The notes under the pieces are model-generated. The model ran no database searches. It saw only the letters and a list, made by a program, of their open reading frames with translations, and was not told where the DNA came from. From the NCBI GenBank assembly GCA_028283655.1, contig JAPWKE010000001.1:151082-215081 (forward strand): 64,000 nt of DNA, written 5' to 3'. Origin of the DNA: Acidobacteriaceae bacterium (GTDB taxonomy: Bacteria; Acidobacteriota; Terriglobia; Terriglobales; Acidobacteriaceae). The position numbers and the translations under genes are program-made. Of the stretch, positions 1-64,000 are shown in pieces; position 1 is the stretch's first letter; every line of letters starts with the position of its first letter.

Positions 1-84
1 CACTGAGAGCGGAATGCCGCCTGCAAAGCCTGTGGCTCCTGCGATCATTGCTGCCGATTTAAGAAAATTACGCCGTGATTGCAT
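1..84 (-). CDS. Tat-exported protein, N-terminal fragment (runs off the window)
   Basis: The minus strand from 84 down to 1 is open for exactly 28 codons and begins with ATG. The peptide starts MQSRRNFLKSAAMIAG, a twin-arginine signal (S-R-R-N-F-L-K) followed by a short hydrophobic stretch rich in Ala and Gly. A purine-rich ribosome binding region lies just upstream of the ATG. The protein is therefore probably folded in the cytoplasm, often with a cofactor, and exported by the Tat system. Nothing of the mature domain lies in this window, so its function cannot be named; oxidoreductases and glycosidase-like proteins are common users of this signal type. It is divergent from the surface-protein gene starting at 506, with about 420 bp between them. 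Confidence 0.75.
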   Translation of the reverse strand, partial: MQSRRNFLKSAAMIAGATGFAGGIPLSV

Positions 85-170
85 CTTTCGTTCCGCCCTG
101 TTCCCGCATTCGTTGCGAAGTGTCGATGCCCCCAACGGTAGCGCGTGATTATTACAGTCAAGCTACACCG

Positions 171-211
171 CACCGTGTATCACCCGTGTCGTGTTCGCAT
201 ATCACCCGTGT
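171..211. promoter_or_regulatory. Reiterated CACC(C)GTGT motif in the 85-505 intergenic region
   Basis: The 420-bp gap between the Tat protein and the surface-protein gene contains two identical 11-bp direct repeats ATCACCCGTGT at 179-189 and 201-211, exactly 22 bp apart (two helical turns), preceded by a related CACCGTGT at 171-178. This looks like a multi-site operator for one or both divergent genes. A 12-mer from the repeat region (196-207, CGCATATCACCC) recurs upstream of the DUF481 gene at 12297-12308. Nothing else in 85-505 is recognisable; the ORFs there are shadows. Confidence 0.35.
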
Positions 212-505
212 TTTCCCCACAAAATCGCACTCTGTCATAGATTATTCGCATTCCATTTACTGTCCTGTTGCGATTACGGAGACGCCTCTCCCATAAGCTT
301 CAGGCATCGCAATCTGAATCGCGGGACGAGAATCGCACCAGGCCTTCAGCCTGCTGACACTATCGACCGTCTGCGAAAAATTACACGCGCCTGGTTTTGC
401 TGAGTAACAAAAGGCCACCTGCTGCTTCCGCAGCGGGCACGCCCTTGCTCGGCCTTGGCCCGGCGAATCTACGCGCTGCGCAAACCCGCGCAGAGGAGTC
501 TGTAC

Positions 506-3154
506 GTGAAGCGTTTCAAGCTCAGCCCTGTCGACCTCGTGCACCGATTTATCGGTCTCGCACTCTTCGCTCTCATTGCGCTTCTCCCGCTCGTGGCGCA
601 CGCCTCTGCCGGCAACAACAACCTCAAGATCGTCGCTTACTATGGCGCGGGCAACCTCTCCAAGTCGGAGTACGGCCGCGATACGATCCTCCTCTTCAAT
701 CCAACGCAGGCCCCCATCGCGATGAACGGCTGGAGCATCCAGACCGGCAGCACCAGCGGCGCGTTCACCTCCGCGATCTATCAGCTACCCAATGTCACAA
801 TTCCTGCGGGCGGTTATTACGCTATTGCTGCCAGCGGCGCCAGCTATACCTCGGGCTCGGCCTGCACGGGCGTGAACTGCAATACGAACTACGCCTACGA
901 CTACGAACTCAAGACGATCGAAGGCACCGCCACCGCGACAGACAATATCCTCGCCAGCACGGCGACGACCATCGCACTGGCGAATACAACTTCGCCGCTC
1001 GGTAGCTGCCCCACCACCTCCACGGGACTCGTCGACATGCTCGGCGTCGGTGCGGTCGATGGCAGCGCGGTTGTTACCTGCTGGGCAGGTGGCGGTTCCG
1101 CTCCTTACACACCTTCTTCGCTTAACGGTGCGACCACCAGCATTCACAGCGTGGTCTACGCTTACGGCACGGTCCGCAAAAACCGTTGCATCGATACGTT
1201 CAACAATGCAGCGGACTACCAGCTCGGCTACATCGACTTCGAGAACTCCGCGTCGACACCGAAGCCTTGCCCCACAGGCAATCAGCTTACGGTTTCTGCA
1301 GCGCAGGCTGTCCCAAGCAAACTTACGCTGAACACTGCCTCCTTGATCACGGCAAACGTAACGCCTGCTACCTCGCCCGCAAGCACAGGGCTGACGGTCA
1401 CCGCCGACCTCACGAACCTCGGCCTCTCGGCCACCACGCAGCTCTACGACGACGGCACACACGGCGACATCACCGCCAACGACGGCGTCTACTCTGCCAC
1501 GATCACGCCGACCAAAGGCACTGGTGAAGTCCTCGGCCTCATCGTCACCGCGACCGACACCCAGGGTGACACCGCTACCAGCAGCATCCCGGCTTCCGTT
1601 GGTGGCAACGTCCCCGGCCCTGGCAACAATAACCTGCGCATCGTGGCCTGGTACGGTGCGGGCAACCTCTCCGGCTCGCAGTACGCTCGCGATACGGTCA
1701 TCCTCTTCAACCCCACGCAGGCGGCTATCGCGATGAATAGCTGGTCGCTGCAGACGGGCAGCACCACTGGTTCTTTCACCACCGTCTACCAGTTACCCAA
1801 CACAACGATCCCTGCGGGCGGATACTACGCCATTGCAGGTAGTGGTACGGGCTATATCTCCAGCAGCGGTTGCAGCTCCACGGACTGCCAGGCAGCCTAT
1901 GCCTACGACTATCAGCTCAAGACGCAGGAGGGCACCGCGACCACCACCGACAACGATCTTTCGAGCACCGCTGTCAGCGTTGCCCTGGTCGATCAGCAGA
2001 CCGCTCTCGGCTCCGGCTGCCCCTGGGGCTCGCCACACATGATCGACATGGTCGGTATCGGCGCGTATGACGGCAGCGCCGTCACCACCTGCTACGCCGG
2101 GACAAACTTCGCTCCGTACACCCCGGCCACGCTCAACGGCGCAGCCACCAGCATCAACGGCGTCAAGTACGCGTACGCCACTGTCCGTAACAGCCGTTGC
2201 CTCAATACCTATGACAACGGCGCGGACTTCTCGCTCAACTACATTGACTTCAAGAACTCCACCTCCACCCCGGAGCCTTGCTCAGGTGGCACACAGTTCG
2301 GCCTGGCCGCTTCGGCTACACCGAACTCTCTCGGCGTCACGGAGTCTTTCACCATCAGTGCCGCCGTCACACCAGCCACAAGTCCTCAAAGCACTGGTGT
2401 TGCCGTAACCGCAGACCTTACCAACATCGGCCTCGCTGCTGGTACGCCGCTCTATGACGATGGCACGCACGGCGACGCTGTTGCAGGCGACAACGTTTAC
2501 TCGCTTACCACGGCAGTCTCCAGCGCCTCCGTCGGAACCACCGAAGGGCTCAGCGTTACGGCGGCCGACTCGCAGGGCAACAAGGCCAGCCGTACCTTCC
2601 CGCTCACCATCGAAGCCGGCACCATCAGCATGACGTCGAACACCTACACCGCCACGGTCAACTCCGGCGACGTCGCCAAATTCCTTCTCACGGTGGTTGG
2701 TGCACACGGCTACGGTGGAACACTCGGCATCACCTGCGTGGGTTCGCCGAACGCAAACAATAACGGCATCCCGGTCAGCACGCAGTGCGTTCCTACGCCG
2801 GGTGAGCTTGTGCTCACCAACAATGGCACGGGGACCATCTCGCTCGCCATCGCCACCGGCCTCACCGTGCAGGCACAGAACGAATCGCATCGCCGCGATC
2901 GCAATACGTTGCTTGCAGTCTCCTTCGGCACGCTGCTGCTCGTGGGCTTTGCCCGTCGCCGCCGTCGTCTCCCGGCACTGATGCTCATCGCCATCGCTGG
3001 CATTAGCACGCTTGGTCTCAGCGGTTGCGGTAAGAACGCAGGCCTCGGCAACGTAAACGCCGCGAAGGGGACGTACACCTTCACGCTCACGGCCACGGAC
3101 TCCGCTGTCAGCACCATTACCAGCGCTGTCACGCTCACCGTCAACGTCCAGTAG
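506..3154 (+). CDS. Exported lamin-tail / Ig-like surface protein with internal lipobox hairpin
   Basis: An 882-residue exported protein. I chose the GTG at 506 because an AGGAG Shine-Dalgarno sits 7 nt upstream and the protein then begins with a good signal peptide (about residues 1-35, ending AHASA). The mature part holds two copies of one module (about residues 36-372 and 373-705): a lamin-tail-like beta domain (starting NNNLKIVAYYGAG and NNNLRIVAWYGAG) followed by an Ig/PKD-like domain with a YDDGTHGD motif. From about residue 706 a third Ig-like domain begins, but it is interrupted by a hydrophobic segment, an Arg5 cluster, a second hydrophobic segment and the lipobox LSGC (Cys 841), after which two beta strands finish the protein. 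It is likely a surface protein with an adhesive or scaffold role; no catalytic motif is visible. It leads a set with the lipoprotein at 3208 and the receptor at 5424. Confidence 0.8.
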   Translation: MKRFKLSPVDLVHRFIGLALFALIALLPLVAHASAGNNNLKIVAYYGAGNLSKSEYGRDTILLFNPTQAPIAMNGWSIQTGSTSGAFTSAIYQLPNVTIPAGGYYAIAASGASYTSGSACTGVNCNTNYAYDYELKTIEGTATATDNILASTATTIALANTTSPLGSCPTTSTGLVDMLGVGAVDGSAVVTCWAGGGSAPYTPSSLNGATTSIHSVVYAYGTVRKNRCIDTFNNAADYQLGYIDFENSASTPKPCPTGNQLTVSAAQAVPSKLTLNTASLITANVTPATSPASTGLTVTADLTNLGLSATTQLYDDGTHGDITANDGVYSATITPTKGTGEVLGLIVTATDTQGDTATSSIPASVGGNVPGPGNNNLRIVAWYGAGNLSGSQYARDTVILFNPTQAAIAMNSWSLQTGSTTGSFTTVYQLPNTTIPAGGYYAIAGSGTGYISSSGCSSTDCQAAYAYDYQLKTQEGTATTTDNDLSSTAVSVALVDQQTALGSGCPWGSPHMIDMVGIGAYDGSAVTTCYAGTNFAPYTPATLNGAATSINGVKYAYATVRNSRCLNTYDNGADFSLNYIDFKNSTSTPEPCSGGTQFGLAASATPNSLGVTESFTISAAVTPATSPQSTGVAVTADLTNIGLAAGTPLYDDGTHGDAVAGDNVYSLTTAVSSASVGTTEGLSVTAADSQGNKASRTFPLTIEAGTISMTSNTYTATVNSGDVAKFLLTVVGAHGYGGTLGITCVGSPNANNNGIPVSTQCVPTPGELVLTNNGTGTISLAIATGLTVQAQNESHRRDRNTLLAVSFGTLLLVGFARRRRRLPALMLIAIAGISTLGLSGCGKNAGLGNVNAAKGTYTFTLTATDSAVSTITSAVTLTVNVQ

Positions 3155-3207
3155 CAATGCCCGCTGCGCTCTCTCACGAGCCTTTGAACAGCATGGAGTT
3201 TTTTCCG

Positions 3208-5352
3208 ATGAAGCCGAATCACTCTCGTCCCTGGCTGCCCTGTGTTGCTGCCTTTGCTTCTGCTCTCAGCCTGCTTGCCCTTACTGGTTGCGGCGTCAGT
3301 GGCTCACTGGCTGACAACAGCGTCACCCCCATCACGTTGCAGGGCCAGGTCTTTGCTGGCCGCAACTACATGGCTGGTGCAACCGTAAAGATCTACGCGA
3401 CGCAACCTACCGGTGTCGCCACCAATGGCACCTACGTTGGCAAGGCGAAGCTTCTGCAGACCATCACCGCAAACACAACGGGAACCTGGTCCACGCAGGG
3501 CGTTTCCTGTAGCAGCCCTGACCAGCTTTACGTCACGGCAGAAGCGGGTACGCCGTATCCTTCGAACAATACTGGCACCACGCTCGCAAACAATCCCAAC
3601 TCGCTCATGATGACGGCGATTGGTGATTGCAGCATCCTCGGCGCAGCGTCGGGCACACGCAACGTCACCTCTATCGTCACGAATGAGGCCAGTACTGTCG
3701 CTGCTGTCTGGGCGTTGCGCCCCTTTATCTCGCTCGACGGCACCACCGTCAACATCACGAGTTCGGCCATGAACTACGCGGGTACAAACGGCGTCGGCAC
3801 CACGGCGAACTTCGCTGGTCTCACCCACGCGTTCCTCAACGCCAACAACCTCAACCCCTACAAGCTTGGCGCGTTCAACCAGTACACCAACCAGCAGGAC
3901 AGCTCTACCACCGGCGGCCTCGTCCCCGTGCAGGAGCTCAACTCTCTGGCCTATGCGCAGTATCTCTGCACCATCGGTACGGCTGATGCGACAGACACCA
4001 GCTTCCCGCTCTGCCAGCAGCTTTACACGCTTGCCACGCCTCCCGGCGGCACTGCTCCGAAGAACTCGCTGCAGGCTATGCTGAACATCGCCACCGAACC
4101 CGCGAACAATGCTGCAGACATTCTCACCTTCACGCTCACTCCTGCGCCCTTCGGTACCGCGACGTCCTCGCAGCCCATCAGCACCGGCGGTGTCTACGTG
4201 CCTGCGCTCACCTCGCTGGGTACGCTGACTAACGACTGGAGCGTAGCGATCTACTACCTGCCAGGCTACGCAGGCACCGCGACCGGCCAGGCCTCTGTTA
4301 CGCCGGAGTATGTCGCGCTCGACGCCAACGACGATGTCTTCTTCTCCAACCCCAACGCCTCCACCGGCGTGCAGGGCAACATCGTCGCGCTCACCTCGGC
4401 GGGTGTGCCTTACTGGACCTCGGACACAGACACGACGCTCACGCAGCCACGTCAGCTCCAGGTCGACACCCTCGGCAACCTCTGGGTCGCTAACGGCGGC
4501 AGCGGCTCCACCGCCTTCGTGCAGCAGATGAACGCGAGCACCGGGGAGCTGCTCAACCGCTACCCGTCTACGGTGAGCGCTCCTTACGCTCTCGCCGTCG
4601 ATACCGCTGGCAACGTCTGGTACTCCACACAGACGACAAGCGGTCAGAACCTCTTCGAGATTCAGCGCAGCGGTTCAACCTTTGCGGCCGCCACGCTGGA
4701 TCCCGCGCCGGGCATGGCGTACCAGCCCTTCCAGATTCGCCCTGACACCAACGGAAACATCTGGGCTGCTGGGTACTCCTCGGCGACTGGCGCAGCGATG
4801 TTGCTGCCGAACACTGGCACCGCGGCAGCGCCGACCTACACCACCACCGCCAAGCTCTTCCAGATGACGGCCGATAGCTTCGGCGGTGGCATCACGATCG
4901 ACTCTGCGAATAACGCGTATACGAACGCCAACGGAACCGGTAACGCCTTCTATCAACTGTCGGTCACGGGCAGCGGATCTTCTGCGGCGATCACCAGCAC
5001 ACCGCTCGCAGTCAACGCCGCCACTCTCGCCGTCATGATGGACACCGACGGCGCAGGCAATGTCTGGTACGCCGACCACACCACGGGCACGGACTTCTAC
5101 AAGTACTCGCCTGTCGACAACTCGATCACCTCGTTCTATCCCTGCTACGTGGTCGCGACCATCACCTCCAGCGGCTACCAGACCTGCGTCACCGGCATCA
5201 GCACACGCTGGGACTTCTCCATCGACTCGTCCGGTGCCATGTGGGTCGCCAGCTACGGCAACTCCGGCGGCGGTCGCATCGCCCAGATCCTTGGCCTCGC
5301 TGCGCCCACTGTGCCTCTGCGTGCCCTCGGCAAAGCCGGCATCATGCCGTAA
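3208..5352 (+). CDS. NHL/Vgb-like beta-propeller lipoprotein
   Basis: A 714-residue lipoprotein. ATG 3208 is preferred over the earlier in-frame ATG at 3157 because GGAG lies 9 nt upstream and the product then starts with a classical lipoprotein signal ending in LTGC (Cys 28). An N-terminal region of about 330 residues contains a carboxypeptidase-like GQVFAGRNYMAGATV segment, followed from about residue 365 by repeated blades of the type VALDANDDVFF, VDTLGNLWVAN, VDTAGNVWYS, IDSANNAYTN and IDSSGAMWVASYG, typical of NHL/virginiamycin-B-lyase-like propellers. Such proteins are membrane-anchored and usually bind ligands rather than catalyse. The gene follows the lamin-tail gene by 53 bp and precedes the Oar-like receptor by 71 bp, so co-expression is likely. 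It is paralogous to the gene at 53482-55464. Confidence 0.8.
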   Translation: MKPNHSRPWLPCVAAFASALSLLALTGCGVSGSLADNSVTPITLQGQVFAGRNYMAGATVKIYATQPTGVATNGTYVGKAKLLQTITANTTGTWSTQGVSCSSPDQLYVTAEAGTPYPSNNTGTTLANNPNSLMMTAIGDCSILGAASGTRNVTSIVTNEASTVAAVWALRPFISLDGTTVNITSSAMNYAGTNGVGTTANFAGLTHAFLNANNLNPYKLGAFNQYTNQQDSSTTGGLVPVQELNSLAYAQYLCTIGTADATDTSFPLCQQLYTLATPPGGTAPKNSLQAMLNIATEPANNAADILTFTLTPAPFGTATSSQPISTGGVYVPALTSLGTLTNDWSVAIYYLPGYAGTATGQASVTPEYVALDANDDVFFSNPNASTGVQGNIVALTSAGVPYWTSDTDTTLTQPRQLQVDTLGNLWVANGGSGSTAFVQQMNASTGELLNRYPSTVSAPYALAVDTAGNVWYSTQTTSGQNLFEIQRSGSTFAAATLDPAPGMAYQPFQIRPDTNGNIWAAGYSSATGAAMLLPNTGTAAAPTYTTTAKLFQMTADSFGGGITIDSANNAYTNANGTGNAFYQLSVTGSGSSAAITSTPLAVNAATLAVMMDTDGAGNVWYADHTTGTDFYKYSPVDNSITSFYPCYVVATITSSGYQTCVTGISTRWDFSIDSSGAMWVASYGNSGGGRIAQILGLAAPTVPLRALGKAGIMP

Positions 5353-5423
5353 CCCGAAGCGCCCAGCCGATGCCCATGACTCCTCAACCATCCAGCGACC
5401 TCGCCCTCGGAGATACCGCCCCC

Positions 5424-8400
5424 ATGCGACTCAAGCACCTCATCCTCATCGCTGCCGCCGTTTGCACTCTGTGCCTCGGCAGCCTTCGCGCCTTCGCGCA
5501 GTTCGATACCGCCTCCATCGTGGGTCGCGTCACGGACTCCACCGGCGCTCTCGTCAAGAACGCCAAAGTGACTGCGACGAACGACGACACCAACGTCTCT
5601 ATCTCGCGCGTCTCAAACGGCGCTGGCGAGTACAACATCCCTGCACTCAAGCCCGGTACGTACCATATTGAGATCGAAGAGCCGGGCTTCTCCACGGCCA
5701 TTCGCAAAAACATCAAGCTTGAGATTGGCACCAATCAGCGCGTCGATATGGCGATCGCTGCTGGTGATACGCAGACCGTTTCGGTAGACGAGAACCAGCT
5801 CGAGCTGGAGACAGCCACCAGCCAGAAGCAGCAGGTCATCACCGCGGAACAGGTCGAGTCCTTCCCGCTGCAGAACATGGACTATACGGATCTCCTGACC
5901 CTGTCCGCTGGCGTCACGCAGGACGCGGCCGGTCAGGACCTCGGCACCTCCAGCGTCGTTCGCGAAGGCTCGTACAACGTCAACGGTATGCGTTCGACGT
6001 ACAACAACTACCTGCTCGACGGCCTCGACAACAACGCACACGGCACCTCGAACCAGGGCTTCTCCAACCAGGTTATCCAGCCCTCGCAGTACAACCTCAG
6101 CGAGTTCGCCATCGTTACCACGCTGCCCGCAGCCGAGTACGGTCGCTCCGCTGGTGGCACCTTCAACGTGGCGTTCAAGACGGGCACCAACAAGTTCCAC
6201 GCGCAGATCTACGAGTCGCTGCGCAACACGGTGCTGAACTCCAACGGTTACTTCCGTGCCGCAGAAAACGCGGGTGCTTCTTCACGCACCACTGTTATCC
6301 GCAACCAGTTTGGCGGCAGCGCTGGCGGTCCTCTGCTCAAGAACCGCGCCTTCTTCTTCGTTGATTACGAAGGTCTCCGCCAGTCGCGTCAGGTTGTCAA
6401 TCAGTCCAACGTTTTCAATCTCACCGACCACCAGCTCATCGCTTCGCCGAATGCAACGGCGAACACCACCTATGTACTGAACCCGTTTACCGGCGCGACC
6501 TACGCCGCCGATCGTCCGCTGCCTCGCAACGTTCTTTCGCCCATCGCGCTCAGCATCCTGGACGCCTATCCTCTGCCCAATAACAACGGCGCCGGTGCGA
6601 ACTCCATCTCGTCGGATTACTCGGCGCTGCAGCGCTTCGTCAACAGCTACGACAAGGAAGATGCTCGCTTCGACATGCAATTCAACCCGCGTACGGCGGG
6701 CTTCCTGCGCGTTTCGCAGTCTAAGGAGCACGACCTCGACGGTTCCGTGCTTCCCGCACCTCTGGCTACCGGCAATGGATACTTTCGCATCATCAACCAG
6801 CAGGTTGCGCTTGGCCTCACTCGCCAGATCGGCCACACGCAGCTTCTCGAAGCCCGACTCGGCGCGTCGTATACCAAGGGCGGCAAGATGCCCGGCGTGC
6901 TCGGCAACCCGAATACCTTCGGCGTGCAGGGCCTGCCGACTGACCCCACTGTTTACGGTGGGCTTACCAGCCTCTCCATCGACGGCTACTCGGCTATCGG
7001 TCGTCAGTCCACCAACCCTCAGTGGCAGTACCCCTTCTTCCTCAACCCCAAGCTCACGTACTCCTGGCTGCTTGGCCGTCATAACCTGAAGGCTGGTTAC
7101 GAGTTCAGCTATCTTCGCGAGATCGTGCAGGACGTCAACCCGATCTACGGTCAGATGAGCTTCTCCTCTTCCTTCACCGGCTATGACATCTCCGACTTTC
7201 TCTTCGGCGTGCCGAACGAAATCGATATGACGAATCTCCTCGTCGCGCACGTCCGCCAGGGTGGCCACTCCGCCTTCCTGCAGGATGACTGGAAGATCGC
7301 CTCGCGCCTCACGCTCAACATCGGCGTGCGCTATGAGTACGCCTCGCACTTCTACGAGAAGGACTCACGTCTCACCAACTTCGATCCCACCATTACCCCG
7401 CAGACCGGCCAGATGATCCGCGCCGCAGCCTCAGGCTCGGCGTACCAGAAGCAGCTCATCGATCCCGATCTGAATGACTTCATGCCGCGCATCGGCCTCG
7501 CCTACGCGCCGACTTCTAACCTGGTTGTGCATGCTGGTTACGGCATCGGTTATGTCCACTACACGCGCTCCGGCGAAGACGATAACCTTGCCGTCAACGG
7601 TCCGCAGATGAACGCCGCCGTCTTCAACCAGGCTCCCGTCTACAACAAGCCCGGCATCACCCCGACCTCGACGTTCTACTCGCTCGACAACGGCTACCCG
7701 CAGGGCATGAGCTCGCCAGCCAACTTCAACCTCTTTACTTCGGCGGTCAAGTACATCCCGCGTAACTACCGTGATCCTTACGTCGAGAGCTGGTTCGTTG
7801 GTTTCCAGTCGCGCCTCAGCAAGACGATGCTCTTCGACCTCGCTTACGTTGGCAACCACGGCGTCAAGCTGCAGGAAGCAGGCAACTGGAACCAGCGGAA
7901 CCCGGCCCTGGGTAAGGACCCGGTTACCGGCTACTTCAAGCGTCCGTACAACAACCTCGGCGACGTGCTCATCACCTACAACGGCGGCATGAGTAACTAC
8001 AACGGCTTACAGGCACGCTTCCAGGCCAAGGGCTTCCACGGTCTCTGGTTGCTCAACGCCTTTACCTGGTCGCGCACCCTCGGTAACGTCTCCGATCCGC
8101 TCACCGCAACGCATGGCTTCTCTGGTAGCCCGCAGGATTACTTCGCTCCTGCGAGCAATGACTACGGTCCGCTGCAATACGATATCCCGCTGCTCAACAA
8201 TACAGCTCTCTCGTGGAAGCTCCCCATTGGCCGCGGTCAGCTTATCGGCCGTCACATGGGAAGCGCCATGAACCAGGCTCTCGGCGGTTGGCAGATTACC
8301 TTCTACAACCAGTTCCACTCCGGCCCAGCTCTTACGCCAAACTTCACCCCGGCTGGTACGCAGGAGCTCTCGAACTCTGGTGGCATTCAGTATCGTCCGT

Positions 8401-8858
8401 TCTTCGCAGCGGGTGCTACTCGCCAGTCAGCGCGCCAGCGCCTGCACATCGCGGGCCGTCCTGAAGAAGCGTTCTGCGACAGCGTCTACGCCAGCAGTAC
8501 GCAGGCGAATTACAACGGCTGCACCGTGCAGTTTGCTACGGCCAATCCCAACCCGAAGCCGAACCCCACCAGCAATGATGCTGACTGGAGCGGAACCGCA
8601 AACGACCCTCGCGGCAACGTCCCCAACGGGTTCCTCCGTGGCGACAACTTCGACCAGCTCGACGCGGGCATCAACAAGTACTTCAACCTGCCCTGGAATC
8701 GTTCGCGCTTCGAGTTCCGCCTGCAGTTCTACAACATTCTCAACAAGACCAACTTCACCGTCCCTGGCATGACCTGCTGCTCCACGAGCTTCGGTCGGAT
8801 CACCAGTTCCTACGGCCCCGGCCGAATCGGGCAGGTGCAGGGAAGGCTTTGGTTCTAA
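5424..8858 (+). CDS. Oar-like TonB-dependent outer-membrane receptor
   Basis: A 1144-residue outer-membrane protein. ATG 5424 has GGAG 11 nt upstream and gives a clean signal peptide (residues 1-25, cut at AFA/Q). Residues about 29-112 form a carboxypeptidase-regulatory-like beta sandwich (SIVGRVTDSTGALVKNAKV), then a plug region (VESFPLQNMDYTDLLTLSAG, NVNGMRSTYNNYLLDG) and a long beta-barrel region ending in Phe, as expected for recognition by the Bam machinery. This is the CarboxypepD_reg-TonB receptor (Oar) type found in many copies in Acidobacteria; the substrate is unknown and is generally inferred to be a peptide or carbohydrate polymer. It is the last gene of the 506-8858 set and is followed by a strong terminator. 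The overlap of the longer reading frame with the previous gene (from 5241) has no start support. Confidence 0.9.
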   Translation: MRLKHLILIAAAVCTLCLGSLRAFAQFDTASIVGRVTDSTGALVKNAKVTATNDDTNVSISRVSNGAGEYNIPALKPGTYHIEIEEPGFSTAIRKNIKLEIGTNQRVDMAIAAGDTQTVSVDENQLELETATSQKQQVITAEQVESFPLQNMDYTDLLTLSAGVTQDAAGQDLGTSSVVREGSYNVNGMRSTYNNYLLDGLDNNAHGTSNQGFSNQVIQPSQYNLSEFAIVTTLPAAEYGRSAGGTFNVAFKTGTNKFHAQIYESLRNTVLNSNGYFRAAENAGASSRTTVIRNQFGGSAGGPLLKNRAFFFVDYEGLRQSRQVVNQSNVFNLTDHQLIASPNATANTTYVLNPFTGATYAADRPLPRNVLSPIALSILDAYPLPNNNGAGANSISSDYSALQRFVNSYDKEDARFDMQFNPRTAGFLRVSQSKEHDLDGSVLPAPLATGNGYFRIINQQVALGLTRQIGHTQLLEARLGASYTKGGKMPGVLGNPNTFGVQGLPTDPTVYGGLTSLSIDGYSAIGRQSTNPQWQYPFFLNPKLTYSWLLGRHNLKAGYEFSYLREIVQDVNPIYGQMSFSSSFTGYDISDFLFGVPNEIDMTNLLVAHVRQGGHSAFLQDDWKIASRLTLNIGVRYEYASHFYEKDSRLTNFDPTITPQTGQMIRAAASGSAYQKQLIDPDLNDFMPRIGLAYAPTSNLVVHAGYGIGYVHYTRSGEDDNLAVNGPQMNAAVFNQAPVYNKPGITPTSTFYSLDNGYPQGMSSPANFNLFTSAVKYIPRNYRDPYVESWFVGFQSRLSKTMLFDLAYVGNHGVKLQEAGNWNQRNPALGKDPVTGYFKRPYNNLGDVLITYNGGMSNYNGLQARFQAKGFHGLWLLNAFTWSRTLGNVSDPLTATHGFSGSPQDYFAPASNDYGPLQYDIPLLNNTALSWKLPIGRGQLIGRHMGSAMNQALGGWQITFYNQFHSGPALTPNFTPAGTQELSNSGGIQYRPFFAAGATRQSARQRLHIAGRPEEAFCDSVYASSTQANYNGCTVQFATANPNPKPNPTSNDADWSGTANDPRGNVPNGFLRGDNFDQLDAGINKYFNLPWNRSRFEFRLQFYNILNKTNFTVPGMTCCSTSFGRITSSYGPGRIGQVQGRLWF

Positions 8859-8939
8859 CGCTCTCTCCAGAAGCTGTACAGTCTTCTCCTTTTGAAGTTG
8901 TGCATTCTCTCCACTCAATTCATTGCATTTCTTTGCAGA

Positions 8940-8964
8940 GGCGGGCTCACAAGCCCGCCTTTTT
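8940..8964 (+). terminator. Rho-independent terminator after the Oar-like receptor
   Basis: A perfect 8-bp GC-rich stem (GGCGGGCT / AGCCCGCC) with a CACA loop is followed by five T residues, 82 bp after the receptor stop codon. Confidence 0.85.
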
Positions 8965-9057
8965 CTGTCCCAATATCTCGCGAGCAATCTCATCCGGTAT
9001 CCCGGCCTCTTGGATGCATGAGACGTAGCTTTGCAGGTTGTTAGCAAACGCGAACGT
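8947..9057 (-). other. Orphan open codon run, possible gene remnant
   Basis: Between two stop codons the minus strand reads 36 sense codons with a protein-like sequence (for example SYVSCIQEAGIPDEIAREIL) and no ATG or good GTG start. Its stop codon lies inside the terminator stem of the receptor gene. It may be the C-terminal remnant of a decayed gene or pure chance; I do not recognise the family. The rest of the 8859-9235 gap holds two terminators, one dispersed repeat copy and a pyrimidine-rich stretch. Confidence 0.2.
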
Positions 9058-9076
9058 CTACCTGTCAGCAAGTATT

Positions 9077-9113
9077 CTTCGCGTAGCTTTGCGCACGTAA
9101 CGCTCTTTGCGTC
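9077..9113 (-). repeat. Dispersed intergenic repeat, copy A
   Basis: Read on the minus strand, this 37-mer begins GACGCAAAGAGC and ends CGCAAAGCTACGCGAAG. It matches the copy at 39959-39995 at all but about five positions, and more loosely the copy at 17737-17774. Confidence 0.7.
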
Positions 9114-9158
9114 GAAGCGTTCACTCTCCTGAGCACAAAGCCCACAACAGCAAGCAGC

Positions 9159-9187
9159 AAAAAGGGCATGACCCGAAGGCCACACCC
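9159..9187 (-). terminator. UUCG-tetraloop terminator of the carbonic anhydrase/bestrophin operon
   Basis: On the minus strand a 10-bp stem (GGGTGTGGCC with GGTCATGCCC, three wobble pairs) closes on a TTCG tetraloop and is followed by five T residues. It lies about 50 bp past the bestrophin stop codon. Confidence 0.7.
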
Positions 9188-9235
9188 CTTTCTCTACACT
9201 CTACTGTTTACTCTCTATCCTTCTGCTCCTCTGTC

Positions 9236-10150
9236 TTACCAGAGCACGCCACGAATCGGCTTCTCTGGCTCCGGCACGTTCGCGTCCCCGATCAACTGCC
9301 GCAGATTGATCTCGATCGTCTTGCAGATCGCGGTCATCGGCACATCGAAGATCGTGTTGTCGAAGGGATCTTCCAGGTCGCGGCCAATCTTATCCAGCGC
9401 CAGGAACATGAAGCCCACGAGCGTCGACCCCAGCGGAGTAAACCAGCCAAGGTTCTGCACCATGCCCATCGGCAGGACCAGACAGTAAAGGTGGACGAAC
9501 AGCCGCGGGAAGTAGTCGTACTGCTTCGGCATCGGTGTGTTCTTGATGCGTTCCAGACCACCCTGAGCATCGGCCAGATCATCCAGGTTGCGATCCATTG
9601 CCTGCCAACCCATTTGGTCGGTCCAGCCATTCTGCTTCGCATCCTGCAGCATCTGTCCCATGCGGAGTTGCAGCTCCAGCGGCACGTTCGATCGCGTCTT
9701 CAGGTATTCGATCTCATCATGCGGCAGAATCCGCTCCAGCTCGTCCCACGGCGGCAACTGGCGCAGGTGCTGACGCAGCGCATGAACGTACGCCACCTGG
9801 TGATGCACCAGCCCTACCTTCAGCGTCTCCACGGCGGAAGCCTCTTCCGACCTCGTCGGTCGAATGCTCGCGGTTACCTGTCGTGCCAATGACCGCGAGT
9901 TGTTCACCACGGAGCCCCAGAGCTGCCGTCCTTCCCACCACCGGCCGTAAGCCGAGTTATTACGGAAGCCCACCACCACGCCAATCGCCGAGCCATAAAG
10001 CCCCAGCGGCACATGCGGTGAGCCCACCCACGTCCAGTGCATTACCTTGAATGCGATCACAATTGCCAGATCCCACATCGCCAGCAGCAGCACCGGGAAC
10101 CCGACGTACGCGATCATCCGCCGCACCTGCGGCTCGCGAGGAACGATCAT
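9236..10150 (-). CDS. Bestrophin-family anion channel (YneE/UPF0187 type)
   Basis: A 304-residue membrane protein. It shows the bestrophin hallmarks: an N-terminal hydrophobic segment (about 15-35), then GVVVGFRNNSAYGRWWEGR (about residues 57-75) with the conserved F-R-x-N-x-A-Y-x-R-W-W-E, followed by N-x-S-R-x-L-A-R. Bacterial bestrophins form pentameric ion channels in the inner membrane. The ATG overlaps the stop of the carbonic anhydrase gene in an ATGA, so the two proteins are translationally coupled and made together. That pairing suggests bicarbonate or another anion as the permeant ion rather than the cations proposed for some bacterial members. Length fits the family (about 290-310 residues). 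Confidence 0.9.
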   Translation of the reverse strand: MIVPREPQVRRMIAYVGFPVLLLAMWDLAIVIAFKVMHWTWVGSPHVPLGLYGSAIGVVVGFRNNSAYGRWWEGRQLWGSVVNNSRSLARQVTASIRPTRSEEASAVETLKVGLVHHQVAYVHALRQHLRQLPPWDELERILPHDEIEYLKTRSNVPLELQLRMGQMLQDAKQNGWTDQMGWQAMDRNLDDLADAQGGLERIKNTPMPKQYDYFPRLFVHLYCLVLPMGMVQNLGWFTPLGSTLVGFMFLALDKIGRDLEDPFDNTIFDVPMTAICKTIEINLRQLIGDANVPEPEKPIRGVLW

Positions 10151-10794
10151 GCTGTTACTCCGGCCGTAACTGCCACGAACTCGTCCTGTCCATCTTCAGC
10201 GATGCGGACCTCGCCTGAGCCCAGCTCATACACCCAGCCTGAAACGGTCAGCTCGCGCTTGGCAATGGCTCCGGCCACCGAAGGATGCGTCTTCAGATGC
10301 TGCAACTGCAGCAACACATTGCGCTCGGTCAGCCGCTTCAGCTTACTCATCGGCTCTTCCTGCTCAGGCGCCATCATCTCTGCCACCACGCTTGCCGCAT
10401 GGGCGTTGCGCAGCCACTGCTTCACCGTCGGCAGCGCCTCCAGCGACGCAGGGTTCTGCAGCGCCTTCATCGCTCCGCAGTCCGAGTGTCCGCAGACGAC
10501 GATGTGCTGCACGCCCAGCGCGCTTACTGCATACTCGATCACCGCGGAAACGCCACCCAGCATCTCGCCATACGCAGGGACCAGGTTGCCGACGTTACGC
10601 GTCGTGAACAGCACGCCCGGTACAGAACTCGTCACCGTCTCAATGTCGATGCGCGAATCCGCGCACGTAATCATCAACGTATGCGGCTTCTGCGGAGTCG
10701 TTGCAGCCAGCTTGTACTTCTCTGCATTCTCGGTATAGGGCCCGGCCTGGAACTTCCGTACGCCTTCTTTCAGTCGTTCAAGAATCTCGCTCAT
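10147..10794 (-). CDS. Beta-class carbonic anhydrase
   Basis: A 215-residue enzyme interconverting CO2 and bicarbonate. The zinc ligands of the beta class are visible as C-A-D-S-R (Cys 44, with Asp 46 and Arg 48 forming the usual dyad) and H-S-D-C-G (His 103, Cys 106). No signal peptide is present, so it is cytoplasmic. An AAGGACG ribosome binding site precedes the ATG at 10794. It is the first gene of a two-gene operon with the bestrophin channel, sharing an ATGA overlap. An 8-bp inverted repeat about 80 bp upstream could be its operator. The length is normal for the family. Confidence 0.95.
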   Translation of the reverse strand: MSEILERLKEGVRKFQAGPYTENAEKYKLAATTPQKPHTLMITCADSRIDIETVTSSVPGVLFTTRNVGNLVPAYGEMLGGVSAVIEYAVSALGVQHIVVCGHSDCGAMKALQNPASLEALPTVKQWLRNAHAASVVAEMMAPEQEEPMSKLKRLTERNVLLQLQHLKTHPSVAGAIAKRELTVSGWVYELGSGEVRIAEDGQDEFVAVTAGVTA

Positions 10795-10875
10795 CTCGTT
10801 TACGTCCTTTCGTAAAACGCCACGGGTACAGGTTTCAAAAGCGCGCTCGTCTTTATCTGCGAGCTAGGCGCGCAG

Positions 10876-10896
10876 GAGATCACCCACAGTGATCTC
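10876..10896. promoter_or_regulatory. Inverted repeat upstream of carbonic anhydrase
   Basis: GAGATCAC and GTGATCTC form a perfect 8-bp inverted repeat around a CCACA spacer, 82 bp upstream of the carbonic anhydrase ATG. No T-run follows on either strand, so an operator is more likely than a terminator. Confidence 0.35.
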
Positions 10897-11046
10897 TTCA
10901 TTGTCTGGAAGGGTATCCCATGTTCATCCTGTTGGTTTGATTCTGCCGCAGTCATTTCGGTAGCGGTAGATATCGAAAGATAGCTCGCCCTGCATCGCTC
11001 GTCCTACCGTTGGGTAGGGAGCAGCGGACCTCGCAAGCTTTCCTCT

Positions 11047-12231
11047 CTATCGGAACAGCAGATTGGTCGAAAACCGCAGCGTATTCCGGTGATATCCAGG
11101 CAGGGCATTGTTGATGTAGTTATCGGTTACCGAAAGCGAAACGTTCACCCGCCACATCACCGGGAGGATCAACTGCGTCGAAATATTCGCGCCATACTTA
11201 TGCGGATCGCTGTACGCCGCCAGGTAATCACCCGAGTTCCGCAACCGGGTCCGCCCCAGCGCGCGCTCGTAGTCCACCTGGAACCGTTCGCCGAAGACGG
11301 TGTTGTTGTAATCGGGATTCGTGAATCCCTGTGACTTCCGATGGAAGTCCGTCTTCACATCCAGCGTTTGCTTCAGCGTCTCGATCCACAGATACCCAAT
11401 GCCGCCGCCGACGACATGCTGCGCCATGATGCCGCTCGTAATGTTGCGGTCAAACGTATAGTCGGCCAGAAAGTAAATCTTGTTCGGCAGATACTCATTC
11501 CGAATCGCACCTGCGTGCAGTGTGTGCGTCGTCGCATGAGTCGCCGCAGCGGTCTTGGTCGCCTGCGTCTCTACCTGTTCGTACGAGTCTTTGATCGCAA
11601 TCTGCGTCAGGCTGCGGCGCGGCAAAAACTCCACTCCCGGGATCGACCGCATCAGCGTTCCGCCGGTATTCATCGCCACGCCATCCTGCGTTGACCGGAG
11701 CAGCGACAACCCGCCAAACGCCTCCATGTCCCAGCCCTCGCGGAAGTCGCGCTTGCGCCTGTACTCCTGCTCGAACGTCGCATCTTCCACTGCATAGGCC
11801 ATCTCACCATACTTCAGCTCGCGGGCGGGGCTGCTCTTTGCGGTGATGATGACCTTGCCGTCCTTCAACTCCATTTGCCCGATGATCGCCGTCGCTGGCG
11901 TCAGCTTCACCTTCTGGCGGAAAACGGCAAACGGGCGCGCCGACTTCAGATCTTTGAGCTGCTCCAGACCGACACGTACCTGCCCCACTTTGGGGTTGCG
12001 AAAGACCACGGCACCGTCTTCAATGCGCAGAATCTCACCACTCAGGACGTCGCCGTCCTTGAACTCGATAATGTCTCGGGACTGTCCTTTTTCATGGTGC
12101 GGTTCCAGCACCGTCGCATCGTCTGCATCGGAAAGCATCGCCGGGGCCTGGGCTCTCGCCACCGACACAGCACACACCACCATCAACAACGCCCACGCCT
12201 GCGGGCGAACCTTTTTCCAAAACCGCTTCAT
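11047..12231 (-). CDS. DUF481 (YdiY-like) outer-membrane protein
   Basis: A 394-residue exported protein. ATG 12231 is chosen because the signal peptide starts there (MKRFWKKVRPQAWALL, cut near ARA/Q at about residue 27); the upstream in-frame extension has no such signal. Residues about 50-150 contain two short beta motifs of the type D-G-D-x-L-S-G-E-I, then from about residue 165 a DUF481 barrel-like region with alternating aromatic strands ending in Phe-Arg. DUF481 proteins are salt- or stress-induced outer-membrane proteins of unknown biochemical role. No strong Shine-Dalgarno is visible. The upstream region shares the 12-mer CGCATATCACCC with the 171-211 repeat region. Confidence 0.8.
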   Translation of the reverse strand: MKRFWKKVRPQAWALLMVVCAVSVARAQAPAMLSDADDATVLEPHHEKGQSRDIIEFKDGDVLSGEILRIEDGAVVFRNPKVGQVRVGLEQLKDLKSARPFAVFRQKVKLTPATAIIGQMELKDGKVIITAKSSPARELKYGEMAYAVEDATFEQEYRRKRDFREGWDMEAFGGLSLLRSTQDGVAMNTGGTLMRSIPGVEFLPRRSLTQIAIKDSYEQVETQATKTAAATHATTHTLHAGAIRNEYLPNKIYFLADYTFDRNITSGIMAQHVVGGGIGYLWIETLKQTLDVKTDFHRKSQGFTNPDYNNTVFGERFQVDYERALGRTRLRNSGDYLAAYSDPHKYGANISTQLILPVMWRVNVSLSVTDNYINNALPGYHRNTLRFSTNLLFR

Positions 12232-12431
12232 AAGAGAACAACCGCAGTTTCGCACATTTGCGCGGGCGTTTCGATTACCCAGACGTATACGTTGGCCGCA
12301 TATCACCCATATCTCTTCAACCGCCGGCCGGGCGCTCGCAGAACACCGCCGGGGCAGGCCTGCTTGTCTGCGCGGATGTGTTTGATCTGGAGGGGAATAG
12401 AAGGGGAGTGCTTCTCTGTAGGAGAGGCCGA

Positions 12432-13556
12432 TCAGGGCCCCACAACAAGAAAGTTGTAGTCGAGCGTACCGGGAGAGTTCGGAGTCGTGGGAGGAGTAGC
12501 CGGGGTCTGGGCGATGGAGATCGGCGTTGCCGCGCCACTGGCTCCGGGGGCGAACTTCAGGTATTGGCCGTTGCCGCTATCGTCGTTAGCTTCTAAATAG
12601 AGTGCGCCCGTGGTGTCCAAGGCAAGGAAAAATCCCAGACAGTGATTGATCGGAGTGATGGTGGAGATCGGAGAAGCGTTGCCGTCAGCTCCCGGAGCGT
12701 ACTCGTAGATGCTGGTGGTGAAGACGTCTGCGCCCGAAGGAGTGGGGTTATCTGAGGTATCGACAACAAAGAGGTCGCCGATGGAATCCAGCGCAATGGT
12801 CTCCAGTCCGCCCACCAGCTTAGGAGTCAGAGTGTGAATCGGCGTTGCTGCACCGTTGGCGGTCGGTGAATAAACCAGCACTTGCCCGCTAGTTCCAAGC
12901 GAATCACGGACGTAGAGGTTACCGGAGGGATCGAAAGCCAGTTGAAGGATCGTGCCGGGAATGCCGGTGATACTGCGCGTGGGCGTTACCGTGCCATTTG
13001 CCGTAGCAGCGTAAATGTAAACAGCATTGCTTCCTGCTACAGCGACATTGCCTGCCGCATCCGCCGCCAGAGTGCCGCTGCTCAGGCTGGGAAAGCTCGG
13101 TTGGGAGATGCGCTGCAGGGGGGTGAAAACACCGGCAGCGGTAAAGCCAAACTTGAGAACGTCCAGATAGGGATATTGGTAGGAGCCATACGGTGTGCCG
13201 TACTCAATCGCGTAGAAGTTGCCGTCACCGCTGGGAACGATGGTGGTGAGCGAGAAGGTAGTGCTTGACTCGACCGTAGTGAGGCTGCCTACGCCGTTTG
13301 TGTCCAACGGCATGGAGAGCAGCAGCGAATTTGAGAGGGACTGGATATCCGTGAGGTAGATGCCATTCGCTGGCTTCACGGTGGCTGGCGTCGGCTGGGG
13401 GACAGCGCCAGGGTAGCTGGCCGTAGGAGGCGGAGTTGTCGTAGGTGGCGCGGTGTTACAGGATGTGCCCGTGCAGGAAGGGGCGGTCGCGCAACCAGTG
13501 AGCAAAACGGCAAAAAGGCAGGCAACGGCGGATGCGGAGAGAGCTCTGCAGTGCAT
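12432..13556 (-). CDS. NHL-type beta-propeller lipoprotein
   Basis: A 374-residue lipoprotein. ATG 13556 has AGGAG 11 nt upstream and yields a lipoprotein signal ending LLTGC (Cys 22); the longer frame from 13586 lacks support. A Thr/Pro-rich linker follows (residues about 30-60), then blades with motifs such as LAADAAGNVAVAGSNAVYIY, LAFDPSGNLYVRDS, IALDSIGDLFVVDTS and LALDTTGALYLEAND, characteristic of NHL or SMP-30-like propellers. Repeated NGTVTP / NGAATP / DGNASP turns separate the blades, a pattern common in Acidobacteria. Probable ligand-binding or scaffold protein at the membrane; no catalytic residues can be assigned. Confidence 0.75.
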   Translation of the reverse strand: MHCRALSASAVACLFAVLLTGCATAPSCTGTSCNTAPPTTTPPPTASYPGAVPQPTPATVKPANGIYLTDIQSLSNSLLLSMPLDTNGVGSLTTVESSTTFSLTTIVPSGDGNFYAIEYGTPYGSYQYPYLDVLKFGFTAAGVFTPLQRISQPSFPSLSSGTLAADAAGNVAVAGSNAVYIYAATANGTVTPTRSITGIPGTILQLAFDPSGNLYVRDSLGTSGQVLVYSPTANGAATPIHTLTPKLVGGLETIALDSIGDLFVVDTSDNPTPSGADVFTTSIYEYAPGADGNASPISTITPINHCLGFFLALDTTGALYLEANDDSGNGQYLKFAPGASGAATPISIAQTPATPPTTPNSPGTLDYNFLVVGP

Positions 13557-13666
13557 CTGAAATATATCTCCTGAAGACACATCCACTGTATGCGAAGAGA
13601 GGGACGTACTGGAAACGTTTTCGATGAATTTCTGTCCTCATCGCCAACAAGACCTGCCCCCAATAG

Positions 13667-13692
13667 AAAAGCCCCGCAATTGCGGGGCTTTT
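13667..13692 (-). terminator. Terminator after thioredoxin-like gene
   Basis: A 26-bp palindrome, AAAAGCCCCGCAA on one arm and its complement on the other with no unpaired loop bases, ends in TTTT on both strands. It lies 35 bp past the stop codon of the thioredoxin-like gene and could also work on the other strand. Confidence 0.8.
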
Positions 13693-13727
13693 CGTCTACA
13701 TACTGCGTTCGAAGCCTTCATGCAGCC

Positions 13728-14333
13728 TTACTTCCATTTGATATTGCAACCAATGCTCGCCCGCTGCTCCGTGTCGGGGCGCTTGCCGGCAACCACCGCA
13801 TCCATCGCCTCGCGCAGGTCCTTGCCGCTCACGAGCATGTCGTTGCCGAAGCCGTCGGAGCGTCGCGGCCTGCTCTCGTCCATCTGCCCGCGGTAGACCA
13901 GTTCCATATTTGCGTCGAAGAGGAAGAAGTCCGGCGTGCACTCGGCCTCATAGCTCCGCGCCACTTCCTGTGCCTCGTCCAGCAGGTAGGGGAACTGCCA
14001 GCCGTACCGCTCGGCCTGTTCCTTCATCTGCGCCGGGCCATCCTGCGGATACTCCACGACATCGTTGGACTGGATCGCCACCATTGCAATCTTCCCGGCA
14101 TAATCCCGGCTGATGTTGCCGATCTCCGCCTCCAGATGCTTCACATAGGGGCAGTGCGGGCACACGAACATCACCAGCAGACCGGCATGGATCTTCGGAT
14201 CTCCAGCAGCCTCATCCGAGGTGGCGATAAAGATGTCGTCCCGGCCCATGGCCTTCCCGCTCATCACGTCCATCAGCTCAAACGCGGGGGCCGTCGTCCC
14301 CAGTTGCACCATTCTTGATTCAGTTCTCGACAT
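13728..14333 (-). CDS. Thioredoxin-like / peroxiredoxin-like protein (PRX-like1 type)
   Basis: A 201-residue cytoplasmic protein with a thioredoxin fold. The active-site motif C-P-H-C (Cys 58 and Cys 61) lies in VMFVCPHCPYVKH, and further marks are AIQSNDVVEYPQDGPAQM and ECTPDFFLFDA, which match the PRX-like1 subgroup of TlpA/AhpC-type thioredoxin proteins. It probably reduces disulfides or peroxides; its partner is unknown. No signal peptide is seen. It is monocistronic, with its own terminator at 13667-13692, and is divergent from the sedolisin gene. Confidence 0.85.
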   Translation of the reverse strand: MSRTESRMVQLGTTAPAFELMDVMSGKAMGRDDIFIATSDEAAGDPKIHAGLLVMFVCPHCPYVKHLEAEIGNISRDYAGKIAMVAIQSNDVVEYPQDGPAQMKEQAERYGWQFPYLLDEAQEVARSYEAECTPDFFLFDANMELVYRGQMDESRPRRSDGFGNDMLVSGKDLREAMDAVVAGKRPDTEQRASIGCNIKWK

Positions 14334-14400
14334 CGCTCACCCACTTTCCACGTCTACTATAGCGACGCCAAATCGAAGTTCAATGGATGGCTGGAAGTTA

Positions 14401-14429
14401 TTGCTCCGGTGTTTGATTTCGCGTACTCT
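14401..14429 (+). promoter_or_regulatory. Probable sigma70 promoter of the sedolisin gene
   Basis: TTGCTC (14401-14406) and TACTCT (14424-14429) are separated by 17 bp, fitting a -35/-10 pair; the sedolisin ATG follows 41 bp later with GAGG about 10 nt ahead of it. Confidence 0.45.
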
Positions 14430-14469
14430 CAAGGCCAGTTTCCACAAGTATTTCTGAGGTCAGAACCCC

Positions 14470-17400
14470 ATGCCTTCTCTTGCCGTTCGCCGCCCGCTGC
14501 GTTCTTTGTTTGCGGCATTTGCCGCCTTTAGCCTTTTGCCTCTTTCTTTGTCTGCCAGCGCGCAGACCGCCGATCTGGTGGCCCGCTCGGCTCGTGTGAA
14601 GGGAAGCGTGAATGACGCCCAGCGTTCCCCTCTGGCGAACCACGTCCCTGGGTACGCCAAGAGCGAGGCTTTGCCCTCCACGACGCTTAGTGGCACGAAG
14701 AACTTCACGCACCTGACCGTTGTTCTCTCGCGCTCGGCCGATGTTCAGGCGGCCTTTGAGCAGCTTCTGGCGGATCAGGCAAACCCTTCCTCGCCGCGTT
14801 ATCACCAGTGGCTTACACCGCAGCAGGTTGGCACGCTCTATGGTCCGGCCCAGGTCGATGTGGATGCGGTTACGGAATGGCTGAAGGCTGAAGGACTTAC
14901 GGTCGAAAGCGTCGCTCCGAACCGTCTCTTTATCAGCTTCGGTGGTTCGGTCACGGCGGTTTCCAAGGCTTTCTCTACCTCGTTCCGCACCTTTGCGCTG
15001 GCGAACGGTGAGTCTCGCTACTCGCTCGTCAGTGAGCCGACTGTGCCCACGGCCATCGCTGGCGTTGTACAGAATGTGGCTGGCCTCTCGCAGTCCATTC
15101 ATCACCCCAATGTGCACCGCTCTGACCTCATTCAGGCTGACAGCAGCTCGAGCAGCGCTGGGACTGGCTCCCACTTGCCCAGCCTGAACAGCTCCACGGG
15201 AGCGCACTATCTTGTCTCCGGCGACTTCGCTGTGGCCTATGACCTCAACTCGGTTTATAACTCCGGCTACACCGGCACCGGTCAGCGCGTCGCTATCGTT
15301 GGCGAGTCGCGTGTCGACACCACCGACATCAAGGCTCTCCAGTCGATCCAGGGCTTCACGACGTACAACCTGCCCAACGTTGTGATCCCGCCCACTGGCG
15401 TTGATCCTGGCTATGGTGGCGGTTCGACCGCCTGCACGTCCAATTGCACTATCGACAGCGGTGTGCAGGATGAAGCCACCCTCGATGTGAATCGCGTTAC
15501 TGGCACAGCCCCCGGCGCGACCGTCGACCTCGTCATCTCCGGCGACGTGGGAAGCGGCAGTACCGTCGCTACCGACGGTCTCTTCATCGCGATCAATCAC
15601 GAGATCAATACGCTCGCTGACCCCATCATGAGCATCAGCTTCGGTGGCTGCGAAAACCTCAATGGCTCTTCGCTGACGAACTACGAAGCCAGCATCTTCT
15701 CAACCGCCGCTGCCGAAGGCATCTCCACTTTCGTCTCTTCCGGAGACTCCGGCGCGGCTGGTTGCAACGCCTTTGCGAACTCGGACCAAAGTATCCCGGC
15801 CTCTGGTCAGGTTCTCAGCATCAACGACTTCTGCTCCAGCCAGTACGTCACTTGCATCGGTGGTACGCAGTTCGCCGATACCGCCAGTCCCACCACCTAC
15901 TGGAGCACCTCCAGCGGCACCAACTACGTCTCTCTCAAGTCCTACATCCCGGAAGGTGCCTGGAACGAACCCTCGGTCACTAAGAGCATCTATTACCAGG
16001 GAGCGACCGGCGGCGGGCTCAGCGTCTACATCGCCAAGCCCTCATGGCAGACCGGAACGGGCGTTCTTGCAGGCAACTTCCGTGAGGTCCCCGACCTCGC
16101 CTTTACCGCTTCCGTGCATGACGGCTTCGTCACCTGCCTTGAGTACCTGGGCGCGACCTGCGGCAGTTTCTACGGCTTCGGTGGCACCTCGGCGGCTGCG
16201 CCTTCCATGGCGGGTATCCAGGCCCTGGTCAACCAACGCCTCACCAAGGCTCAGGGCAACATCAACCCTCAGCTCTACACGCTGGCCAATGGTACTTCGG
16301 CTTCCACCGTCTTCCATGACGCCACTGTCACCTCCTCGGGTGTCTCGGGTTGCGTGGTGACAACGCCGTCGCTCTGCAACAACTCCACCCCCTCGCGCAC
16401 AGCACTCACCGGCGGCCTCTCCGGCTACCTGCTCACGGCGGGCTGGGACGGCTCCACGGGCTGGGGCTCGCTCGATGTCGCCAACTACATCAGCGCTCTG
16501 GCTGCTTCGGCAGGCATCACGACGACGACTGCGCTTACCGCAGCCCCCACCACGCTCACCCTTGGCGGATCGACGGTTCTGACGGCAACCATCACGCCGT
16601 CAACCACATCTTCCTCTACCCTCAGCGGCACGGTCACCTTCTCCAACGGTTCCACGACCCTTGGTACTGGCACGGTCACCAATAACGTGGCGACGTACAC
16701 CTATACCCCGGCCGCAACTGGAACCTACTCCATCACGGCAACCTATGGTGGCGATACCACCTTCAGCTCTTCCACGTCGTCGGCAGCCTCGGTCGTCGTC
16801 TCCGGTCCGTACCTCATCACCCCGGCATCCACCAGCGTCTCGGTCGCAGCCGGTGTCACCACAACCGATGCCATCACCGTTACCTCGATCGCTCCCTTTG
16901 CCGGGTCGGTTCCCCTCAGCTGCGCGGTGTCCACGTCCTCCACGTCGACAGGCGGTTCCTGCTCCGTCACCAGTCCGGTGACGCTCACCTCCGGCGGCAC
17001 TGCGGCGGCGACCCTCTCCATCAAAGGTGGAACAACCGGTTCGATGACTGTCACAGTCTCCGGTACCTCGACCGCAGGCACCATCACTTCCACGCCGATC
17101 ACCGTTACGGTGACCCCTGCACTCACCCTCACGGCCTCGCCCTCGTCGCTCTCCTTCACTTCAGGCGCGACCACGGGTAATACCAGCACGATCACCTTGA
17201 CCCCGGCCTCTGGAGTTGCTGCTGGAACGGCAACCCTGCAGTGCTCCATTACCACAAGCACTGCGGCCTATCCGGCTTCCTGCGCTCTCTCCAGCACCTC
17301 GGTTGCACTTGCAGCAGGCGGCACGGGCACCACGGTCCTCACCATCGGTTCGCAGACTGCCACCACCTCGGCCAGCAAGTCGGCGACAACCGCAACGGCA

Positions 17401-17652
17401 GGCTTCTCCGGCTTCCGCTTCGCGGCTCTCGGCCTGCTCTTCGCTTCGCTGCTTGCCTTCCGCAAGCGCCGCGGCCTGGCTTCGCTGGCAGTCTTCGGTC
17501 TGCTGGCTCTCGGCCTCTCCACCCTCACCGGTTGCGGTGGCGACAACGCCCCCAAGACCACCAAATCCTCCGCAGGCAGCTACACCGCAACGGTCACTGC
17601 CACATTCGGCGGCCAAACCGCCAGCACCACGGTAGCGGTCACCATTCAGTAG
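14470..17652 (+). CDS. Sedolisin (S53) protease with pro-domain, Ig-like repeats and internal lipobox hairpin
   Basis: A 1060-residue secreted serine-carboxyl protease. A signal peptide (1-31) is followed by a pro-kumamolisin activation domain (about 60-215, with SPRYHQWLTPQQ) and the S53 catalytic domain (about 245-685). Catalytic Glu 335 and Asp 339 lie in DEATLD, the oxyanion Asp 426 in SSGDSG, and the nucleophile Ser 574 in GFGGTSAAAPSM. A calcium-site region near WDGSTGWGSLD closes the domain. Ig-like repeats follow from about residue 690. The last Ig-like domain is interrupted by a hydrophobic segment, R-K-R-R (998-1001), a second hydrophobic segment and lipobox LTGC (Cys 1022), then two terminal strands. 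S53 enzymes normally act at acidic pH, fitting an acid-soil lifestyle. The C-terminal hairpin matches that of the protein at 506-3154. Confidence 0.93.
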   Translation: MPSLAVRRPLRSLFAAFAAFSLLPLSLSASAQTADLVARSARVKGSVNDAQRSPLANHVPGYAKSEALPSTTLSGTKNFTHLTVVLSRSADVQAAFEQLLADQANPSSPRYHQWLTPQQVGTLYGPAQVDVDAVTEWLKAEGLTVESVAPNRLFISFGGSVTAVSKAFSTSFRTFALANGESRYSLVSEPTVPTAIAGVVQNVAGLSQSIHHPNVHRSDLIQADSSSSSAGTGSHLPSLNSSTGAHYLVSGDFAVAYDLNSVYNSGYTGTGQRVAIVGESRVDTTDIKALQSIQGFTTYNLPNVVIPPTGVDPGYGGGSTACTSNCTIDSGVQDEATLDVNRVTGTAPGATVDLVISGDVGSGSTVATDGLFIAINHEINTLADPIMSISFGGCENLNGSSLTNYEASIFSTAAAEGISTFVSSGDSGAAGCNAFANSDQSIPASGQVLSINDFCSSQYVTCIGGTQFADTASPTTYWSTSSGTNYVSLKSYIPEGAWNEPSVTKSIYYQGATGGGLSVYIAKPSWQTGTGVLAGNFREVPDLAFTASVHDGFVTCLEYLGATCGSFYGFGGTSAAAPSMAGIQALVNQRLTKAQGNINPQLYTLANGTSASTVFHDATVTSSGVSGCVVTTPSLCNNSTPSRTALTGGLSGYLLTAGWDGSTGWGSLDVANYISALAASAGITTTTALTAAPTTLTLGGSTVLTATITPSTTSSSTLSGTVTFSNGSTTLGTGTVTNNVATYTYTPAATGTYSITATYGGDTTFSSSTSSAASVVVSGPYLITPASTSVSVAAGVTTTDAITVTSIAPFAGSVPLSCAVSTSSTSTGGSCSVTSPVTLTSGGTAAATLSIKGGTTGSMTVTVSGTSTAGTITSTPITVTVTPALTLTASPSSLSFTSGATTGNTSTITLTPASGVAAGTATLQCSITTSTAAYPASCALSSTSVALAAGGTGTTVLTIGSQTATTSASKSATTATAGFSGFRFAALGLLFASLLAFRKRRGLASLAVFGLLALGLSTLTGCGGDNAPKTTKSSAGSYTATVTATFGGQTASTTVAVTIQ

Positions 17653-17675
17653 CTTTCCGGCATCACCAACTAAAG

Positions 17676-17705
17676 CGGCCCGCGCTTCCCAGCGCGGGCC
17701 GTTTT
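17676..17705 (+). terminator. Terminator of the sedolisin gene
   Basis: An 11-bp stem (CGGCCCGCGCT / AGCGCGGGCCG) with a TCCC loop is followed by TTTT, 23 bp past the stop codon. Confidence 0.85.
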
Positions 17706-17736
17706 CCATTTCCCGCAGCGTCCCCGGCACCATTCT

Positions 17737-17774
17737 CTTTGCGAAACCTTTACGTTCTTCGTGCTCTTTGCGTC
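17737..17774 (-). repeat. Dispersed intergenic repeat, copy B (degenerate)
   Basis: On the minus strand this 38-mer starts GACGCAAAGAGCACGAAG and ends TTTCGCAAAG. It is a more diverged relative of the copies at 9077-9113 and 39959-39995. Confidence 0.5.
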
Positions 17775-17965
17775 GAGGCTTTCTTCCTCCCAGTCACACC
17801 TCTCCCGCATCCTCTTTTCCACTTCTCCACGTCCGAAAAACGCCGTTTGCACAACTCTTGCGCCTTGTGTCGGCCTGCTGGGAGAGCTACCCTGAAATAG
17901 TCCTGTAACAAGCAGTCGCGAAAAGCCAGCAAAGACGCAGGTTCCCGGCACTTTCCACAGAAAAA

Positions 17966-18009
17966 CCCCAGCAAAACCGAACTTCGGAAGCCCGAAACCC
18001 GCGCTGGGG
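17966..18009. other. Long hairpin in the nrdJ upstream region
   Basis: CCCCAGC (17966-17972) pairs with GCTGGGG (18003-18009); the 30-nt loop contains a smaller CCGAA/TTCGG stem. On the minus strand the stem is followed by five T residues, but no minus-strand gene ends here. It may be a structured element upstream of the nrdJ promoter. The rest of the 17653-18294 gap holds a terminator, a repeat copy and the regulatory site below. Confidence 0.3.
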
Positions 18010-18026
18010 GAGTATCTACAACGACA

Positions 18027-18051
18027 CCACAATATCTAGTTGCTTTATACT
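18027..18051 (+). promoter_or_regulatory. NrdR-box-like site with overlapping -10 element
   Basis: The 16-mer at 18027-18042 (CCACAATATCTAGTTG) matches the NrdR consensus ACACAATATATTGTGT at 12 of 16 positions and is directly followed by TATACT (18046-18051), a good -10 element. A bound repressor here would block the promoter of the ribonucleotide reductase gene. NrdR boxes usually occur in pairs and I see only one. Confidence 0.4.
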
Positions 18052-18294
18052 TGACTCGTACCAGATGCGGCGTTAGTTTCAGTTTTACCGCAGCTCTCTG
18101 GTGCAGCGCCTGTTGTCCGGGCCACATCGCTGAAGTCCTTGGCCGAGATCCCCATTTCCGGGTCTGAAAGCGGCCCCAGCGTGTTCCCGAAATCCGCCGC
18201 GCCAGTCGGCCTATAAAGCTTTCGTTTTCTTACGCGCATCCTCCGAGCAGCCGCCCGGACCAGACTTTCAGCTCCAAGAAGAGGTCCCCCGCCC

Positions 18295-21561
<3,267 letters not shown>

Positions 21562-21595
21562 GGCTTAGTTACAACAACCTTAGCTCGTAAATTGA

Positions 21596-21623
21596 AGGCC
21601 TCTTCCTCCGTGAAGAGGCCTTT
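21596..21623 (+). terminator. Terminator of nrdJ
   Basis: AGGCCTCTTC pairs with GAAGAGGCCT around a CTCCGT loop, followed by T residues, 34 bp after the nrdJ stop. Confidence 0.85.
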
Positions 21624-21729
21624 CATCTTGGCGAACTAGACGGTGTCTTGATGACGCTTCTGCTCTCCGCTGATGTTGCAGTTCAAGCAGAAATCGAAGG
21701 AGCAGGAAGCCAAAGGGTCAAAATCGAAG

Positions 21730-21993
21730 AAGGCAAGAATAGAAGGGACACGGTTTCAGCCGTGCCATCAGAGATCACTCTCGAACGCGCCCTAATGCTC
21801 ATCAAGGGCGGCTTTTCTCATCGACTCGGCTATCTCGCCTGGCAGCGCTCCTTTACCGATCGCCGCATGCGCAACGAGCAAGACTTCCTCACCCATCGCG
21901 AATACATCCATAGCTACCCGGTCCGGGCCGTCTCTGCCAGTGCCTCGAAGAGTATCCCTACTCCTCCGCTTAGGCCTCCATCTCAGCGTTTGA
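21730..21993 (+). pseudogene. REP-associated (IS200-like, Y1) transposase remnant
   Basis: The translated sequence SEITLERALMLIKGGFSHRL, then AWQRSFTDRRMRNEQDFLTH and REYIHSYPVRA, is the C-terminal part of RAYT transposases. The frame then breaks: a one-base deletion near 21930 shifts to GRLCQCLEEYPYSSA, and a second shift near 21971 is needed to read the typical ending GLHLSV and stop at 21991-21993. The HUH catalytic N-terminus is not recognisable upstream. It is therefore a dead fragment, not the 154-residue protein an open frame from 21648 would suggest. Several short imperfect hairpins (about 22020-22110) follow it. This fragment and the operator below are all I see in the 21562-22176 gap besides the nrdJ terminator. 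Confidence 0.8.
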
Positions 21994-22123
21994 GGTCAGT
22001 TTTCAGCCCGAGCAGGCGAGACAAGGGCTTTCAGTTGCCCCTAAAAGCCGCACCACGAGAGGTGCCTCCCTCCCAAACAGGCAGGGGCATCAGCAACCGG
22101 CGCAGAAAATAAATAAAAGAATT

Positions 22124-22155
22124 GCGTACTCTTTGGTATATACCTACTAGTACGC
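22124..22155. promoter_or_regulatory. 32-bp operator-like dyad
   Basis: GCGTACT (22124-22130) and AGTACGC (22149-22155) are perfect inverted repeats placed symmetrically about the palindrome GGTATATACC (22135-22144), with 4 bp on each side. The TATATA core could act as a -10 element. The site lies 21 bp upstream of the start codon at 22177, whose gene is followed by a TetR regulator, so autoregulation is a natural reading. Confidence 0.6.
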
Positions 22156-22176
22156 ATTCAAGGAGATGCGCCTCCC

Positions 22177-23142
22177 ATGTTCGATCGCCTCCTCCCCGTA
22201 CTTCTTGTCGCTGGATTCTTTCTTCCTGCCGTAGCCCTTGCTGCTCCGGCGCAAACTCCGCCTGCTCCGCCGCTGTGGCAGTCTTCCTCTGTGCAGCACT
22301 TCTACGGCCTGCCGGACACCAAGGCCCACCAGAAGGGAACGCTTGTTCTCACGGGAGAAGCCCTCACCTTCACGTCAAAGTCGTCGAACACCACGATTCC
22401 TCGGTCGTCAATCGGGGCTGTAAGCGCGGGCAACGAACGGATCGAGCTTTGGGGGACCGGCGGTCAGGTGCTGCGGATGTTCATCCCGGAAGGCGGGGGG
22501 CTCGTGGCTGCTACGGTCATGCATCACCGGGTCGACATGCTCACGGTCGAGTTTCACGATGGCCACGACGTATGGCATTCGGCGGTCTTCTTTCTGCCGG
22601 CGCAGGAGGCGGAGCGAGCGCTGGCCGACTTTGCCGGCACTCCCTTCACGCCGCACCCGGCCCTTCCTTTCGTCTGCGAAGGACGACCGATAGAGCCGGG
22701 CAGCGTGGTCGTGGACCCCACGAACTGGGAGCATGCGGAGGTTCCCGCAGCGTATCGCGCACTGGTATACGAGCACCTGGTGGACCGTTTGCGTGTCACA
22801 AAAGGAGTGGGCCATGTGTACAGACCGGGCGAGCTTCGCTCTTCGAGCGTGTGCCCGCAGTTCACCATTCGCACTTCGATCGAGGTATTCAAGCCGGGCA
22901 ATCAGATCAAGCGGGCCGCCCTGGGGCCGGTTGGGATGTTTGTGGGCACGACTCAGATGAGTTTTACCGCGACATTTTCTGACTCGACTGGACGCCTGCA
23001 ACATATGGAGCAGATCAAGGCAAGCGTTCGCTCGCAGAGCGAAAGCACCGGCGTCGCGACCAAGGTGAGCAAGTCGATCGCCAAGCACTATGCCATGGCG
23101 ATCAGGACTGCCGAGGAGAAGAATGCCGCGATTGCTCACTAG
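22177..23142 (+). CDS. Exported protein of unknown function, upstream of a TetR regulator
   Basis: A 321-residue protein with a signal peptide (residues 1-22, FLPAVALAAPA). AAGGAG lies 11 nt before the ATG. The mature protein has no membrane segment and no family I recognise. A beta-rich first half contains GTLVLTGEALTFTSK followed by IPRSSIGAVSAGNERIELWG, which resembles a PH-like or bacterial PH domain strand pattern; the second half holds GMFVGTTQMSFTATFSDSTG and a helical C-terminus. It is probably periplasmic. The gene is 19 bp from the TetR gene and is preceded by a strong dyad, suggesting that this protein is the main target of that regulator. Confidence 0.7.
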   Translation: MFDRLLPVLLVAGFFLPAVALAAPAQTPPAPPLWQSSSVQHFYGLPDTKAHQKGTLVLTGEALTFTSKSSNTTIPRSSIGAVSAGNERIELWGTGGQVLRMFIPEGGGLVAATVMHHRVDMLTVEFHDGHDVWHSAVFFLPAQEAERALADFAGTPFTPHPALPFVCEGRPIEPGSVVVDPTNWEHAEVPAAYRALVYEHLVDRLRVTKGVGHVYRPGELRSSSVCPQFTIRTSIEVFKPGNQIKRAALGPVGMFVGTTQMSFTATFSDSTGRLQHMEQIKASVRSQSESTGVATKVSKSIAKHYAMAIRTAEEKNAAIAH

Positions 23143-23161
23143 ACAGACAGAAGGCGTTGCG

Positions 23162-23875
23162 ATGAATTTGAGCGGGCCTCTTTTTTCGCCCTGGTGGGAG
23201 TGGTTTCAATCCAGCACGGTCACATCAGCTACGATGGGAGCGGTGAAACAGACCGCTCCCAAGCTGACGAAGCATGAGTTGAAGACGCGTGAAACTCGCG
23301 AGCTTCTACTTCAGGCTGCGAAGACAATCTTTATCCGCGACGGCTACGAAAACGCTGAGCTCGGTGAGATTGCCACTCTTGCTGGCCGCACGAAAGGCGC
23401 AATCTACGCGCAGTTCAAAAGCAAGGAAGACATCTTTCTGGCGCTTGTCGAAAGCCATGCGTTAGGTCGTCGCGCCGCGATGATGGAGCGCCTTGAACGG
23501 GCGAGCACGGTTACGGAGAATCTGGCAGAGTTTCGCAACTTCTTTCTCGATTTCAGCTCGGAAGAAACCTGGGGGCTGCTGCTGCTGGAGTTTCGTCTCT
23601 ATGCGCTCAGGCACCCTGAGGCAAAGGAGCGGATGAGTCGCGTCTACGAGACGATCATGCCTCCGAACGAAGAGCAGGCTTATGCTGCGCTGCTGGGGCC
23701 TGCCAGCAAAAGTAAGGACGGCGTCAGCCGAACGGCAGCGGTACACTCTGCGTTCGGAATGCGATCTGCCCTGATGCTGACAGCACGCTTTGCGCCTGAA
23801 GTCATGAGCGTCGCAGAGGTAGAAAAGATTGCTGGAAAGGTTTTTGATGCTCTCTTTGGAGAGGCAAAGCGGTGA
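23162..23875 (+). CDS. TetR/AcrR-family transcriptional regulator
   Basis: A 237-residue regulator. The helix-turn-helix is clear: LLQAAKTIFIRDGYENAELG, then EIATLAGRTKGAIYAQFKSK, followed by EDIFLALVE; the C-terminal ligand-binding domain is helical and not diagnostic. ATG 23162 has AAGG 7 nt upstream and is chosen; a later ATG at 23234 would remove a 24-residue non-conserved leader and cannot be excluded. It is probably transcribed with the exported protein at 22177 (19-bp gap) and may bind the dyad at 22124-22155. The shared hexamer AGTACG also occurs just downstream of this gene (23962-23967). Confidence 0.88.
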   Translation: MNLSGPLFSPWWEWFQSSTVTSATMGAVKQTAPKLTKHELKTRETRELLLQAAKTIFIRDGYENAELGEIATLAGRTKGAIYAQFKSKEDIFLALVESHALGRRAAMMERLERASTVTENLAEFRNFFLDFSSEETWGLLLLEFRLYALRHPEAKERMSRVYETIMPPNEEQAYAALLGPASKSKDGVSRTAAVHSAFGMRSALMLTARFAPEVMSVAEVEKIAGKVFDALFGEAKR

Positions 23876-23878
23876 CCT

Positions 23879-23967
23879 TCGCGATGTACGAAACGCACTT
23901 CATGCAAGCGTGAAAAGTGTTGTGCAAAAAGCTGAAAGCTCACCACAACTTTCAATCGCGAAGTACG
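23879..23967 (+). repeat. Two copies of TCGCGA(T/A)GTACG
   Basis: TCGCGATGTACG at 23879-23890 and TCGCGAAGTACG at 23956-23967 differ at one base and lie 77 bp apart between the tetR gene and the WxxGxW gene. The AGTACG core also occurs in the dyad arm at 22149-22155. Confidence 0.4.
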
Positions 23968-24018
23968 TTTGACCTCCTAGTTGCACGATCTCAGGACGTG
24001 CAACGAAGGAGAGATGCG

Positions 24019-24315
24019 ATGAAAAAGTACATGCTTACCACTGTTTGCGGACTCTGCCTTGCCTTCGGAGCCGCTGCTGCTGCTGAAGCTCAGGTCTACG
24101 TCCATGTTGGCCCGCCACCGCCGCGCCGCGAGTTTCGTCCAGCGCCCCGTCCCGGGTATGAGTGGCAGCCTGGTTACCATCGCTGGGACGGTCACGCGTA
24201 CGTCTGGGTACCTGGCGCTTATGCCGCTCCTCCGCGCCGCGGTGTGCATTGGGTTCCCGGCCACTGGGACCGCCGCCACGGTGGCTACTTCTGGGTGGAT
24301 GGCCACTGGCGCTAA
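24019..24315 (+). CDS. Small exported WxxGxW-repeat protein
   Basis: A 98-residue exported protein. ATG 24019 has GAAGGAGAG just upstream and starts a signal peptide MKKYMLTTVCGLCLAFG (cut near AEA/Q at about residue 21). The mature part is a Pro/Arg/Trp-rich chain of repeats: YEWQPGYHRW, YVWVPGAY, VHWVPGHWD and YFWVDGHWR, the YXWGQW or WxxGxW type found in small periplasmic proteins of many Gram-negative bacteria. Function is unknown; the repeats are basic and aromatic and may bind envelope polymers. It is monocistronic and ends before a long hairpin terminator. Confidence 0.85.
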   Translation: MKKYMLTTVCGLCLAFGAAAAAEAQVYVHVGPPPPRREFRPAPRPGYEWQPGYHRWDGHAYVWVPGAYAAPPRRGVHWVPGHWDRRHGGYFWVDGHWR

Positions 24316-24362
24316 ACCTCTGTAGCCGTCCTGCTACAGGGCGCGAAGAGTAAGAGCAAACG

Positions 24363-24395
24363 CCGCGGACCTTTCATGGGAAAGGTCCGCGGTTT
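24363..24395 (+). terminator. Terminator of the WxxGxW gene
   Basis: A perfect 12-bp stem (CCGCGGACCTTT / AAAGGTCCGCGG) around CATGGG, followed by TTT. It excludes the upstream in-frame ATG at 24376 as a start for kdsC. Confidence 0.75.
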
Positions 24396-24432
24396 GCTTT
24401 CCGCGTGCGACCGCGTTCAACTAGTAGCCACC

Positions 24433-25032
24433 ATGAGTGAATTGACTGCACAGGACCGCGCCCGCCGTATCAAAGTTCTCCTCTTCGACGTTGATGGTGT
24501 CTTGACGAACGGTGACATCACGATCATTCCGTCGCCGGATGGCGATCGCCACAAGGCTGTCGAGGTGAAGAGCTTCTCCGCACACGACGGCATGGGGATT
24601 TCGATTGCTCGGCTTGCCGGGCTGAAAATCGGTTTTGTGACCAAGCGTCAGTCGCAGGTCGTTGCGATTCGCGCGCAGGATTTGAAGATCGACCACCTGT
24701 ATCAGGGGCAGTCGAATAAGCGCGAGGCGTTCGACAAGGTGTTGCTGGATGAAGCTGTCACAGCGGACGAGGTTGCGTTTGTCGGCGACGACATTATCGA
24801 TCTGCCCGTCCTGCGTGTAGCTGGGCTGGCAATTGCCACGGCCAACGCGCGCTCGCAGGTAAAGTCGATGGCGCACTATGTCACCCCGCTGCCGGGTGGG
24901 CAGGGTGCGGGGCGCGATGCGATCGATTTCATTCTCGAAGCGAAGGGCGTGCTCGCGCAGACGATTGAGATGTACCTGGACCCGCATAATCCCGAGGCGA
25001 AGAAGGCTGATATCGGCACGGGAAATATGTAG
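24433..25032 (+). CDS. kdsC: 3-deoxy-D-manno-octulosonate 8-phosphate phosphatase
   Basis: A 199-residue HAD-superfamily phosphatase that removes phosphate from Kdo 8-phosphate, giving free Kdo for lipopolysaccharide. Motif I is LLFDVDGVLTNG, with both catalytic Asp residues; SAHDGMGISIARLAGLKIGF, TKRQS and FVGDDIIDLPVL cover the KdsC-type substrate and motif IV regions. The C0-type small enzyme lacks a large cap domain, as in KdsC. ATG 24433 is chosen because the earlier ATG lies in the terminator hairpin. The Kdo transferase gene (waaA) is about 22 kb away in this window; kdsA, kdsB and kdsD are not present. Confidence 0.88.
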   Translation: MSELTAQDRARRIKVLLFDVDGVLTNGDITIIPSPDGDRHKAVEVKSFSAHDGMGISIARLAGLKIGFVTKRQSQVVAIRAQDLKIDHLYQGQSNKREAFDKVLLDEAVTADEVAFVGDDIIDLPVLRVAGLAIATANARSQVKSMAHYVTPLPGGQGAGRDAIDFILEAKGVLAQTIEMYLDPHNPEAKKADIGTGNM

Positions 25033-25088
25033 TTTGATTGCACTGGAATTAGGGCGAAGAGGCGGCGAATAACGCGCTAGAATGAGCC

Positions 25089-28000
25089 ATGATTCACGGG
25101 CCCTCCAGTAACAGCGCGACGACATCTCTTGAGCACCCGGCGTTAGCCTGGGCGCATCCGCTGGTGCAGGAGTGGTTTCTGACGAAGTTTGGATCGCCGA
25201 CCGAACCGCAGATTGCGGGATGGCCGGCGATTCTTCGTGGTGAACCGACGCTGATTTCCGCGCCCACAGGTTCGGGCAAAACGCTGACGGCGTTTCTGGT
25301 CTGCATCGACAGGTTGTTGCGTGCGGCGTTAGAAGGCGGGCTCTCGCCGCACACGCATGTGGTGTACCTCTCGCCGCTGAAGGCGCTGTCGAACGACGTG
25401 CAGAAGAACCTCGACGGGCCGCTGGCCGAGATACGTGAACTGGCGATGCAGCGTGGCTATCTGTGCCCGGAGATTCGTACAGCGGTGCGTACAGGTGACA
25501 CGTTGCAGAAGGACCGCACGGCCATGCTGAAGCATCCGCCGCACATCCTGGTGACGACGCCGGAGAGCCTGTACATTCTGCTTACGGCGGGCAAGCCTCG
25601 CGAAAATCTGCGCCGTGTGACGACGGTGATCGTCGATGAAATTCATGCGGTCGCGGATGACAAACGAGGCGCGCATCTGGCGTTGTCGCTGGAGCGGCTG
25701 GATGCGTTGGTGTGTGGTGAAAATCGTTTGTCGCCTGGAGCGATGTTGTGTGGGATGTCGCAGCGGCCGCAGCGTATTGGTTTGAGCGCGACGCAGAATC
25801 CAATTGAATTGGTGGCGCAATTCCTGACGGGCACATGGGAGCAACGCGCAACGATCGTGCAGGTAGGGCAGCGCCGTGTGCTTGATCTGGCGATTGAGGT
25901 TCCGGGCGATGAGCTTGGTTCGATTACGTCCACCGCGATGCGCGAAGAGATGTTTTCGAAGCTGGCAGAGCTGGCGTTGGCGCACCGCTCGACGCTGGTG
26001 TTTGTGAACACACGCGCTCTGGTGGAGCGGCTAAGCTTCGAACTCGCCGAGCGGCTCGGCCCCGATGCCGTGGCTGCGCATCATGGGTCGTTGTCGCGTG
26101 CGTTGCGTTTGGACGCGGAGCAGCGATTGAAGAACGGCGAGATTCGCATCCTTATTGCGACGGCCTCGCTGGAGCTTGGCATTGATATCGGCAGCGTCGA
26201 TCTTGTTTGTCAGATTGCGTCCACGCGCGCTGTTGCTGTGGCGATGCAGAGAGTTGGTCGAGCAGGGCACTGGCGTGGAGCAATTCCGAAGGGCCGCTTC
26301 TTTGCGCTGACTCGCGATGATCTGATGGAGCAGGCGGCGTTGCTGCGTAAGATGATGCGCGGTGAGCTGGATCTGCTGGAGGTTCCGCCAGCGCCGACCG
26401 ATGTGCTGATGCAGCAGATCGTCGCGATGTGTGGCGCGGAGAGCTGGGACGAGGATCAGCTCTTCGCTGTGATTCAGCGTGCTCATCCTTATCGCGAGTT
26501 ATCGCGTGCGGCGTTCGATGAGCTGCTGGCGCTGCTGCACAACGGCATCGAGAGCTCGCGTGGACGATACGGAGCGTACTTGTTGCGCGACCGCGTGCAG
26601 GGCCAGGTTCACGCGCGACGTGGGGCGCGGATGATTGCGATCTCGAACGGCGGCGCGATTCCTGATACCTCGTTGTTCAGCGTAATGCTGCAGCCGGAGA
26701 ACGTACAGATTGCCACGCTCGATGAGCACTTCGCGGTGGACTCTTCGCCAGGGGATGTGGTGTTGCTGGGCAATGCAAGCTGGCGGATTCAACGAGTGGA
26801 CCCCGCAGGCAAAGTGCTTGTCGAAGACGCGCATGGTGCGCCGCCAAGCATACCGTTCTGGGAGGGCGAAGCCCCGCAACGTACGGGAGCGTTGAGCGAT
26901 GGTGTGAGCGAGTTGCGCGACGAGATCGACCAGCGCACGCGCAGCACGAAGCCAAGCGACGTCAGTGCGTCGAGCGAAGAGGTTGCGGCATGTATAGCGT
27001 GGCTGAAGGCGGAGTGCTTTGTGTCAGACTCTGCTGCGTTGCAGATGGTGGCGTACGTTGTCGCAGGCCGCGCGGTGCTGGGTGCCGTGCCGACGAAGAA
27101 GCGCATCATCGCGGAACGGTTCTTTGATGAAGGCGGTGGACAGCAGTTGATTCTGCACGCGCCGTTTGGTGGGCGGTTGAACAAGGCGTGGGGGCTGGCG
27201 CTGCGCAAACGCTTCTGCCGTGGTTTCAACTTCGAACTGCAGGCAGCCGCGACGGACAACGGCATCAATATCTCACTGGCCGAGCAGCATAGCTTTCCTC
27301 TTGCAGAGGTCTTCCACTTTCTAAGTGTCAACACGGCGCGCACTCTTCTGGAGCAGGCTGCGATTCCTTCGCCGCTTTTCAAGAACCGCTGGCGTTGGGC
27401 GGCGGGGCGTTCGCTACAGTTGCTGCGCATGCAGAAGGGCAAGCGTGTGGCTCCGCAGATTCAGCGCACGCGTTCGGATGATTTGCTGGCGAGTGTGTTT
27501 CCCCATGCCTCAGCGTGTCCGGAGACGATGACGGGCGATATTCAGATTCCCGATCATCCGCTGGTGAATGAGGTGATGCGCGATACGCTGAGCGAAGGCA
27601 TGGACATTGATGGTCTCGAGCAGTTGCTGCGCGACATCGCCTCGGGAGAGATTGAGTGCCTGGCGGTGGATACGCCGGTGCCTTCGCAGTTCGCACATGA
27701 GCTGATCAATGCGATGCCGTATGCGTTCCTGGATGAAGAGGATGCTGCGGCGCGGCGTACGCGCGCGGTAACGTTGCGGCGTTCGTTGCCGGACTCTGTG
27801 GCGGATGGCGCGGGCCGGTTGGACCAGGCGGCGATTGATGCGGTGCGCGCGCAGCTGTGGCCGGACGTTCGCGATGAGCATGAGTTGCATGATCTGTTGT
27901 TGCAGGTTGTGGCGTTGCCGTTGGAGTTTGTCGGAGAGGCTGCCGGGGCGAAAGCCCCCTCCTCTTCGGAGAGCCACAGGGCTCAGCAGCATTGGCCGCT

Positions 28001-29726
28001 GTTCTTCGAGCGTTTGGAGAAGAGCGGACGTGCGTTTGCCGTTGTGAGGGATGGCTCTGCTGCGTGGGTTGCGGCGGAGCGTCTTGAGGAGGCTCGCTTG
28101 CTTTGGCCGCAGGCTGCGTTGCCGGAAGTGCTGCTGGATACGGCGCGGCGCGATTCGGTAATTGGTGGCACGGAGGATCGTCCTGCGCAGACGCTGAGTG
28201 CGCGTGACGCGGCAACGCTGGCGGTCGCGCAGGGATGGCTGCAGTTGCTGGGACCGACGACGGCGCAGGAGTTAGGCGCGCGGTTGAAGCTGGCTCCGCG
28301 TTCCTTGCAGCAGGCGTTTCTTGCCATGGAGTTGCAGGGACTGGCGATGCGTGGCGTCTTCGAACGGGCTCGGCCGGGTGAGGATGAGCCGTTCCGCATG
28401 GAGTGGTGTGAGCGGCGGATTCTACAGCGCATCCATCGGTTGACGTTGCGCTCGTTGCGCGAGCAGGTAGAGCCGGTGACGGCGCAGGCCTTCATGCGTT
28501 GGCTGCTGGACTGGCAGCATGTTGCGCCGGAGCAGCAGGTGACCGGCGAGGAAGGCGTGCTCGCGGTGCTCGAGCAGCTTGAAGGTTTTGAGGCTCCCGC
28601 GGTGGAGTGGGAGCGAACGATTCTTCCGCGACGTGTGAAAGAGTATGACCCGCGTTGGCTGGATAATTTGTGCCTCGCTGGCGTGGTGGGCTGGGGGCGG
28701 TTGTCGCCGCATCCTTCGTGGAAGGAAGAGGCGGGCGCCGCTCCACGGCGTGTGATCCCAACGTCGGCGGCGCCGATCACGTTCTTTTTGCGTGAGTCTG
28801 CGGAGTGGCTGCCGGAGGCGATGGCGGCGAAGTGTGTGGAGGAGTCTGTGCTCGCGCAGTCTCTGTCGACGGAAGCGCAGAAGGTGCGAGCGTTGCTGGC
28901 GGAGCGTGGCGCGGCATTTACGGCGGATGTGCAGCGCGGGTGTGAGCTTTCGAAGCAGCAGACGATGATGGCGTTGTGGGAGTTGGCTACGGCGGGACTG
29001 GCTGCTTCCGATGGCTTTGACCAGTTGCGCGCGATGATGGACCCTCGCCGCAAGAGCGTGGCGTTGGAGCAAACAGCGGCGGTGAGTCTGCGCAAGCGTG
29101 CAGCGGCGCGGACGACGACGGGACGGTGGTCGCTGCTGTGCGCGCCTGTTGCGGAGACGGCGAAGGTTCGCTTCGAACACGCGAGCGAAGAGCAACGAGC
29201 GCAGGTGATTGCCCGTGCGAAGCAGCGTGAGTCTGCGCTGGATGCGCAGGCAAGGATTCTGCTTTGCCGCTACGGTGTGTTGTGTCGCGATCTGTTGGCG
29301 CGTGAATCGAATGCGCCGAAGTGGAGAGATCTCGTGCCAGTGTTGCGAAGGCTGGAAGCGCGTGGAGAGATTCGCGGCGGCCGATTTGTGTCCGGTGCGT
29401 TTGGCGAGCAGTATGCGTTGCCGGAGGCTGTTGAGGGCCTGCGTGCGGCGCGTCGTCAGCACGAAGCTCGCAAGACGGAAGCGGCGATTACCTTTGCCGC
29501 GGCTGACCCTTTGAACCTCGTCGACATTATCGTGCCGGGCAACCGCGAAGCCGCGATTCCCGGTCGCGAGGTGTCGATGGTGAACGGCATGGTGCTGCAG
29601 CCGGAAGCTGAGGCGGTGGTGAAGAGTTCGCGTCGGCGTTCTCTGGTGGACGTCGTGCGCGACGACATGGGACGCATCCCACAGATACGGCCACAGGTCA
29701 CGCCGCAGCCGGGGTTGTTTTCGTGA
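25089..29726 (+). CDS. lhr: Large ATP-dependent helicase Lhr
   Basis: A 1545-residue superfamily 2 DNA helicase. Walker A SAPTGSGKT ends at residue 65, the DEIH box is residues 183-186 in VIVDEIHAV, and later motifs include NTRALVERLS, LIATASLELGIDIGSVDLV and QRVGRAGH. After the Lhr winged-helix and Lhr-specific domain a long C-terminal region (about residues 870-1545) is present, so this is the full-length bacterial type rather than Lhr-core. The family unwinds DNA and RNA:DNA hybrids and acts in repair; the E. coli C-terminal domain has been reported to have uracil-DNA glycosylase activity. The start has weak ribosome-binding sequence. The stop codon overlaps the next gene (GTGA). Confidence 0.95.
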   Translation: MIHGPSSNSATTSLEHPALAWAHPLVQEWFLTKFGSPTEPQIAGWPAILRGEPTLISAPTGSGKTLTAFLVCIDRLLRAALEGGLSPHTHVVYLSPLKALSNDVQKNLDGPLAEIRELAMQRGYLCPEIRTAVRTGDTLQKDRTAMLKHPPHILVTTPESLYILLTAGKPRENLRRVTTVIVDEIHAVADDKRGAHLALSLERLDALVCGENRLSPGAMLCGMSQRPQRIGLSATQNPIELVAQFLTGTWEQRATIVQVGQRRVLDLAIEVPGDELGSITSTAMREEMFSKLAELALAHRSTLVFVNTRALVERLSFELAERLGPDAVAAHHGSLSRALRLDAEQRLKNGEIRILIATASLELGIDIGSVDLVCQIASTRAVAVAMQRVGRAGHWRGAIPKGRFFALTRDDLMEQAALLRKMMRGELDLLEVPPAPTDVLMQQIVAMCGAESWDEDQLFAVIQRAHPYRELSRAAFDELLALLHNGIESSRGRYGAYLLRDRVQGQVHARRGARMIAISNGGAIPDTSLFSVMLQPENVQIATLDEHFAVDSSPGDVVLLGNASWRIQRVDPAGKVLVEDAHGAPPSIPFWEGEAPQRTGALSDGVSELRDEIDQRTRSTKPSDVSASSEEVAACIAWLKAECFVSDSAALQMVAYVVAGRAVLGAVPTKKRIIAERFFDEGGGQQLILHAPFGGRLNKAWGLALRKRFCRGFNFELQAAATDNGINISLAEQHSFPLAEVFHFLSVNTARTLLEQAAIPSPLFKNRWRWAAGRSLQLLRMQKGKRVAPQIQRTRSDDLLASVFPHASACPETMTGDIQIPDHPLVNEVMRDTLSEGMDIDGLEQLLRDIASGEIECLAVDTPVPSQFAHELINAMPYAFLDEEDAAARRTRAVTLRRSLPDSVADGAGRLDQAAIDAVRAQLWPDVRDEHELHDLLLQVVALPLEFVGEAAGAKAPSSSESHRAQQHWPLFFERLEKSGRAFAVVRDGSAAWVAAERLEEARLLWPQAALPEVLLDTARRDSVIGGTEDRPAQTLSARDAATLAVAQGWLQLLGPTTAQELGARLKLAPRSLQQAFLAMELQGLAMRGVFERARPGEDEPFRMEWCERRILQRIHRLTLRSLREQVEPVTAQAFMRWLLDWQHVAPEQQVTGEEGVLAVLEQLEGFEAPAVEWERTILPRRVKEYDPRWLDNLCLAGVVGWGRLSPHPSWKEEAGAAPRRVIPTSAAPITFFLRESAEWLPEAMAAKCVEESVLAQSLSTEAQKVRALLAERGAAFTADVQRGCELSKQQTMMALWELATAGLAASDGFDQLRAMMDPRRKSVALEQTAAVSLRKRAAARTTTGRWSLLCAPVAETAKVRFEHASEEQRAQVIARAKQRESALDAQARILLCRYGVLCRDLLARESNAPKWRDLVPVLRRLEARGEIRGGRFVSGAFGEQYALPEAVEGLRAARRQHEARKTEAAITFAAADPLNLVDIIVPGNREAAIPGREVSMVNGMVLQPEAEAVVKSSRRRSLVDVVRDDMGRIPQIRPQVTPQPGLFS

Positions 29727-29890
29727 ACGAGAACGAACGCGTAGAACGTGAAGACGCTATCACCGAGCCCGCAGAGTTGCAGCCCGGTGACTTCTACATG
29801 GAGAACGGCTTCATGGTGTTTACGGAGCAGTATCACCTGCGCCGGGGTTACTGCTGTAACTCCGGCTGCAGGCACTGCCCGTATCGTTAG
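29723..29890 (+). CDS. DUF5522 small Cys-rich protein
   Basis: A 55-residue protein starting at GTG 29723, whose last two bases are part of the lhr stop (GTGA overlap), implying translational coupling. The C-terminus YHLRRGYCCNSGCRHCPYR has Cys 44, 45, 49 and 52 and the signature Y-C-C-x-x-G-C-R-H-C-P-Y of DUF5522. The N-terminal half is acidic (MNENERVEREDAITEP) followed by FYMENGFMVFTEQYH. The cysteines could bind zinc or an Fe-S cluster; no function is known to me. Its stop is 6 bp from the stop of the convergent VWA gene. It is too short for many gene finders. Confidence 0.85.
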   Translation: MNENERVEREDAITEPAELQPGDFYMENGFMVFTEQYHLRRGYCCNSGCRHCPYR

Positions 29891-29896
29891 CGCGCG

Positions 29897-32086
29897 CTAC
29901 TGCGCAGCCGGAGTGCTGGTCGCTGCTGATGCTGGCGTAGTCGTAACTGCTGGCAGCACGCGGACGGCCATGCGTGGGAAGCTGAAGGTGCCACCTGCGT
30001 CGTCGACGACGTTCACCTGGCAGATGTAGGTGCCGGGTTTGAGCTGCGAGGCGGGCACGTCGAACTGGAAAGCTACCGCGTCACGGTCAGGAATGTTGAC
30101 GCGATCGGCAGTGACCGTCGGGGTTTCGAAGACCTTCGCTCCGTTGGAAAGAAACTCGATGGAGGTCAGTACCTTGGCGGCCTGTCCTTCGCGTCGGCCA
30201 AGCCCAGGCGACGCCGCAGGTGTAGCTGCTTCCTTCGGCTTGGTGGGGTTGTAGAGCTCGTAGAGGAAGTATAGGTGCTGGTCCTGGCGCACGATGTGCG
30301 AGACGTTCGGCACCCACTCCTGCCCGTCGCGCACGAGCAGTGACTGCGAGTAGCGCTGGTTGTTCGCTGTACGCTGCGTGCTGAGGACGACCGATGAGAG
30401 CTTCATCGTTGCCTTCTTCAGATCGGGTACATTGATGTCCGTTTCAAACGAACCCATGTTGCCGGTCTGGTTTTCGCGCACCACAAACTTCAGGTGATAG
30501 TGACCGGGCGCGAGCAGGAAGCCGGTGGAGTACTGGATGTTCTTGTGTGCGGCCTGCTGCGACTGGTCGACGGCGAGCTTGATCGTCTCGCGCACGTTGC
30601 CAAAGTCGACGCCGGATGCTGAGCCTGTGCTCGCGCGTACCTGCCCCATGATGTCGATCGTGGCCTTGTCTTCATTGCCCTTGCTGACGAAGGGAATCGC
30701 CGAGCCCGGGATGAGGATGCTGACGGGAACGTAGTAGCGATTATCGGCCTCGCGCAGATAGAGCGCCTGCAGATACACGGGCACGTCGGTCGCAGGGTAG
30801 TCGCTGCGCATCTGCTCCTTCAGCGCAAGCTCGCGATCTTCGTTCTTCTGGTGCTGGAAGTCGGCGGGCGAGAAGTAGCCCGGGCGATACTCCAGCTTCA
30901 CGTCCTTGCGGTTGACCGTGACAGTGAGGTGGCGATAACTGCCATCGCGCTTCTGGTTGCTGGAGCGGAAGCCGAGGATGTAGTACGCCTCCGTGTCGTG
31001 CTGTACCTGCTGGAAGGCTGGTGCAAAATCGTTGGAGTCAAAGAACGCTTTGCCGCCGGTGTCCGTACTCAGGTTGCTAAGCGTTTCCTGTGAAGCGAAG
31101 TTGGAGTTGAACTGGCTCTTGACTGCAGCGCCGGTGTACGCAGAGGTGCCGCGCAGGCTGCCCTTGGTCGCATCGCCGACAGGTGGCAGCGCCTGCAGAC
31201 CGCGCGTGTCCACCGAGTAGATCGCGAGGTTCGAGCGTGCGGCTGCGTTGGTGGCGGCGCGTAGACTGGCCTGGTTCTCGATGCCGTTGCGCGTGATGCC
31301 GCCGGAGAAGAAGAGCATGGACTTGCGTTGCTCCACGCGCTCAAGGCTCTTGGCGATGGTGCGGATCGCGAAGAGTTCGCGGTCCGTGTTCAGGGAGTTG
31401 AACTCGCTGTCGTCCGCGGCGAAGCTGGAGCCATCATCGCTGGTGGCATCGGTGGAGCCCGTGGTACCGCCGTTTGCAAAGCCCGTATCATCGTCGCCGT
31501 TGTAGCGCGAAAGAACGCGCAGCAGAGCGTCCTTGTTGCTGGTGAAGTCCTGGTCCATCTTGAGTGAGGTGGACATCGAAACCATCGCAACCAGATCGGC
31601 GGGCTGCATCTGCTTGTTCACGTAGTTGCGTGCGGCGTCGACGGCGCGGTCGATATCGTCGTCCTGCATGGAACTCATGTCGAAGAACATCACGATGAGC
31701 CGATGGTCTTTGAGCGCAGCGGGATCGGACGCGAAGTCGTTGTTCAGCATGTCGGCCACGCTGGTCTTGCCGGTGGCCGTACCTTTTTCGTTCAACACGG
31801 CGGCTGCATCGACGTTTTGAAAATCGAAGCTGGAGATCTTCTGCGGCTTCTTGTCTTCGGTGATCGTGAAGTCCGAGGCCGTCAGACCTTTCACCACTTC
31901 GCCGGTCTTCTTGTCACGCACGACAACGTTGGTGAGCACCATGTTGGTGCTGATCTTCATGGTGAAGCCACTGCTTTCCTGCTGCGGCTGGGCTTGCTGC
32001 GCGAAGGCTGCAACAGGCAGCGAAAGCAGCGCGCAGAGCAGCGCAGCGGTGGACTTGCGGGCGAATTCGTAACAGATATCTCGCAT
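29897..32086 (-). CDS. VWA-domain protein of the Acidobacteria type (TIGR03436-like)
   Basis: A 729-residue exported protein with a signal peptide (about 1-29, PVAAFA/Q). Residues about 40-100 form a beta domain with VVVRDKKTGEVVKGLTASDF and TITEDKKPQKI, the hallmark leader of this family, followed by a von Willebrand A domain whose MIDAS begins D-M-S-S-M (Asp 136, Ser 138, Ser 139). After the VWA domain (to about 390) come beta-rich domains (for example GHYHLKFVVRENQTGNMGSF) and a C-terminal region with VSHIVRQDQHLYFLYELYNP. It probably works in the periplasm or at the surface as a metal-dependent protein-binding partner. It is the last gene of the DUF5666/Oar-like operon, 15 bp after the receptor. 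Confidence 0.9.
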   Translation of the reverse strand: MRDICYEFARKSTAALLCALLSLPVAAFAQQAQPQQESSGFTMKISTNMVLTNVVVRDKKTGEVVKGLTASDFTITEDKKPQKISSFDFQNVDAAAVLNEKGTATGKTSVADMLNNDFASDPAALKDHRLIVMFFDMSSMQDDDIDRAVDAARNYVNKQMQPADLVAMVSMSTSLKMDQDFTSNKDALLRVLSRYNGDDDTGFANGGTTGSTDATSDDGSSFAADDSEFNSLNTDRELFAIRTIAKSLERVEQRKSMLFFSGGITRNGIENQASLRAATNAAARSNLAIYSVDTRGLQALPPVGDATKGSLRGTSAYTGAAVKSQFNSNFASQETLSNLSTDTGGKAFFDSNDFAPAFQQVQHDTEAYYILGFRSSNQKRDGSYRHLTVTVNRKDVKLEYRPGYFSPADFQHQKNEDRELALKEQMRSDYPATDVPVYLQALYLREADNRYYVPVSILIPGSAIPFVSKGNEDKATIDIMGQVRASTGSASGVDFGNVRETIKLAVDQSQQAAHKNIQYSTGFLLAPGHYHLKFVVRENQTGNMGSFETDINVPDLKKATMKLSSVVLSTQRTANNQRYSQSLLVRDGQEWVPNVSHIVRQDQHLYFLYELYNPTKPKEAATPAASPGLGRREGQAAKVLTSIEFLSNGAKVFETPTVTADRVNIPDRDAVAFQFDVPASQLKPGTYICQVNVVDDAGGTFSFPRMAVRVLPAVTTTPASAATSTPAAQ

Positions 32087-32101
32087 GGTTTCTCTCGCCG
32101 T

Positions 32102-35100
32102 TTAGAAGCGGTAGCGTGCAGTGAAGACGATTTTGCGCATGGCGGCCGCGCCGGTAACCTGGCCGAAGGTGGCCGAGTTCACGACAGCGTTTACGCCGCT
32201 GTACTGCACCGTGTTGAAGACGTTGGTCGCGCTCATGCGCGCCTCAAAGGAGCTGGTGCTGCCGAGCTGCACGATGCGCGAGAGCGCCGCGTTCGCAACC
32301 ACCTGGCCGGGGCCTTCAATGCTGTAGCGCGAAGCCGAGCCATAGTGCGTCGGGTTGCAGGTGGCAAGTCCTGTGCTCGAGGCGCTCGAACTGCCAGGGC
32401 AGGTAAAGGCTGCGGTGTTGAAGTACTGGCCGACGCGCCCCGTGCCTGTGACCGACTGCGTGTAGTCGCGGTCCGGGCGCAGCGTGTACGTGCCGCCACC
32501 GGCGATCTGGGCTGAGGTGGATTGCACGCTCGGCGTGTAGTACGTGCCGGAGGCGAAGGTGAAGCTGCCGCTCAGAATGAAGCCGTCGAGGATCGAAGCC
32601 ATCACGCCACCGTTATGCAGGAAGGCGCGGTTCGGGCCGAACGGCGCTTCCATCACCCAGTTGCCGGTGAGCTTGTGGCGAACGTCAAAGCTTGAGTTGC
32701 CGCGCTCGGCGAGCAGGTTCGCATCGTCCTGCGTGGAGCTGGTCGAAGTCGAGCCACCGATCGAAGAGGCATCGTCGATCGAGTGCGCGTACTGGTACGT
32801 TGCCCCGAGGCTGAAGCCATGCTGCAGGCGCTTCTGCGCAGAGACGATCAGGGCGTTGAAGGTCGACGACGCAAGCGAGTCTTCATAGGTGAAGGCGACC
32901 GCGTTCGGCGTCGTCACCGTGGAGAACTGGTGGTTCGGTGCGCGCACCACGTCAAGGTTGCTGCCGTGGGAGCCGTTGTAGTCAATGTTCAGCACGATGT
33001 TCATCGGCAGCGTGCGCTGGATGTCGAAGTTATAGACCTGCACCATACCGAGGCGATAGTTTGGATTCACGCCAAAGGAGTTCTGGTACAGCTTCGTCGA
33101 GCAGCCGTAGGGTGAGGCGATGGTGAGGTTTGACGTCGTGCAGCCGGTCGCGTTGGTGCTGCTGGCAAGCACGTTGTTCTGCACGGCAGCGAACGGCGGC
33201 TGGTAGCTGAGCAACTTGGCGAAGTTCGCAAACTGCGAAGTGTTGAAGTTCATGCCGTAGCCGCCACGAACGACGGTCTCCTTCAACCACTTTGGATGCC
33301 AGGCTATGCCGAAGCGCGGCGCGAACATCGTGCGATCAGGATGCAGCAGCGACTGCGTCGGGCCGACGCCGCACTGCAGCGAGCCGCTCGTGACGCCGTT
33401 CGGCGAAACGCAACCAACGCTGGTCGTGTAGGTGGAGACGCCGGTCAGGTTAACGAGGCGGCCGTCCTTCTCGTTGTACGGCGCGAAGTACTCGTAGCGC
33501 AGGCCGTAGTTGAGCGTGATGTTGCTGGAGACGCGGAAGTCATCCTGAGCGAAGAGGTCGAAGACGTTCTCGCGCAGGTAGATCTTATTCAGGCCGGCTT
33601 GAATCGTGCTCTGCTGCGGCAGGCCGATGAGGAAGTCGGCGAAGGACGAGCCGCCCGTGGCATCGGTTGCATTCTGTGTGTTGATGCCGGTAAACGTCAG
33701 CGTGCCAAGTGGGTTGGAACCGCCAAGAGAGTCCTGATGCAGGCGGCGGATGTCGAAGCCGAAGCGCATGTTGTGCTTCTTGCGACGCCAGCTCAGCATG
33801 TCAGAGAGTGAGATCGTTTGCGAGATAGTTTCACTTGGCTCGGTGTTGCTGATGGAGCTGTAGCGTGAGAGCGACATGCCCGGCAGGCCGTTGTAGAAGT
33901 TTGTACGGAAGCCGATGGCATGGTCGCTCGGTGTGGTGATGCCGATCTGCGTGGCCGGGTCGGTCGTGGTGTCGGTGAAGTAGTTGCGCGTCATCGCATG
34001 GGAGCGGTTCCAGGTGATGGTGGTGCTGTTGCTCAGGCGGCCATAGCCGATGGTGTAGCCGGTGCTGACGTTGTACCCGTCGCTAAGCGTCGCGCCGCCA
34101 AGTGCGAGGAAGATGTTGCGTGAGTCACTCGCGGAGTGCGAGTAGGAGAACGCTCCGTTGAGGTTCTGGCGCAGCGTGGGCTTCACATCCCGCCGCTGAT
34201 GCATGCGCTGGAAGGGATTGCCTGCATCCTGTCCGAAGTTGCGCACGAAGCGTGTGTTCAGGCTCGTCGTATTCTGCCCGGCGGTGGTGATCGTCTGGTA
34301 GTTGTAGTTGTTCGTCGAGGTGCCGTCGCAGTTGACGTTGCACTGCGGATAGAAGCGCGCGAGAATCTGCTGCGCCTGCAGCGTAATGCAGCCTGTCTGC
34401 CCTGCTGTTGTGCAGGTAGGGATCGTGTTGTTCGCAAACGGCAGACCGGTGACCGGGTTGTAGATGACCGGCTCGCCGGAGGCCGTGAACTGGCCTGCGC
34501 GCTCCAGATTCGTCGGTACAGTGCCGGTGAGGATCTGCGGTGTCGTGTTGCGCGTTCCGCTGAAGTTGCCGAAGACGAACTGCTTGCTGCTCGGTTTGAA
34601 CAGGCCGGGAATATACGGCGATCCAGCGAAGCTCGCGCCAAAGGAGTTCTTGCCGTAGCTGGGATTGGTCACGGGTGTGAGCGTGGGCGACCACGGCGCA
34701 GAGTCCAGGCCGGACCACTCCCCGTTGTAGTAGAGACTGCCGTGCGGTTGCGTAGGGTTGAAGCCGCGGAAGCTGCCGAATCCACCTCGGCCACCACCAC
34801 CTCCTCCGGGGCCACCTCGACCGCCGCCGCCACCGCCACCGCCGGGACCCATGCCGCCCATCATCGGGCCAAGTACGCCGACGATCGCGTCGACGCTGAC
34901 GCCTTCGGGCATGCTGCGGCCTTCTGACTTGGCGCGATCCATCGCTTGTTGGACGCGGTCGCGAATGTCATCTTCGCTGAAGTTGGCGAGGCCGTTCATC
35001 TGCGCGGACTGGCCGCTGATGGAGATGGACTCCGTGGAACTGGCTGCGCCACCTTCGAGGCCCGCGAGCGAGGGCATCGTGACGCCACTATTGCCACTGC

Positions 35101-35710
35101 CTGCGGCGCTGGCTTCTGAGGTTGCGCTGTCGTTGCCGCTGAGGCTCAGCCCTTGCAAACCACTGGTGAGGCTGGTTGCTGAAGTCGTAGAGGGCCTGGC
35201 TGCTGCCGTGGCTTCTTCCTGCGCGGCGCGGCTGGCGAGCTCCATGGAGAAGTTGGTGGCGTCGACGGTCGCAGGCGGGGGAGCGTCTGCGCTGAAGACC
35301 ACTTCGATGGTCTTCGCGGCGAAGCCCATCAACTCCGCTCGGATGACGTAGCGACCATTCTTCGGAATGGCGATGGCGTAGGCTCCATCGATGTCTGTGG
35401 CGGCGGTGTACTTGCGGCCTGTAAGCGTGTTGGTGGCGGTAACGGCGACGCCGGGCAGCGGCGTCGCCGCTGCTTTGCCTGCGCCTGCTGCTGCAACCGT
35501 TCCGCGGATCGTTCCGCCCTGTGCGGCTGGGGCAACCTGTGCGGAGGGGGCAACCTGGGCTGTGACCATTGCAGGAGCCTGCTGGGTGGCAGCGGGTGCT
35601 TCGGCAGGTGCTTGCGCCATAAGGCTGGCAGCGCCGGTGATGAGCGCTAGAGTTACGGCTGCTGTGGCCGACACGTTTGCTTTCGCGCGCAGGCGCGTTC
35701 TGAACAACAC
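32102..35710 (-). CDS. Oar-like TonB-dependent receptor with Gly-rich insert
   Basis: A 1202-residue outer-membrane receptor starting at GTG 35710, with AAGGAG 9 nt upstream. The signal peptide ends near SLMAQ (about residue 33), followed by an Ala/Pro/Gln-rich stretch and a carboxypeptidase-regulatory-like domain (about 65-160, with GVAVTATNTLTGRKYTAATD). Next is an unusual region: a Ser/Gly-rich spacer, a short helix (NFSEDDIRDRVQQAMDRAKS) and a Gly/Arg run at about 281-315. The plug and barrel follow, ending FTARYRF with a terminal Phe. It is the middle gene of the DUF5666-receptor-VWA operon under an ECF promoter. Substrate unknown. Confidence 0.88.
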   Translation of the reverse strand: MLFRTRLRAKANVSATAAVTLALITGAASLMAQAPAEAPAATQQAPAMVTAQVAPSAQVAPAAQGGTIRGTVAAAGAGKAAATPLPGVAVTATNTLTGRKYTAATDIDGAYAIAIPKNGRYVIRAELMGFAAKTIEVVFSADAPPPATVDATNFSMELASRAAQEEATAAARPSTTSATSLTSGLQGLSLSGNDSATSEASAAGSGNSGVTMPSLAGLEGGAASSTESISISGQSAQMNGLANFSEDDIRDRVQQAMDRAKSEGRSMPEGVSVDAIVGVLGPMMGGMGPGGGGGGGGRGGPGGGGGGRGGFGSFRGFNPTQPHGSLYYNGEWSGLDSAPWSPTLTPVTNPSYGKNSFGASFAGSPYIPGLFKPSSKQFVFGNFSGTRNTTPQILTGTVPTNLERAGQFTASGEPVIYNPVTGLPFANNTIPTCTTAGQTGCITLQAQQILARFYPQCNVNCDGTSTNNYNYQTITTAGQNTTSLNTRFVRNFGQDAGNPFQRMHQRRDVKPTLRQNLNGAFSYSHSASDSRNIFLALGGATLSDGYNVSTGYTIGYGRLSNSTTITWNRSHAMTRNYFTDTTTDPATQIGITTPSDHAIGFRTNFYNGLPGMSLSRYSSISNTEPSETISQTISLSDMLSWRRKKHNMRFGFDIRRLHQDSLGGSNPLGTLTFTGINTQNATDATGGSSFADFLIGLPQQSTIQAGLNKIYLRENVFDLFAQDDFRVSSNITLNYGLRYEYFAPYNEKDGRLVNLTGVSTYTTSVGCVSPNGVTSGSLQCGVGPTQSLLHPDRTMFAPRFGIAWHPKWLKETVVRGGYGMNFNTSQFANFAKLLSYQPPFAAVQNNVLASSTNATGCTTSNLTIASPYGCSTKLYQNSFGVNPNYRLGMVQVYNFDIQRTLPMNIVLNIDYNGSHGSNLDVVRAPNHQFSTVTTPNAVAFTYEDSLASSTFNALIVSAQKRLQHGFSLGATYQYAHSIDDASSIGGSTSTSSTQDDANLLAERGNSSFDVRHKLTGNWVMEAPFGPNRAFLHNGGVMASILDGFILSGSFTFASGTYYTPSVQSTSAQIAGGGTYTLRPDRDYTQSVTGTGRVGQYFNTAAFTCPGSSSASSTGLATCNPTHYGSASRYSIEGPGQVVANAALSRIVQLGSTSSFEARMSATNVFNTVQYSGVNAVVNSATFGQVTGAAAMRKIVFTARYRF

Positions 35711-35742
35711 GATGGGGAACTCCTTACTTCACTTCTCTTTTG

Positions 35743-36597
35743 TTACTTCGAATCCGAGGGGCCGGGCGGGTTGCCACTGCTGGGCATCACGGGTGCACCG
35801 TGAAGATGAGCGCCGGGTGTAGAGACGGAGAGTTCTTTCGGTACAAAGATGCCGTTCTTCAACTCGCCCTGTCCGTAGATGTTGTCCCCGATTTTGATGT
35901 CCGCGAGCGTAATGCTTTCTGCTCCGGGTTGTTGCGGCGGAGGTGTTGCTGCCCCGTTGCCGTTGTTGAGGTTCATGCGTCTTCCGCCGCCACGGCGGAA
36001 GGAGGTGGATTCGTCGAAGCCGATTGTCTGGGAGACGCCGTCCGTGCGATGCACGGTCATCTTCGCGTTGTCGAGATCGATCGCGGTGACTTTGCCGGTG
36101 ATGTAGGTCTTGCCCATGTTGGCGCGCATCGCGGCAAGCGTTGCGCCATCGGTGGCGATAACGGCGACGGCGTGCAGCGTCTTGGTGGAGGGATCAATTT
36201 GTCCGACGGCCATCACGCCGTCCCCGGCCTTCAGGTCCGCGAGCGTTGAGGTCTGCATGTTGCCCATGCCCATACCGCGGCGGCCCTCGCCGCCACCGTA
36301 CTCCGGCGCACCGGTCCCCGGGCCGCCAGCATGCGGAGTGCTGCGCAGAATGCGGGTGTTGTCACTGGTGACCACGAGCGTCGTGCTGCCGTCCTCGGCC
36401 TTTAGCGTGAGCGTCTTCCCGTCGACGGCCTTCAGTTCGCCCTGCGCACGCGGCATTCCGGCGAACATGCCGCCGCCCTGACGCGCGTGCGGTTCTTCCT
36501 GCGCGTGGAGCCGCGCTGCGGGAGTGGCGGCAAAGAGCGCGAGCGCTGCGGCTGCAGTGAAAATGCGGTGCCGGGATGCAAACGTGGGCCTGGTCAA
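35743..36597 (-). CDS. Exported DUF5666-domain protein
   Basis: A 284-residue protein. I place the start at TTG 36597 because GGAGG lies 6 nt upstream and the product then begins with a signal peptide (MTRPTFASRHRIFTAAAALA, cut near LHAQ at about residue 33); the longer frame to 36753 would read across the promoter. The mature part has two to three short DUF5666-like beta domains: GELKAVDGKTLTLKAEDGST, then DGVMAVGQIDPSTKTLHAVA and GKVTAIDLDNAKMTVHRTDG, separated by a Gly-rich and a Pro/Gln linker. DUF5666 domains are small OB-like folds of unknown role. First gene of the receptor/VWA operon. Confidence 0.8.
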   Translation of the reverse strand: MTRPTFASRHRIFTAAAALALFAATPAARLHAQEEPHARQGGGMFAGMPRAQGELKAVDGKTLTLKAEDGSTTLVVTSDNTRILRSTPHAGGPGTGAPEYGGGEGRRGMGMGNMQTSTLADLKAGDGVMAVGQIDPSTKTLHAVAVIATDGATLAAMRANMGKTYITGKVTAIDLDNAKMTVHRTDGVSQTIGFDESTSFRRGGGRRMNLNNGNGAATPPPQQPGAESITLADIKIGDNIYGQGELKNGIFVPKELSVSTPGAHLHGAPVMPSSGNPPGPSDSK

Positions 36598-36635
36598 AAC
36601 TTTCCTCCAAATGCCTGAAACGGTGGTCAGTTGTA

Positions 36636-36662
36636 GAGACGTCCATCTTTTCAGGAAGTTCC
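36636..36662 (-). promoter_or_regulatory. ECF sigma-factor promoter
   Basis: On the minus strand GGAAC (36662-36658) and CGTCTC (36641-36636) are separated by exactly 16 bp, the classical ECF sigma -35/-10 arrangement (GGAAC-N16-CGTC). Transcription would begin near 36630, leaving an untranslated leader of about 32 nt with GGAGG before the TTG start of the DUF5666 gene. Confidence 0.7.
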
Positions 36663-36785
36663 TGTGTCGCGTGGGTATTTTCGCGTCGTGGCACGAATTT
36701 AGACGGTATCCGCGTACTCTTGGAGCACCGCGACGGGCGGTGAATGCATCCAAAACTGCACATCCTGACGAGGAGAGCCACGTCC

Positions 36786-38108
36786 ATGCTCACCCAGAAC
36801 ACCGCCGCCCTTTCGCTTCTGGAACGCTATCGCAGCGTTCGTGGCGCGACGATGCGCTTTGTTTCGCCACTTTCGGCCGAAGATCTGATGGTTCAGTCAT
36901 GCCCGGAGGCGTCGCCTCTGAAATGGCACCTCGCGCACACTTCCTGGTTCTTTGAAACGTTTTTGCTCTCGGAGTTTGTGGCGGGCTATCAGCCGTTCCA
37001 CCCGGAGTTCCGGTGGCTGTTCAACAGCTACTACAAGTCGCTGGGAGAGATGCCGGAGAAGAAGCTTCGCGCGTCGTTTTCGCGACCGCCGCTGGACCAG
37101 ATTCTGGCGTATCGCCAGCATGTGGATGCGGGGATCGAGAGGTTGCTGACGCAGGCGGTCGAGGACGAGGCGCTGCGGCGCATTGAGCTGGGGCTGCAGC
37201 ATGAGCAGCAGCACCTGGAGTTGGCCGCGACGGACATCAAGCACGCGTTCTTTACCAACCCTCTGCATCCGGCGTACGCGAGCGCGGTGGCGAAGGGTGA
37301 GGAGGAGCGGATTGCGCCTCCGCTGGAGTGGGTGAGCTATGCGCCGCCTGCGCCGGGGCTGGTGGAGTTTGGTGTGACGCCGGACGTTGCGGCGGTGGAC
37401 CAGTTTGCGTTTGATAACGAGACGCCGCGGCATCCTCGCTATCTTGGAGCGTTTCAACTGGCGTCGCGGCTAGTGACGTGTGCGGAGTACCTGGCGTTTC
37501 TGGAGGAGGACGGGTACACGCGTCCGGAGCTTTGGCTCTCCGAGGGCTGGGATGCGATGCGCGAGCAGGGATGGCAGGCTCCGCTGTACTGGCAGCGCGA
37601 TCCCGCGGCGAAGGCAGGCTGGTCGATCTTTACGCTGCATGGCTGGCAGCCGCTGGAGGAGCTTTCGGAGACTCCGGTGTGTCATCTGAGCTTCTTTGAA
37701 GCGGATGCGTTTGCGCGATGGAGCGGGTGTCGGCTGCCGACGGAGTTTGAGTGGGAGTATGCGGCGGCGCAGCTTGCATTGCCTGCTGTGGAAGCCGGGA
37801 CGGCGAATCTGCTGGAGTCCGATGCGCTGCATCCTCGGGCGGCCGTGGTCGGCGAGCGGGCAGAGCAGCTTTATGGCGATGTGTGGGAGTGGACGCAGTC
37901 GCCGTATACGGGGTATCCCGGTTATGCTCCGCTGCCGGGGGCGCTGGGTGAGTACAACGGTAAGTTTATGAGCTCGCAGATGGTGTTGCGCGGAGGCTCG
38001 TGCGTGACGCCGCAGACGCATATCCGGGCGACGTATCGGAACTTCTTTTCACCGGGAACGCGATGGCAGTTTTCGGGGCTGCGGCTGGCTCGGGACAGAG
38101 CGGCGTAA
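36786..38108 (+). CDS. egtB: Ergothioneine biosynthesis sulfoxide synthase EgtB
   Basis: A 440-residue non-heme iron enzyme joining Nalpha-trimethylhistidine to a thiol donor (gamma-glutamylcysteine or cysteine) with oxygen, in ergothioneine biosynthesis. The N-terminal DinB-like domain carries the iron ligands in HLAHTSWFFET and LGLQHEQQHLEL (H-x3-H-x-E type). The C-terminal FGE-sulfatase-like domain shows LSFFEADAFARWSGCRLPTE, then FEWEYAA, GDVWEWTQSPYTGYPGY and LRGGSCVTP...RNFF. ATG 36786 has GAGGAGA 9 nt upstream. Cytoplasmic, normal length. It is followed by egtD after 93 bp; egtA, egtC and egtE are not nearby. Confidence 0.93.
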   Translation: MLTQNTAALSLLERYRSVRGATMRFVSPLSAEDLMVQSCPEASPLKWHLAHTSWFFETFLLSEFVAGYQPFHPEFRWLFNSYYKSLGEMPEKKLRASFSRPPLDQILAYRQHVDAGIERLLTQAVEDEALRRIELGLQHEQQHLELAATDIKHAFFTNPLHPAYASAVAKGEEERIAPPLEWVSYAPPAPGLVEFGVTPDVAAVDQFAFDNETPRHPRYLGAFQLASRLVTCAEYLAFLEEDGYTRPELWLSEGWDAMREQGWQAPLYWQRDPAAKAGWSIFTLHGWQPLEELSETPVCHLSFFEADAFARWSGCRLPTEFEWEYAAAQLALPAVEAGTANLLESDALHPRAAVVGERAEQLYGDVWEWTQSPYTGYPGYAPLPGALGEYNGKFMSSQMVLRGGSCVTPQTHIRATYRNFFSPGTRWQFSGLRLARDRAA

Positions 38109-38201
38109 GTTTTCTAACAACCAGAAGCCGGGGTCGGGCATCTGAACGCCGTAGCTCCAAAGCACGCCAACCTCAACCAAGAGAAATGCGAGGCGTTTCC
38201 T

Positions 38202-39173
38202 GTGCCGATTGTCGAAGCCCCCAACAGCCTGCGCGAAGCCGTTCGCGAGGCTGCCATTGCAGGCCTTTCTTCTTCCCCGAAAACGTTGCCGCCGTGGCTC
38301 TTTTATGACGAGGCCGGCTCGAAGCTCTTCGACGAAATTACGGAGCTGCCCGAGTACTACCTGACGCGCACGGAGCGGGAGCTGTTCAAGCAGCTTGCGC
38401 CGCAGCTCTATCGCTACTTCAGCGGCCCGGTCACGGTGGCGGAGCTGGGAGCGGGAAGCGCGGGGAAGACAGGGGTGCTGCTGAGTGAGCTGGCGTCGCG
38501 CCAGCGCGGACTGCTGTATCAGCCGATCGATGTTTCGGCTTCTGCGCTAGAAGATGCGGCGGCGGCGCTGACGCGCTTTATTCCGGGGCTGCAGGTGCAG
38601 CCGCAGGTGGCGAATTACATTACTGAGAACTATGAGATCGAGCGGCCAGCGGGGAGCGAGGTCTTTGCGCTCTACATCGGCTCTTCGATCGGCAACTTCG
38701 ATCCGGCCGAGCAGCGGGCGATTCTGCAGAAGCTGCGCGAGCATCTTCTGCCGGGCGATACGCTGCTGCTGGGAGTCGACCTTGCGCCGAGTGCGGGCAA
38801 ATGCGTGAATGCGCTGCTGAAGGCTTACAACGATGCGGCCGGGGTGACGGCGGCGTTCAACAAGAATGTGCTGGTGCGGCTGAATCGCGAGCTGGATGCG
38901 GATTTCGATCTCGAGGGCTTTGCCCATGAAGCGCGTTGGAACGCAGAGCGGTCCCGGATCGAGATGCACCTGATCAGCCTTGCACCGCAGGTGGTGCATG
39001 TTGAGGGCGAGCGGTTTGTGTTTGCCAAGGGCGAGACGATCCATACGGAGAACAGCTACAAGTTCACCGATGCGAGTCTGGAGGCCCTGCTGACGGATGT
39101 GGGTTTTGCGAAGAGCGAGACTGTGCTGGACGCGCATGGATGTTATGCGGTGGCAATGGCGCGAGCCGTGTAA
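38202..39173 (+). CDS. egtD: L-histidine Nalpha-methyltransferase EgtD
   Basis: A 323-residue SAM-dependent methyltransferase that trimethylates histidine to hercynine, the substrate of EgtB. Marks are FYDEAGSKLFDEITELPEYY at the N-terminus, LGAGSAGKTGVLLSEL in the SAM loop, YQPIDVSASALEDAAAAL and YIGSSIGNFDPAEQ, all typical of the EgtD (DUF2260) family. The start is GTG 38202 with GAGG 8 nt upstream. It ends ENSYKFTDASLEALLTDVGF near the C-terminus, as usual. With egtB it forms the minimal ergothioneine pathway; the order egtB-egtD is common in bacteria that skip gamma-glutamylcysteine. Confidence 0.93.
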   Translation: MPIVEAPNSLREAVREAAIAGLSSSPKTLPPWLFYDEAGSKLFDEITELPEYYLTRTERELFKQLAPQLYRYFSGPVTVAELGAGSAGKTGVLLSELASRQRGLLYQPIDVSASALEDAAAALTRFIPGLQVQPQVANYITENYEIERPAGSEVFALYIGSSIGNFDPAEQRAILQKLREHLLPGDTLLLGVDLAPSAGKCVNALLKAYNDAAGVTAAFNKNVLVRLNRELDADFDLEGFAHEARWNAERSRIEMHLISLAPQVVHVEGERFVFAKGETIHTENSYKFTDASLEALLTDVGFAKSETVLDAHGCYAVAMARAV

Positions 39174-39188
39174 CCTTGCGGCAGAAGC

Positions 39189-40103
39189 ATGTGTGGTCGA
39201 TACCTTCGCCGAGCGGACAAGAAGCGCGTAGCCGAGCATTTCCATCTGCCCGGCGAGCCGCCGTTTCCGCTGCCCCCTGACTTCAACGTTGCGCCTACGA
39301 CTCATCAGCCAGCCATTCGTTTGAACCGCGAGAGCGGCGAGCGGGAGGCCGTGTTGATGCGGTGGGGGCTGGTGCCGTACCAGGCGAAGTCGCTGGACGA
39401 GTACAAGGGCATTTCCACGATCAATGCGCGCGCCGAGAGCGTGCAGGTGGGGATGTGGAAGCGGTTGTTCGAGCGGCAGCGTTGCCTGATTCCTGCGGAC
39501 GGTTTCTATGAGTGGGAGACGCTGTTGCCTTCGGCGGCGAGTGGGCCGAAGAAGGCGAAGCCGCGGAAGAAACCGATACGGTTCTGGCTGAAGAACGATC
39601 CGGTCTTTGCGTTTGCAGGGCTGTGGGATGCGTGGAAGAATCCGGCGACCGGAGAGTGGCTGCAGAGCTTCGCGATCATTACGACGGAGGCGAACGAGAT
39701 GCTGGCGTCGATCCATACGCGGATGCCGGTGATCCTGCAGCCGAAGGATTATGCGCGGTGGATCGATCGGAGTCCGGGAGCGGTGTTGCCGGTGGATTTG
39801 CTGCGGCCGTTCGATGCGGAGGCGATGGAGTCGGCGGAGGCGAACCCGGCGGTGAACAATGCTCGCAACAATGGGGAAGAGTTGTTGGAGAAGCCGTTGG
39901 AGGATGACGGGTTCTCGCTGGGGGTTTTAGGGATTTGTGGTGGGTGGGGGAAAACCTCGACGCAAAGGGCGCTACGGACGCAAAGCTGCGCGAAGGGATT
40001 TGTGGCCGGGTGGAGGAAAGAAGACGCCACGACGCTAAGAGCGCCACGTTTCGCCACGTTTTTTTATGCAGGTACGTTTTTGGGGCGGGTACGTCTTCGC
40101 TAG
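39189..40103 (+). CDS. SOS response-associated peptidase (SRAP, YedK/HMCES) with repeat-derived tail
   Basis: A 304-residue protein that crosslinks to abasic sites in single-stranded DNA. Catalytic Cys 2 follows the initiator Met (MCGRY); NVAPT, MRWGLVPYQAK, INARAES, RCLIPADGFYEWE and SIHTRMPVIL complete the SRAP active site with its Asn, Glu and His. The core ends by about residue 240. The last ~50 residues (from GGWGKTSTQRALRTQSCAKG on) are translated from a dispersed intergenic repeat, so the original stop has been lost or moved. The final stop overlaps the stop of the convergent moaC in CTAG. The tail is probably not functional; the core looks intact. Confidence 0.9.
   Translation: MCGRYLRRADKKRVAEHFHLPGEPPFPLPPDFNVAPTTHQPAIRLNRESGEREAVLMRWGLVPYQAKSLDEYKGISTINARAESVQVGMWKRLFERQRCLIPADGFYEWETLLPSAASGPKKAKPRKKPIRFWLKNDPVFAFAGLWDAWKNPATGEWLQSFAIITTEANEMLASIHTRMPVILQPKDYARWIDRSPGAVLPVDLLRPFDAEAMESAEANPAVNNARNNGEELLEKPLEDDGFSLGVLGICGGWGKTSTQRALRTQSCAKGFVAGWRKEDATTLRAPRFATFFYAGTFLGRVRLR
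39959..39995 (+). repeat. Dispersed intergenic repeat, copy C (inside SRAP tail)
   Basis: A 37-mer starting GACGCAAAGGGCGCTACGG and ending CGCAAAGCTGCGCGAAG, nearly identical to the minus-strand copy at 9077-9113. A second, degenerate unit (GACGCTAAGAGCGCCACG) follows at about 40032-40049. Confidence 0.75.
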
Positions 40104-40585
40104 GCTGAGGGGCGTTTGTAGTCGCCGGATTTGCCGCCGCGCTTTTCGAGCAGAACGACTTCGCGGATGCGGATGGATTTGTCGAGCGCCTTGGTCATGT
40201 CGTAGACGGTGAGGGCGGCGACGGAGGCGGCGGTCATGGCTTCCATCTCGACGCCGGTGCCTGCGACGGTGGCGGCGGTGGCGCGGATGTCGACACCGCC
40301 GGTAGTGATAGTGCAGGCGACGTCGACGAAGCTGAGCGCGAGCGGATGGCACATGGGGATGAGCTCGCTGGTGCGCTTGGCGGCCTGGATGCCGGCGAAG
40401 CGGGCGACCTCGAGCGGGTTGCCCTTGGGGTTCTGGGGGAGCGCGGCGAGGACCTGTTCGTTCAGCTCGACGAAGGCCCCGGCTATGGCCTCGCGTTTGG
40501 TGGCGGGCTTGGCCGAGACGTCGACCATGTGGGCTTCACCGGAGGCGTCGTAGTGGGAGAGTTTCTCGGTCATTGTCCTGTTCAT
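40100..40585 (-). CDS. moaC: Cyclic pyranopterin monophosphate synthase MoaC
   Basis: A 161-residue enzyme converting the MoaA product 3',8-cyclo-GTP to cyclic pyranopterin monophosphate in molybdenum cofactor synthesis. Family motifs are IPMCHPLALSFVDV, TAATVAGTGVEMEAMTA with the catalytic region, and YDMTKALDKSIRI followed by LLEKRGGKSGDY. The ATG at 40585 shares its A with the moeA stop (TAATG), implying re-initiation; an in-frame ATG four codons later (MTEKLSHYD) is an alternative. Other moa genes are outside the window. Confidence 0.95.
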   Translation of the reverse strand: MNRTMTEKLSHYDASGEAHMVDVSAKPATKREAIAGAFVELNEQVLAALPQNPKGNPLEVARFAGIQAAKRTSELIPMCHPLALSFVDVACTITTGGVDIRATAATVAGTGVEMEAMTAASVAALTVYDMTKALDKSIRIREVVLLEKRGGKSGDYKRPSA

Positions 40586-41808
40586 TATGCGCGCAGAAGG
40601 ATGCGGACGGGCGCATCCGCTGCGAGGCCCTCGGGTGGGACGACGGCGAAGCAGTTGGCGCGGGCGTTGGCGGCGACGTCTCCTGAGCCTTGCCAGGCGA
40701 CGGGCGTGACGCGCGTGGCCGAGAGGTGAGCCGGGAGGAAGCGGAGCAGGTTGGGTTTGCCGGGGAAGGCTTCCGCGGCCGTGGCGAGGACGAAGTTTGG
40801 GGCGAGCGCTTCTCGTTGACCTGCGAGGGCGCGGAGCAGCGGCGCGACGAAGAGATGGAAGCAGACTTCGGTGGAGACGGGGTTGCCGGGGAGCCCGAAG
40901 AAGGGCTGGCGGTTGCCGAGGTGGCCGAAGACGACGGGCTTGCCGGGCTGGATGCGTGCGCCGGTGAAGTGGAAGGTGGCTCCGGCTTCGGCGAGCGCCT
41001 GCTCGACGAGGTCGTACTTGCCCATGGAGACGCCGCCGGTGAAGAGGATGAGGTCGGCTTCGCGGGCGGCGGCGAGGCGGTCGCGGAGGTCGTCGAGGGT
41101 GTCGCGGGCGATGGGGAGCGGGAGCGGTTGGGCTCCGGCGGCGTGGACGAGCGCGGTGAGGGCGTGGGTGTTGGAGTTGAAGATCTGCTCGGGCTCGGGG
41201 ACAGGGTTGAGGTCGGTGTCCGGATCGAGCTCGACGAGCTCGTCGCCGGTGGAGATGATGGCGACGACGGGGGGGGCGTAGGTCTGGAGGGTGGAGCGGC
41301 CGCAGGAGGCGGCGAGGGCGATGGTGGCGGCGTCGATGCGGAGGCCGGGGCGAAGGAGAAGCTGTCCGGCGAGGGCTTCGCTGCCCTGGGGGACGACGTT
41401 TTCACCGGGCTGCAGGGTTCGGCCCGGGGCGGCGTTGACGAAGCCGTCGAGGAGAGTGGCATGCTCGACCATGAGGACGCAGTCGCAGCCTGCGGGCAGG
41501 GGAGCGCCGGTCATGATCTCGATGGCTTCGCCGGGCTGGAGGGGGCGCCCGCGCCAGAGTTCGCCTGCGCGGACGGTTCCGAGGAGCTTGAGTGGCTGGC
41601 CAAGGCTGGCGGAACGGAGAGCGTAGCCGTCGCGCGTGGAGCGGTGGAACGGCGGCTGGTCGCGCTGGGCGTGGAGTTCTTCGGCGAGGACGGTGTTCCG
41701 GCAGGCTGCGAGGCTGGTCGAGCGGCTGGTGGCCGGTGGGCCGAGCTTTGCGGCGTGGGCGAGAACGGTGCTGAGGGCTTCGTCGAAGGCGAGGACTTGT
41801 TCGGCCAT
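40585..41808 (-). CDS. moeA: Molybdopterin molybdenumtransferase MoeA
   Basis: A 407-residue enzyme inserting molybdate into adenylylated molybdopterin. Motifs in order: STRDGYALRSASL, EIMTGAPLPAGCDCV, IISTGDELVE, NSNTHALTALVHAAGAQP, FTGGVSMGKYDLVEQ and FGLPGNPVSTEVCF, covering MoeA domains I-IV. The length matches the family. It precedes moaC with an overlapping stop/start, so the two make an operon on the minus strand. The codons are strikingly GC-rich even for this region, giving long antisense open frames that are not genes. Confidence 0.95.
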   Translation of the reverse strand: MAEQVLAFDEALSTVLAHAAKLGPPATSRSTSLAACRNTVLAEELHAQRDQPPFHRSTRDGYALRSASLGQPLKLLGTVRAGELWRGRPLQPGEAIEIMTGAPLPAGCDCVLMVEHATLLDGFVNAAPGRTLQPGENVVPQGSEALAGQLLLRPGLRIDAATIALAASCGRSTLQTYAPPVVAIISTGDELVELDPDTDLNPVPEPEQIFNSNTHALTALVHAAGAQPLPLPIARDTLDDLRDRLAAAREADLILFTGGVSMGKYDLVEQALAEAGATFHFTGARIQPGKPVVFGHLGNRQPFFGLPGNPVSTEVCFHLFVAPLLRALAGQREALAPNFVLATAAEAFPGKPNLLRFLPAHLSATRVTPVAWQGSGDVAANARANCFAVVPPEGLAADAPVRILLRA

Positions 41809-41855
41809 GGCTTTAGGATGACAGATTTAGTGGCGGCGGCTGAGGGTGGCGGGGC

Positions 41856-41892
41856 AATGAAAAGCCCCGGCTGATGGCCGGGGCTTTTCATT
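41856..41892 (-). terminator. 16-bp terminator of the TPR-protein operon
   Basis: AATGAAAAGCCCCGGC pairs perfectly with GCCGGGGCTTTTCATT around TGATG. On the minus strand the TTTT tract follows the GC-rich core, 15 bp after the TPR-gene stop; on the plus strand it also looks bidirectional. Confidence 0.85.
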
Positions 41893-41907
41893 GGGTCGTG
41901 TAGCGGG

Positions 41908-43095
41908 TTACTTGCGGCCAGCCTTGAAGTGCGTCTGGATCTTGACGTCGAGGGTCGCGAGGACTTCCTTCACGCTGGGAGCGAACTTGCCGTCCGGGTC
42001 GAGGTCCAGGTACTGCTGGTACGCTTCGACGCAACCTGTGGGAGGAACAATCTTCTGGGTCTTGGGGTCCAGGGTGGCCTTCTGGAGAAGGATCTGGCCC
42101 TTGACGAAGTAAGGATCGGGACGCTTTGGGTCGGCGGCGATGGCCTTCTCGGCTGCAGCGAGGGCTGCTTCGCTGAGCGTCGCGTCCTGCTGGCTGGCGT
42201 TGTAGAGGATGGCAGCTTCGTTGCCGTAGTACTGACCGGCGCTGGCGGGCTGCAGCTTCACAGCGCTCTCATAGGAGGCCTGAGCTTCCTGAACCTTGCC
42301 GGACTTGGCGAGGGCGTTGCCCATCTGGTTGAAAGCGACGGCCTGCTCGAGGGGCGAAGGCTTCTTGGACGCTACGTTGAGGTCGATGCCTTTCTTGTAA
42401 GCGTCGACTGCGTCGCTATAGTCCTTGATGACGTCGGTGTCGGACATGGCGGGCTTGCCAGCCTTGCGGTCGGCGACAGCAGCAGCGTCAGCCTTGCCTG
42501 CAAGTGTGTCGGCGTAGGTCATCCAGAGGATGCTTTCTTCCGGCTTGAGGACGGTGGCGGACTTCATGTCAGCCGTGTCCTTGTCCCAGTTCGGGGTGGC
42601 GGACTTCATGTCCGCGCGAACGGCGTTGAGGGTCGCGTTCAGGTTCTTGATGGTGCTGTTGGCAGCCATCGTCGAGGCGTTCTGCTTCTTGAACTCTTCG
42701 ATCTTCTGGCGCTCTTCTGGCGACAGAGCCTTCATGTACTCTTCGCGGGTCATGTCGAAGTCGATGGTGACGTCGGCACCGGCGGCGACCTTCATGTTGC
42801 GGCGGTCCACGGTCTTGGCGTCCTGGATGACGTAGACGTAGTAGTCGCCGGGAGCGACGCCCGCGCCGGTGTAGTTGCCGGTGCTGTCGATCGGAAACTT
42901 GTTGGTGATCTTGGCATCCTTGACGGGGCCGGCGTCGTGCGTGAACTCGATGTCACCGGTGGTCAGGGGCTGGCCGGCGGCGTTGTTTACTTTGCCGTGC
43001 ACCTTTGCGGGCTCGTTCTGAGCAAACGCTACGGTCGCCGTCGTCAGCGTGGCCGTCAGGGCCATCGCCATCATCTTCGTGTTCCAGTTCTTCAT
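41908..43095 (-). CDS. Exported carboxypeptidase-regulatory-like/TPR protein
   Basis: A 395-residue exported protein. GAGG lies 7 nt before the ATG and a signal peptide (1-25, TVAFAQ) follows. Residues about 28-115 form a carboxypeptidase-like beta domain (KVHGKVNNAAGQPLTTGDI, GNYTGAGVAPGDYYVYVIQ). The rest is helical with TPR-like units (AVAFNQMGNALAKSGKVQEA, AEKAIAADPKRPDPYFVKG) and a conserved-looking ending with YQQYLDLDPDGKFAPSVKEV. An 18-bp direct repeat with 42-bp spacing (42553 and 42595) encodes ADMKSAT twice. Probably periplasmic, with a protein-binding role. Last gene of the minus-strand envelope operon. Confidence 0.8.
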   Translation of the reverse strand: MKNWNTKMMAMALTATLTTATVAFAQNEPAKVHGKVNNAAGQPLTTGDIEFTHDAGPVKDAKITNKFPIDSTGNYTGAGVAPGDYYVYVIQDAKTVDRRNMKVAAGADVTIDFDMTREEYMKALSPEERQKIEEFKKQNASTMAANSTIKNLNATLNAVRADMKSATPNWDKDTADMKSATVLKPEESILWMTYADTLAGKADAAAVADRKAGKPAMSDTDVIKDYSDAVDAYKKGIDLNVASKKPSPLEQAVAFNQMGNALAKSGKVQEAQASYESAVKLQPASAGQYYGNEAAILYNASQQDATLSEAALAAAEKAIAADPKRPDPYFVKGQILLQKATLDPKTQKIVPPTGCVEAYQQYLDLDPDGKFAPSVKEVLATLDVKIQTHFKAGRK

Positions 43096-43145
43096 CGCTT
43101 GTCCTCATCGGGCGGTATGGTTTTTGCCCGGCAGCACCGCTTAAG

Positions 43146-43433
43146 TTACTCCACGCCACGCTCGTCGGCAATCTCTGCCGCGAGCACTTCCTCTTCGCTC
43201 AGGGGAGCGAACTCTGCACCGTCGAGCACTTTGCGTGCTGCGGCTTCGTCTTCTGCGCGTACGCGAAGGGTTGCGGCAAAGGCCACGGGGATAAGTCCGT
43301 TGGCGTTTTCGCCCTGTAGAAATGCCAGGATTCCTTCGGATTCGAGGGCCATGAGCGCAACCTGCGCCGAGGCTGGTTCCGGGAAGGTCGCGACTGTGAC
43401 TAATTCGCCGGTATTGCTTATTTGTTCACTCAT
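43146..43433 (-). CDS. DUF2007 putative signal-transducing protein
   Basis: A 95-residue cytoplasmic protein. ATG 43433 (MSEQISNTGELVTVATFPEP) is preferred over the longer frame because the DUF2007 domain begins directly after it and AAGG lies about 11 nt upstream. The sequence ASAQVALMALESEGILAFLQ followed by LRVRAEDEAAARKVLDG is the typical beta-alpha-beta, PII-like ferredoxin fold of this family, which has been proposed to signal or bind small ligands. It lies 50 bp upstream of the TPR gene and 42 bp downstream of the DUF3108 gene on the same strand. Confidence 0.85.
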   Translation of the reverse strand: MSEQISNTGELVTVATFPEPASAQVALMALESEGILAFLQGENANGLIPVAFAATLRVRAEDEAAARKVLDGAEFAPLSEEEVLAAEIADERGVE

Positions 43434-43475
43434 TGGAAGCACTACCTTTCGCACCACTGCAAACATTAGATGCTG

Positions 43476-44276
43476 CTATTTGAGATCCACCGACTGGAGG
43501 TGAAAGGTAATGGTTCCCCAGAAGAGCCGGGCCTGAACCTGGACCGGGAGATGACGGGCATCGTCGGTGTACCAGATCCAAATAGAGCCACGGTTTTTCA
43601 CTACACCTTCATCAGCGGTCGCCTGAACTTTGACGGTCTGGAAGGTGCCAGCGGGTGTCTTGATTTCTTCCTTGTCTTCAACTTTCATGCCGACCGTGAC
43701 GGTCCGCATGGAGTCAGCGAGAGGGAAGCTGATGGTCTGGCCGACGAGGAGCGGCTGCGACTGGGTGTAGAACATGCCGCTGAGCGAGTCGGAGACGCAG
43801 GCGGGGATGTTGGCTTCCTTGTGCGTGGCCGTGCCTTTGACGAGGTTGCGCTCGTTCAGGGTCTGCTTGCCTGCGGCGTAGTTGAAGCTGAGCTCGCTGG
43901 CGATCTTGCGGCGGCCTTCCTGGGTCTGCTTGTTGAAGCCCGTGGAGCAGCCGGTCTTGAGGTCGATGCCGGACTGAAAGCCGTCGACGACAGGGAAGAG
44001 CATGTTGACCGCGCCGACGGAGTCGCCGGTGGCGGTGATCTTCAGCGTGTTGCCGACGGTGTCGAGATGGAAGACGGCGATTCCGGCGGTGAAGACGCGC
44101 CAATCGACGGTGAAGGTCAAGGTCTCGTGCTGAGGCCATAAGAAGCCCGGAGTGGGGGGCTGCAGGGCGGGAATGGGTTTCTGGGGAGCCGGAGTCTTGT
44201 TGCCGAACGCCTGTGCCGATGCGTTGGGAACCGACAGGCAGAAGGCCGCCAAAGCGGCACACATCAAAGCCTTCAA
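43476..44276 (-). CDS. Exported DUF3108 protein
   Basis: A 266-residue exported protein. The start is TTG 44276, 5 nt after AAGGA; an ATG four codons later has poor spacing. The signal peptide runs to about residue 21 (PNASAQ). The mature chain is beta-rich with LTFTVDWRVFTAGIAVFHLD near the start and AGTFQTVKVQATADEGVVKN followed by IWYTDDARHLPVQVQARLFW at the end, the DUF3108 pattern. Such proteins are periplasmic or outer-membrane-associated and of unknown function. It sits in the run from the lipid A genes to the TPR protein, suggesting an envelope role. Confidence 0.85.
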   Translation of the reverse strand: MKALMCAALAAFCLSVPNASAQAFGNKTPAPQKPIPALQPPTPGFLWPQHETLTFTVDWRVFTAGIAVFHLDTVGNTLKITATGDSVGAVNMLFPVVDGFQSGIDLKTGCSTGFNKQTQEGRRKIASELSFNYAAGKQTLNERNLVKGTATHKEANIPACVSDSLSGMFYTQSQPLLVGQTISFPLADSMRTVTVGMKVEDKEEIKTPAGTFQTVKVQATADEGVVKNRGSIWIWYTDDARHLPVQVQARLFWGTITFHLQSVDLK

Positions 44277-44306
44277 CAGAGTCCTTCTCCTGTTCGGGGG
44301 AGTGTT

Positions 44307-44888
44307 CTAGGCGTGGGTGCGGAAGAGGAACATCCGCAGCACAAGCAGAGCGTAAATCGCCGCTGCACCCATGGCAGCATTGTACTCGCGGTGATGCAGG
44401 TACCGCTCGCGGGAGAAGCGCCCGGCACCGATGTCCGAGCCTTCGAAGCGGGCTGGGGTGAGGCGCGGGAGCAGGCGGGGAACGCGTTTGGCGTAGTCGT
44501 CGAAGCCCGGGAAGACGCCGCGGAGGAAGTCCTCTTCGGAGAGGATCGTCGGCAGGTAAATGGCGAGGAAGAGCCCGACGAGCAGGATGGCGAGCCAGAT
44601 GTTTCCGGCGGCTACGGCGATGCCGAAGGCGATGCCCATCGAGCCTAGATACAACGGGTTACGGGTATGAGCGTAGGGTCCGGTGCGGGTGAGTTCGGCG
44701 TTCTTTTTCACGTAGCCTGCGGCGTATCCGCGCAGCCAGAGGCCGGGGAGAACGAGGAGGAGGCTCGCCGCCAGCAGGTGCCACGAGGGGTGGGCGAAGG
44801 CGATGAAGAGGACGGCGGTGACAAAGCCGAGAGGCACGCGAATTCTGCGTGCAATCTTTTGCCATCCTGTACGTTGTTGCGCGGCCAT
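44307..44888 (-). CDS. Isoprenylcysteine carboxyl methyltransferase-family membrane protein
   Basis: A 193-residue integral membrane methyltransferase. The ATG at 44888 shares a base with the stop of the glycosyltransferase gene (TGATG). Three to five membrane segments are visible (GFVTAVLFIAF, LLAASLLLVLPGLWL, IWLAILLVGLFLAIYL) and the SAM-binding ICMT/PEMT motif GPYAHTRNPLYLGS with a following E-E-x-F-L region (ILSEEDFLRGVFPGFDDYAK). Bacterial members methylate unknown carboxyl or amino groups; the location between lipid A/Kdo genes and DUF3108 suggests an envelope lipid or glycan substrate. A longer frame up to 45746 is a shadow of the upstream gene. Confidence 0.85.
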   Translation of the reverse strand: MAAQQRTGWQKIARRIRVPLGFVTAVLFIAFAHPSWHLLAASLLLVLPGLWLRGYAAGYVKKNAELTRTGPYAHTRNPLYLGSMGIAFGIAVAAGNIWLAILLVGLFLAIYLPTILSEEDFLRGVFPGFDDYAKRVPRLLPRLTPARFEGSDIGAGRFSRERYLHHREYNAAMGAAAIYALLVLRMFLFRTHA

Positions 44889-45940
44889 CAGAGTATTGTC
44901 GCAGAGTTGCGGCCGTGGCCGTATCCCATCTGCTCGATGGCGGCGAGGACGTCTTCGGGCGTGATGCGGGCGAGTCCGGCTTCGGTCTCGGCGGTGCGTT
45001 TGTAGGTGGTGGCGGAGGCGGGGTCGCGCAGGACGGCTTTGGGGCCGGGGCCCCAGGGGCCGTTGCGTTCGGGGGAGGTGGGGCCGAAGAGCGCGACGGT
45101 GGGGACGGCGAGCGCGGCGGCGAGGTGGACAGGGCCGGAGTCGCCGCCGATGCAGAGGTCGGCGCGGCGCAGGAGTGCGACGAGGCCGGCGACGTTGCAG
45201 ACGACGGTGCGGGCTGCGCCTTCGCTGGAGGCGACGACCTCGGCGGCTTCGGGGGCATCGGCGTGGGGGGCGTTGACGACGACGTCGTAGCCGCGCTGGC
45301 GGAGCTCGAGGGCGAGCGCGCCGTAGTGGGTGGTCGGCCAGCGTTTGGCTCCCCAACCGCCTCCGCTGGCGAGCACGGCCATAGGGCGGGCGAGGACGGC
45401 TTCGCGGTCGGCCCACTCTTCGGCCCAGGGAATTTGTGGAAGCTGAATGGCGGCATCGAGCTGCTGGGTGACGGCGAGCGGGAGGTTGAGGGCCTGGCTG
45501 AGGAGCGCGGTGCCCTGTTCGACGACGTGGATGCCCTGGCGCGAAAGCGGGCGGGCGTAAAGCCAGGCGGCCTGTTTCTCGCGCGGGTCTGCGAAGCCGA
45601 AGAGCGTGCGGCCACCGGCGAGTCTGCCGATGAGCGCGGAGCGCAGCGTGCCCTGCATGTCGATGACGGCGTCGTACTGACCGCGCAGCTTGCGAAAGCT
45701 GCCGAGTGAGGCGAGGGTTTCGCGGCCCAGCGGAGCGGCCTTCCATTTGCGGATGGGTACGGCGTAGCTGTGGGTGATGAGCGGGCCGGACTCGTCCCAG
45801 TTGGTGAGCAGGGGCTGCCAGCGTTCGTCGATGACCCAGTCGATCTGGCAGTCGGGGCGGGCGCGTTTGAGCGCGGCGGCGGCGGGGAGAGCGTGCAGAA
45901 CGTCGCCCATGGCCCCGACGCGGACGATCAGAATCTTCAT
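44888..45940 (-). CDS. Glycosyltransferase family 9 (heptosyltransferase I-like)
   Basis: A 350-residue ADP-heptose:LPS heptosyltransferase-like enzyme. Motifs are MKILIVRVGAMGDVLHALPA at the N-terminus, VIDMQGTLRSALI, LASGGGWGAKRWP and the nucleotide-sugar site CIGGDSGPVHLAAALAVPTV followed by LFGPTSPERNGPWG. The sequence resembles WaaC more than WaaF, but the sugar cannot be fixed from sequence alone. It overlaps lpxK upstream by ATGA and the ICMT gene downstream by one base, so it is in the middle of a tightly coupled operon for lipopolysaccharide core/lipid A. Confidence 0.9.
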   Translation of the reverse strand: MKILIVRVGAMGDVLHALPAAAALKRARPDCQIDWVIDERWQPLLTNWDESGPLITHSYAVPIRKWKAAPLGRETLASLGSFRKLRGQYDAVIDMQGTLRSALIGRLAGGRTLFGFADPREKQAAWLYARPLSRQGIHVVEQGTALLSQALNLPLAVTQQLDAAIQLPQIPWAEEWADREAVLARPMAVLASGGGWGAKRWPTTHYGALALELRQRGYDVVVNAPHADAPEAAEVVASSEGAARTVVCNVAGLVALLRRADLCIGGDSGPVHLAAALAVPTVALFGPTSPERNGPWGPGPKAVLRDPASATTYKRTAETEAGLARITPEDVLAAIEQMGYGHGRNSATIL

Positions 45941-47019
45941 GCGGTACGTTCCTCGACGGTGCGGAGGACGGTGTCAGGTGCGGCGAACTCGACGCGCAGT
46001 TTGGCGATGAGGAGCGGACCGATGGTGGCGAGTTTGTCGCGCATGGCGGGGGAGAGTTTGACGGAGTCTTTTTCGGTGGTGATGATGCCGCTGGCGTTGA
46101 GGCGTTTGGCGGTGGCGAGGATGCTGGCGATGTCGCCGTCGAGGTAACGGTGATGGTCGGGGAAGGCCATGGTTTCGATGATGCCGCAGCCGGTGCTGAG
46201 CAGCATTCCGGCGAAGTCGGTGGGGCGGGCGATGGCGCAGAAGGCCATGGGGCGGAAGCCTGCGCCGAGGACGGAAAGCGGCGAGTCGAAGTCGAGGCGT
46301 CGGCGGATGATCCAGACGGCGGCTTCGGGGCGCTGGTAACGGGCGATGCGGGGAAGCACCTGCGCCTGTTCGTTGTCGCGGACGACGAGGACGTCGGCTT
46401 TGCGGAGGGCGGAGATCGGTTCGCGGCGATTGCCTGCGGGCAGGAGAGCGTCGTCGAGGTCTTCGAGGGTCACGAGCGCGGTGTTGATCTGGCGGGCGAG
46501 CTGGACGTGCTGGAAGCCGTCGTCGAGCAGATGAAGGTGGCGCTGGGTGTTCGCGTCGGTGGTTTCGGCGGCTGCTTCTGCGGCGAGGCCGACCTGGTAG
46601 CGGTCTGCACCAACCCAGACGTCGGCGCCGGTGCGCTGCGCGATCATGACGGGTTCGTCGCCGAACCAGAGGGCTTCGGAGATTTCGTCGCCTTCGACGG
46701 AGCGGTCGTTGAGCGCGAGTTCGACGCGCTGGATGCCGTCTCCGAAGCGCTTGTAGCCGCGCGAGAGGACGTCGACCTGCCAGCCGCGATGCTGCAGGAG
46801 CTTGATGAGCGCGATGACGACGGGGGTCTTGCCTGCGCCGCCTGCGGAGAGGCTGCCGACGCTGAGGACGGGCCACTGCAGACGTCTGGCTCGGCGTGCT
46901 TTGAGGCGTTGCGCGATGCCGGAGACGAGGGCGTAGAGAGGGACGAGCGGCCAGGCCCAGGGACGGCGAGCGTTCATGATGGAACCTTTTGTGCTCATGG
47001 CTGAATCTTGTTTGCTCAT
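45937..47019 (-). CDS. lpxK: Tetraacyldisaccharide 4'-kinase
   Basis: A 360-residue inner-membrane kinase that phosphorylates the lipid A precursor at the 4' position. The P-loop is SVGSLSAGGAGKTP, and VLSRGYKR, then DDGFQH and RQINTALVTLEDLDDALLPA follow as in LpxK. An N-terminal hydrophobic segment (WAWPLVPLYALVSG) anchors it. The ATG at 47019 overlaps the waaA stop in ATGA; an in-frame ATG at 46977 (MNARRPWAW) with AAGG 9 nt upstream may be the real start, giving 346 residues. Part of the waaA-lpxK-GT9 run. Confidence 0.93.
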   Translation of the reverse strand: MSKQDSAMSTKGSIMNARRPWAWPLVPLYALVSGIAQRLKARRARRLQWPVLSVGSLSAGGAGKTPVVIALIKLLQHRGWQVDVLSRGYKRFGDGIQRVELALNDRSVEGDEISEALWFGDEPVMIAQRTGADVWVGADRYQVGLAAEAAAETTDANTQRHLHLLDDGFQHVQLARQINTALVTLEDLDDALLPAGNRREPISALRKADVLVVRDNEQAQVLPRIARYQRPEAAVWIIRRRLDFDSPLSVLGAGFRPMAFCAIARPTDFAGMLLSTGCGIIETMAFPDHHRYLDGDIASILATAKRLNASGIITTEKDSVKLSPAMRDKLATIGPLLIAKLRVEFAAPDTVLRTVEERTA

Positions 47020-48320
47020 GGCTGCACCTGGTGGAGGATGGCTGCGACGGTGCGAGCGGTTGCGCCGGATTCTTCGTTGAAGACGGCGCGCGCGCGTTGT
47101 CCCATGGCCTGCGCGCTGGCGGGGTCGTCGAGCAGGCGGAGCCAGGCTTGTTCGAGCTCGTTCTCGTTGTTGACGAGTTGGATTGCGTTCGCGGCGACCA
47201 GGTGGGCCATGATGGTGCGGAAGTTTTCGAAGGAGTTGCCCATGGTGATGGGGACGCCGAAGTGTGCGGGTTCGAGCGGGTTGTGGCCGCCGCGGGGGAC
47301 GAGGCTGCCGCCGACGAAGGCCATGGTCGCAAGCGAGTAGATGGAGGCGAGGTCGCCGATGGTGTCGAGGATGAGGATTTCGAGCGGGCCGTCGCTGGTG
47401 AGGCTGTACTGCGGGGCTGGGTCGCGTGCCCAGTCGGAGGCGCGGAGGTAGCGGAAGGGGGCGGCGAAGGCTTCGGCGCGCTTGAAGTTTTGCGGATGCC
47501 GCGGGGCGAGGATGAGCAGCGCCTGATGGCGTGTTGCGATGTTTGCGGCCCAGGCGGCGATGACGAGTTCGTCTTCCATGCGGCTGGCGTCGCGGTCTTC
47601 AACGAGCGACCCGGCCACAATGATGGGGCGGCCTGTAGCTTCGGCACGTATGCGGTCAAGCAGCGGCGAGAGCTTCGGTGTGCGGATGTCGAACTTGAGG
47701 TTGCCGAGGGTCTGTACGTCCGGTGCGCCGAGTTGGGTGAGGCGGCTGGTGTCTTCTTCGCTTTGTGCGAGGAAGAGCGAGACCTTGGCGAGGACGTGCT
47801 TCCAGAGCGCGCGGACCTTGAGTGCGCGGCGGAAGCTGCGGTCGCTGACGCGGGCGTTGACGACGAGGCGCGGGATATTGCGGCGCTGGCCTTCGTGGAG
47901 CAGGCGCGGCCAGAGTTCGCTTTCCATGAGCACGACGGCTGCGGGTTGCAGGGCGCGGAGGTAGGCGCGGGTACTGAAGGCGAAGTCGAGCGGCATGTAG
48001 AAGACGCGGTCTGCGCCGAAGCGTTCGCAGGCGAGGGCGTAGCCGGTGCGCGTGGTGGTGGAGATGACGACGCACCAGCCTACGCCGAGCGCGGCTTCGA
48101 GGTCGCTGACGAGGCGCTGCGCGGCGAGAGTTTCGCCGACGCTGACGGCGTGCAGCCAGAGGACGCGTTTGCCCGCGATGTGGGCGCGAAGCGCGGCGGG
48201 GACTCGGCCGAGGCGCTGGGCGAGGCCTTCGCGGTAGCGTTGCGTGGTGGCCATGCGAAGCAGCCACCAGGGCGAGGCGAGGAGGAGCGCGAGAGTCAAC
48301 GCGAGGCTGTAGAGCAGCAT
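47016..48320 (-). CDS. waaA: 3-deoxy-D-manno-octulosonic acid (Kdo) transferase
   Basis: A 434-residue GT-B glycosyltransferase adding Kdo to lipid IVA. ATG 48320 is chosen since AGGAG lies 11 nt upstream; the frame upstream from GTG 48344 encodes only a short leader. One N-terminal membrane anchor (LLYSLALTLALLLASPWWLL) precedes RVLWLHAVSVGETLAA with the catalytic Glu, then VVISTTTRTGYALA, ALQPAAVVLMESELWP and APRHPQNFKRAEAFAA, followed by AFVGGSLVPRGGHNPLEPA, the classic KdtA motif. First gene of the minus-strand envelope operon and divergent from the gene at 48390. Confidence 0.95.
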   Translation of the reverse strand: MLLYSLALTLALLLASPWWLLRMATTQRYREGLAQRLGRVPAALRAHIAGKRVLWLHAVSVGETLAAQRLVSDLEAALGVGWCVVISTTTRTGYALACERFGADRVFYMPLDFAFSTRAYLRALQPAAVVLMESELWPRLLHEGQRRNIPRLVVNARVSDRSFRRALKVRALWKHVLAKVSLFLAQSEEDTSRLTQLGAPDVQTLGNLKFDIRTPKLSPLLDRIRAEATGRPIIVAGSLVEDRDASRMEDELVIAAWAANIATRHQALLILAPRHPQNFKRAEAFAAPFRYLRASDWARDPAPQYSLTSDGPLEILILDTIGDLASIYSLATMAFVGGSLVPRGGHNPLEPAHFGVPITMGNSFENFRTIMAHLVAANAIQLVNNENELEQAWLRLLDDPASAQAMGQRARAVFNEESGATARTVAAILHQVQP

Positions 48321-48389
48321 CAAATTCGGGACTCCTGCCTGCACCCGTACGCGCGTTTTGCCTCGTCCACCATGGGGAGAGGATAATCA

Positions 48390-49061
48390 ATGCCGATGCG
48401 TCTTCGCACTTTTCTCCCGCTTGCTGCCTTTCTGGTCGTTGCGTCTGCTGCCCATGCGGAGAAGCCGCGCAAGCCGACGACGCCGTTTGCGGCTGGTCAG
48501 TATCCGATGCATGACGCCCATGCGAGCGAGCATGTGACGATTGCCGCGGAGCCGGGAGATACGAAGGAGACGCAACCGCATACGCGGCTCGACTACTACG
48601 AGCATGACATGCTGCCGGTGCGCGTGATCGTGACGAATGACTCCGACCACGCGGTGACGTTATCGGATGCGCGCATTGACTTCATTACGGCGGATAACCA
48701 GAAGGTGCAGGCAGCGACGCCGGATGATCTGAACCGTCGGATGTATGAGCTGAAGCAGAGCCGGGAGAAGTCGATTCCTTTGCCGGGGCCGTTGCCGTCG
48801 ATCAAGTACCACTCGAAGCCGATCGATACGAAGATCATGGCGGACGATGCGGACTTTGGCTTCAAGACGACGACGGTGAAGCCGCATGAGACGGTGGCAG
48901 GGTATCTGTACTACGACGTGGAAGGGCTGGATAAGCCGGTGCTGAAGCATGCGGTGCTAGAGCTTCGCAAGGTGCGCTGGCAGGATGCGAGCGGCGAGGG
49001 CGCGGTGCTGGATACGTTTGAGATTCCGCTGTCGCCTGCGGACGTGAAGGAAAAGAAGTGA
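48390..49061 (+). CDS. Exported protein of unknown function
   Basis: A 223-residue protein with GGAGAGG close upstream of the ATG and a signal peptide (1-23, VVASAAHAEK). The mature protein is beta-rich with DMLPVRVIVTNDSDHAVTLS, DARIDFITADNQKVQAATPD and HETVAGYLYYDVEGLDKPVL, which together look like an Ig-like fold of the DUF4352 or accessory-envelope type, but I cannot assign a family. It is divergent from waaA (69-bp gap) and its last codons overlap the GNAT gene (GTGA). Confidence 0.75.
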   Translation: MPMRLRTFLPLAAFLVVASAAHAEKPRKPTTPFAAGQYPMHDAHASEHVTIAAEPGDTKETQPHTRLDYYEHDMLPVRVIVTNDSDHAVTLSDARIDFITADNQKVQAATPDDLNRRMYELKQSREKSIPLPGPLPSIKYHSKPIDTKIMADDADFGFKTTTVKPHETVAGYLYYDVEGLDKPVLKHAVLELRKVRWQDASGEGAVLDTFEIPLSPADVKEKK

Positions 49062-49564
49062 GCGCAGAGCTTTGTGTGCGGTGGGCTGAAAGCACGGATG
49101 TGCCGACGATTCTGGGATTCATTCGCGAGTTAGCGGAGTATGAGCGCGAGCCCGATGCGGTGCTGGCGACGGAAGCTGACCTGCTGCGCGATGGCTTTGG
49201 TGAGCGTCGTCGGTTTCGGAGCTTTGTTGCGGAGTGGGAGGGCAGGCCTGCGGGGTTTGCGCTGTTCTTTGAGAGCTACTCGACGTGGCGCGGACATCAT
49301 GGGATCTGGCTTGAGGACCTGTATGTGACGCCGAGCCTGCGCAGCAAGGGGATCGGCAAGGCGTTGATGGCGCAGGTGGCGAAGGTTGCGGTGGAGGAAG
49401 GCTGCCCTCGCATGGAGTGGAGCGTGCTGAACTGGAACGCGCCAGCGATTGCGGTGTATGAGCGCGTGGGGGCGCACAGGCAGGCAGAGTGGAGCATTAT
49501 GCGGGTGGCCGATGAGAAGCTGGCTGCGCTGGCGGAGCAGGCTCCGGCGTTGCGGGGCGCGTAA
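49058..49564 (+). CDS. GNAT-family N-acetyltransferase
   Basis: A 168-residue acetyltransferase starting at GTG 49058, overlapping the previous stop (GTGA). The GNAT acetyl-CoA loop is visible in LYVTPSLRSKGIGKALMAQV, with WLEDLYV before it and WNAPAIAVYERVGAHRQAEW after it. The N-terminus (DVPTILGFIRELAEYEREPD) and FFESYSTWRGHHGIWLED place it near the diamine/spermidine N-acetyltransferase-like group, but the substrate is uncertain. Cytoplasmic, normal length. The next gene, trmFO, follows after 19 bp. Confidence 0.9.
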   Translation: MSAELCVRWAESTDVPTILGFIRELAEYEREPDAVLATEADLLRDGFGERRRFRSFVAEWEGRPAGFALFFESYSTWRGHHGIWLEDLYVTPSLRSKGIGKALMAQVAKVAVEEGCPRMEWSVLNWNAPAIAVYERVGAHRQAEWSIMRVADEKLAALAEQAPALRGA

Positions 49565-49583
49565 CCCGATAAGCTAGTAAGTG

Positions 49584-50957
49584 ATGAAGACTGTTCATGT
49601 GATTGGCGGAGGCCTTGCGGGGCCTGAGGCTGCGTTGCAGGCGGCGCGTGCGGGCTGCAAGGTTGTGTTGAGCGAGATGCGTCCGGTGCGATCGACGGAA
49701 GCGCATTTGACGAGTGATTTTGCGGAGCTGGTGTGCTCGAACTCGCTGAAGAGCGAGAGCGAGAACTCTGCGCCGTGGCTGCTGAAGCAGGAGATGCGGC
49801 GGGCGGGTTCGTTTCTGCTGAAGGCTGCGGATGAAGCGAGTGTGCCGGCTGGACATGCGCTGGCGGTGGACCGCGAAGTGTTCTCGGCGAAGGTGGCGGC
49901 GATGATCGAGGCCGAGCCAAACATTGAGGTGCGCCGCGAAGAGGTGACGCGCCTGGATGAGAGTGCGGAGGACGTGATCACGGTGCTGGCGAGCGGGCCG
50001 CTGACGTCGTCGCCGCTGGCGGGTGAGCTGCAGCGGTTGACTGGCTCCGACCACCTGGCGTTCTATGATTCGATCTCGCCGATTGTGGATGCGAGCACCA
50101 TCGATATGGAGAAGGTGTACTTTGCGGCCCGGTGGGACAAGGGTACGGCGGATTACATCAACTGCCCGTTTACCAAGGACGAGTACGACGCATTTATTGA
50201 CGCTCTGGCGACGGCGGAGAAGATTGAGCACAAGCCGTGGGAAGCGATTCCTGATGCGGGCGATGTGGCGGCGAAGGCTGCGGACGAGAAGCTGAATTAC
50301 TTTGAAGGCTGCCTGCCGATTGAAGAGATCGCTCGTCGTGGCAAGGACACGCTGCGCTTTGGGCCGATGAAGCCTGCGGGGTTGACGAACCCGCGCACCG
50401 GGCGCTGGCCGTATGCGGCGGTGCAGTTGCGGCAGGAGAACCTGCGTGCGGACAGCTACAACCTGGTGGGGTTTCAGAACTCGCTGAAGTATGGCGAGCA
50501 GGCGCGCATTTTGAAGATGATTCCGGGGCTGGAGAATGCGAAGTTCCTGCGCTATGGGCAGATCCACCGCAACACGTACATTCATGCTCCGACGCTGCTG
50601 ACGGAGACGCTGCAGTTGCGCTCGCATCCGAACATCCTGATCGCGGGGCAGCTTTCGGGCGTGGAAGGCTATACGGAGTCGATGGCTTCGGGGCAGTTGG
50701 CTGGGCGCTATGCGGCGGCGCTGGCGAAGGGCGAGCAGCCGACGCCTGCTCCACGGCTGACGGCGAACGGTTCGCTGTCGTACTACATCACCCATGCGGA
50801 GACGAAGCGCTTCCAGCCGGCGAACATTACGTTCGATCTGCTGGTGCCGCTTGAGGAAGAGCTGCGGAAGAAGATTCGCGACAAGAAAGAACGGCACAGA
50901 ATTCAGTGCGAGCGTGCGCTGGAAGCCTGGGACGGCTGGCTGGCGGGAAACGTCTAG
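49584..50957 (+). CDS. trmFO: Methylenetetrahydrofolate-dependent tRNA (uracil-54-C5)-methyltransferase
   Basis: A 457-residue FAD enzyme making ribothymidine at position 54 of tRNA, using methylene-THF. The dinucleotide-binding motif is HVIGGGLAGPEAALQAA; TSDFAELVCSNSLKSE, GHALAVDRE, FAARWDKGTADYINCPFTK, FEGCLPIEEIARRG and MKPAGLTNPRTGRWPYA complete the TrmFO signature, including the catalytic-cysteine regions. ATG 49584 is preferred to the overlapping GTG 49581. This is the folate-type rather than SAM-type (TrmA) enzyme, common in Firmicutes, Acidobacteria and others. folD, which supplies its cofactor pool, lies near 63 kb. Confidence 0.95.
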   Translation: MKTVHVIGGGLAGPEAALQAARAGCKVVLSEMRPVRSTEAHLTSDFAELVCSNSLKSESENSAPWLLKQEMRRAGSFLLKAADEASVPAGHALAVDREVFSAKVAAMIEAEPNIEVRREEVTRLDESAEDVITVLASGPLTSSPLAGELQRLTGSDHLAFYDSISPIVDASTIDMEKVYFAARWDKGTADYINCPFTKDEYDAFIDALATAEKIEHKPWEAIPDAGDVAAKAADEKLNYFEGCLPIEEIARRGKDTLRFGPMKPAGLTNPRTGRWPYAAVQLRQENLRADSYNLVGFQNSLKYGEQARILKMIPGLENAKFLRYGQIHRNTYIHAPTLLTETLQLRSHPNILIAGQLSGVEGYTESMASGQLAGRYAAALAKGEQPTPAPRLTANGSLSYYITHAETKRFQPANITFDLLVPLEEELRKKIRDKKERHRIQCERALEAWDGWLAGNV

Positions 50958-50996
50958 AGCTGCAAAGAGTGCGTGGTACTCTCGCTGCACACTCTT

Positions 50997-52076
50997 ATGC
51001 GACCTCTCGGCCCTATTGAAGCGATCTCGCCGGCAATTGCACGTACCAGACTTGTGCTGTTTACTCCGTTTCGTTTCGGAGGCACGTGGAAGATTTCGAT
51101 CTCGGCGTACCTCGGTGTACTCGGTACGGTCTTTATGCCGTGGCCGATGATGTATCTCGCGTTCTTCTTCAAAATGGTTCCTGCGCAGGCGCGCGGTGCG
51201 TTTCCTACGTCCATTTTGATGGTCATGTCGCTGGTGTTTTTTGCGGTGTACGTGGCGCTGTTCTATCTGTGCTCGCGGCTGCAGTTTTCCGTCTTTGGCC
51301 TGGTACTGCATCGTGAGTCGCGGGTGGCTTCTGCGTGGCGAACGTTTGGTGACGCAGCATTGCCGTGGACGCTGTTCAAGATGGTGACCGGATGCGTCGT
51401 GCTGGGGCTGCTGGCTGTGCCGCTGGTTCGGATGGTGTCAGCGTTTGTGCCTTTGTTGGACCAGCTGCAGGCGAAGCCCGGGCAGCCGATGGATCCTCAG
51501 GCGTTTCATGCGCTGCTGGCGTTCTATGGAGCGTTCTTCGGCCTGTACCTGATCTTTGGTCTTTACATGTGGGTGAACTCGCTGCTGGCGGACTTCATCG
51601 TGCCTTCGCTGGCGCTGGAGCGGGTTTCCCTGCGTGAGGCGTTTCGCCGCCTGTTTGTACTGGTTCGACAGGAGCCGCTGCAGGTGCTGGGCTATGCGCT
51701 GATGAAGCCCCTGCTGGCGATTGCGGGATTTCTCGTCGCACTGATTCTGTTTGAGATCGCCATCGTGATCGTGGTCCTCGTGCTGGTCCTTGTGGCGCTG
51801 CTGATCGGGGTTGTGCTTCACCTGCTGCATGTGCCGACGGCTGTGCTGAGTGTGCTGGCGGTGTGCGTTGGCCTGGTGATGTATGTCTTCCTGATTGTGT
51901 ACGGCTGCGGCGTCAGCCTTGGGCCGGTGATGGTCTTTCTTGAGGCGTATCTGCAGTGCTTCCTCGGCGGTCGCTATCCGCTGCTGGGCGATGCGCTGGA
52001 CGCGACGACGCCCCCACCGCCTGCGGTGTACTACCCGCCGGTGATGGTGGCGCCGCCTCCTGCTATGGAAGGCTGA
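50997..52076 (+). CDS. Multi-pass membrane protein of unknown function
   Basis: A 359-residue protein with about six membrane segments (VLGTVFMPWPMMYLAFFF, SLVFFAVYVALFYL, MVTGCVVLGLLAVPLV, AFYGAFFGLYLIFGLYMWV, the very hydrophobic run at about 245-290 and VLSVLAVCVGLVMYVFLIV) and a Pro/Tyr/Ala-rich C-terminal tail. The loop FIVPSLALERVSLREAFRRL is a recurring feature of DUF7544- or glycerophosphodiester-phosphodiesterase-membrane-domain-like proteins, though no catalytic domain is present. ATG 50997 is chosen over GTG 50973 because MRPLGPIEAISPAI reads as a natural N-terminus; neither has a strong ribosome binding site. Confidence 0.75.
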   Translation: MRPLGPIEAISPAIARTRLVLFTPFRFGGTWKISISAYLGVLGTVFMPWPMMYLAFFFKMVPAQARGAFPTSILMVMSLVFFAVYVALFYLCSRLQFSVFGLVLHRESRVASAWRTFGDAALPWTLFKMVTGCVVLGLLAVPLVRMVSAFVPLLDQLQAKPGQPMDPQAFHALLAFYGAFFGLYLIFGLYMWVNSLLADFIVPSLALERVSLREAFRRLFVLVRQEPLQVLGYALMKPLLAIAGFLVALILFEIAIVIVVLVLVLVALLIGVVLHLLHVPTAVLSVLAVCVGLVMYVFLIVYGCGVSLGPVMVFLEAYLQCFLGGRYPLLGDALDATTPPPPAVYYPPVMVAPPPAMEG

Positions 52077-52082
52077 AGAGGC

Positions 52083-53396
52083 TCAGGCTTTCGGCGCTTT
52101 GCGCATGGCCTCGGCGAATTTAAGGAAGACGAGGGCGCAGGGAGAGTAGCCACCGGGGTCCGGCTGGGTGAAGGTGCCGGTGAGTGGGTCGATCTGCTGG
52201 CGGAACTCGCCGTGGCGCATGATCGCTGCGGTCCACTGCTGCATGAGGTAACGCTGCTCGGCGTGTTTGCCGTAATGGTCCATCCAGCGCAGGGTGCGGA
52301 GCGCGGTGAGCGCCTGGGTTGCGCCACCCCAGCTGTTGCGTGGGATGGGGCGGACGAATTTGGGGTCGTCGGCTGCGATGCTGGGGAAGGGGAAGGTTGT
52401 CCAGTAGGCTTTTGGGTTGCTGAGCTGGCGTGTCCAGAGCTGATCGAAGAGGCTGCGGTCGTGGGCGATCTTCGTGTCGAGGACGTGCTCGCCGAGGACG
52501 CGGAGGTTGGCGACCGAGCGCACGCGGACGAATTTGTTTTCGGTGTCCAGGTCGTAGAAGCTGGCGTCCTCTTCGCACCACAGCTTGGCGAGGATGAGGC
52601 GGCGGAGCGTTTCGGCGTCTTCACGCCAGCGGGCGGCTTCGGCGTGTTTGCCTAGGGCGTCGGCCATGTGGGCGAGCGCGATGCGCGCGCCGAAGACGGT
52701 GGCCGAGAGGTCGGGGCAGAGGCGCGGCATGCCGGGAGCGACCGCGGATTTGCGGGCGTCGTTGTCGGCGCAGCGCTTGGGGACGCCGTTCCAGCGCGGG
52801 CTGTTGTCCTGGCCGGTGTCGTAGATGCAGAAGGCTTCGACGAGGCCGGTGCCGCGGGTGTTGCGATAGCGGCGGAGCCAGGCGTCCCAACGTGAGCAGG
52901 CGTTGTAGGCCTCGGTGAGGAAGGCTTCGTCGTGCAGGAGCTGCGAGAGGTCCCAGGCGGTGGCGGCGATGGGGACGACCATCTGGATCTGGGCGAAGCC
53001 TGCTTCGGAGAGCTTGACGCTGGCGGGGAGCTGGCCGTCCTCGCGCTGGTTGGCGAAGAAGGCGCGGTGGGTGTTGCGGGCGATGTCGAGCGGGGTGAGT
53101 TTGTCTTCGCGCGGAGCGACAAAGCGGGCGAGTTGCGCGTAGGCGAGGCTCTCGTGCGGGCCGCACTCCTGCCAGGCACCCTGGTAGGTGCTGCCTTCGA
53201 AGAGGATGGGCTTGTCGAAGTGAGGGGTGGTTTTGACGTTGCCTGCGAGGACCGCGAGCGCGGCGCTCCAGGTGGTATGCCACGTTTGGTCTACGGTGGA
53301 CGGCTGGGCGTGAGCCAGAAGAGGCCTTGCTGCGGGAGAGAGGGCGGCGGCGGTGAGGCTGAGTTGGTGCAGGAAAGAACGTCGCGAGCTTCGCAT
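52083..53396 (-). CDS. Tat-exported (alpha/alpha)6-barrel glycoside hydrolase-like protein
   Basis: A 437-residue exported protein with a Tat-type signal: MRSSRRSFLHQLSLTAAAL (S-R-R-S-F-L) cut near AHAQP. The mature protein consists of helical-hairpin repeats like the MGH1/GH63/trehalase group: GTGLVEAFCIYDTGQDNSPR, then WNGVPKRCADND, VFGARIALAHMADALGKHAE, KLWCEEDASFYDLDTEN, PIPRNSWGGATQALTALRTL and YSPCALVFLKFAE. The tandem D-T-G-Q-D-N-S-P-R-W-N and E-D-A-S-F-Y-D-L-D motifs are those of mannosylglycerate-hydrolase-like enzymes, so it probably hydrolyses a glycoside in the periplasm. It lies convergently 6 bp from the membrane protein gene. Confidence 0.82.
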   Translation of the reverse strand: MRSSRRSFLHQLSLTAAALSPAARPLLAHAQPSTVDQTWHTTWSAALAVLAGNVKTTPHFDKPILFEGSTYQGAWQECGPHESLAYAQLARFVAPREDKLTPLDIARNTHRAFFANQREDGQLPASVKLSEAGFAQIQMVVPIAATAWDLSQLLHDEAFLTEAYNACSRWDAWLRRYRNTRGTGLVEAFCIYDTGQDNSPRWNGVPKRCADNDARKSAVAPGMPRLCPDLSATVFGARIALAHMADALGKHAEAARWREDAETLRRLILAKLWCEEDASFYDLDTENKFVRVRSVANLRVLGEHVLDTKIAHDRSLFDQLWTRQLSNPKAYWTTFPFPSIAADDPKFVRPIPRNSWGGATQALTALRTLRWMDHYGKHAEQRYLMQQWTAAIMRHGEFRQQIDPLTGTFTQPDPGGYSPCALVFLKFAEAMRKAPKA

Positions 53397-53439
53397 GGCT
53401 AACCAGCCTACATGCTTCGTGCCACGACTGTGTAGCGGT

Positions 53440-53476
53440 GCGAGGATGCGCTTCCTGGACGGGAGCGCATCCTCGC
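53440..53476 (-). terminator. 13-bp hairpin downstream of the propeller lipoprotein
   Basis: GCGAGGATGCGCT pairs perfectly with AGCGCATCCTCGC around an 11-nt loop, 5 bp beyond the stop of the gene at 53482-55464 and ahead of the Tat-exported gene. No T-run follows on the minus strand, so it may stabilise mRNA rather than terminate. Confidence 0.4.
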
Positions 53477-53481
53477 GCAGG

Positions 53482-55464
53482 TCAGGGCTTTACGCCGACG
53501 CTGTTTTGCGCGATGGCTGAAGCCATCGGGGTGATGACGGGAGCGGCGACGCCAAGGTATTCGACGACCTGGTTGGTTGAAAAGTCCGCGGCCCAGATGT
53601 CACCGGAGCTATCGATGGCTGAACCAGCGACGTTCGTCATGGTTGCGTTCCCGGAGTAGCCGTTGGCTGGTGTCAGCAGGGTCCCTGTTGAAGAGATCTG
53701 TGACAGAGCGAACTGCGTGGAGGCAGCGTTGAAGTACCAGATGGTGTTGTTTCCATCGACGGCTGGGGCAGCCGGATACTGCGCGGAGTTCGTGTATCCG
53801 TTGTTGCCGGAGAGCAGCGTGCCATCCGCTGCAAGCTCAACCAGGCTACCGGAGACAGCGCCGCTGTAGTAGTAGTTGGCGATCCACACGTTGCCCGAAT
53901 GATCGACGGCCATGCCGTTGGGCAGAGCATCTGCGGTCGTGACTTCGCCTGTGGTGTATGGCGCGTTAGCATTGGCTGTTCCGGCGAAGTTCAGCTCTCC
54001 GACTTCAGCGGATTCACCGTTGCCTGCGAACCAGACGTTATTGCTGGCGTCGTTGACCACGTAGAGCGGGAACTGCGCACTGTACCCCGAGGTGGTGTTG
54101 TAGGTGGGAAACGCTGTAATGGTGCCGCTTTGCGTGATCTGAACGACACCGTTTCGCTGTCCGCTGACTCCGCTTGAGGCGCTGTTCACGGTCCAGACGT
54201 TATTGTTGCCGTCGACGGAGATTCCTGCAGGGCCGAACACGCTGGTGCTGTAGTCGTTGAGCAGTGTGCCGGTGGAGCTTACTTCTATGATGTGTCCGTC
54301 GTTGCTGGTTCCACCGCCGTAGCTGGAAACCCAGGTGTGGCCGAGGCCGTCGACGGCGATGCCATAGCTGTACTTCAGCGTGGCGGGCGTGAAGCCGCTG
54401 TTGCCGGAGAGGAACTTGCCGGAGTTTGAAATTTCAGTGATGGGGCCGTAGAAGCTTGATACCCATGCGTTGCCGGCGTCGTCGATCGCGATGGCGGAGG
54501 GGCTGGCAAGGCCGCCGCCGGTGAAGACCAGACCGATGCTGAAGTCGTTTGGCTGGGTGGGCAGACTGGGCGCGAAGGGGGCGGTGGCGGCCTGCAGATC
54601 GTAGAGCGCGGAGAGGTTTGCGCCGGGGTGATGCGCGATGTTGAGAGCGGCGGTCGCGGTGTCCGTGGCTACGGTGCCGCTGGTGGTGCCGTCGGAGGTG
54701 GCAGCACTAAGCAGCGTGGAGCATGCTCCGGAGGCTGAGCCGTCGGGGGTGCCAGCGTTAATGCAGGCGGCGAGGATGTTGCCGAGCGTATTGATCGTGC
54801 TGGTAGGCACGGTGCCTGCACCGGAGGGGGTTTGGCTGAGAGCTGCTCCGGTGGAGACGTCTACGAGGCTTGCAGCGTTGGCGAAGGCGTTAGCGATGCC
54901 TGCGGTTGCGGCTGCTGTTCCGCTGGAGGAGACGTGCGTTGCGTCTACGGCGTAGCCCGCGATGGCGTAGGCCGTGGCGACGGTGGTCAGTTCGTTGACG
55001 TTGAGAAAGGGCACGGTGGAGGCAAAGGTGCCGGAGGCGGGGCAGGTTCCCAGCGTGGCGAGGAAGCCTGCTGCGGAGTTTGTGCTGCCTGCGGCCAGGC
55101 CGGGGTTGCCGCCGAGCGCGTAGAGGTAGACCTGAGCGCCTGCGGTGCAGGTGTAGTCGTTGGTGATGGAGAAGGAGCCTGTGGAGTCGGTGAGAACGTA
55201 AGCTCCGATGGCGTCTGACTGTCCAGTCGTGGCGGCGTTCAGCAGAGAGAGGGAGGCGTTGCCGTAGCCGGTGGTGTTGGCGGCCATCAGGTAGATGTGC
55301 GAACCGACGACGGGCTGCTGGCCGCCGAAGACTTCGCCCTTCATAGCGAGTCCCGAAGCGCTGCTGCTTGAGGTGCTTACCGGACCGATGCCGCAACCGG
55401 TGGCGAGAAGGGTGAAGAAGGCTGCGATGGAAACGATTGTTGAGGACGGAATGGGACGGGCCAT
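53482..55464 (-). CDS. NHL/Vgb-like beta-propeller lipoprotein
   Basis: A 660-residue lipoprotein. ATG 55464 has AGGAG 5 nt upstream and gives a signal ending LLATGC (Cys about 24). Residues about 40-350 match the N-terminal region of the paralogue at 3208-5352 (GEVFGGQQPVVGSHIYLMAA, then NVNELTTVATAYAIAGYAVD, NTLGNILAACINAGTPDGSA), followed by propeller blades (IAIDDAGNAWVSSFYG, IAVDGLGHTWVSSYGGG, ISVDGNNNVWTVNSAS, MAVDHSGNVWIANYYYSG, SAIDSSGDIWAADFSTN). This family is widespread in Acidobacteria with unknown ligand. Unlike its paralogue it stands alone here, without an adjacent receptor. Confidence 0.8.
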   Translation of the reverse strand: MARPIPSSTIVSIAAFFTLLATGCGIGPVSTSSSSASGLAMKGEVFGGQQPVVGSHIYLMAANTTGYGNASLSLLNAATTGQSDAIGAYVLTDSTGSFSITNDYTCTAGAQVYLYALGGNPGLAAGSTNSAAGFLATLGTCPASGTFASTVPFLNVNELTTVATAYAIAGYAVDATHVSSSGTAAATAGIANAFANAASLVDVSTGAALSQTPSGAGTVPTSTINTLGNILAACINAGTPDGSASGACSTLLSAATSDGTTSGTVATDTATAALNIAHHPGANLSALYDLQAATAPFAPSLPTQPNDFSIGLVFTGGGLASPSAIAIDDAGNAWVSSFYGPITEISNSGKFLSGNSGFTPATLKYSYGIAVDGLGHTWVSSYGGGTSNDGHIIEVSSTGTLLNDYSTSVFGPAGISVDGNNNVWTVNSASSGVSGQRNGVVQITQSGTITAFPTYNTTSGYSAQFPLYVVNDASNNVWFAGNGESAEVGELNFAGTANANAPYTTGEVTTADALPNGMAVDHSGNVWIANYYYSGAVSGSLVELAADGTLLSGNNGYTNSAQYPAAPAVDGNNTIWYFNAASTQFALSQISSTGTLLTPANGYSGNATMTNVAGSAIDSSGDIWAADFSTNQVVEYLGVAAPVITPMASAIAQNSVGVKP

Positions 55465-55650
55465 GCTTGCTCCTGTCGTTCGTGCGGACGGCTGGGCGTA
55501 CGGACGCTGGTGACGGTCAGCGCGTGGACGAAGTGGACTGATGATGGTCAGCGAAAGCACAGAAAGCTGCAACGATGAACGCATCGTTGCAGTGTGCTGC
55601 TAGTGCGGGGCCCGAAGGGAGAAGTGGGCGAAGGGAAGGAGGAGCTAAGA

Positions 55651-55668
55651 GGCCGAGTTTACTCGGCC
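55651..55668 (-). terminator. der terminator overlapping the stop codon
   Basis: On the minus strand GGCCGAG pairs with CTCGGCC, and the 4-nt loop TAAA contains the der stop codon TAA. TCTT follows. The hairpin may serve as a terminator, though the T-tract is short. Confidence 0.45.
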
Positions 55669-57518
55669 TTCTTCTTATTGCGTGCTTTGATCTTAAACCA
55701 GATGGGGGAACCAATGAACTTGAACGCTCGGCGGACTTCGTTGGCGAGGAAGCGTTCGTAGCTGAAGTGGAGCTTGACGTCGCGGTCGGTGAAGAGAATG
55801 AAGGTAGGCGGAGCCACGGCGGCCTGCGTCATGTAGTAGATCTTCACGCGGCGGTTCATCGGCACACTGGCGCGCTGGAAGTCGACGGAGTCGAGGAAGC
55901 GGTTCATGTTGCCGGTGGAGATACGCTTGCGGCGTTCGCGGCTGACAAGCTGGGTCTTCTTGAAGACCTCTTCGACGTTCAGCTCTTCGAGCGCGGAGAT
56001 GAAGATGAGCGGAGCGTAGTCGAGGTACTTGAGCGAGTCGCGGACCTGTTGCTCGTAGGCCTTGCGGTCTGCTGGTGGCTTGCCGTCGTAGAGGCGCATG
56101 CCGTCGGGGCCGACCTTGGTCATGGCGTCCCACTTGTTGACGAGGATGATGACGGAGCGACCGGACTCGTGCGCGTAGCCGCCGATGTTGGCGTCGAGCG
56201 CGGTGACGCCTTCGGTGGCGTCGATGAGCAGGAGCGCCACGTCGGCGTCTTCAAGGTGCTTGCGGCTCATGATGACCGAGAGCTTTTCGGCCAGGAGCTT
56301 GGTCTTGCCCTTGCGCCGAATGCCTGCGGTGTCGATGAAGCGGAAGCTGTGGCCGTCGCGTTCGACAACCTCGTCCACGGCGTCGCGAGTGGTGCCTGCG
56401 ATGGGTGAGACGATGGCGCGCTCGGTGCCGGTGAGGGCGTTGAGCAGCGTGGATTTGCCGACGTTGGGGCGGCCGATGATGGCGACCTTGGTCTCGCGGA
56501 GAACGTGCTCGCCGTGGGACTTCAGCTTGCGCTCGCGGGGAGCGTCTTCGCTGTCTTCGTCCTCGTCGAAGCCGGGGCCCATGTCTTCATCGAACTCTTC
56601 TTCGAAGCCTTCTTCGTTCTCGGTGGGCTCTTCGGCGACGAACTCGGGCGGCAGGGCGGCCCAGACTTCGTCGAGGAGATCGCCGATGCCGGAGTTGTGC
56701 TCGGCGGAGATGGGCAGGACGTTCTTGAAGCCGAGCGTGCGGAAGTTTTCGGCAGAGGACTCAAGCGCAACCGTGTCCATTTTGTTGACGGCGAGGAAGA
56801 GCGGCTTGCCGCCGCGCTGGAGCAGGCGGGAGAGCTCGACGTCGGGCGCGGTGATCTCGGTGCGGCCGTCGATGACCATGATGATGGCGTCGGCTTCTTC
56901 GAGGCCGATCTTGGCCTGACGGAAGATTTCGCTGGGGATGAGGGCTTCGTCGTCGGGGATGACGCCGCCGGTATCGACGAGGCGAACATTGCGGTTGGCC
57001 CACTCGACTTCGCCGTAGATGCGGTCGCGGGTGATGCCGGGCTCGTCGCCGACGATACTGCGTCGGGTGCCGGTGAGGCGGTTGAATAGCGTGGATTTGC
57101 CGACGTTGGGGCGGCCGCAGATGGCGACCAGCGGCATGCGATCGGGCGTGCGGTGGCTGGCGGCGGTTGCGATTTCGCTGGCGAGCTTTTCGAGCTCGCG
57201 GTTTTCGCGCTCTTCGTGCGAGGAGCCGGAGCCGCCGAGGGAGAACTTCTTGCGACGGCCGACGATGTACTTGTCCTCGTCGTCCTCGGGGCGCAGCGTG
57301 ACTTTGCGCTCGAACTCGGGCGATTGCTTCGGCGTGAGGGCTGCCTTGGAGGAGGCGGCCTTCTTGGCCGCGATCGTCTTGCGCTGCTTGGGCGTGGCGC
57401 CAGCGATTTGGGCACCGGTTTTAGCGCCTGAGCGCGGGGCCTTGCCGAGCTTAGGCCGGGTGCTGGCCTGCCGGTGTTTTTTGCCCATTCGTTTTTTCTG
57501 TTCGCGCTTCGGTGCCAT
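55659..57518 (-). CDS. der: Ribosome-associated GTPase Der (EngA) with long N-terminal extension
   Basis: A 619-residue GTPase needed for 50S ribosome assembly. Two G domains are clear: G1 GRPNVGKS at residues 135-142 and again at about 352-359, with NKMD, NKWD and DTGG / DTAG switch motifs, followed by the C-terminal KH-like domain (RRVKIYYMTQAAVAPPTFIL). The typical family start (MPLVAICGRPNVGKS) is Met 128; upstream there are 127 extra Lys/Arg/Ala-rich residues starting at ATG 57518 with an AGAGG site. An acidic run (about 296-335, EEGFEEEFDEDMGPGFDEDE) separates the G domains. Total length is about 130-170 residues above the family norm. Confidence 0.93.
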   Translation of the reverse strand: MAPKREQKKRMGKKHRQASTRPKLGKAPRSGAKTGAQIAGATPKQRKTIAAKKAASSKAALTPKQSPEFERKVTLRPEDDEDKYIVGRRKKFSLGGSGSSHEERENRELEKLASEIATAASHRTPDRMPLVAICGRPNVGKSTLFNRLTGTRRSIVGDEPGITRDRIYGEVEWANRNVRLVDTGGVIPDDEALIPSEIFRQAKIGLEEADAIIMVIDGRTEITAPDVELSRLLQRGGKPLFLAVNKMDTVALESSAENFRTLGFKNVLPISAEHNSGIGDLLDEVWAALPPEFVAEEPTENEEGFEEEFDEDMGPGFDEDEDSEDAPRERKLKSHGEHVLRETKVAIIGRPNVGKSTLLNALTGTERAIVSPIAGTTRDAVDEVVERDGHSFRFIDTAGIRRKGKTKLLAEKLSVIMSRKHLEDADVALLLIDATEGVTALDANIGGYAHESGRSVIILVNKWDAMTKVGPDGMRLYDGKPPADRKAYEQQVRDSLKYLDYAPLIFISALEELNVEEVFKKTQLVSRERRKRISTGNMNRFLDSVDFQRASVPMNRRVKIYYMTQAAVAPPTFILFTDRDVKLHFSYERFLANEVRRAFKFIGSPIWFKIKARNKKKAE

Positions 57519-57584
57519 AAATCCTCTTTCTTTTATGGTCGCACGTTGGCCCCCTGAAGTCTCAGCAAAGACTAGGATTGAGAG

Positions 57585-57860
57585 ATGGAATTAGACGGAT
57601 ATGCAGGGAAACGGTTCGCGCTGGTGCTGACCGATGAGCAGGACGAGACGACGGCGTTCGGTGGGTGGATGGCATTTCTGGTGGGCGATGCGCTGGTTCT
57701 GCGGCGTGAAGACGGCACATTGAACGTCGAAGACGAGTGGATTGCCCGGATTCGCGCGGTCGATACGGATCGGCTGCGGGAGATTCTGCCCGAAGCGGAT
57801 TTTTTCCTGCCGCTGAACGTCGGTCCGATGGCCGAAGGCGAAGCTCCAAAGCTTTCTTAG
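57585..57860 (+). CDS. Small conserved-looking protein of unknown function
   Basis: A 91-residue acidic cytoplasmic protein with AGGATTGAGAG just upstream of the ATG. It reads MELDGYAGKRFALVLTDEQD, then AFGGWMAFLVGDALVLRRED and DEWIARIRAVDTDRLREILP, with no cysteines and a mixed beta/alpha character. I do not recognise a family. It is divergent from der (66 bp) and 62 bp upstream of the helicase gene on the same strand. Confidence 0.7.
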   Translation: MELDGYAGKRFALVLTDEQDETTAFGGWMAFLVGDALVLRREDGTLNVEDEWIARIRAVDTDRLREILPEADFFLPLNVGPMAEGEAPKLS

Positions 57861-57922
57861 CCGAAGAAGTGGTTGTGGGAAGATGCGCCGGGCGAAGAAA
57901 CGGCGGATATCATGCTAGCTAG

Positions 57923-60100
57923 ATGCCGCTGGTAAACCAGATCGAAAAGCTCCACGAACAACGGGCCGTCGATGGCCCGCTACCGTCGTTGTATGAGTTT
58001 TTTCACCAGGGCGGTTTGCTGGCCAAGTCGACGCTGAACTTCGAGCAGCGGCCGGGACAGTACAAGATGGCGCAGACGATCGAGCAGTGTTTTGCCGACA
58101 AGCGCCACCTGATCGTCGAAGCCGGGACGGGCACGGGCAAGACGCTGGCGTATCTGCTGCCCGCGTTGCGGCAGGCGCGGGAGCATAAGCAGCGCATCAT
58201 CATCTCGACGGGAACGAAGAACCTGCAGGAGCAGTTGTTCTTCAAGGACATTCCGTTTCTCGAGTCGCTGCTGGGGCCGCTGCGGGTCTGCTACATGAAG
58301 GGCCGGGCGAATTACCTGTGCAAGCAGAAGATGTATGCGTTGCGCGATAACCCGCTGCTGAGCGGGCTGGATGAGATTGAGCAGTTTCACCAGATTGCGC
58401 GCTGGGAGAAGCAGACCGAGACGGGAGACCGCGCGGAGCTGAACGCGTTGCCGGAGCACTCCGCGTTGTGGCACAAGCTGGACGCGCGCAGCGAGGTTTG
58501 CCTGGGGCAGACGTGCCCGAACTGGGAGCAGTGCTTTGTGACGTCGATGCGGCGCAAGGCGCTGGAGAGCGATCTGGTGATCGTGAACCACCATCTCTTC
58601 TTCGCGGATTTGAACATCAAGCAGCAGGCCGGGGATGCTCCTGATGCGGGCATTCTGCCGGAGGCTGCAGCGGTGATCTTTGACGAAGCGCATGAGCTGG
58701 AGGATGTGGCGTCGCAGTACTTCGGCGTGGCGCTGACGAACTCGCGCTTCGATGAACTGGCGCGCGATACGGAAGGCCTGCTGCGGGCGAAGAGCGTGAG
58801 CACGTCCGGCGTGGAAGCGGCGACGGCGAACCTGCGTGATCGTTCGCGGATGTTCTTCTCGGCGCTGCCGGTGGGGCCGTCGCACATGGGCAGGCTGGAG
58901 TTCAGCGACCGCGTGGACTTCCTTGAACATGCGGGCGATGCGTATATCGGGGCGACGAACGCGCTGACGCGGCTGGAAGGCGAGCTGGAGCGTTTGCGCG
59001 AGGTGGAAGAGGCGTCCGGGCTGCGGCGGCGTGCGGCGGACATTCGTCATCATCTGAAGTTTCTGCTCGAGGGCGATGACAAGAACAACGTTTTCTGGAT
59101 TGAACGCCGGACGAGCTCGAACCTGCGCAATGCGGCGCGCTCGCAGCCGCGAACGACGGGGCTAAACGATCCGCTGCTGGCTAACGGCATTGTGTCAGCG
59201 CAGGCTTCGGCGAGCATTGCGGCACGGGCTGCGGAGGCACAGCTCTTTACGAGCTTTACGACGCATCTGCAGGCGACGCCGATTGATGTGTCCACGCTGC
59301 TGACGGAGACACTGTTTGCGCGGTACCCGACGGTGGTGCTGACGTCGGCGACTCTGACCGTGGCGGACGGCGAGGGCCAGCCGAGCTTTGAGCATTTGAA
59401 GAAGCGGCTGGGCATTCCGTTCCCGAAGGAGCTGGTGGTGTCGTCGCACTTCGATTACGCGAAGCAGGCGCTACTGTATCTGCCGCCGACGATGCCGGAA
59501 CCTCGGCATCCGCAGTTTGTGGTGCAGGCCACGGAGAAGATTCGTCGCGTGCTGGAGATCTCGCAGGGGCGGGCGTTCTGCCTCTTCACCAGCTATGCGC
59601 AGATGCGCGAGTTGCACGATCGTCTGCTGGGGCAGGTGCCGTATCCGCTGCTGATGCAGGGGACAGCACCGCGCCATGCCTTGCTGCAGCAGTTTCGCGA
59701 TACGCCGAATGCGGTGCTTTTTGGGACGTCGAGCTTCTGGCAGGGGATCGATGTGCAGGGCGAGCAGTTGAGCTGCGTGATTATCGACAAGCTACCGTTT
59801 GCAGTGCCGACGGACCCGATTCTGAAGGCACGGACGGATGCGATCAACGCTGGCGGAGGCAATGCGTTTGCCGAGTTACAGATCCCGCAGGCGGTGATTG
59901 CGCTGAAGCAGGGCTTTGGGAGGCTGATTCGCTCGCTGTCGGACCGCGGTGTGCTGATGCTGCTGGACCCGCGTATTCGCACGACGCGGTATGGGGCTAC
60001 GTTTCTTGACTCGCTGCCGCCGTACCGGCGCACGGACGATATCCGGGAGGTGGAGATGTTCTTTGAACAGCCTCCGCCGAAGGCACGCAAGGACGCGTAA
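57923..60100 (+). CDS. dinG: DinG/XPD-like ATP-dependent DNA helicase
   Basis: A 725-residue superfamily 2 helicase of the Rad3/XPD group. Walker A EAGTGTGKT spans residues 66-74, the DEAH box is 254-257 (FDEAHELED), and four cysteines at 133, 193, 198 and 204 are spaced as in the Fe-S cluster domain of XPD/DinG. Motifs IV-VI read FCLFTSYAQM, GTSSFWQGIDVQGEQL and KQGFGRLIRS. The family unwinds 5'-overhang DNA, G-quadruplexes and R-loops in repair. Cytoplasmic, standard length. The two small genes 60113 and queD follow in the same direction (12 bp gap). Confidence 0.93.
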   Translation: MPLVNQIEKLHEQRAVDGPLPSLYEFFHQGGLLAKSTLNFEQRPGQYKMAQTIEQCFADKRHLIVEAGTGTGKTLAYLLPALRQAREHKQRIIISTGTKNLQEQLFFKDIPFLESLLGPLRVCYMKGRANYLCKQKMYALRDNPLLSGLDEIEQFHQIARWEKQTETGDRAELNALPEHSALWHKLDARSEVCLGQTCPNWEQCFVTSMRRKALESDLVIVNHHLFFADLNIKQQAGDAPDAGILPEAAAVIFDEAHELEDVASQYFGVALTNSRFDELARDTEGLLRAKSVSTSGVEAATANLRDRSRMFFSALPVGPSHMGRLEFSDRVDFLEHAGDAYIGATNALTRLEGELERLREVEEASGLRRRAADIRHHLKFLLEGDDKNNVFWIERRTSSNLRNAARSQPRTTGLNDPLLANGIVSAQASASIAARAAEAQLFTSFTTHLQATPIDVSTLLTETLFARYPTVVLTSATLTVADGEGQPSFEHLKKRLGIPFPKELVVSSHFDYAKQALLYLPPTMPEPRHPQFVVQATEKIRRVLEISQGRAFCLFTSYAQMRELHDRLLGQVPYPLLMQGTAPRHALLQQFRDTPNAVLFGTSSFWQGIDVQGEQLSCVIIDKLPFAVPTDPILKARTDAINAGGGNAFAELQIPQAVIALKQGFGRLIRSLSDRGVLMLLDPRIRTTRYGATFLDSLPPYRRTDDIREVEMFFEQPPPKARKDA

Positions 60101-60112
60101 ACTAGAGCAGGC

Positions 60113-60376
60113 ATGGGCCGCAATCTTTACATTCTCGCCGGCACGTTAGGGGCGCTCGCGCTCATCTCTTTTCTGTTGTCGGTAACGCATCTCGCGCAGG
60201 GGCCGGGATCGCCGGGGGACGCCGCCTTGTGGCGCACGTCGGCGATGGGTTTGCTGCTGCTGTCATTGCTGGTAGGGCTGGGCGGAACGATGTCCGCGCT
60301 CTTTGAGCAGGCAGAACGCCGCCACGAGCAACAACGTGACGAGCAACGTCGCCAGCGTCGTGAGGACGCTCGCTAG
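60113..60376 (+). CDS. Small two-helix membrane protein with charged tail
   Basis: An 87-residue protein with two membrane segments (ILAGTLGALALISFLLSV and ALWRTSAMGLLLLSLLVGLG) and a strongly charged helix at the C-terminus (EQAERRHEQQRDEQRRQRRE). No homologous family is known to me. It begins 12 bp after the helicase stop and its end is 13 bp before queD, so it is likely part of that transcription unit. Confidence 0.7.
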   Translation: MGRNLYILAGTLGALALISFLLSVTHLAQGPGSPGDAALWRTSAMGLLLLSLLVGLGGTMSALFEQAERRHEQQRDEQRRQRREDAR

Positions 60377-60389
60377 GAACGCATACATC

Positions 60390-60767
60390 ATGTACGAAGT
60401 CACCGTCGAAGCTCACTTCTCCTCTGGCCACTACTTGCGGAACTACTATGGCAAGTGCGAGAACCCGCATGGCCACAACTATCGCGTGCTGGTAACACTA
60501 GCTGGCGAAGAGCTGGATGAGGCAGGGATGCTGCTCGACTTCAAGCTGCTGAAGCAGGTGCTGCGGCCGACGGTGGATTATTTGGACCACCAGATGATCA
60601 ACGATCTTGAGCCATTCACCACGGTGAACCCCTCGGCCGAAAACCTGTCGAAGTACTTCTTCGACAAGGTGGCCGATGAGGTTGTCCGGGTGAGCGCGGG
60701 GCGCGTGCGCGTGAAGGACTGCACGGTGTTTGAGACGAACACCAGCTACGCTCGTTACTCCGAGTAG
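60390..60767 (+). CDS. queD: 6-carboxy-5,6,7,8-tetrahydropterin synthase
   Basis: A 125-residue zinc enzyme of the 6-pyruvoyl-tetrahydropterin synthase fold, making 6-carboxytetrahydropterin in queuosine/7-deazaguanine synthesis. Zinc ligands are His 14 (HFSSGHYL), His 27 and His 29 (NPHGHNY); Cys 23 is the catalytic cysteine in YYGKCENPHGH. LDHQMIND follows as usual. ATG 60390 is chosen because the long frame upstream overlaps the previous gene. The last 13 bp overlap the end of the convergent glycosyltransferase gene. No other que genes are nearby. Confidence 0.92.
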   Translation: MYEVTVEAHFSSGHYLRNYYGKCENPHGHNYRVLVTLAGEELDEAGMLLDFKLLKQVLRPTVDYLDHQMINDLEPFTTVNPSAENLSKYFFDKVADEVVRVSAGRVRVKDCTVFETNTSYARYSE

Positions 60768-61933
60768 CGGCGTCCACGCCAGAGTGCCTGGCTTCCGAAT
60801 TTTGCGCGCAGCCATGCTGTCCACTGCAGCAGAAGCAGAAGCGTGACGCCGAGCGGATGCAGCAGTGCTGACCACCACGGTTGTTTGAAGCGGTAGGCCG
60901 CGATCAGCCGCGGCAGGGCGGCTGCAGCTATGGCGATGCAGAGTAGAAGGCCACCGAGTAGGAAGCTGTCGATATCCAGCGCGACGCTGCCGTGCAGCAG
61001 TTGCTGCCAGTCGGTGATGGCGAGATAGAGCAGCCAGAGCGCGCAGGCCGCAGGGGCTACCTGACCCAGAAATAAGGACAACGAACGCCAGAGCAGCTTG
61101 CCGAAGGTGGGCGTCTCTTCCGCAGATTGGCGGCTGAGGCTGTTCCACGTTGCGGCGGGGGCGGATGGCTGCGCGGTGGCGAGGCGCGTGAGGTCGATGA
61201 GGTCGGTGCGAAAGCCGTGCTCGCGGAAGGCGCGGGGCAGTTGCAGGCCGTCGTGCTGGGAGGCTCGGATCTCAGCATGGCCTCCACTGGAGAAGTATGC
61301 TGCGCGGTCGACGAGGAGGAACTGTCCGCTGCCAGCGGCGTACTGCGGCTGGCTGGAGCGCTGCAGGCCGCGCAGCGAGTGGTGCGCGAGCAGCGTGAAG
61401 TGTTGCAGCGGAAGAAGCAGGGCGCCTAGACCGCCAGTGGTGCGGGAACGGGGAAGGCCGGAGAGAAGGGAGACTTCGCGGGAGCGCAACGCGGCTACGG
61501 CGCGAGCGATGGCCCACGGGTGCAGCACGATGTCGGCGTCGAGAAAGAGCAGAAGGGGTGCGTGCACGGCGGTGCGTGCGAGCTTCCAGCAGGCGTGCTG
61601 CTTGCCATTCCAGTCGCGCGGCAGGGCGGCGGAGTGGACGAGATGCACGCGCGGGTCGTGTGCGGCGATCGCCTGCACGATGGACGCGGTGGCGTCGATG
61701 GAGGCGTCGTCACAGACGCAGAGTTCGACGGTCACCTCTGCACTGGCGAGCGCGCTGGCGATGCAGGCGGCGATGTTTTCGGCTTCGTTGCGTGCGGGGA
61801 TCAGGACGGCGACGTACTCGCCTTCGACGTAGCCGAAGCGCGGCGGACGGTAGCGTCGCAGGTTGAAGGCGAAGCGCACGGCGGGGAGGGCGGCGAAGAG
61901 CGCGGCGATGGCGAGGGTGATGAGGAGGAACAC
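60755..61933 (-). CDS. Membrane-anchored glycosyltransferase family 2
   Basis: A 392-residue GT-A glycosyltransferase starting at GTG 61933 (GAGG about 11 nt upstream). One N-terminal membrane segment (LLITLAIAALFAALPAVRFA) precedes the catalytic domain: YVAVLIPARNEAENIAACIA, then LCVCDDASIDATASIVQAIA, NGKQHACWKLA and LLFLDADIVLHPWAIARAV carrying the D-x-D. Several C-terminal membrane segments follow. The order resembles hopene-associated HpnB-like or CrtQ-like GT2 enzymes, but the acceptor cannot be set from sequence. It is convergent with queD, overlapping by 13 bp. Confidence 0.85.
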   Translation of the reverse strand: MFLLITLAIAALFAALPAVRFAFNLRRYRPPRFGYVEGEYVAVLIPARNEAENIAACIASALASAEVTVELCVCDDASIDATASIVQAIAAHDPRVHLVHSAALPRDWNGKQHACWKLARTAVHAPLLLFLDADIVLHPWAIARAVAALRSREVSLLSGLPRSRTTGGLGALLLPLQHFTLLAHHSLRGLQRSSQPQYAAGSGQFLLVDRAAYFSSGGHAEIRASQHDGLQLPRAFREHGFRTDLIDLTRLATAQPSAPAATWNSLSRQSAEETPTFGKLLWRSLSLFLGQVAPAACALWLLYLAITDWQQLLHGSVALDIDSFLLGGLLLCIAIAAAALPRLIAAYRFKQPWWSALLHPLGVTLLLLLQWTAWLRAKFGSQALWRGRRYSE

Positions 61934-62058
61934 TGGCGTCAGGGCCTCACAGGCTGCGAGAGCGGCTTGGAGGCATCAGGGGCGAGTGGCATGGTTCATC
62001 TTCGCATCAAACGTTCGCCCCGTAGATGGCGGCGGACGGATTGCGGCTGAAACAGAGC

Positions 62059-62109
62059 GGCCTGCCCGGAAAGCTCTTCGCGTTTGTGAAGGGACGTTCC
62101 GGGCAGGCC
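62059..62109 (-). terminator. Large hairpin after coaE
   Basis: GGCCTGCCCGGAA (62059-62071) and TTCCGGGCAGGCC (62097-62109) form a perfect 13-bp stem whose loop holds a smaller CTTC/GAAG stem. It lies 15 bp past the coaE stop on the minus strand. There is no clear T-run, so its termination role is uncertain. The rest of the 61934-62123 gap shows nothing. Confidence 0.45.
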
Positions 62110-62123
62110 ACGATGTGGGTGGG

Positions 62124-62786
62124 TTAGAGCGCGCGTTCGCGGAGGATGAGCTCTTCCCAGACGGCGTTCGCTTGTTGGGTGAGTTCGTCCATGCTGCCTT
62201 CGTTATGGATGACGAGAGACTGTCCGGCGAAGGCGGCGTTGGCCTTCTGCTGAGCGAGGCGAGCGAGGGCGTCGGTGGCGAGCGCGGCGCGTTCGTCTGC
62301 GCTGAGTTCGCGGCCTGTGGCCATGCGTTCGACGAAGCGAGCGACCTTGGTGTCGTCTGGTGCGGTGACCATGACGATGACGTCGAAGCGGTCCTGCCAG
62401 TTCTCGCCTGTGCCGGATTTTGCGGAGAAGATCAGCGCCGACTCGACGACCGCGATAGCGTGCGGACGCTCTGCACGCAGCTGCGCGATGCGCTTTGCCT
62501 GCTTGGCCAGCACGGCAGGGTGGACCAGGGCGTTCAGCTCTTCGATGCGCGGGTTTTCTGGATCGAAGGCGAGGCGGGCGAGCTCGCGGCGGTTGAGCGT
62601 GCCGTCTGCTGCGAGGATGCCGGGGCCGAAGCGTTCGACGATTTCGTCGAAGACTGGCTTGCCCGGCACCATCAGCGCGCGACCCATTTCATCGCTGGCA
62701 AAGACGACTGCGCCTTGTTCCTGAAAGAGTTTTGCGACGGTGGATTTGCCGCTGCCGAGGTCCCCTGTGAGTCCGACTCGAAGCAT
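62124..62786 (-). CDS. coaE: Dephospho-CoA kinase
   Basis: A 220-residue cytoplasmic kinase for the last step of coenzyme A synthesis. The P-loop is LTGDLGSGKSTVA (residues about 6-18), followed by FASDEMGRALM and LNRRELARLAF, with the LID/CoA region at LIFSAKSGTGENWQDRFDVI. The length fits the family (200-220). Its ATG lies 4 bp after the folD stop, so folD-coaE is an operon on the minus strand. Confidence 0.94.
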   Translation of the reverse strand: MLRVGLTGDLGSGKSTVAKLFQEQGAVVFASDEMGRALMVPGKPVFDEIVERFGPGILAADGTLNRRELARLAFDPENPRIEELNALVHPAVLAKQAKRIAQLRAERPHAIAVVESALIFSAKSGTGENWQDRFDVIVMVTAPDDTKVARFVERMATGRELSADERAALATDALARLAQQKANAAFAGQSLVIHNEGSMDELTQQANAVWEELILRERAL

Positions 62787-62790
62787 TGGG

Positions 62791-63762
62791 TTATTTGCCT
62801 CGCCGCATACGAGCGGCCTTCACGGTGTTTGCCATGAGCATGGCGATGGTGAGCGCACCGACGCCGCCCGGGACGGGCGTGTAGGCGCTGCTGGTGGAGA
62901 AGGCCATCGGTGCGATGTCGCCGATGACAGTCGAGCCGCGCTTGGCGAAAGTGGCCTTGCGGGTCTCGTGGTCGGGATGCTCCGAGGGGAAGAACTCGAC
63001 AACTTCGGCTTCACCGGTCAGGCGGTTGATGCCGACGTCGACGAGCGTAGCGCCGGGCTTGACCATGTCTTTGGTGACGAAGCCGGGGCGACCAATGGCG
63101 GCGACGAGGATGTCGGCTTCGCGCGTGAAGTCGGCCAGGTTTTTCGTGCGCGAGTGGCAGACCGTGACCGTGGCCGAGGCGTTGATGAGCATCGCGGCGA
63201 TGGGCTTGCCGACAATGTTGGAGCGGCCCAGGACGACTGCGTTTACGCCGGAGACGGGGATGTTGCTGCGCTTCAGCACTTCCATGATGCCTGCGGGGGT
63301 GCAGGGTGCGAGCAGCTCGCTGGCGTCGGTGCCGTTGAGCAGGCGACCGGCGTTGATGGGGTGGAAGCCGTCGACGTCCTTGCTGGGGTGCACGGCTTCG
63401 AGCAGACGCTGGGTGTCGACGTGCGCGGGCAAGGGAAGCTGGATGAGGATGCCGTCAATCTCGTCGCGGGCGTTCAACTGGGCGACCAGTTCGAGCAGGT
63501 CTTCGGTGGTGACGGAGGCGTCGGGCGTGTGCATCTCGGAGTAAATGCCGAGCTCAGCACAGGTTTTCACCTTGCTGCGCACGTAAATCTGCGATGCAGC
63601 TACGTCGCCGACCAGCACAACGGCAAGGCCCGGTGTGTAGCCAGCGGCGACCGCGCTCTTTACTTCCTCGGCCACTTCGGCCTTGATCTCTGCGGCGATT
63701 CTTACGCCGTCCAATACTCGTGCCGCTGTCTGGTTGGCGATTGCCGCCGCTGTTTCACTCAT
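62791..63762 (-). CDS. folD: Methylenetetrahydrofolate dehydrogenase/cyclohydrolase
   Basis: A 323-residue bifunctional enzyme interconverting 5,10-methylene-, methenyl- and 10-formyl-tetrahydrofolate with NADP. Motifs: YVRSKVKTCAELGI with the catalytic Lys, ILIQLPLPAHVDTQRLLEA, PSKDVDGFHPINAGRL, PCTPAGIMEVL, VVLGRSNIVGKPIAAML and HSRTKNL. ATG 63762 (MSETAAAIANQ) is preferred to the frame start at 63831, which lies in the divergent promoter region. It supplies the methylene-THF used by TrmFO. The C-terminal ~30 residues are the usual PVPGGVGALTIAMLMANTV. Confidence 0.95.
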   Translation of the reverse strand: MSETAAAIANQTAARVLDGVRIAAEIKAEVAEEVKSAVAAGYTPGLAVVLVGDVAASQIYVRSKVKTCAELGIYSEMHTPDASVTTEDLLELVAQLNARDEIDGILIQLPLPAHVDTQRLLEAVHPSKDVDGFHPINAGRLLNGTDASELLAPCTPAGIMEVLKRSNIPVSGVNAVVLGRSNIVGKPIAAMLINASATVTVCHSRTKNLADFTREADILVAAIGRPGFVTKDMVKPGATLVDVGINRLTGEAEVVEFFPSEHPDHETRKATFAKRGSTVIGDIAPMAFSTSSAYTPVPGGVGALTIAMLMANTVKAARMRRGK

Positions 63763-63907
63763 GTGTACAAGGATATCGCGGCGCGAGGAATGTTTGCGTG
63801 GCGGCAAAAAACACGCACAATTCGCAAACAACCTATGGAGAGGGTTGCGTTTCTAATCCTGAAACGCAGCAGCTTGCGTAAACAACACTTCTATAAGGGG
63901 CGCTGAG

Positions 63908-64000
63908 ATGACCGATAGGGACAACGAAGAGAAGCAAGATCGCTGCCTGATCGAAAAGTTCACCCCGGCTGACCTCATCATGTTGCGCTATGACCTGCTC
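63908..64000 (+). CDS. Start of a gene running off the window
   Basis: The last 93 bp are an open frame from ATG 63908, preceded by GGGG 7 nt upstream, divergent from folD. It begins MTDRDNEEKQDRCLIEKFTP and continues ADLIMLRYDLL with no signal peptide. Too little is present to assign a family. Confidence 0.5.
   Translation, partial: MTDRDNEEKQDRCLIEKFTPADLIMLRYDLL

Follow-up and report, generated by a model that had tools for sequence, protein, structure and literature searches.

The tail described in this work falls within an already catalogued family, the NCBIfam model NF058595.1 (invert_tail), which is named the "lipo-invert putative C-terminal anchoring domain". Several better known systems share parts of its anatomy. 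Ordinary bacterial lipoproteins, which are processed by Lgt, LspA and the Lol system, carry an n-region rich in Arg and Lys, a hydrophobic stretch, and a lipobox with Gly, Ala or Ser at position -1 followed by the Cys; the Lgt/LspA pathway yields an N-terminal lipidated Cys. In strand-complemented Ig domains, such as those of chaperone-usher pilins and SpyTag/SpyCatcher, the fold is completed by strands from a separate chain. A transmembrane segment followed by an Arg cluster resembles the signals of the PEP-CTERM type. For MYXO-CTERM and the myxosortase MrtX, exported proteins are reported that number in the dozens per genome within a single lineage and have an invariant Cys, a transmembrane helix, an Arg cluster and a link to surface-protein sorting (PMC11980579). 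There, the Cys stands before a single helix, the Arg-rich stretch ends the chain, no lipobox is defined, and a CPBP protease cuts distal to the Cys (PMC11980579).

The tail resembles each of these systems in part. It has the charged region, the hydrophobic stretch, the Gly, Ala or Ser at -1 and the Gly/Ser-rich residues after the Cys of an ordinary lipoprotein; however, its signal is internal, 32-147 residues from the C-terminus, and lies behind an exported body that has an SPI-like signal of its own. Unlike in strand-complemented Ig domains, the two parts of its fold are encoded in one chain, and any separation would be the work of the lipoprotein signal peptidase. The tail was not assigned to MYXO-CTERM, as its Cys follows the second of two helices and the chain continues well beyond it.

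Split Ig-like domain in two window proteins

The window (the whole stretch of 64,000 nucleotides that was analysed) encodes on its forward strand an exported protein of 882 amino acids (506-3154), comprising an N-terminal signal peptide, two LTD (lamin-tail) stretches, two choice-of-anchor-X stretches and a terminal split Ig-like domain. The open frame spans 455-3154, and the database protein P0005 begins with the codon at position 506. By direct reading, the C-terminal end of this frame is ...GTISLAIATGLTVQAQNESHRRDRN-TLLAVSFGTLLLVGFA-RRRRR-LPALMLIAIAGISTLGLSGC-GKNAGLGNVNAAK-GTYTFTLTATDSAVSTITSAVTLTVNVQ, that is, a beta region, a hydrophobic stretch, RRRRR, a further hydrophobic stretch, LSGC, a linker and GTYTFTLTATDSAVSTITSAVTLTVNVQ before the stop. 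An earlier note on this DNA had given this very order, with five consecutive Arg between the hydrophobic segments and L-S-G-C ahead of the final strands, and the reading confirmed it. Its numbering of the Cys as residue 841 is right for the 882-residue start (P0005); counted from the TTG at 455, the same codon (3026-3028) is residue 858. The lipobox, which it had called perfect, deserves that name in the window protein (LSGC) but not in the relatives, since Thr occupies position -3 in 12 of the 17 closest ones, nine of these reading NTTAC.

Strands A-E of the last Ig-like domain (2618-2869, tail residues 1-84) were located by the AlphaFold model and by the match to an intact-domain profile, which ends at the hairpin. 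The pLDDT was 95-98 by block in this part, except for values of 74 and 81 at tail residues 41-60. Then come the first hydrophobic helix (2900-2953, model helix 95-112), the RRRRR loop (2954-2968), which is predicted to be cytoplasmic, and the second hydrophobic helix, which ends in the L-S-G of the lipobox (2969-3025). In the model, strands F and G (3068-3151) close the Ig-like domain, and the stop follows directly.

The sedolisin (S53) protease encoded at 14470-17652 (forward strand) carries the same tail, as judged by its sequence and its match to NF058595. The earlier note had proposed a shared architecture for this gene, which was borne out by the same order of elements, with RKRR and LTGC in place of RRRRR and LSGC. 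The split Ig-like domain (17119-17649), delimited by the profile match and the model, is immediately preceded by a second copy of the domain that has no interruption (16810-17118), as revealed by internal comparison. In the uninterrupted copy, model strands 64-72 and 77-87, which by their order are E and F, are separated by four residues. In the split domain, two helices (17407-17457 and 17479-17520) with RKRR between them precede the LTGC Cys (17533-17535, residue 1022) and strands F-G (17575-17646).

In the AlphaFold models of both tails, whose input alignments consisted of such tails, the hairpin was placed between strands E and F. The intact-domain profile matched the A-E part, and this match broke off at the hairpin. 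Taken as predictions, models and profile matches support the view that a single Ig-like domain is made up of the strands on either side of the hairpin. They agree with the earlier claim that the last strands belong to the interrupted domain: in the predicted structures the closing strands do not make up a separate domain, and the hairpin sits in the E-F loop. The F-G piece itself matched the intact-domain profile, which reaches no further than strand F, behind the Cys in 24 of 60 tails, mostly insignificantly and with a best score of 9.8 bits; in 21 of the 60 the local match started before the Cys. That 14 of 15 repeats run through this profile is circular, as it was built from those 15, and the control was repeated on the repeats of the fetched sedolisins.

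Some tails carry inserts behind the lipobox. In a further protein of this genome (L113, the same as L052; G000:C3:738623-744000), an extra Ig-like domain, identified as Pfam Big_3_5 at residues 1145-1232, lies between Cys 1129 and the last strands, and the same was seen by eye in L131 (Granulicella mallensis) and L138. All three proteins still end in F-G-like strands, as the interrupted domain would require if it cannot be completed without them. L034 has, by eye, a longer insert between the F-like and the last strand.

Distribution and conservation of the tail

The 113 positions of NF058595 begin to align near strand E and cover the hairpin, the lipobox and the rest of the chain. With a cut-off of 37 bits, the tails alone scored 41.3 (window protein) and 47.8 bits (sedolisin), and the corresponding values in a six-frame search were 42.8 and 48.4 bits; against full-length proteins, the window protein scored 37.0 and no sedolisin match was listed. 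Both window proteins are members of this catalogued domain, and the suggestion of the earlier note that the device was undescribed proved wrong. The role of the NF058595 tail as a C-terminal anchor is putative, and it is its anatomy that points to it.

In this genome, NF058595 was found at 36 places with E ≤ 0.01 (two of them within one open frame), 29 with E ≤ 1e-6 and 22 above the cut-off. Among 14 control genomes, 11 gave matches at E ≤ 0.01, none of them above the cut-off, and none matched at 1e-6, so that specificity can be claimed for the stricter count alone. Of 396 genomes sampled in the phylum, 57 matched at 1e-6, namely 44 Acidobacteriaceae and 13 of 352 others, the latter with one or two matches each. 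No Acidobacteriaceae genome appeared among the 20 listed, in order of kinship, of the 339 genomes with no match, and the family count was therefore read as 44 of 44. Per-genome tail counts are lower bounds, with at most 11 candidates scored per genome. The bodies that bear the tail in this genome include six sedolisins (that of the window among them), two polygalacturonases, an alginate lyase, NHL and FG-GAP propellers and LTD proteins, according to a Pfam search of 31 of the 34 fetched loci (all but L114, L117 and L118). The six weakest matches in this genome include L117, which is doubtful as a tail. Two sampled genomes of a distant acidobacterial family (f43; G216 and G272) have one strong tail each (L070 at 81.1 and L076 at 75.5 bits), in which the Arg cluster is thin; these tails are possibly either transferred or ancestral.

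Conservation was evaluated in a set of 136 sequences, consisting of 60 tails from the profile and tail searches, 59 sedolisin relatives and 17 relatives of the window protein. It excluded L163, L194, L201, loci at contig ends, 14 proteobacterial loci and P0023, a weak sedolisin match. The tail could be aligned, with its Cys, in 128 sequences, the other eight being sedolisin relatives devoid of it. The smaller alignment of 56 tails left out L034 and L052 for their long inserts, L020 and L028 because they are the window's own tails and served as window references, and finally L066 and L082 as near-identical to L060 and L081.

The Cys was the sole invariant column in the 56 aligned tails, where the mean column identity was 26%, and also in 34 aligned sedolisin ends. 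Its conservation thus exceeds what chance would give. It was present in 128 of 128 tails, preceded at -1 by Gly (92), Ala (29) or Ser (7), never followed by Asp, and with Gly/Ser-rich residues behind it. A weak lipobox with Thr at -3 was observed in 20 of the 128. The net charge of the loop was at least +3 in 126 tails, and the distance from the last Arg or Lys to the Cys was 17-20 residues in 108. A lipobox with Cys behind a positive region and a hydrophobic stretch was thus found across the aligned tails. The closest relatives of the window protein were 44-53% identical to it over the tail, and the Cys was kept in 17 of 17. An alignment of the kind that the earlier note had called for hence found the Cys conserved in every aligned tail, with the Arg cluster and the lipobox as general features. 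A lipobox-like pattern was also searched in the DNA, on both strands, and gave 155 matches versus 94 for the reversed pattern, an uninformative outcome; the same DNA holds six candidate ordinary N-terminal lipoproteins, too few for a comparison with the internal lipobox.

Sixty of the 128 tails had been retrieved by searches with the Cys-containing tail itself (59 with NF058595, one with the sedolisin tail), and sedolisins fetched by the whole enzyme are therefore a less biased test of the Cys. They were collected by whole-enzyme similarity, with one of six search words lying within the tail, and 6 of 80 loci, cut at a contig end, were set aside. Of 60 acidobacterial sedolisins with a complete 3' end, 50 carried the tail, all 50 with the Cys; one of them may be counted twice, since L200 and L201 have identical figures and may be copies. 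The other ten were L163, with an uninterrupted end domain, the frame-shifted L194 and eight sedolisins that end in no such tail. The tail was found in none of 12 proteobacterial sedolisins and in both loci of unclear label (L159 and L164). In L194 (Acidobacteriaceae KBS 83), the frameshift lies in helix 1, and the lipobox and the closing strands are in another frame. L164, labelled Verrucomicrobia (Tous-C9LFEB), is a tail-bearing sedolisin 59% identical in the best segment, and could be either a misbinned acidobacterial contig or a transfer.

Possible anchoring route and its rivals

Helix 2 matches type II signal peptides in its length, its charge and its lipobox. The positive-inside rule gives it the orientation that is read by Lgt and LspA. 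We infer from this anatomy the lipidation, the cleavage and the location of the tail, and consider it the most likely reading, with chances about even, that the tail is a C-terminal anchor with helix 2 serving as an internal type II signal: the Cys would be lipidated by Lgt, LspA would cut in front of it, and the Ig fold would join the two chains. The body would be exported by its N-terminal Sec/SPI signal. Helix 1 would then cross the membrane from outside to inside, the Arg loop would be cytoplasmic, and helix 2 would run from inside to outside, as in a type II signal peptide. After lipidation of the Cys by Lgt, LspA would cut before it and create, about 40 residues ahead of the C-terminus, a new lipidated N-terminus. 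The lipidated strands F-G would stay non-covalently paired with strands A-E, which remain with the body and the hairpin remnant. The protein would in this way become lipid-anchored at its C-terminal end. No further Cys follows the lipobox in 114 of 128 tails, so that after cutting only the fold could hold the closing strands. In Ig folds, the E-F loop and the C-terminus are located at the same pole, and the domain would accordingly rest on the membrane by that pole and hold the body away from it.

A cut by LspA would leave the body with a two-helix anchor in the inner membrane, and unless this hairpin is trimmed, the lipid would appear superfluous. The hairpin remnant might be removed later, which would let the lipid take the complex to the outer membrane. 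In the 56 aligned tails, no clear trimming site was found between strand E and helix 1, where no column exceeded 1.6 bits; the Thr with which strand E closes in 46 of the 56 was counted to the Ig domain. The route to C-terminal lipid anchoring taken as a whole, with an internal type II signal in the E-F loop, a cut by LspA and the Ig fold as a non-covalent clamp, is put forward tentatively, as somewhat more doubtful than an even chance.

The same evidence on the Cys would be expected if Lgt lipidates it and the chain stays uncut or is cut in part, with the hairpin and the diacylglyceryl group together holding a single chain. An uncut chain would guarantee that strands F-G are in place, as the Ig fold needs; however, the Gly, Ala or Ser at -1 in all 128 tails fits the LspA pattern, and by this reasoning lipidation with no cut would not need such strictness. 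An uncut chain was considered unlikely. A plain hairpin anchor whose Cys has some other use, for example for a further acyltransferase or for a sorting protease of unknown identity like that proposed in MYXO-CTERM, was regarded as quite unlikely. In MYXO-CTERM, an invariant Cys near a unit of transmembrane helix and Arg cluster can belong to a different sorting enzyme (PMC11980579). There, however, the Cys comes before the helix, the topology is inverted and no lipobox is defined (PMC11980579), whereas the Cys of the present tail follows the helix, with the lipobox surroundings and the topology of a type II signal.

Helix 1 and the Arg cluster could also be read as an exosortase-type sorting signal, with the lipobox half as a remnant or a fused second gene. 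This unit does look PEP-CTERM-like and two exosortase homologues are present in this genome, yet the reading is very improbable. Apart from the Thr that closes strand E, no conserved motif lies between this strand and helix 1, and the unit of helix and Arg is not C-terminal. The lipobox Cys, as the best conserved position, is no decaying remnant. An exosortase match was found in 23 of 45 sampled Acidobacteriaceae genomes, and five tail-bearing ones (G007, G023, G179, G321 and G394) gave none, so that exosortase is not required; the tail was consequently not classed as a PEP-CTERM or exosortase substrate.

A search of the open-licence literature yielded no paper on the tail, on NF058595 or "lipo-invert", on an internal lipobox or on C-terminal lipidation at a bacterial lipobox. 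The interruption of the Ig-like domain at a fixed loop and the conservation of the Cys in independently fetched sedolisins were worked out here, with no paper found on them; the split of one Ig fold may or may not already be stated with NF058595. If LspA cuts within the sequence of a folded domain and the domain keeps the parts together, this would explain the C-terminal lipid anchoring of large exported Gram-negative proteins and widen the range of Lgt and LspA substrates. The products would be natural two-chain "inverted lipoproteins", comprising many surface proteins per genome in a whole family and with no described example in the literature searched, and predictors that look at N-termini would miss them as lipoproteins. 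The split Ig domain would then be a natural counterpart of engineered split-Ig tags.

Processing enzymes and N-termini

Two Lgt homologues were found in this genome (G000:C3:1233491-1234258 and C2:152324-153025), and 13 of 15 sampled Acidobacteriaceae genomes have two or more. The best Lgt match to the Pfam model reached only 1e-32 to 1e-43 in 10 of these 15, whereas most of the phylum lies at about 1e-45 to 1e-70. A second Lgt as a required dedicated enzyme was rejected, since the other two genomes (G023 and G121) have one Lgt and still carry strong tails. A dedicated second LspA was likewise not found, as this genome and each of the 15 sampled Acidobacteriaceae gave one match. LolC/E is represented in this genome by one homologue, which scores below its cut-off.

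The N-termini of the tail proteins looked SPI-like, their lipobox signal being internal and not N-terminal as in ordinary lipoproteins. A simple-rule count of signal-peptidase-I sites over all reading frames was noisy. The motif xxAQ, as occurs behind an SPI site, was present within the first 130 residues in 34 of 36 entries of this genome, two of the 36 being parts of one gene. This xxA-Gln near the end of the signal peptide resembles the "Q-rule", which is reported as specific to Bacteroidetes (PMC5837995).

The gene that follows the window protein (3157-5352) begins two bases past its stop and has an ordinary-looking N-terminal lipoprotein signal (LTGC). It is possible that an inverted-type and a normal lipoprotein are encoded here in one operon.
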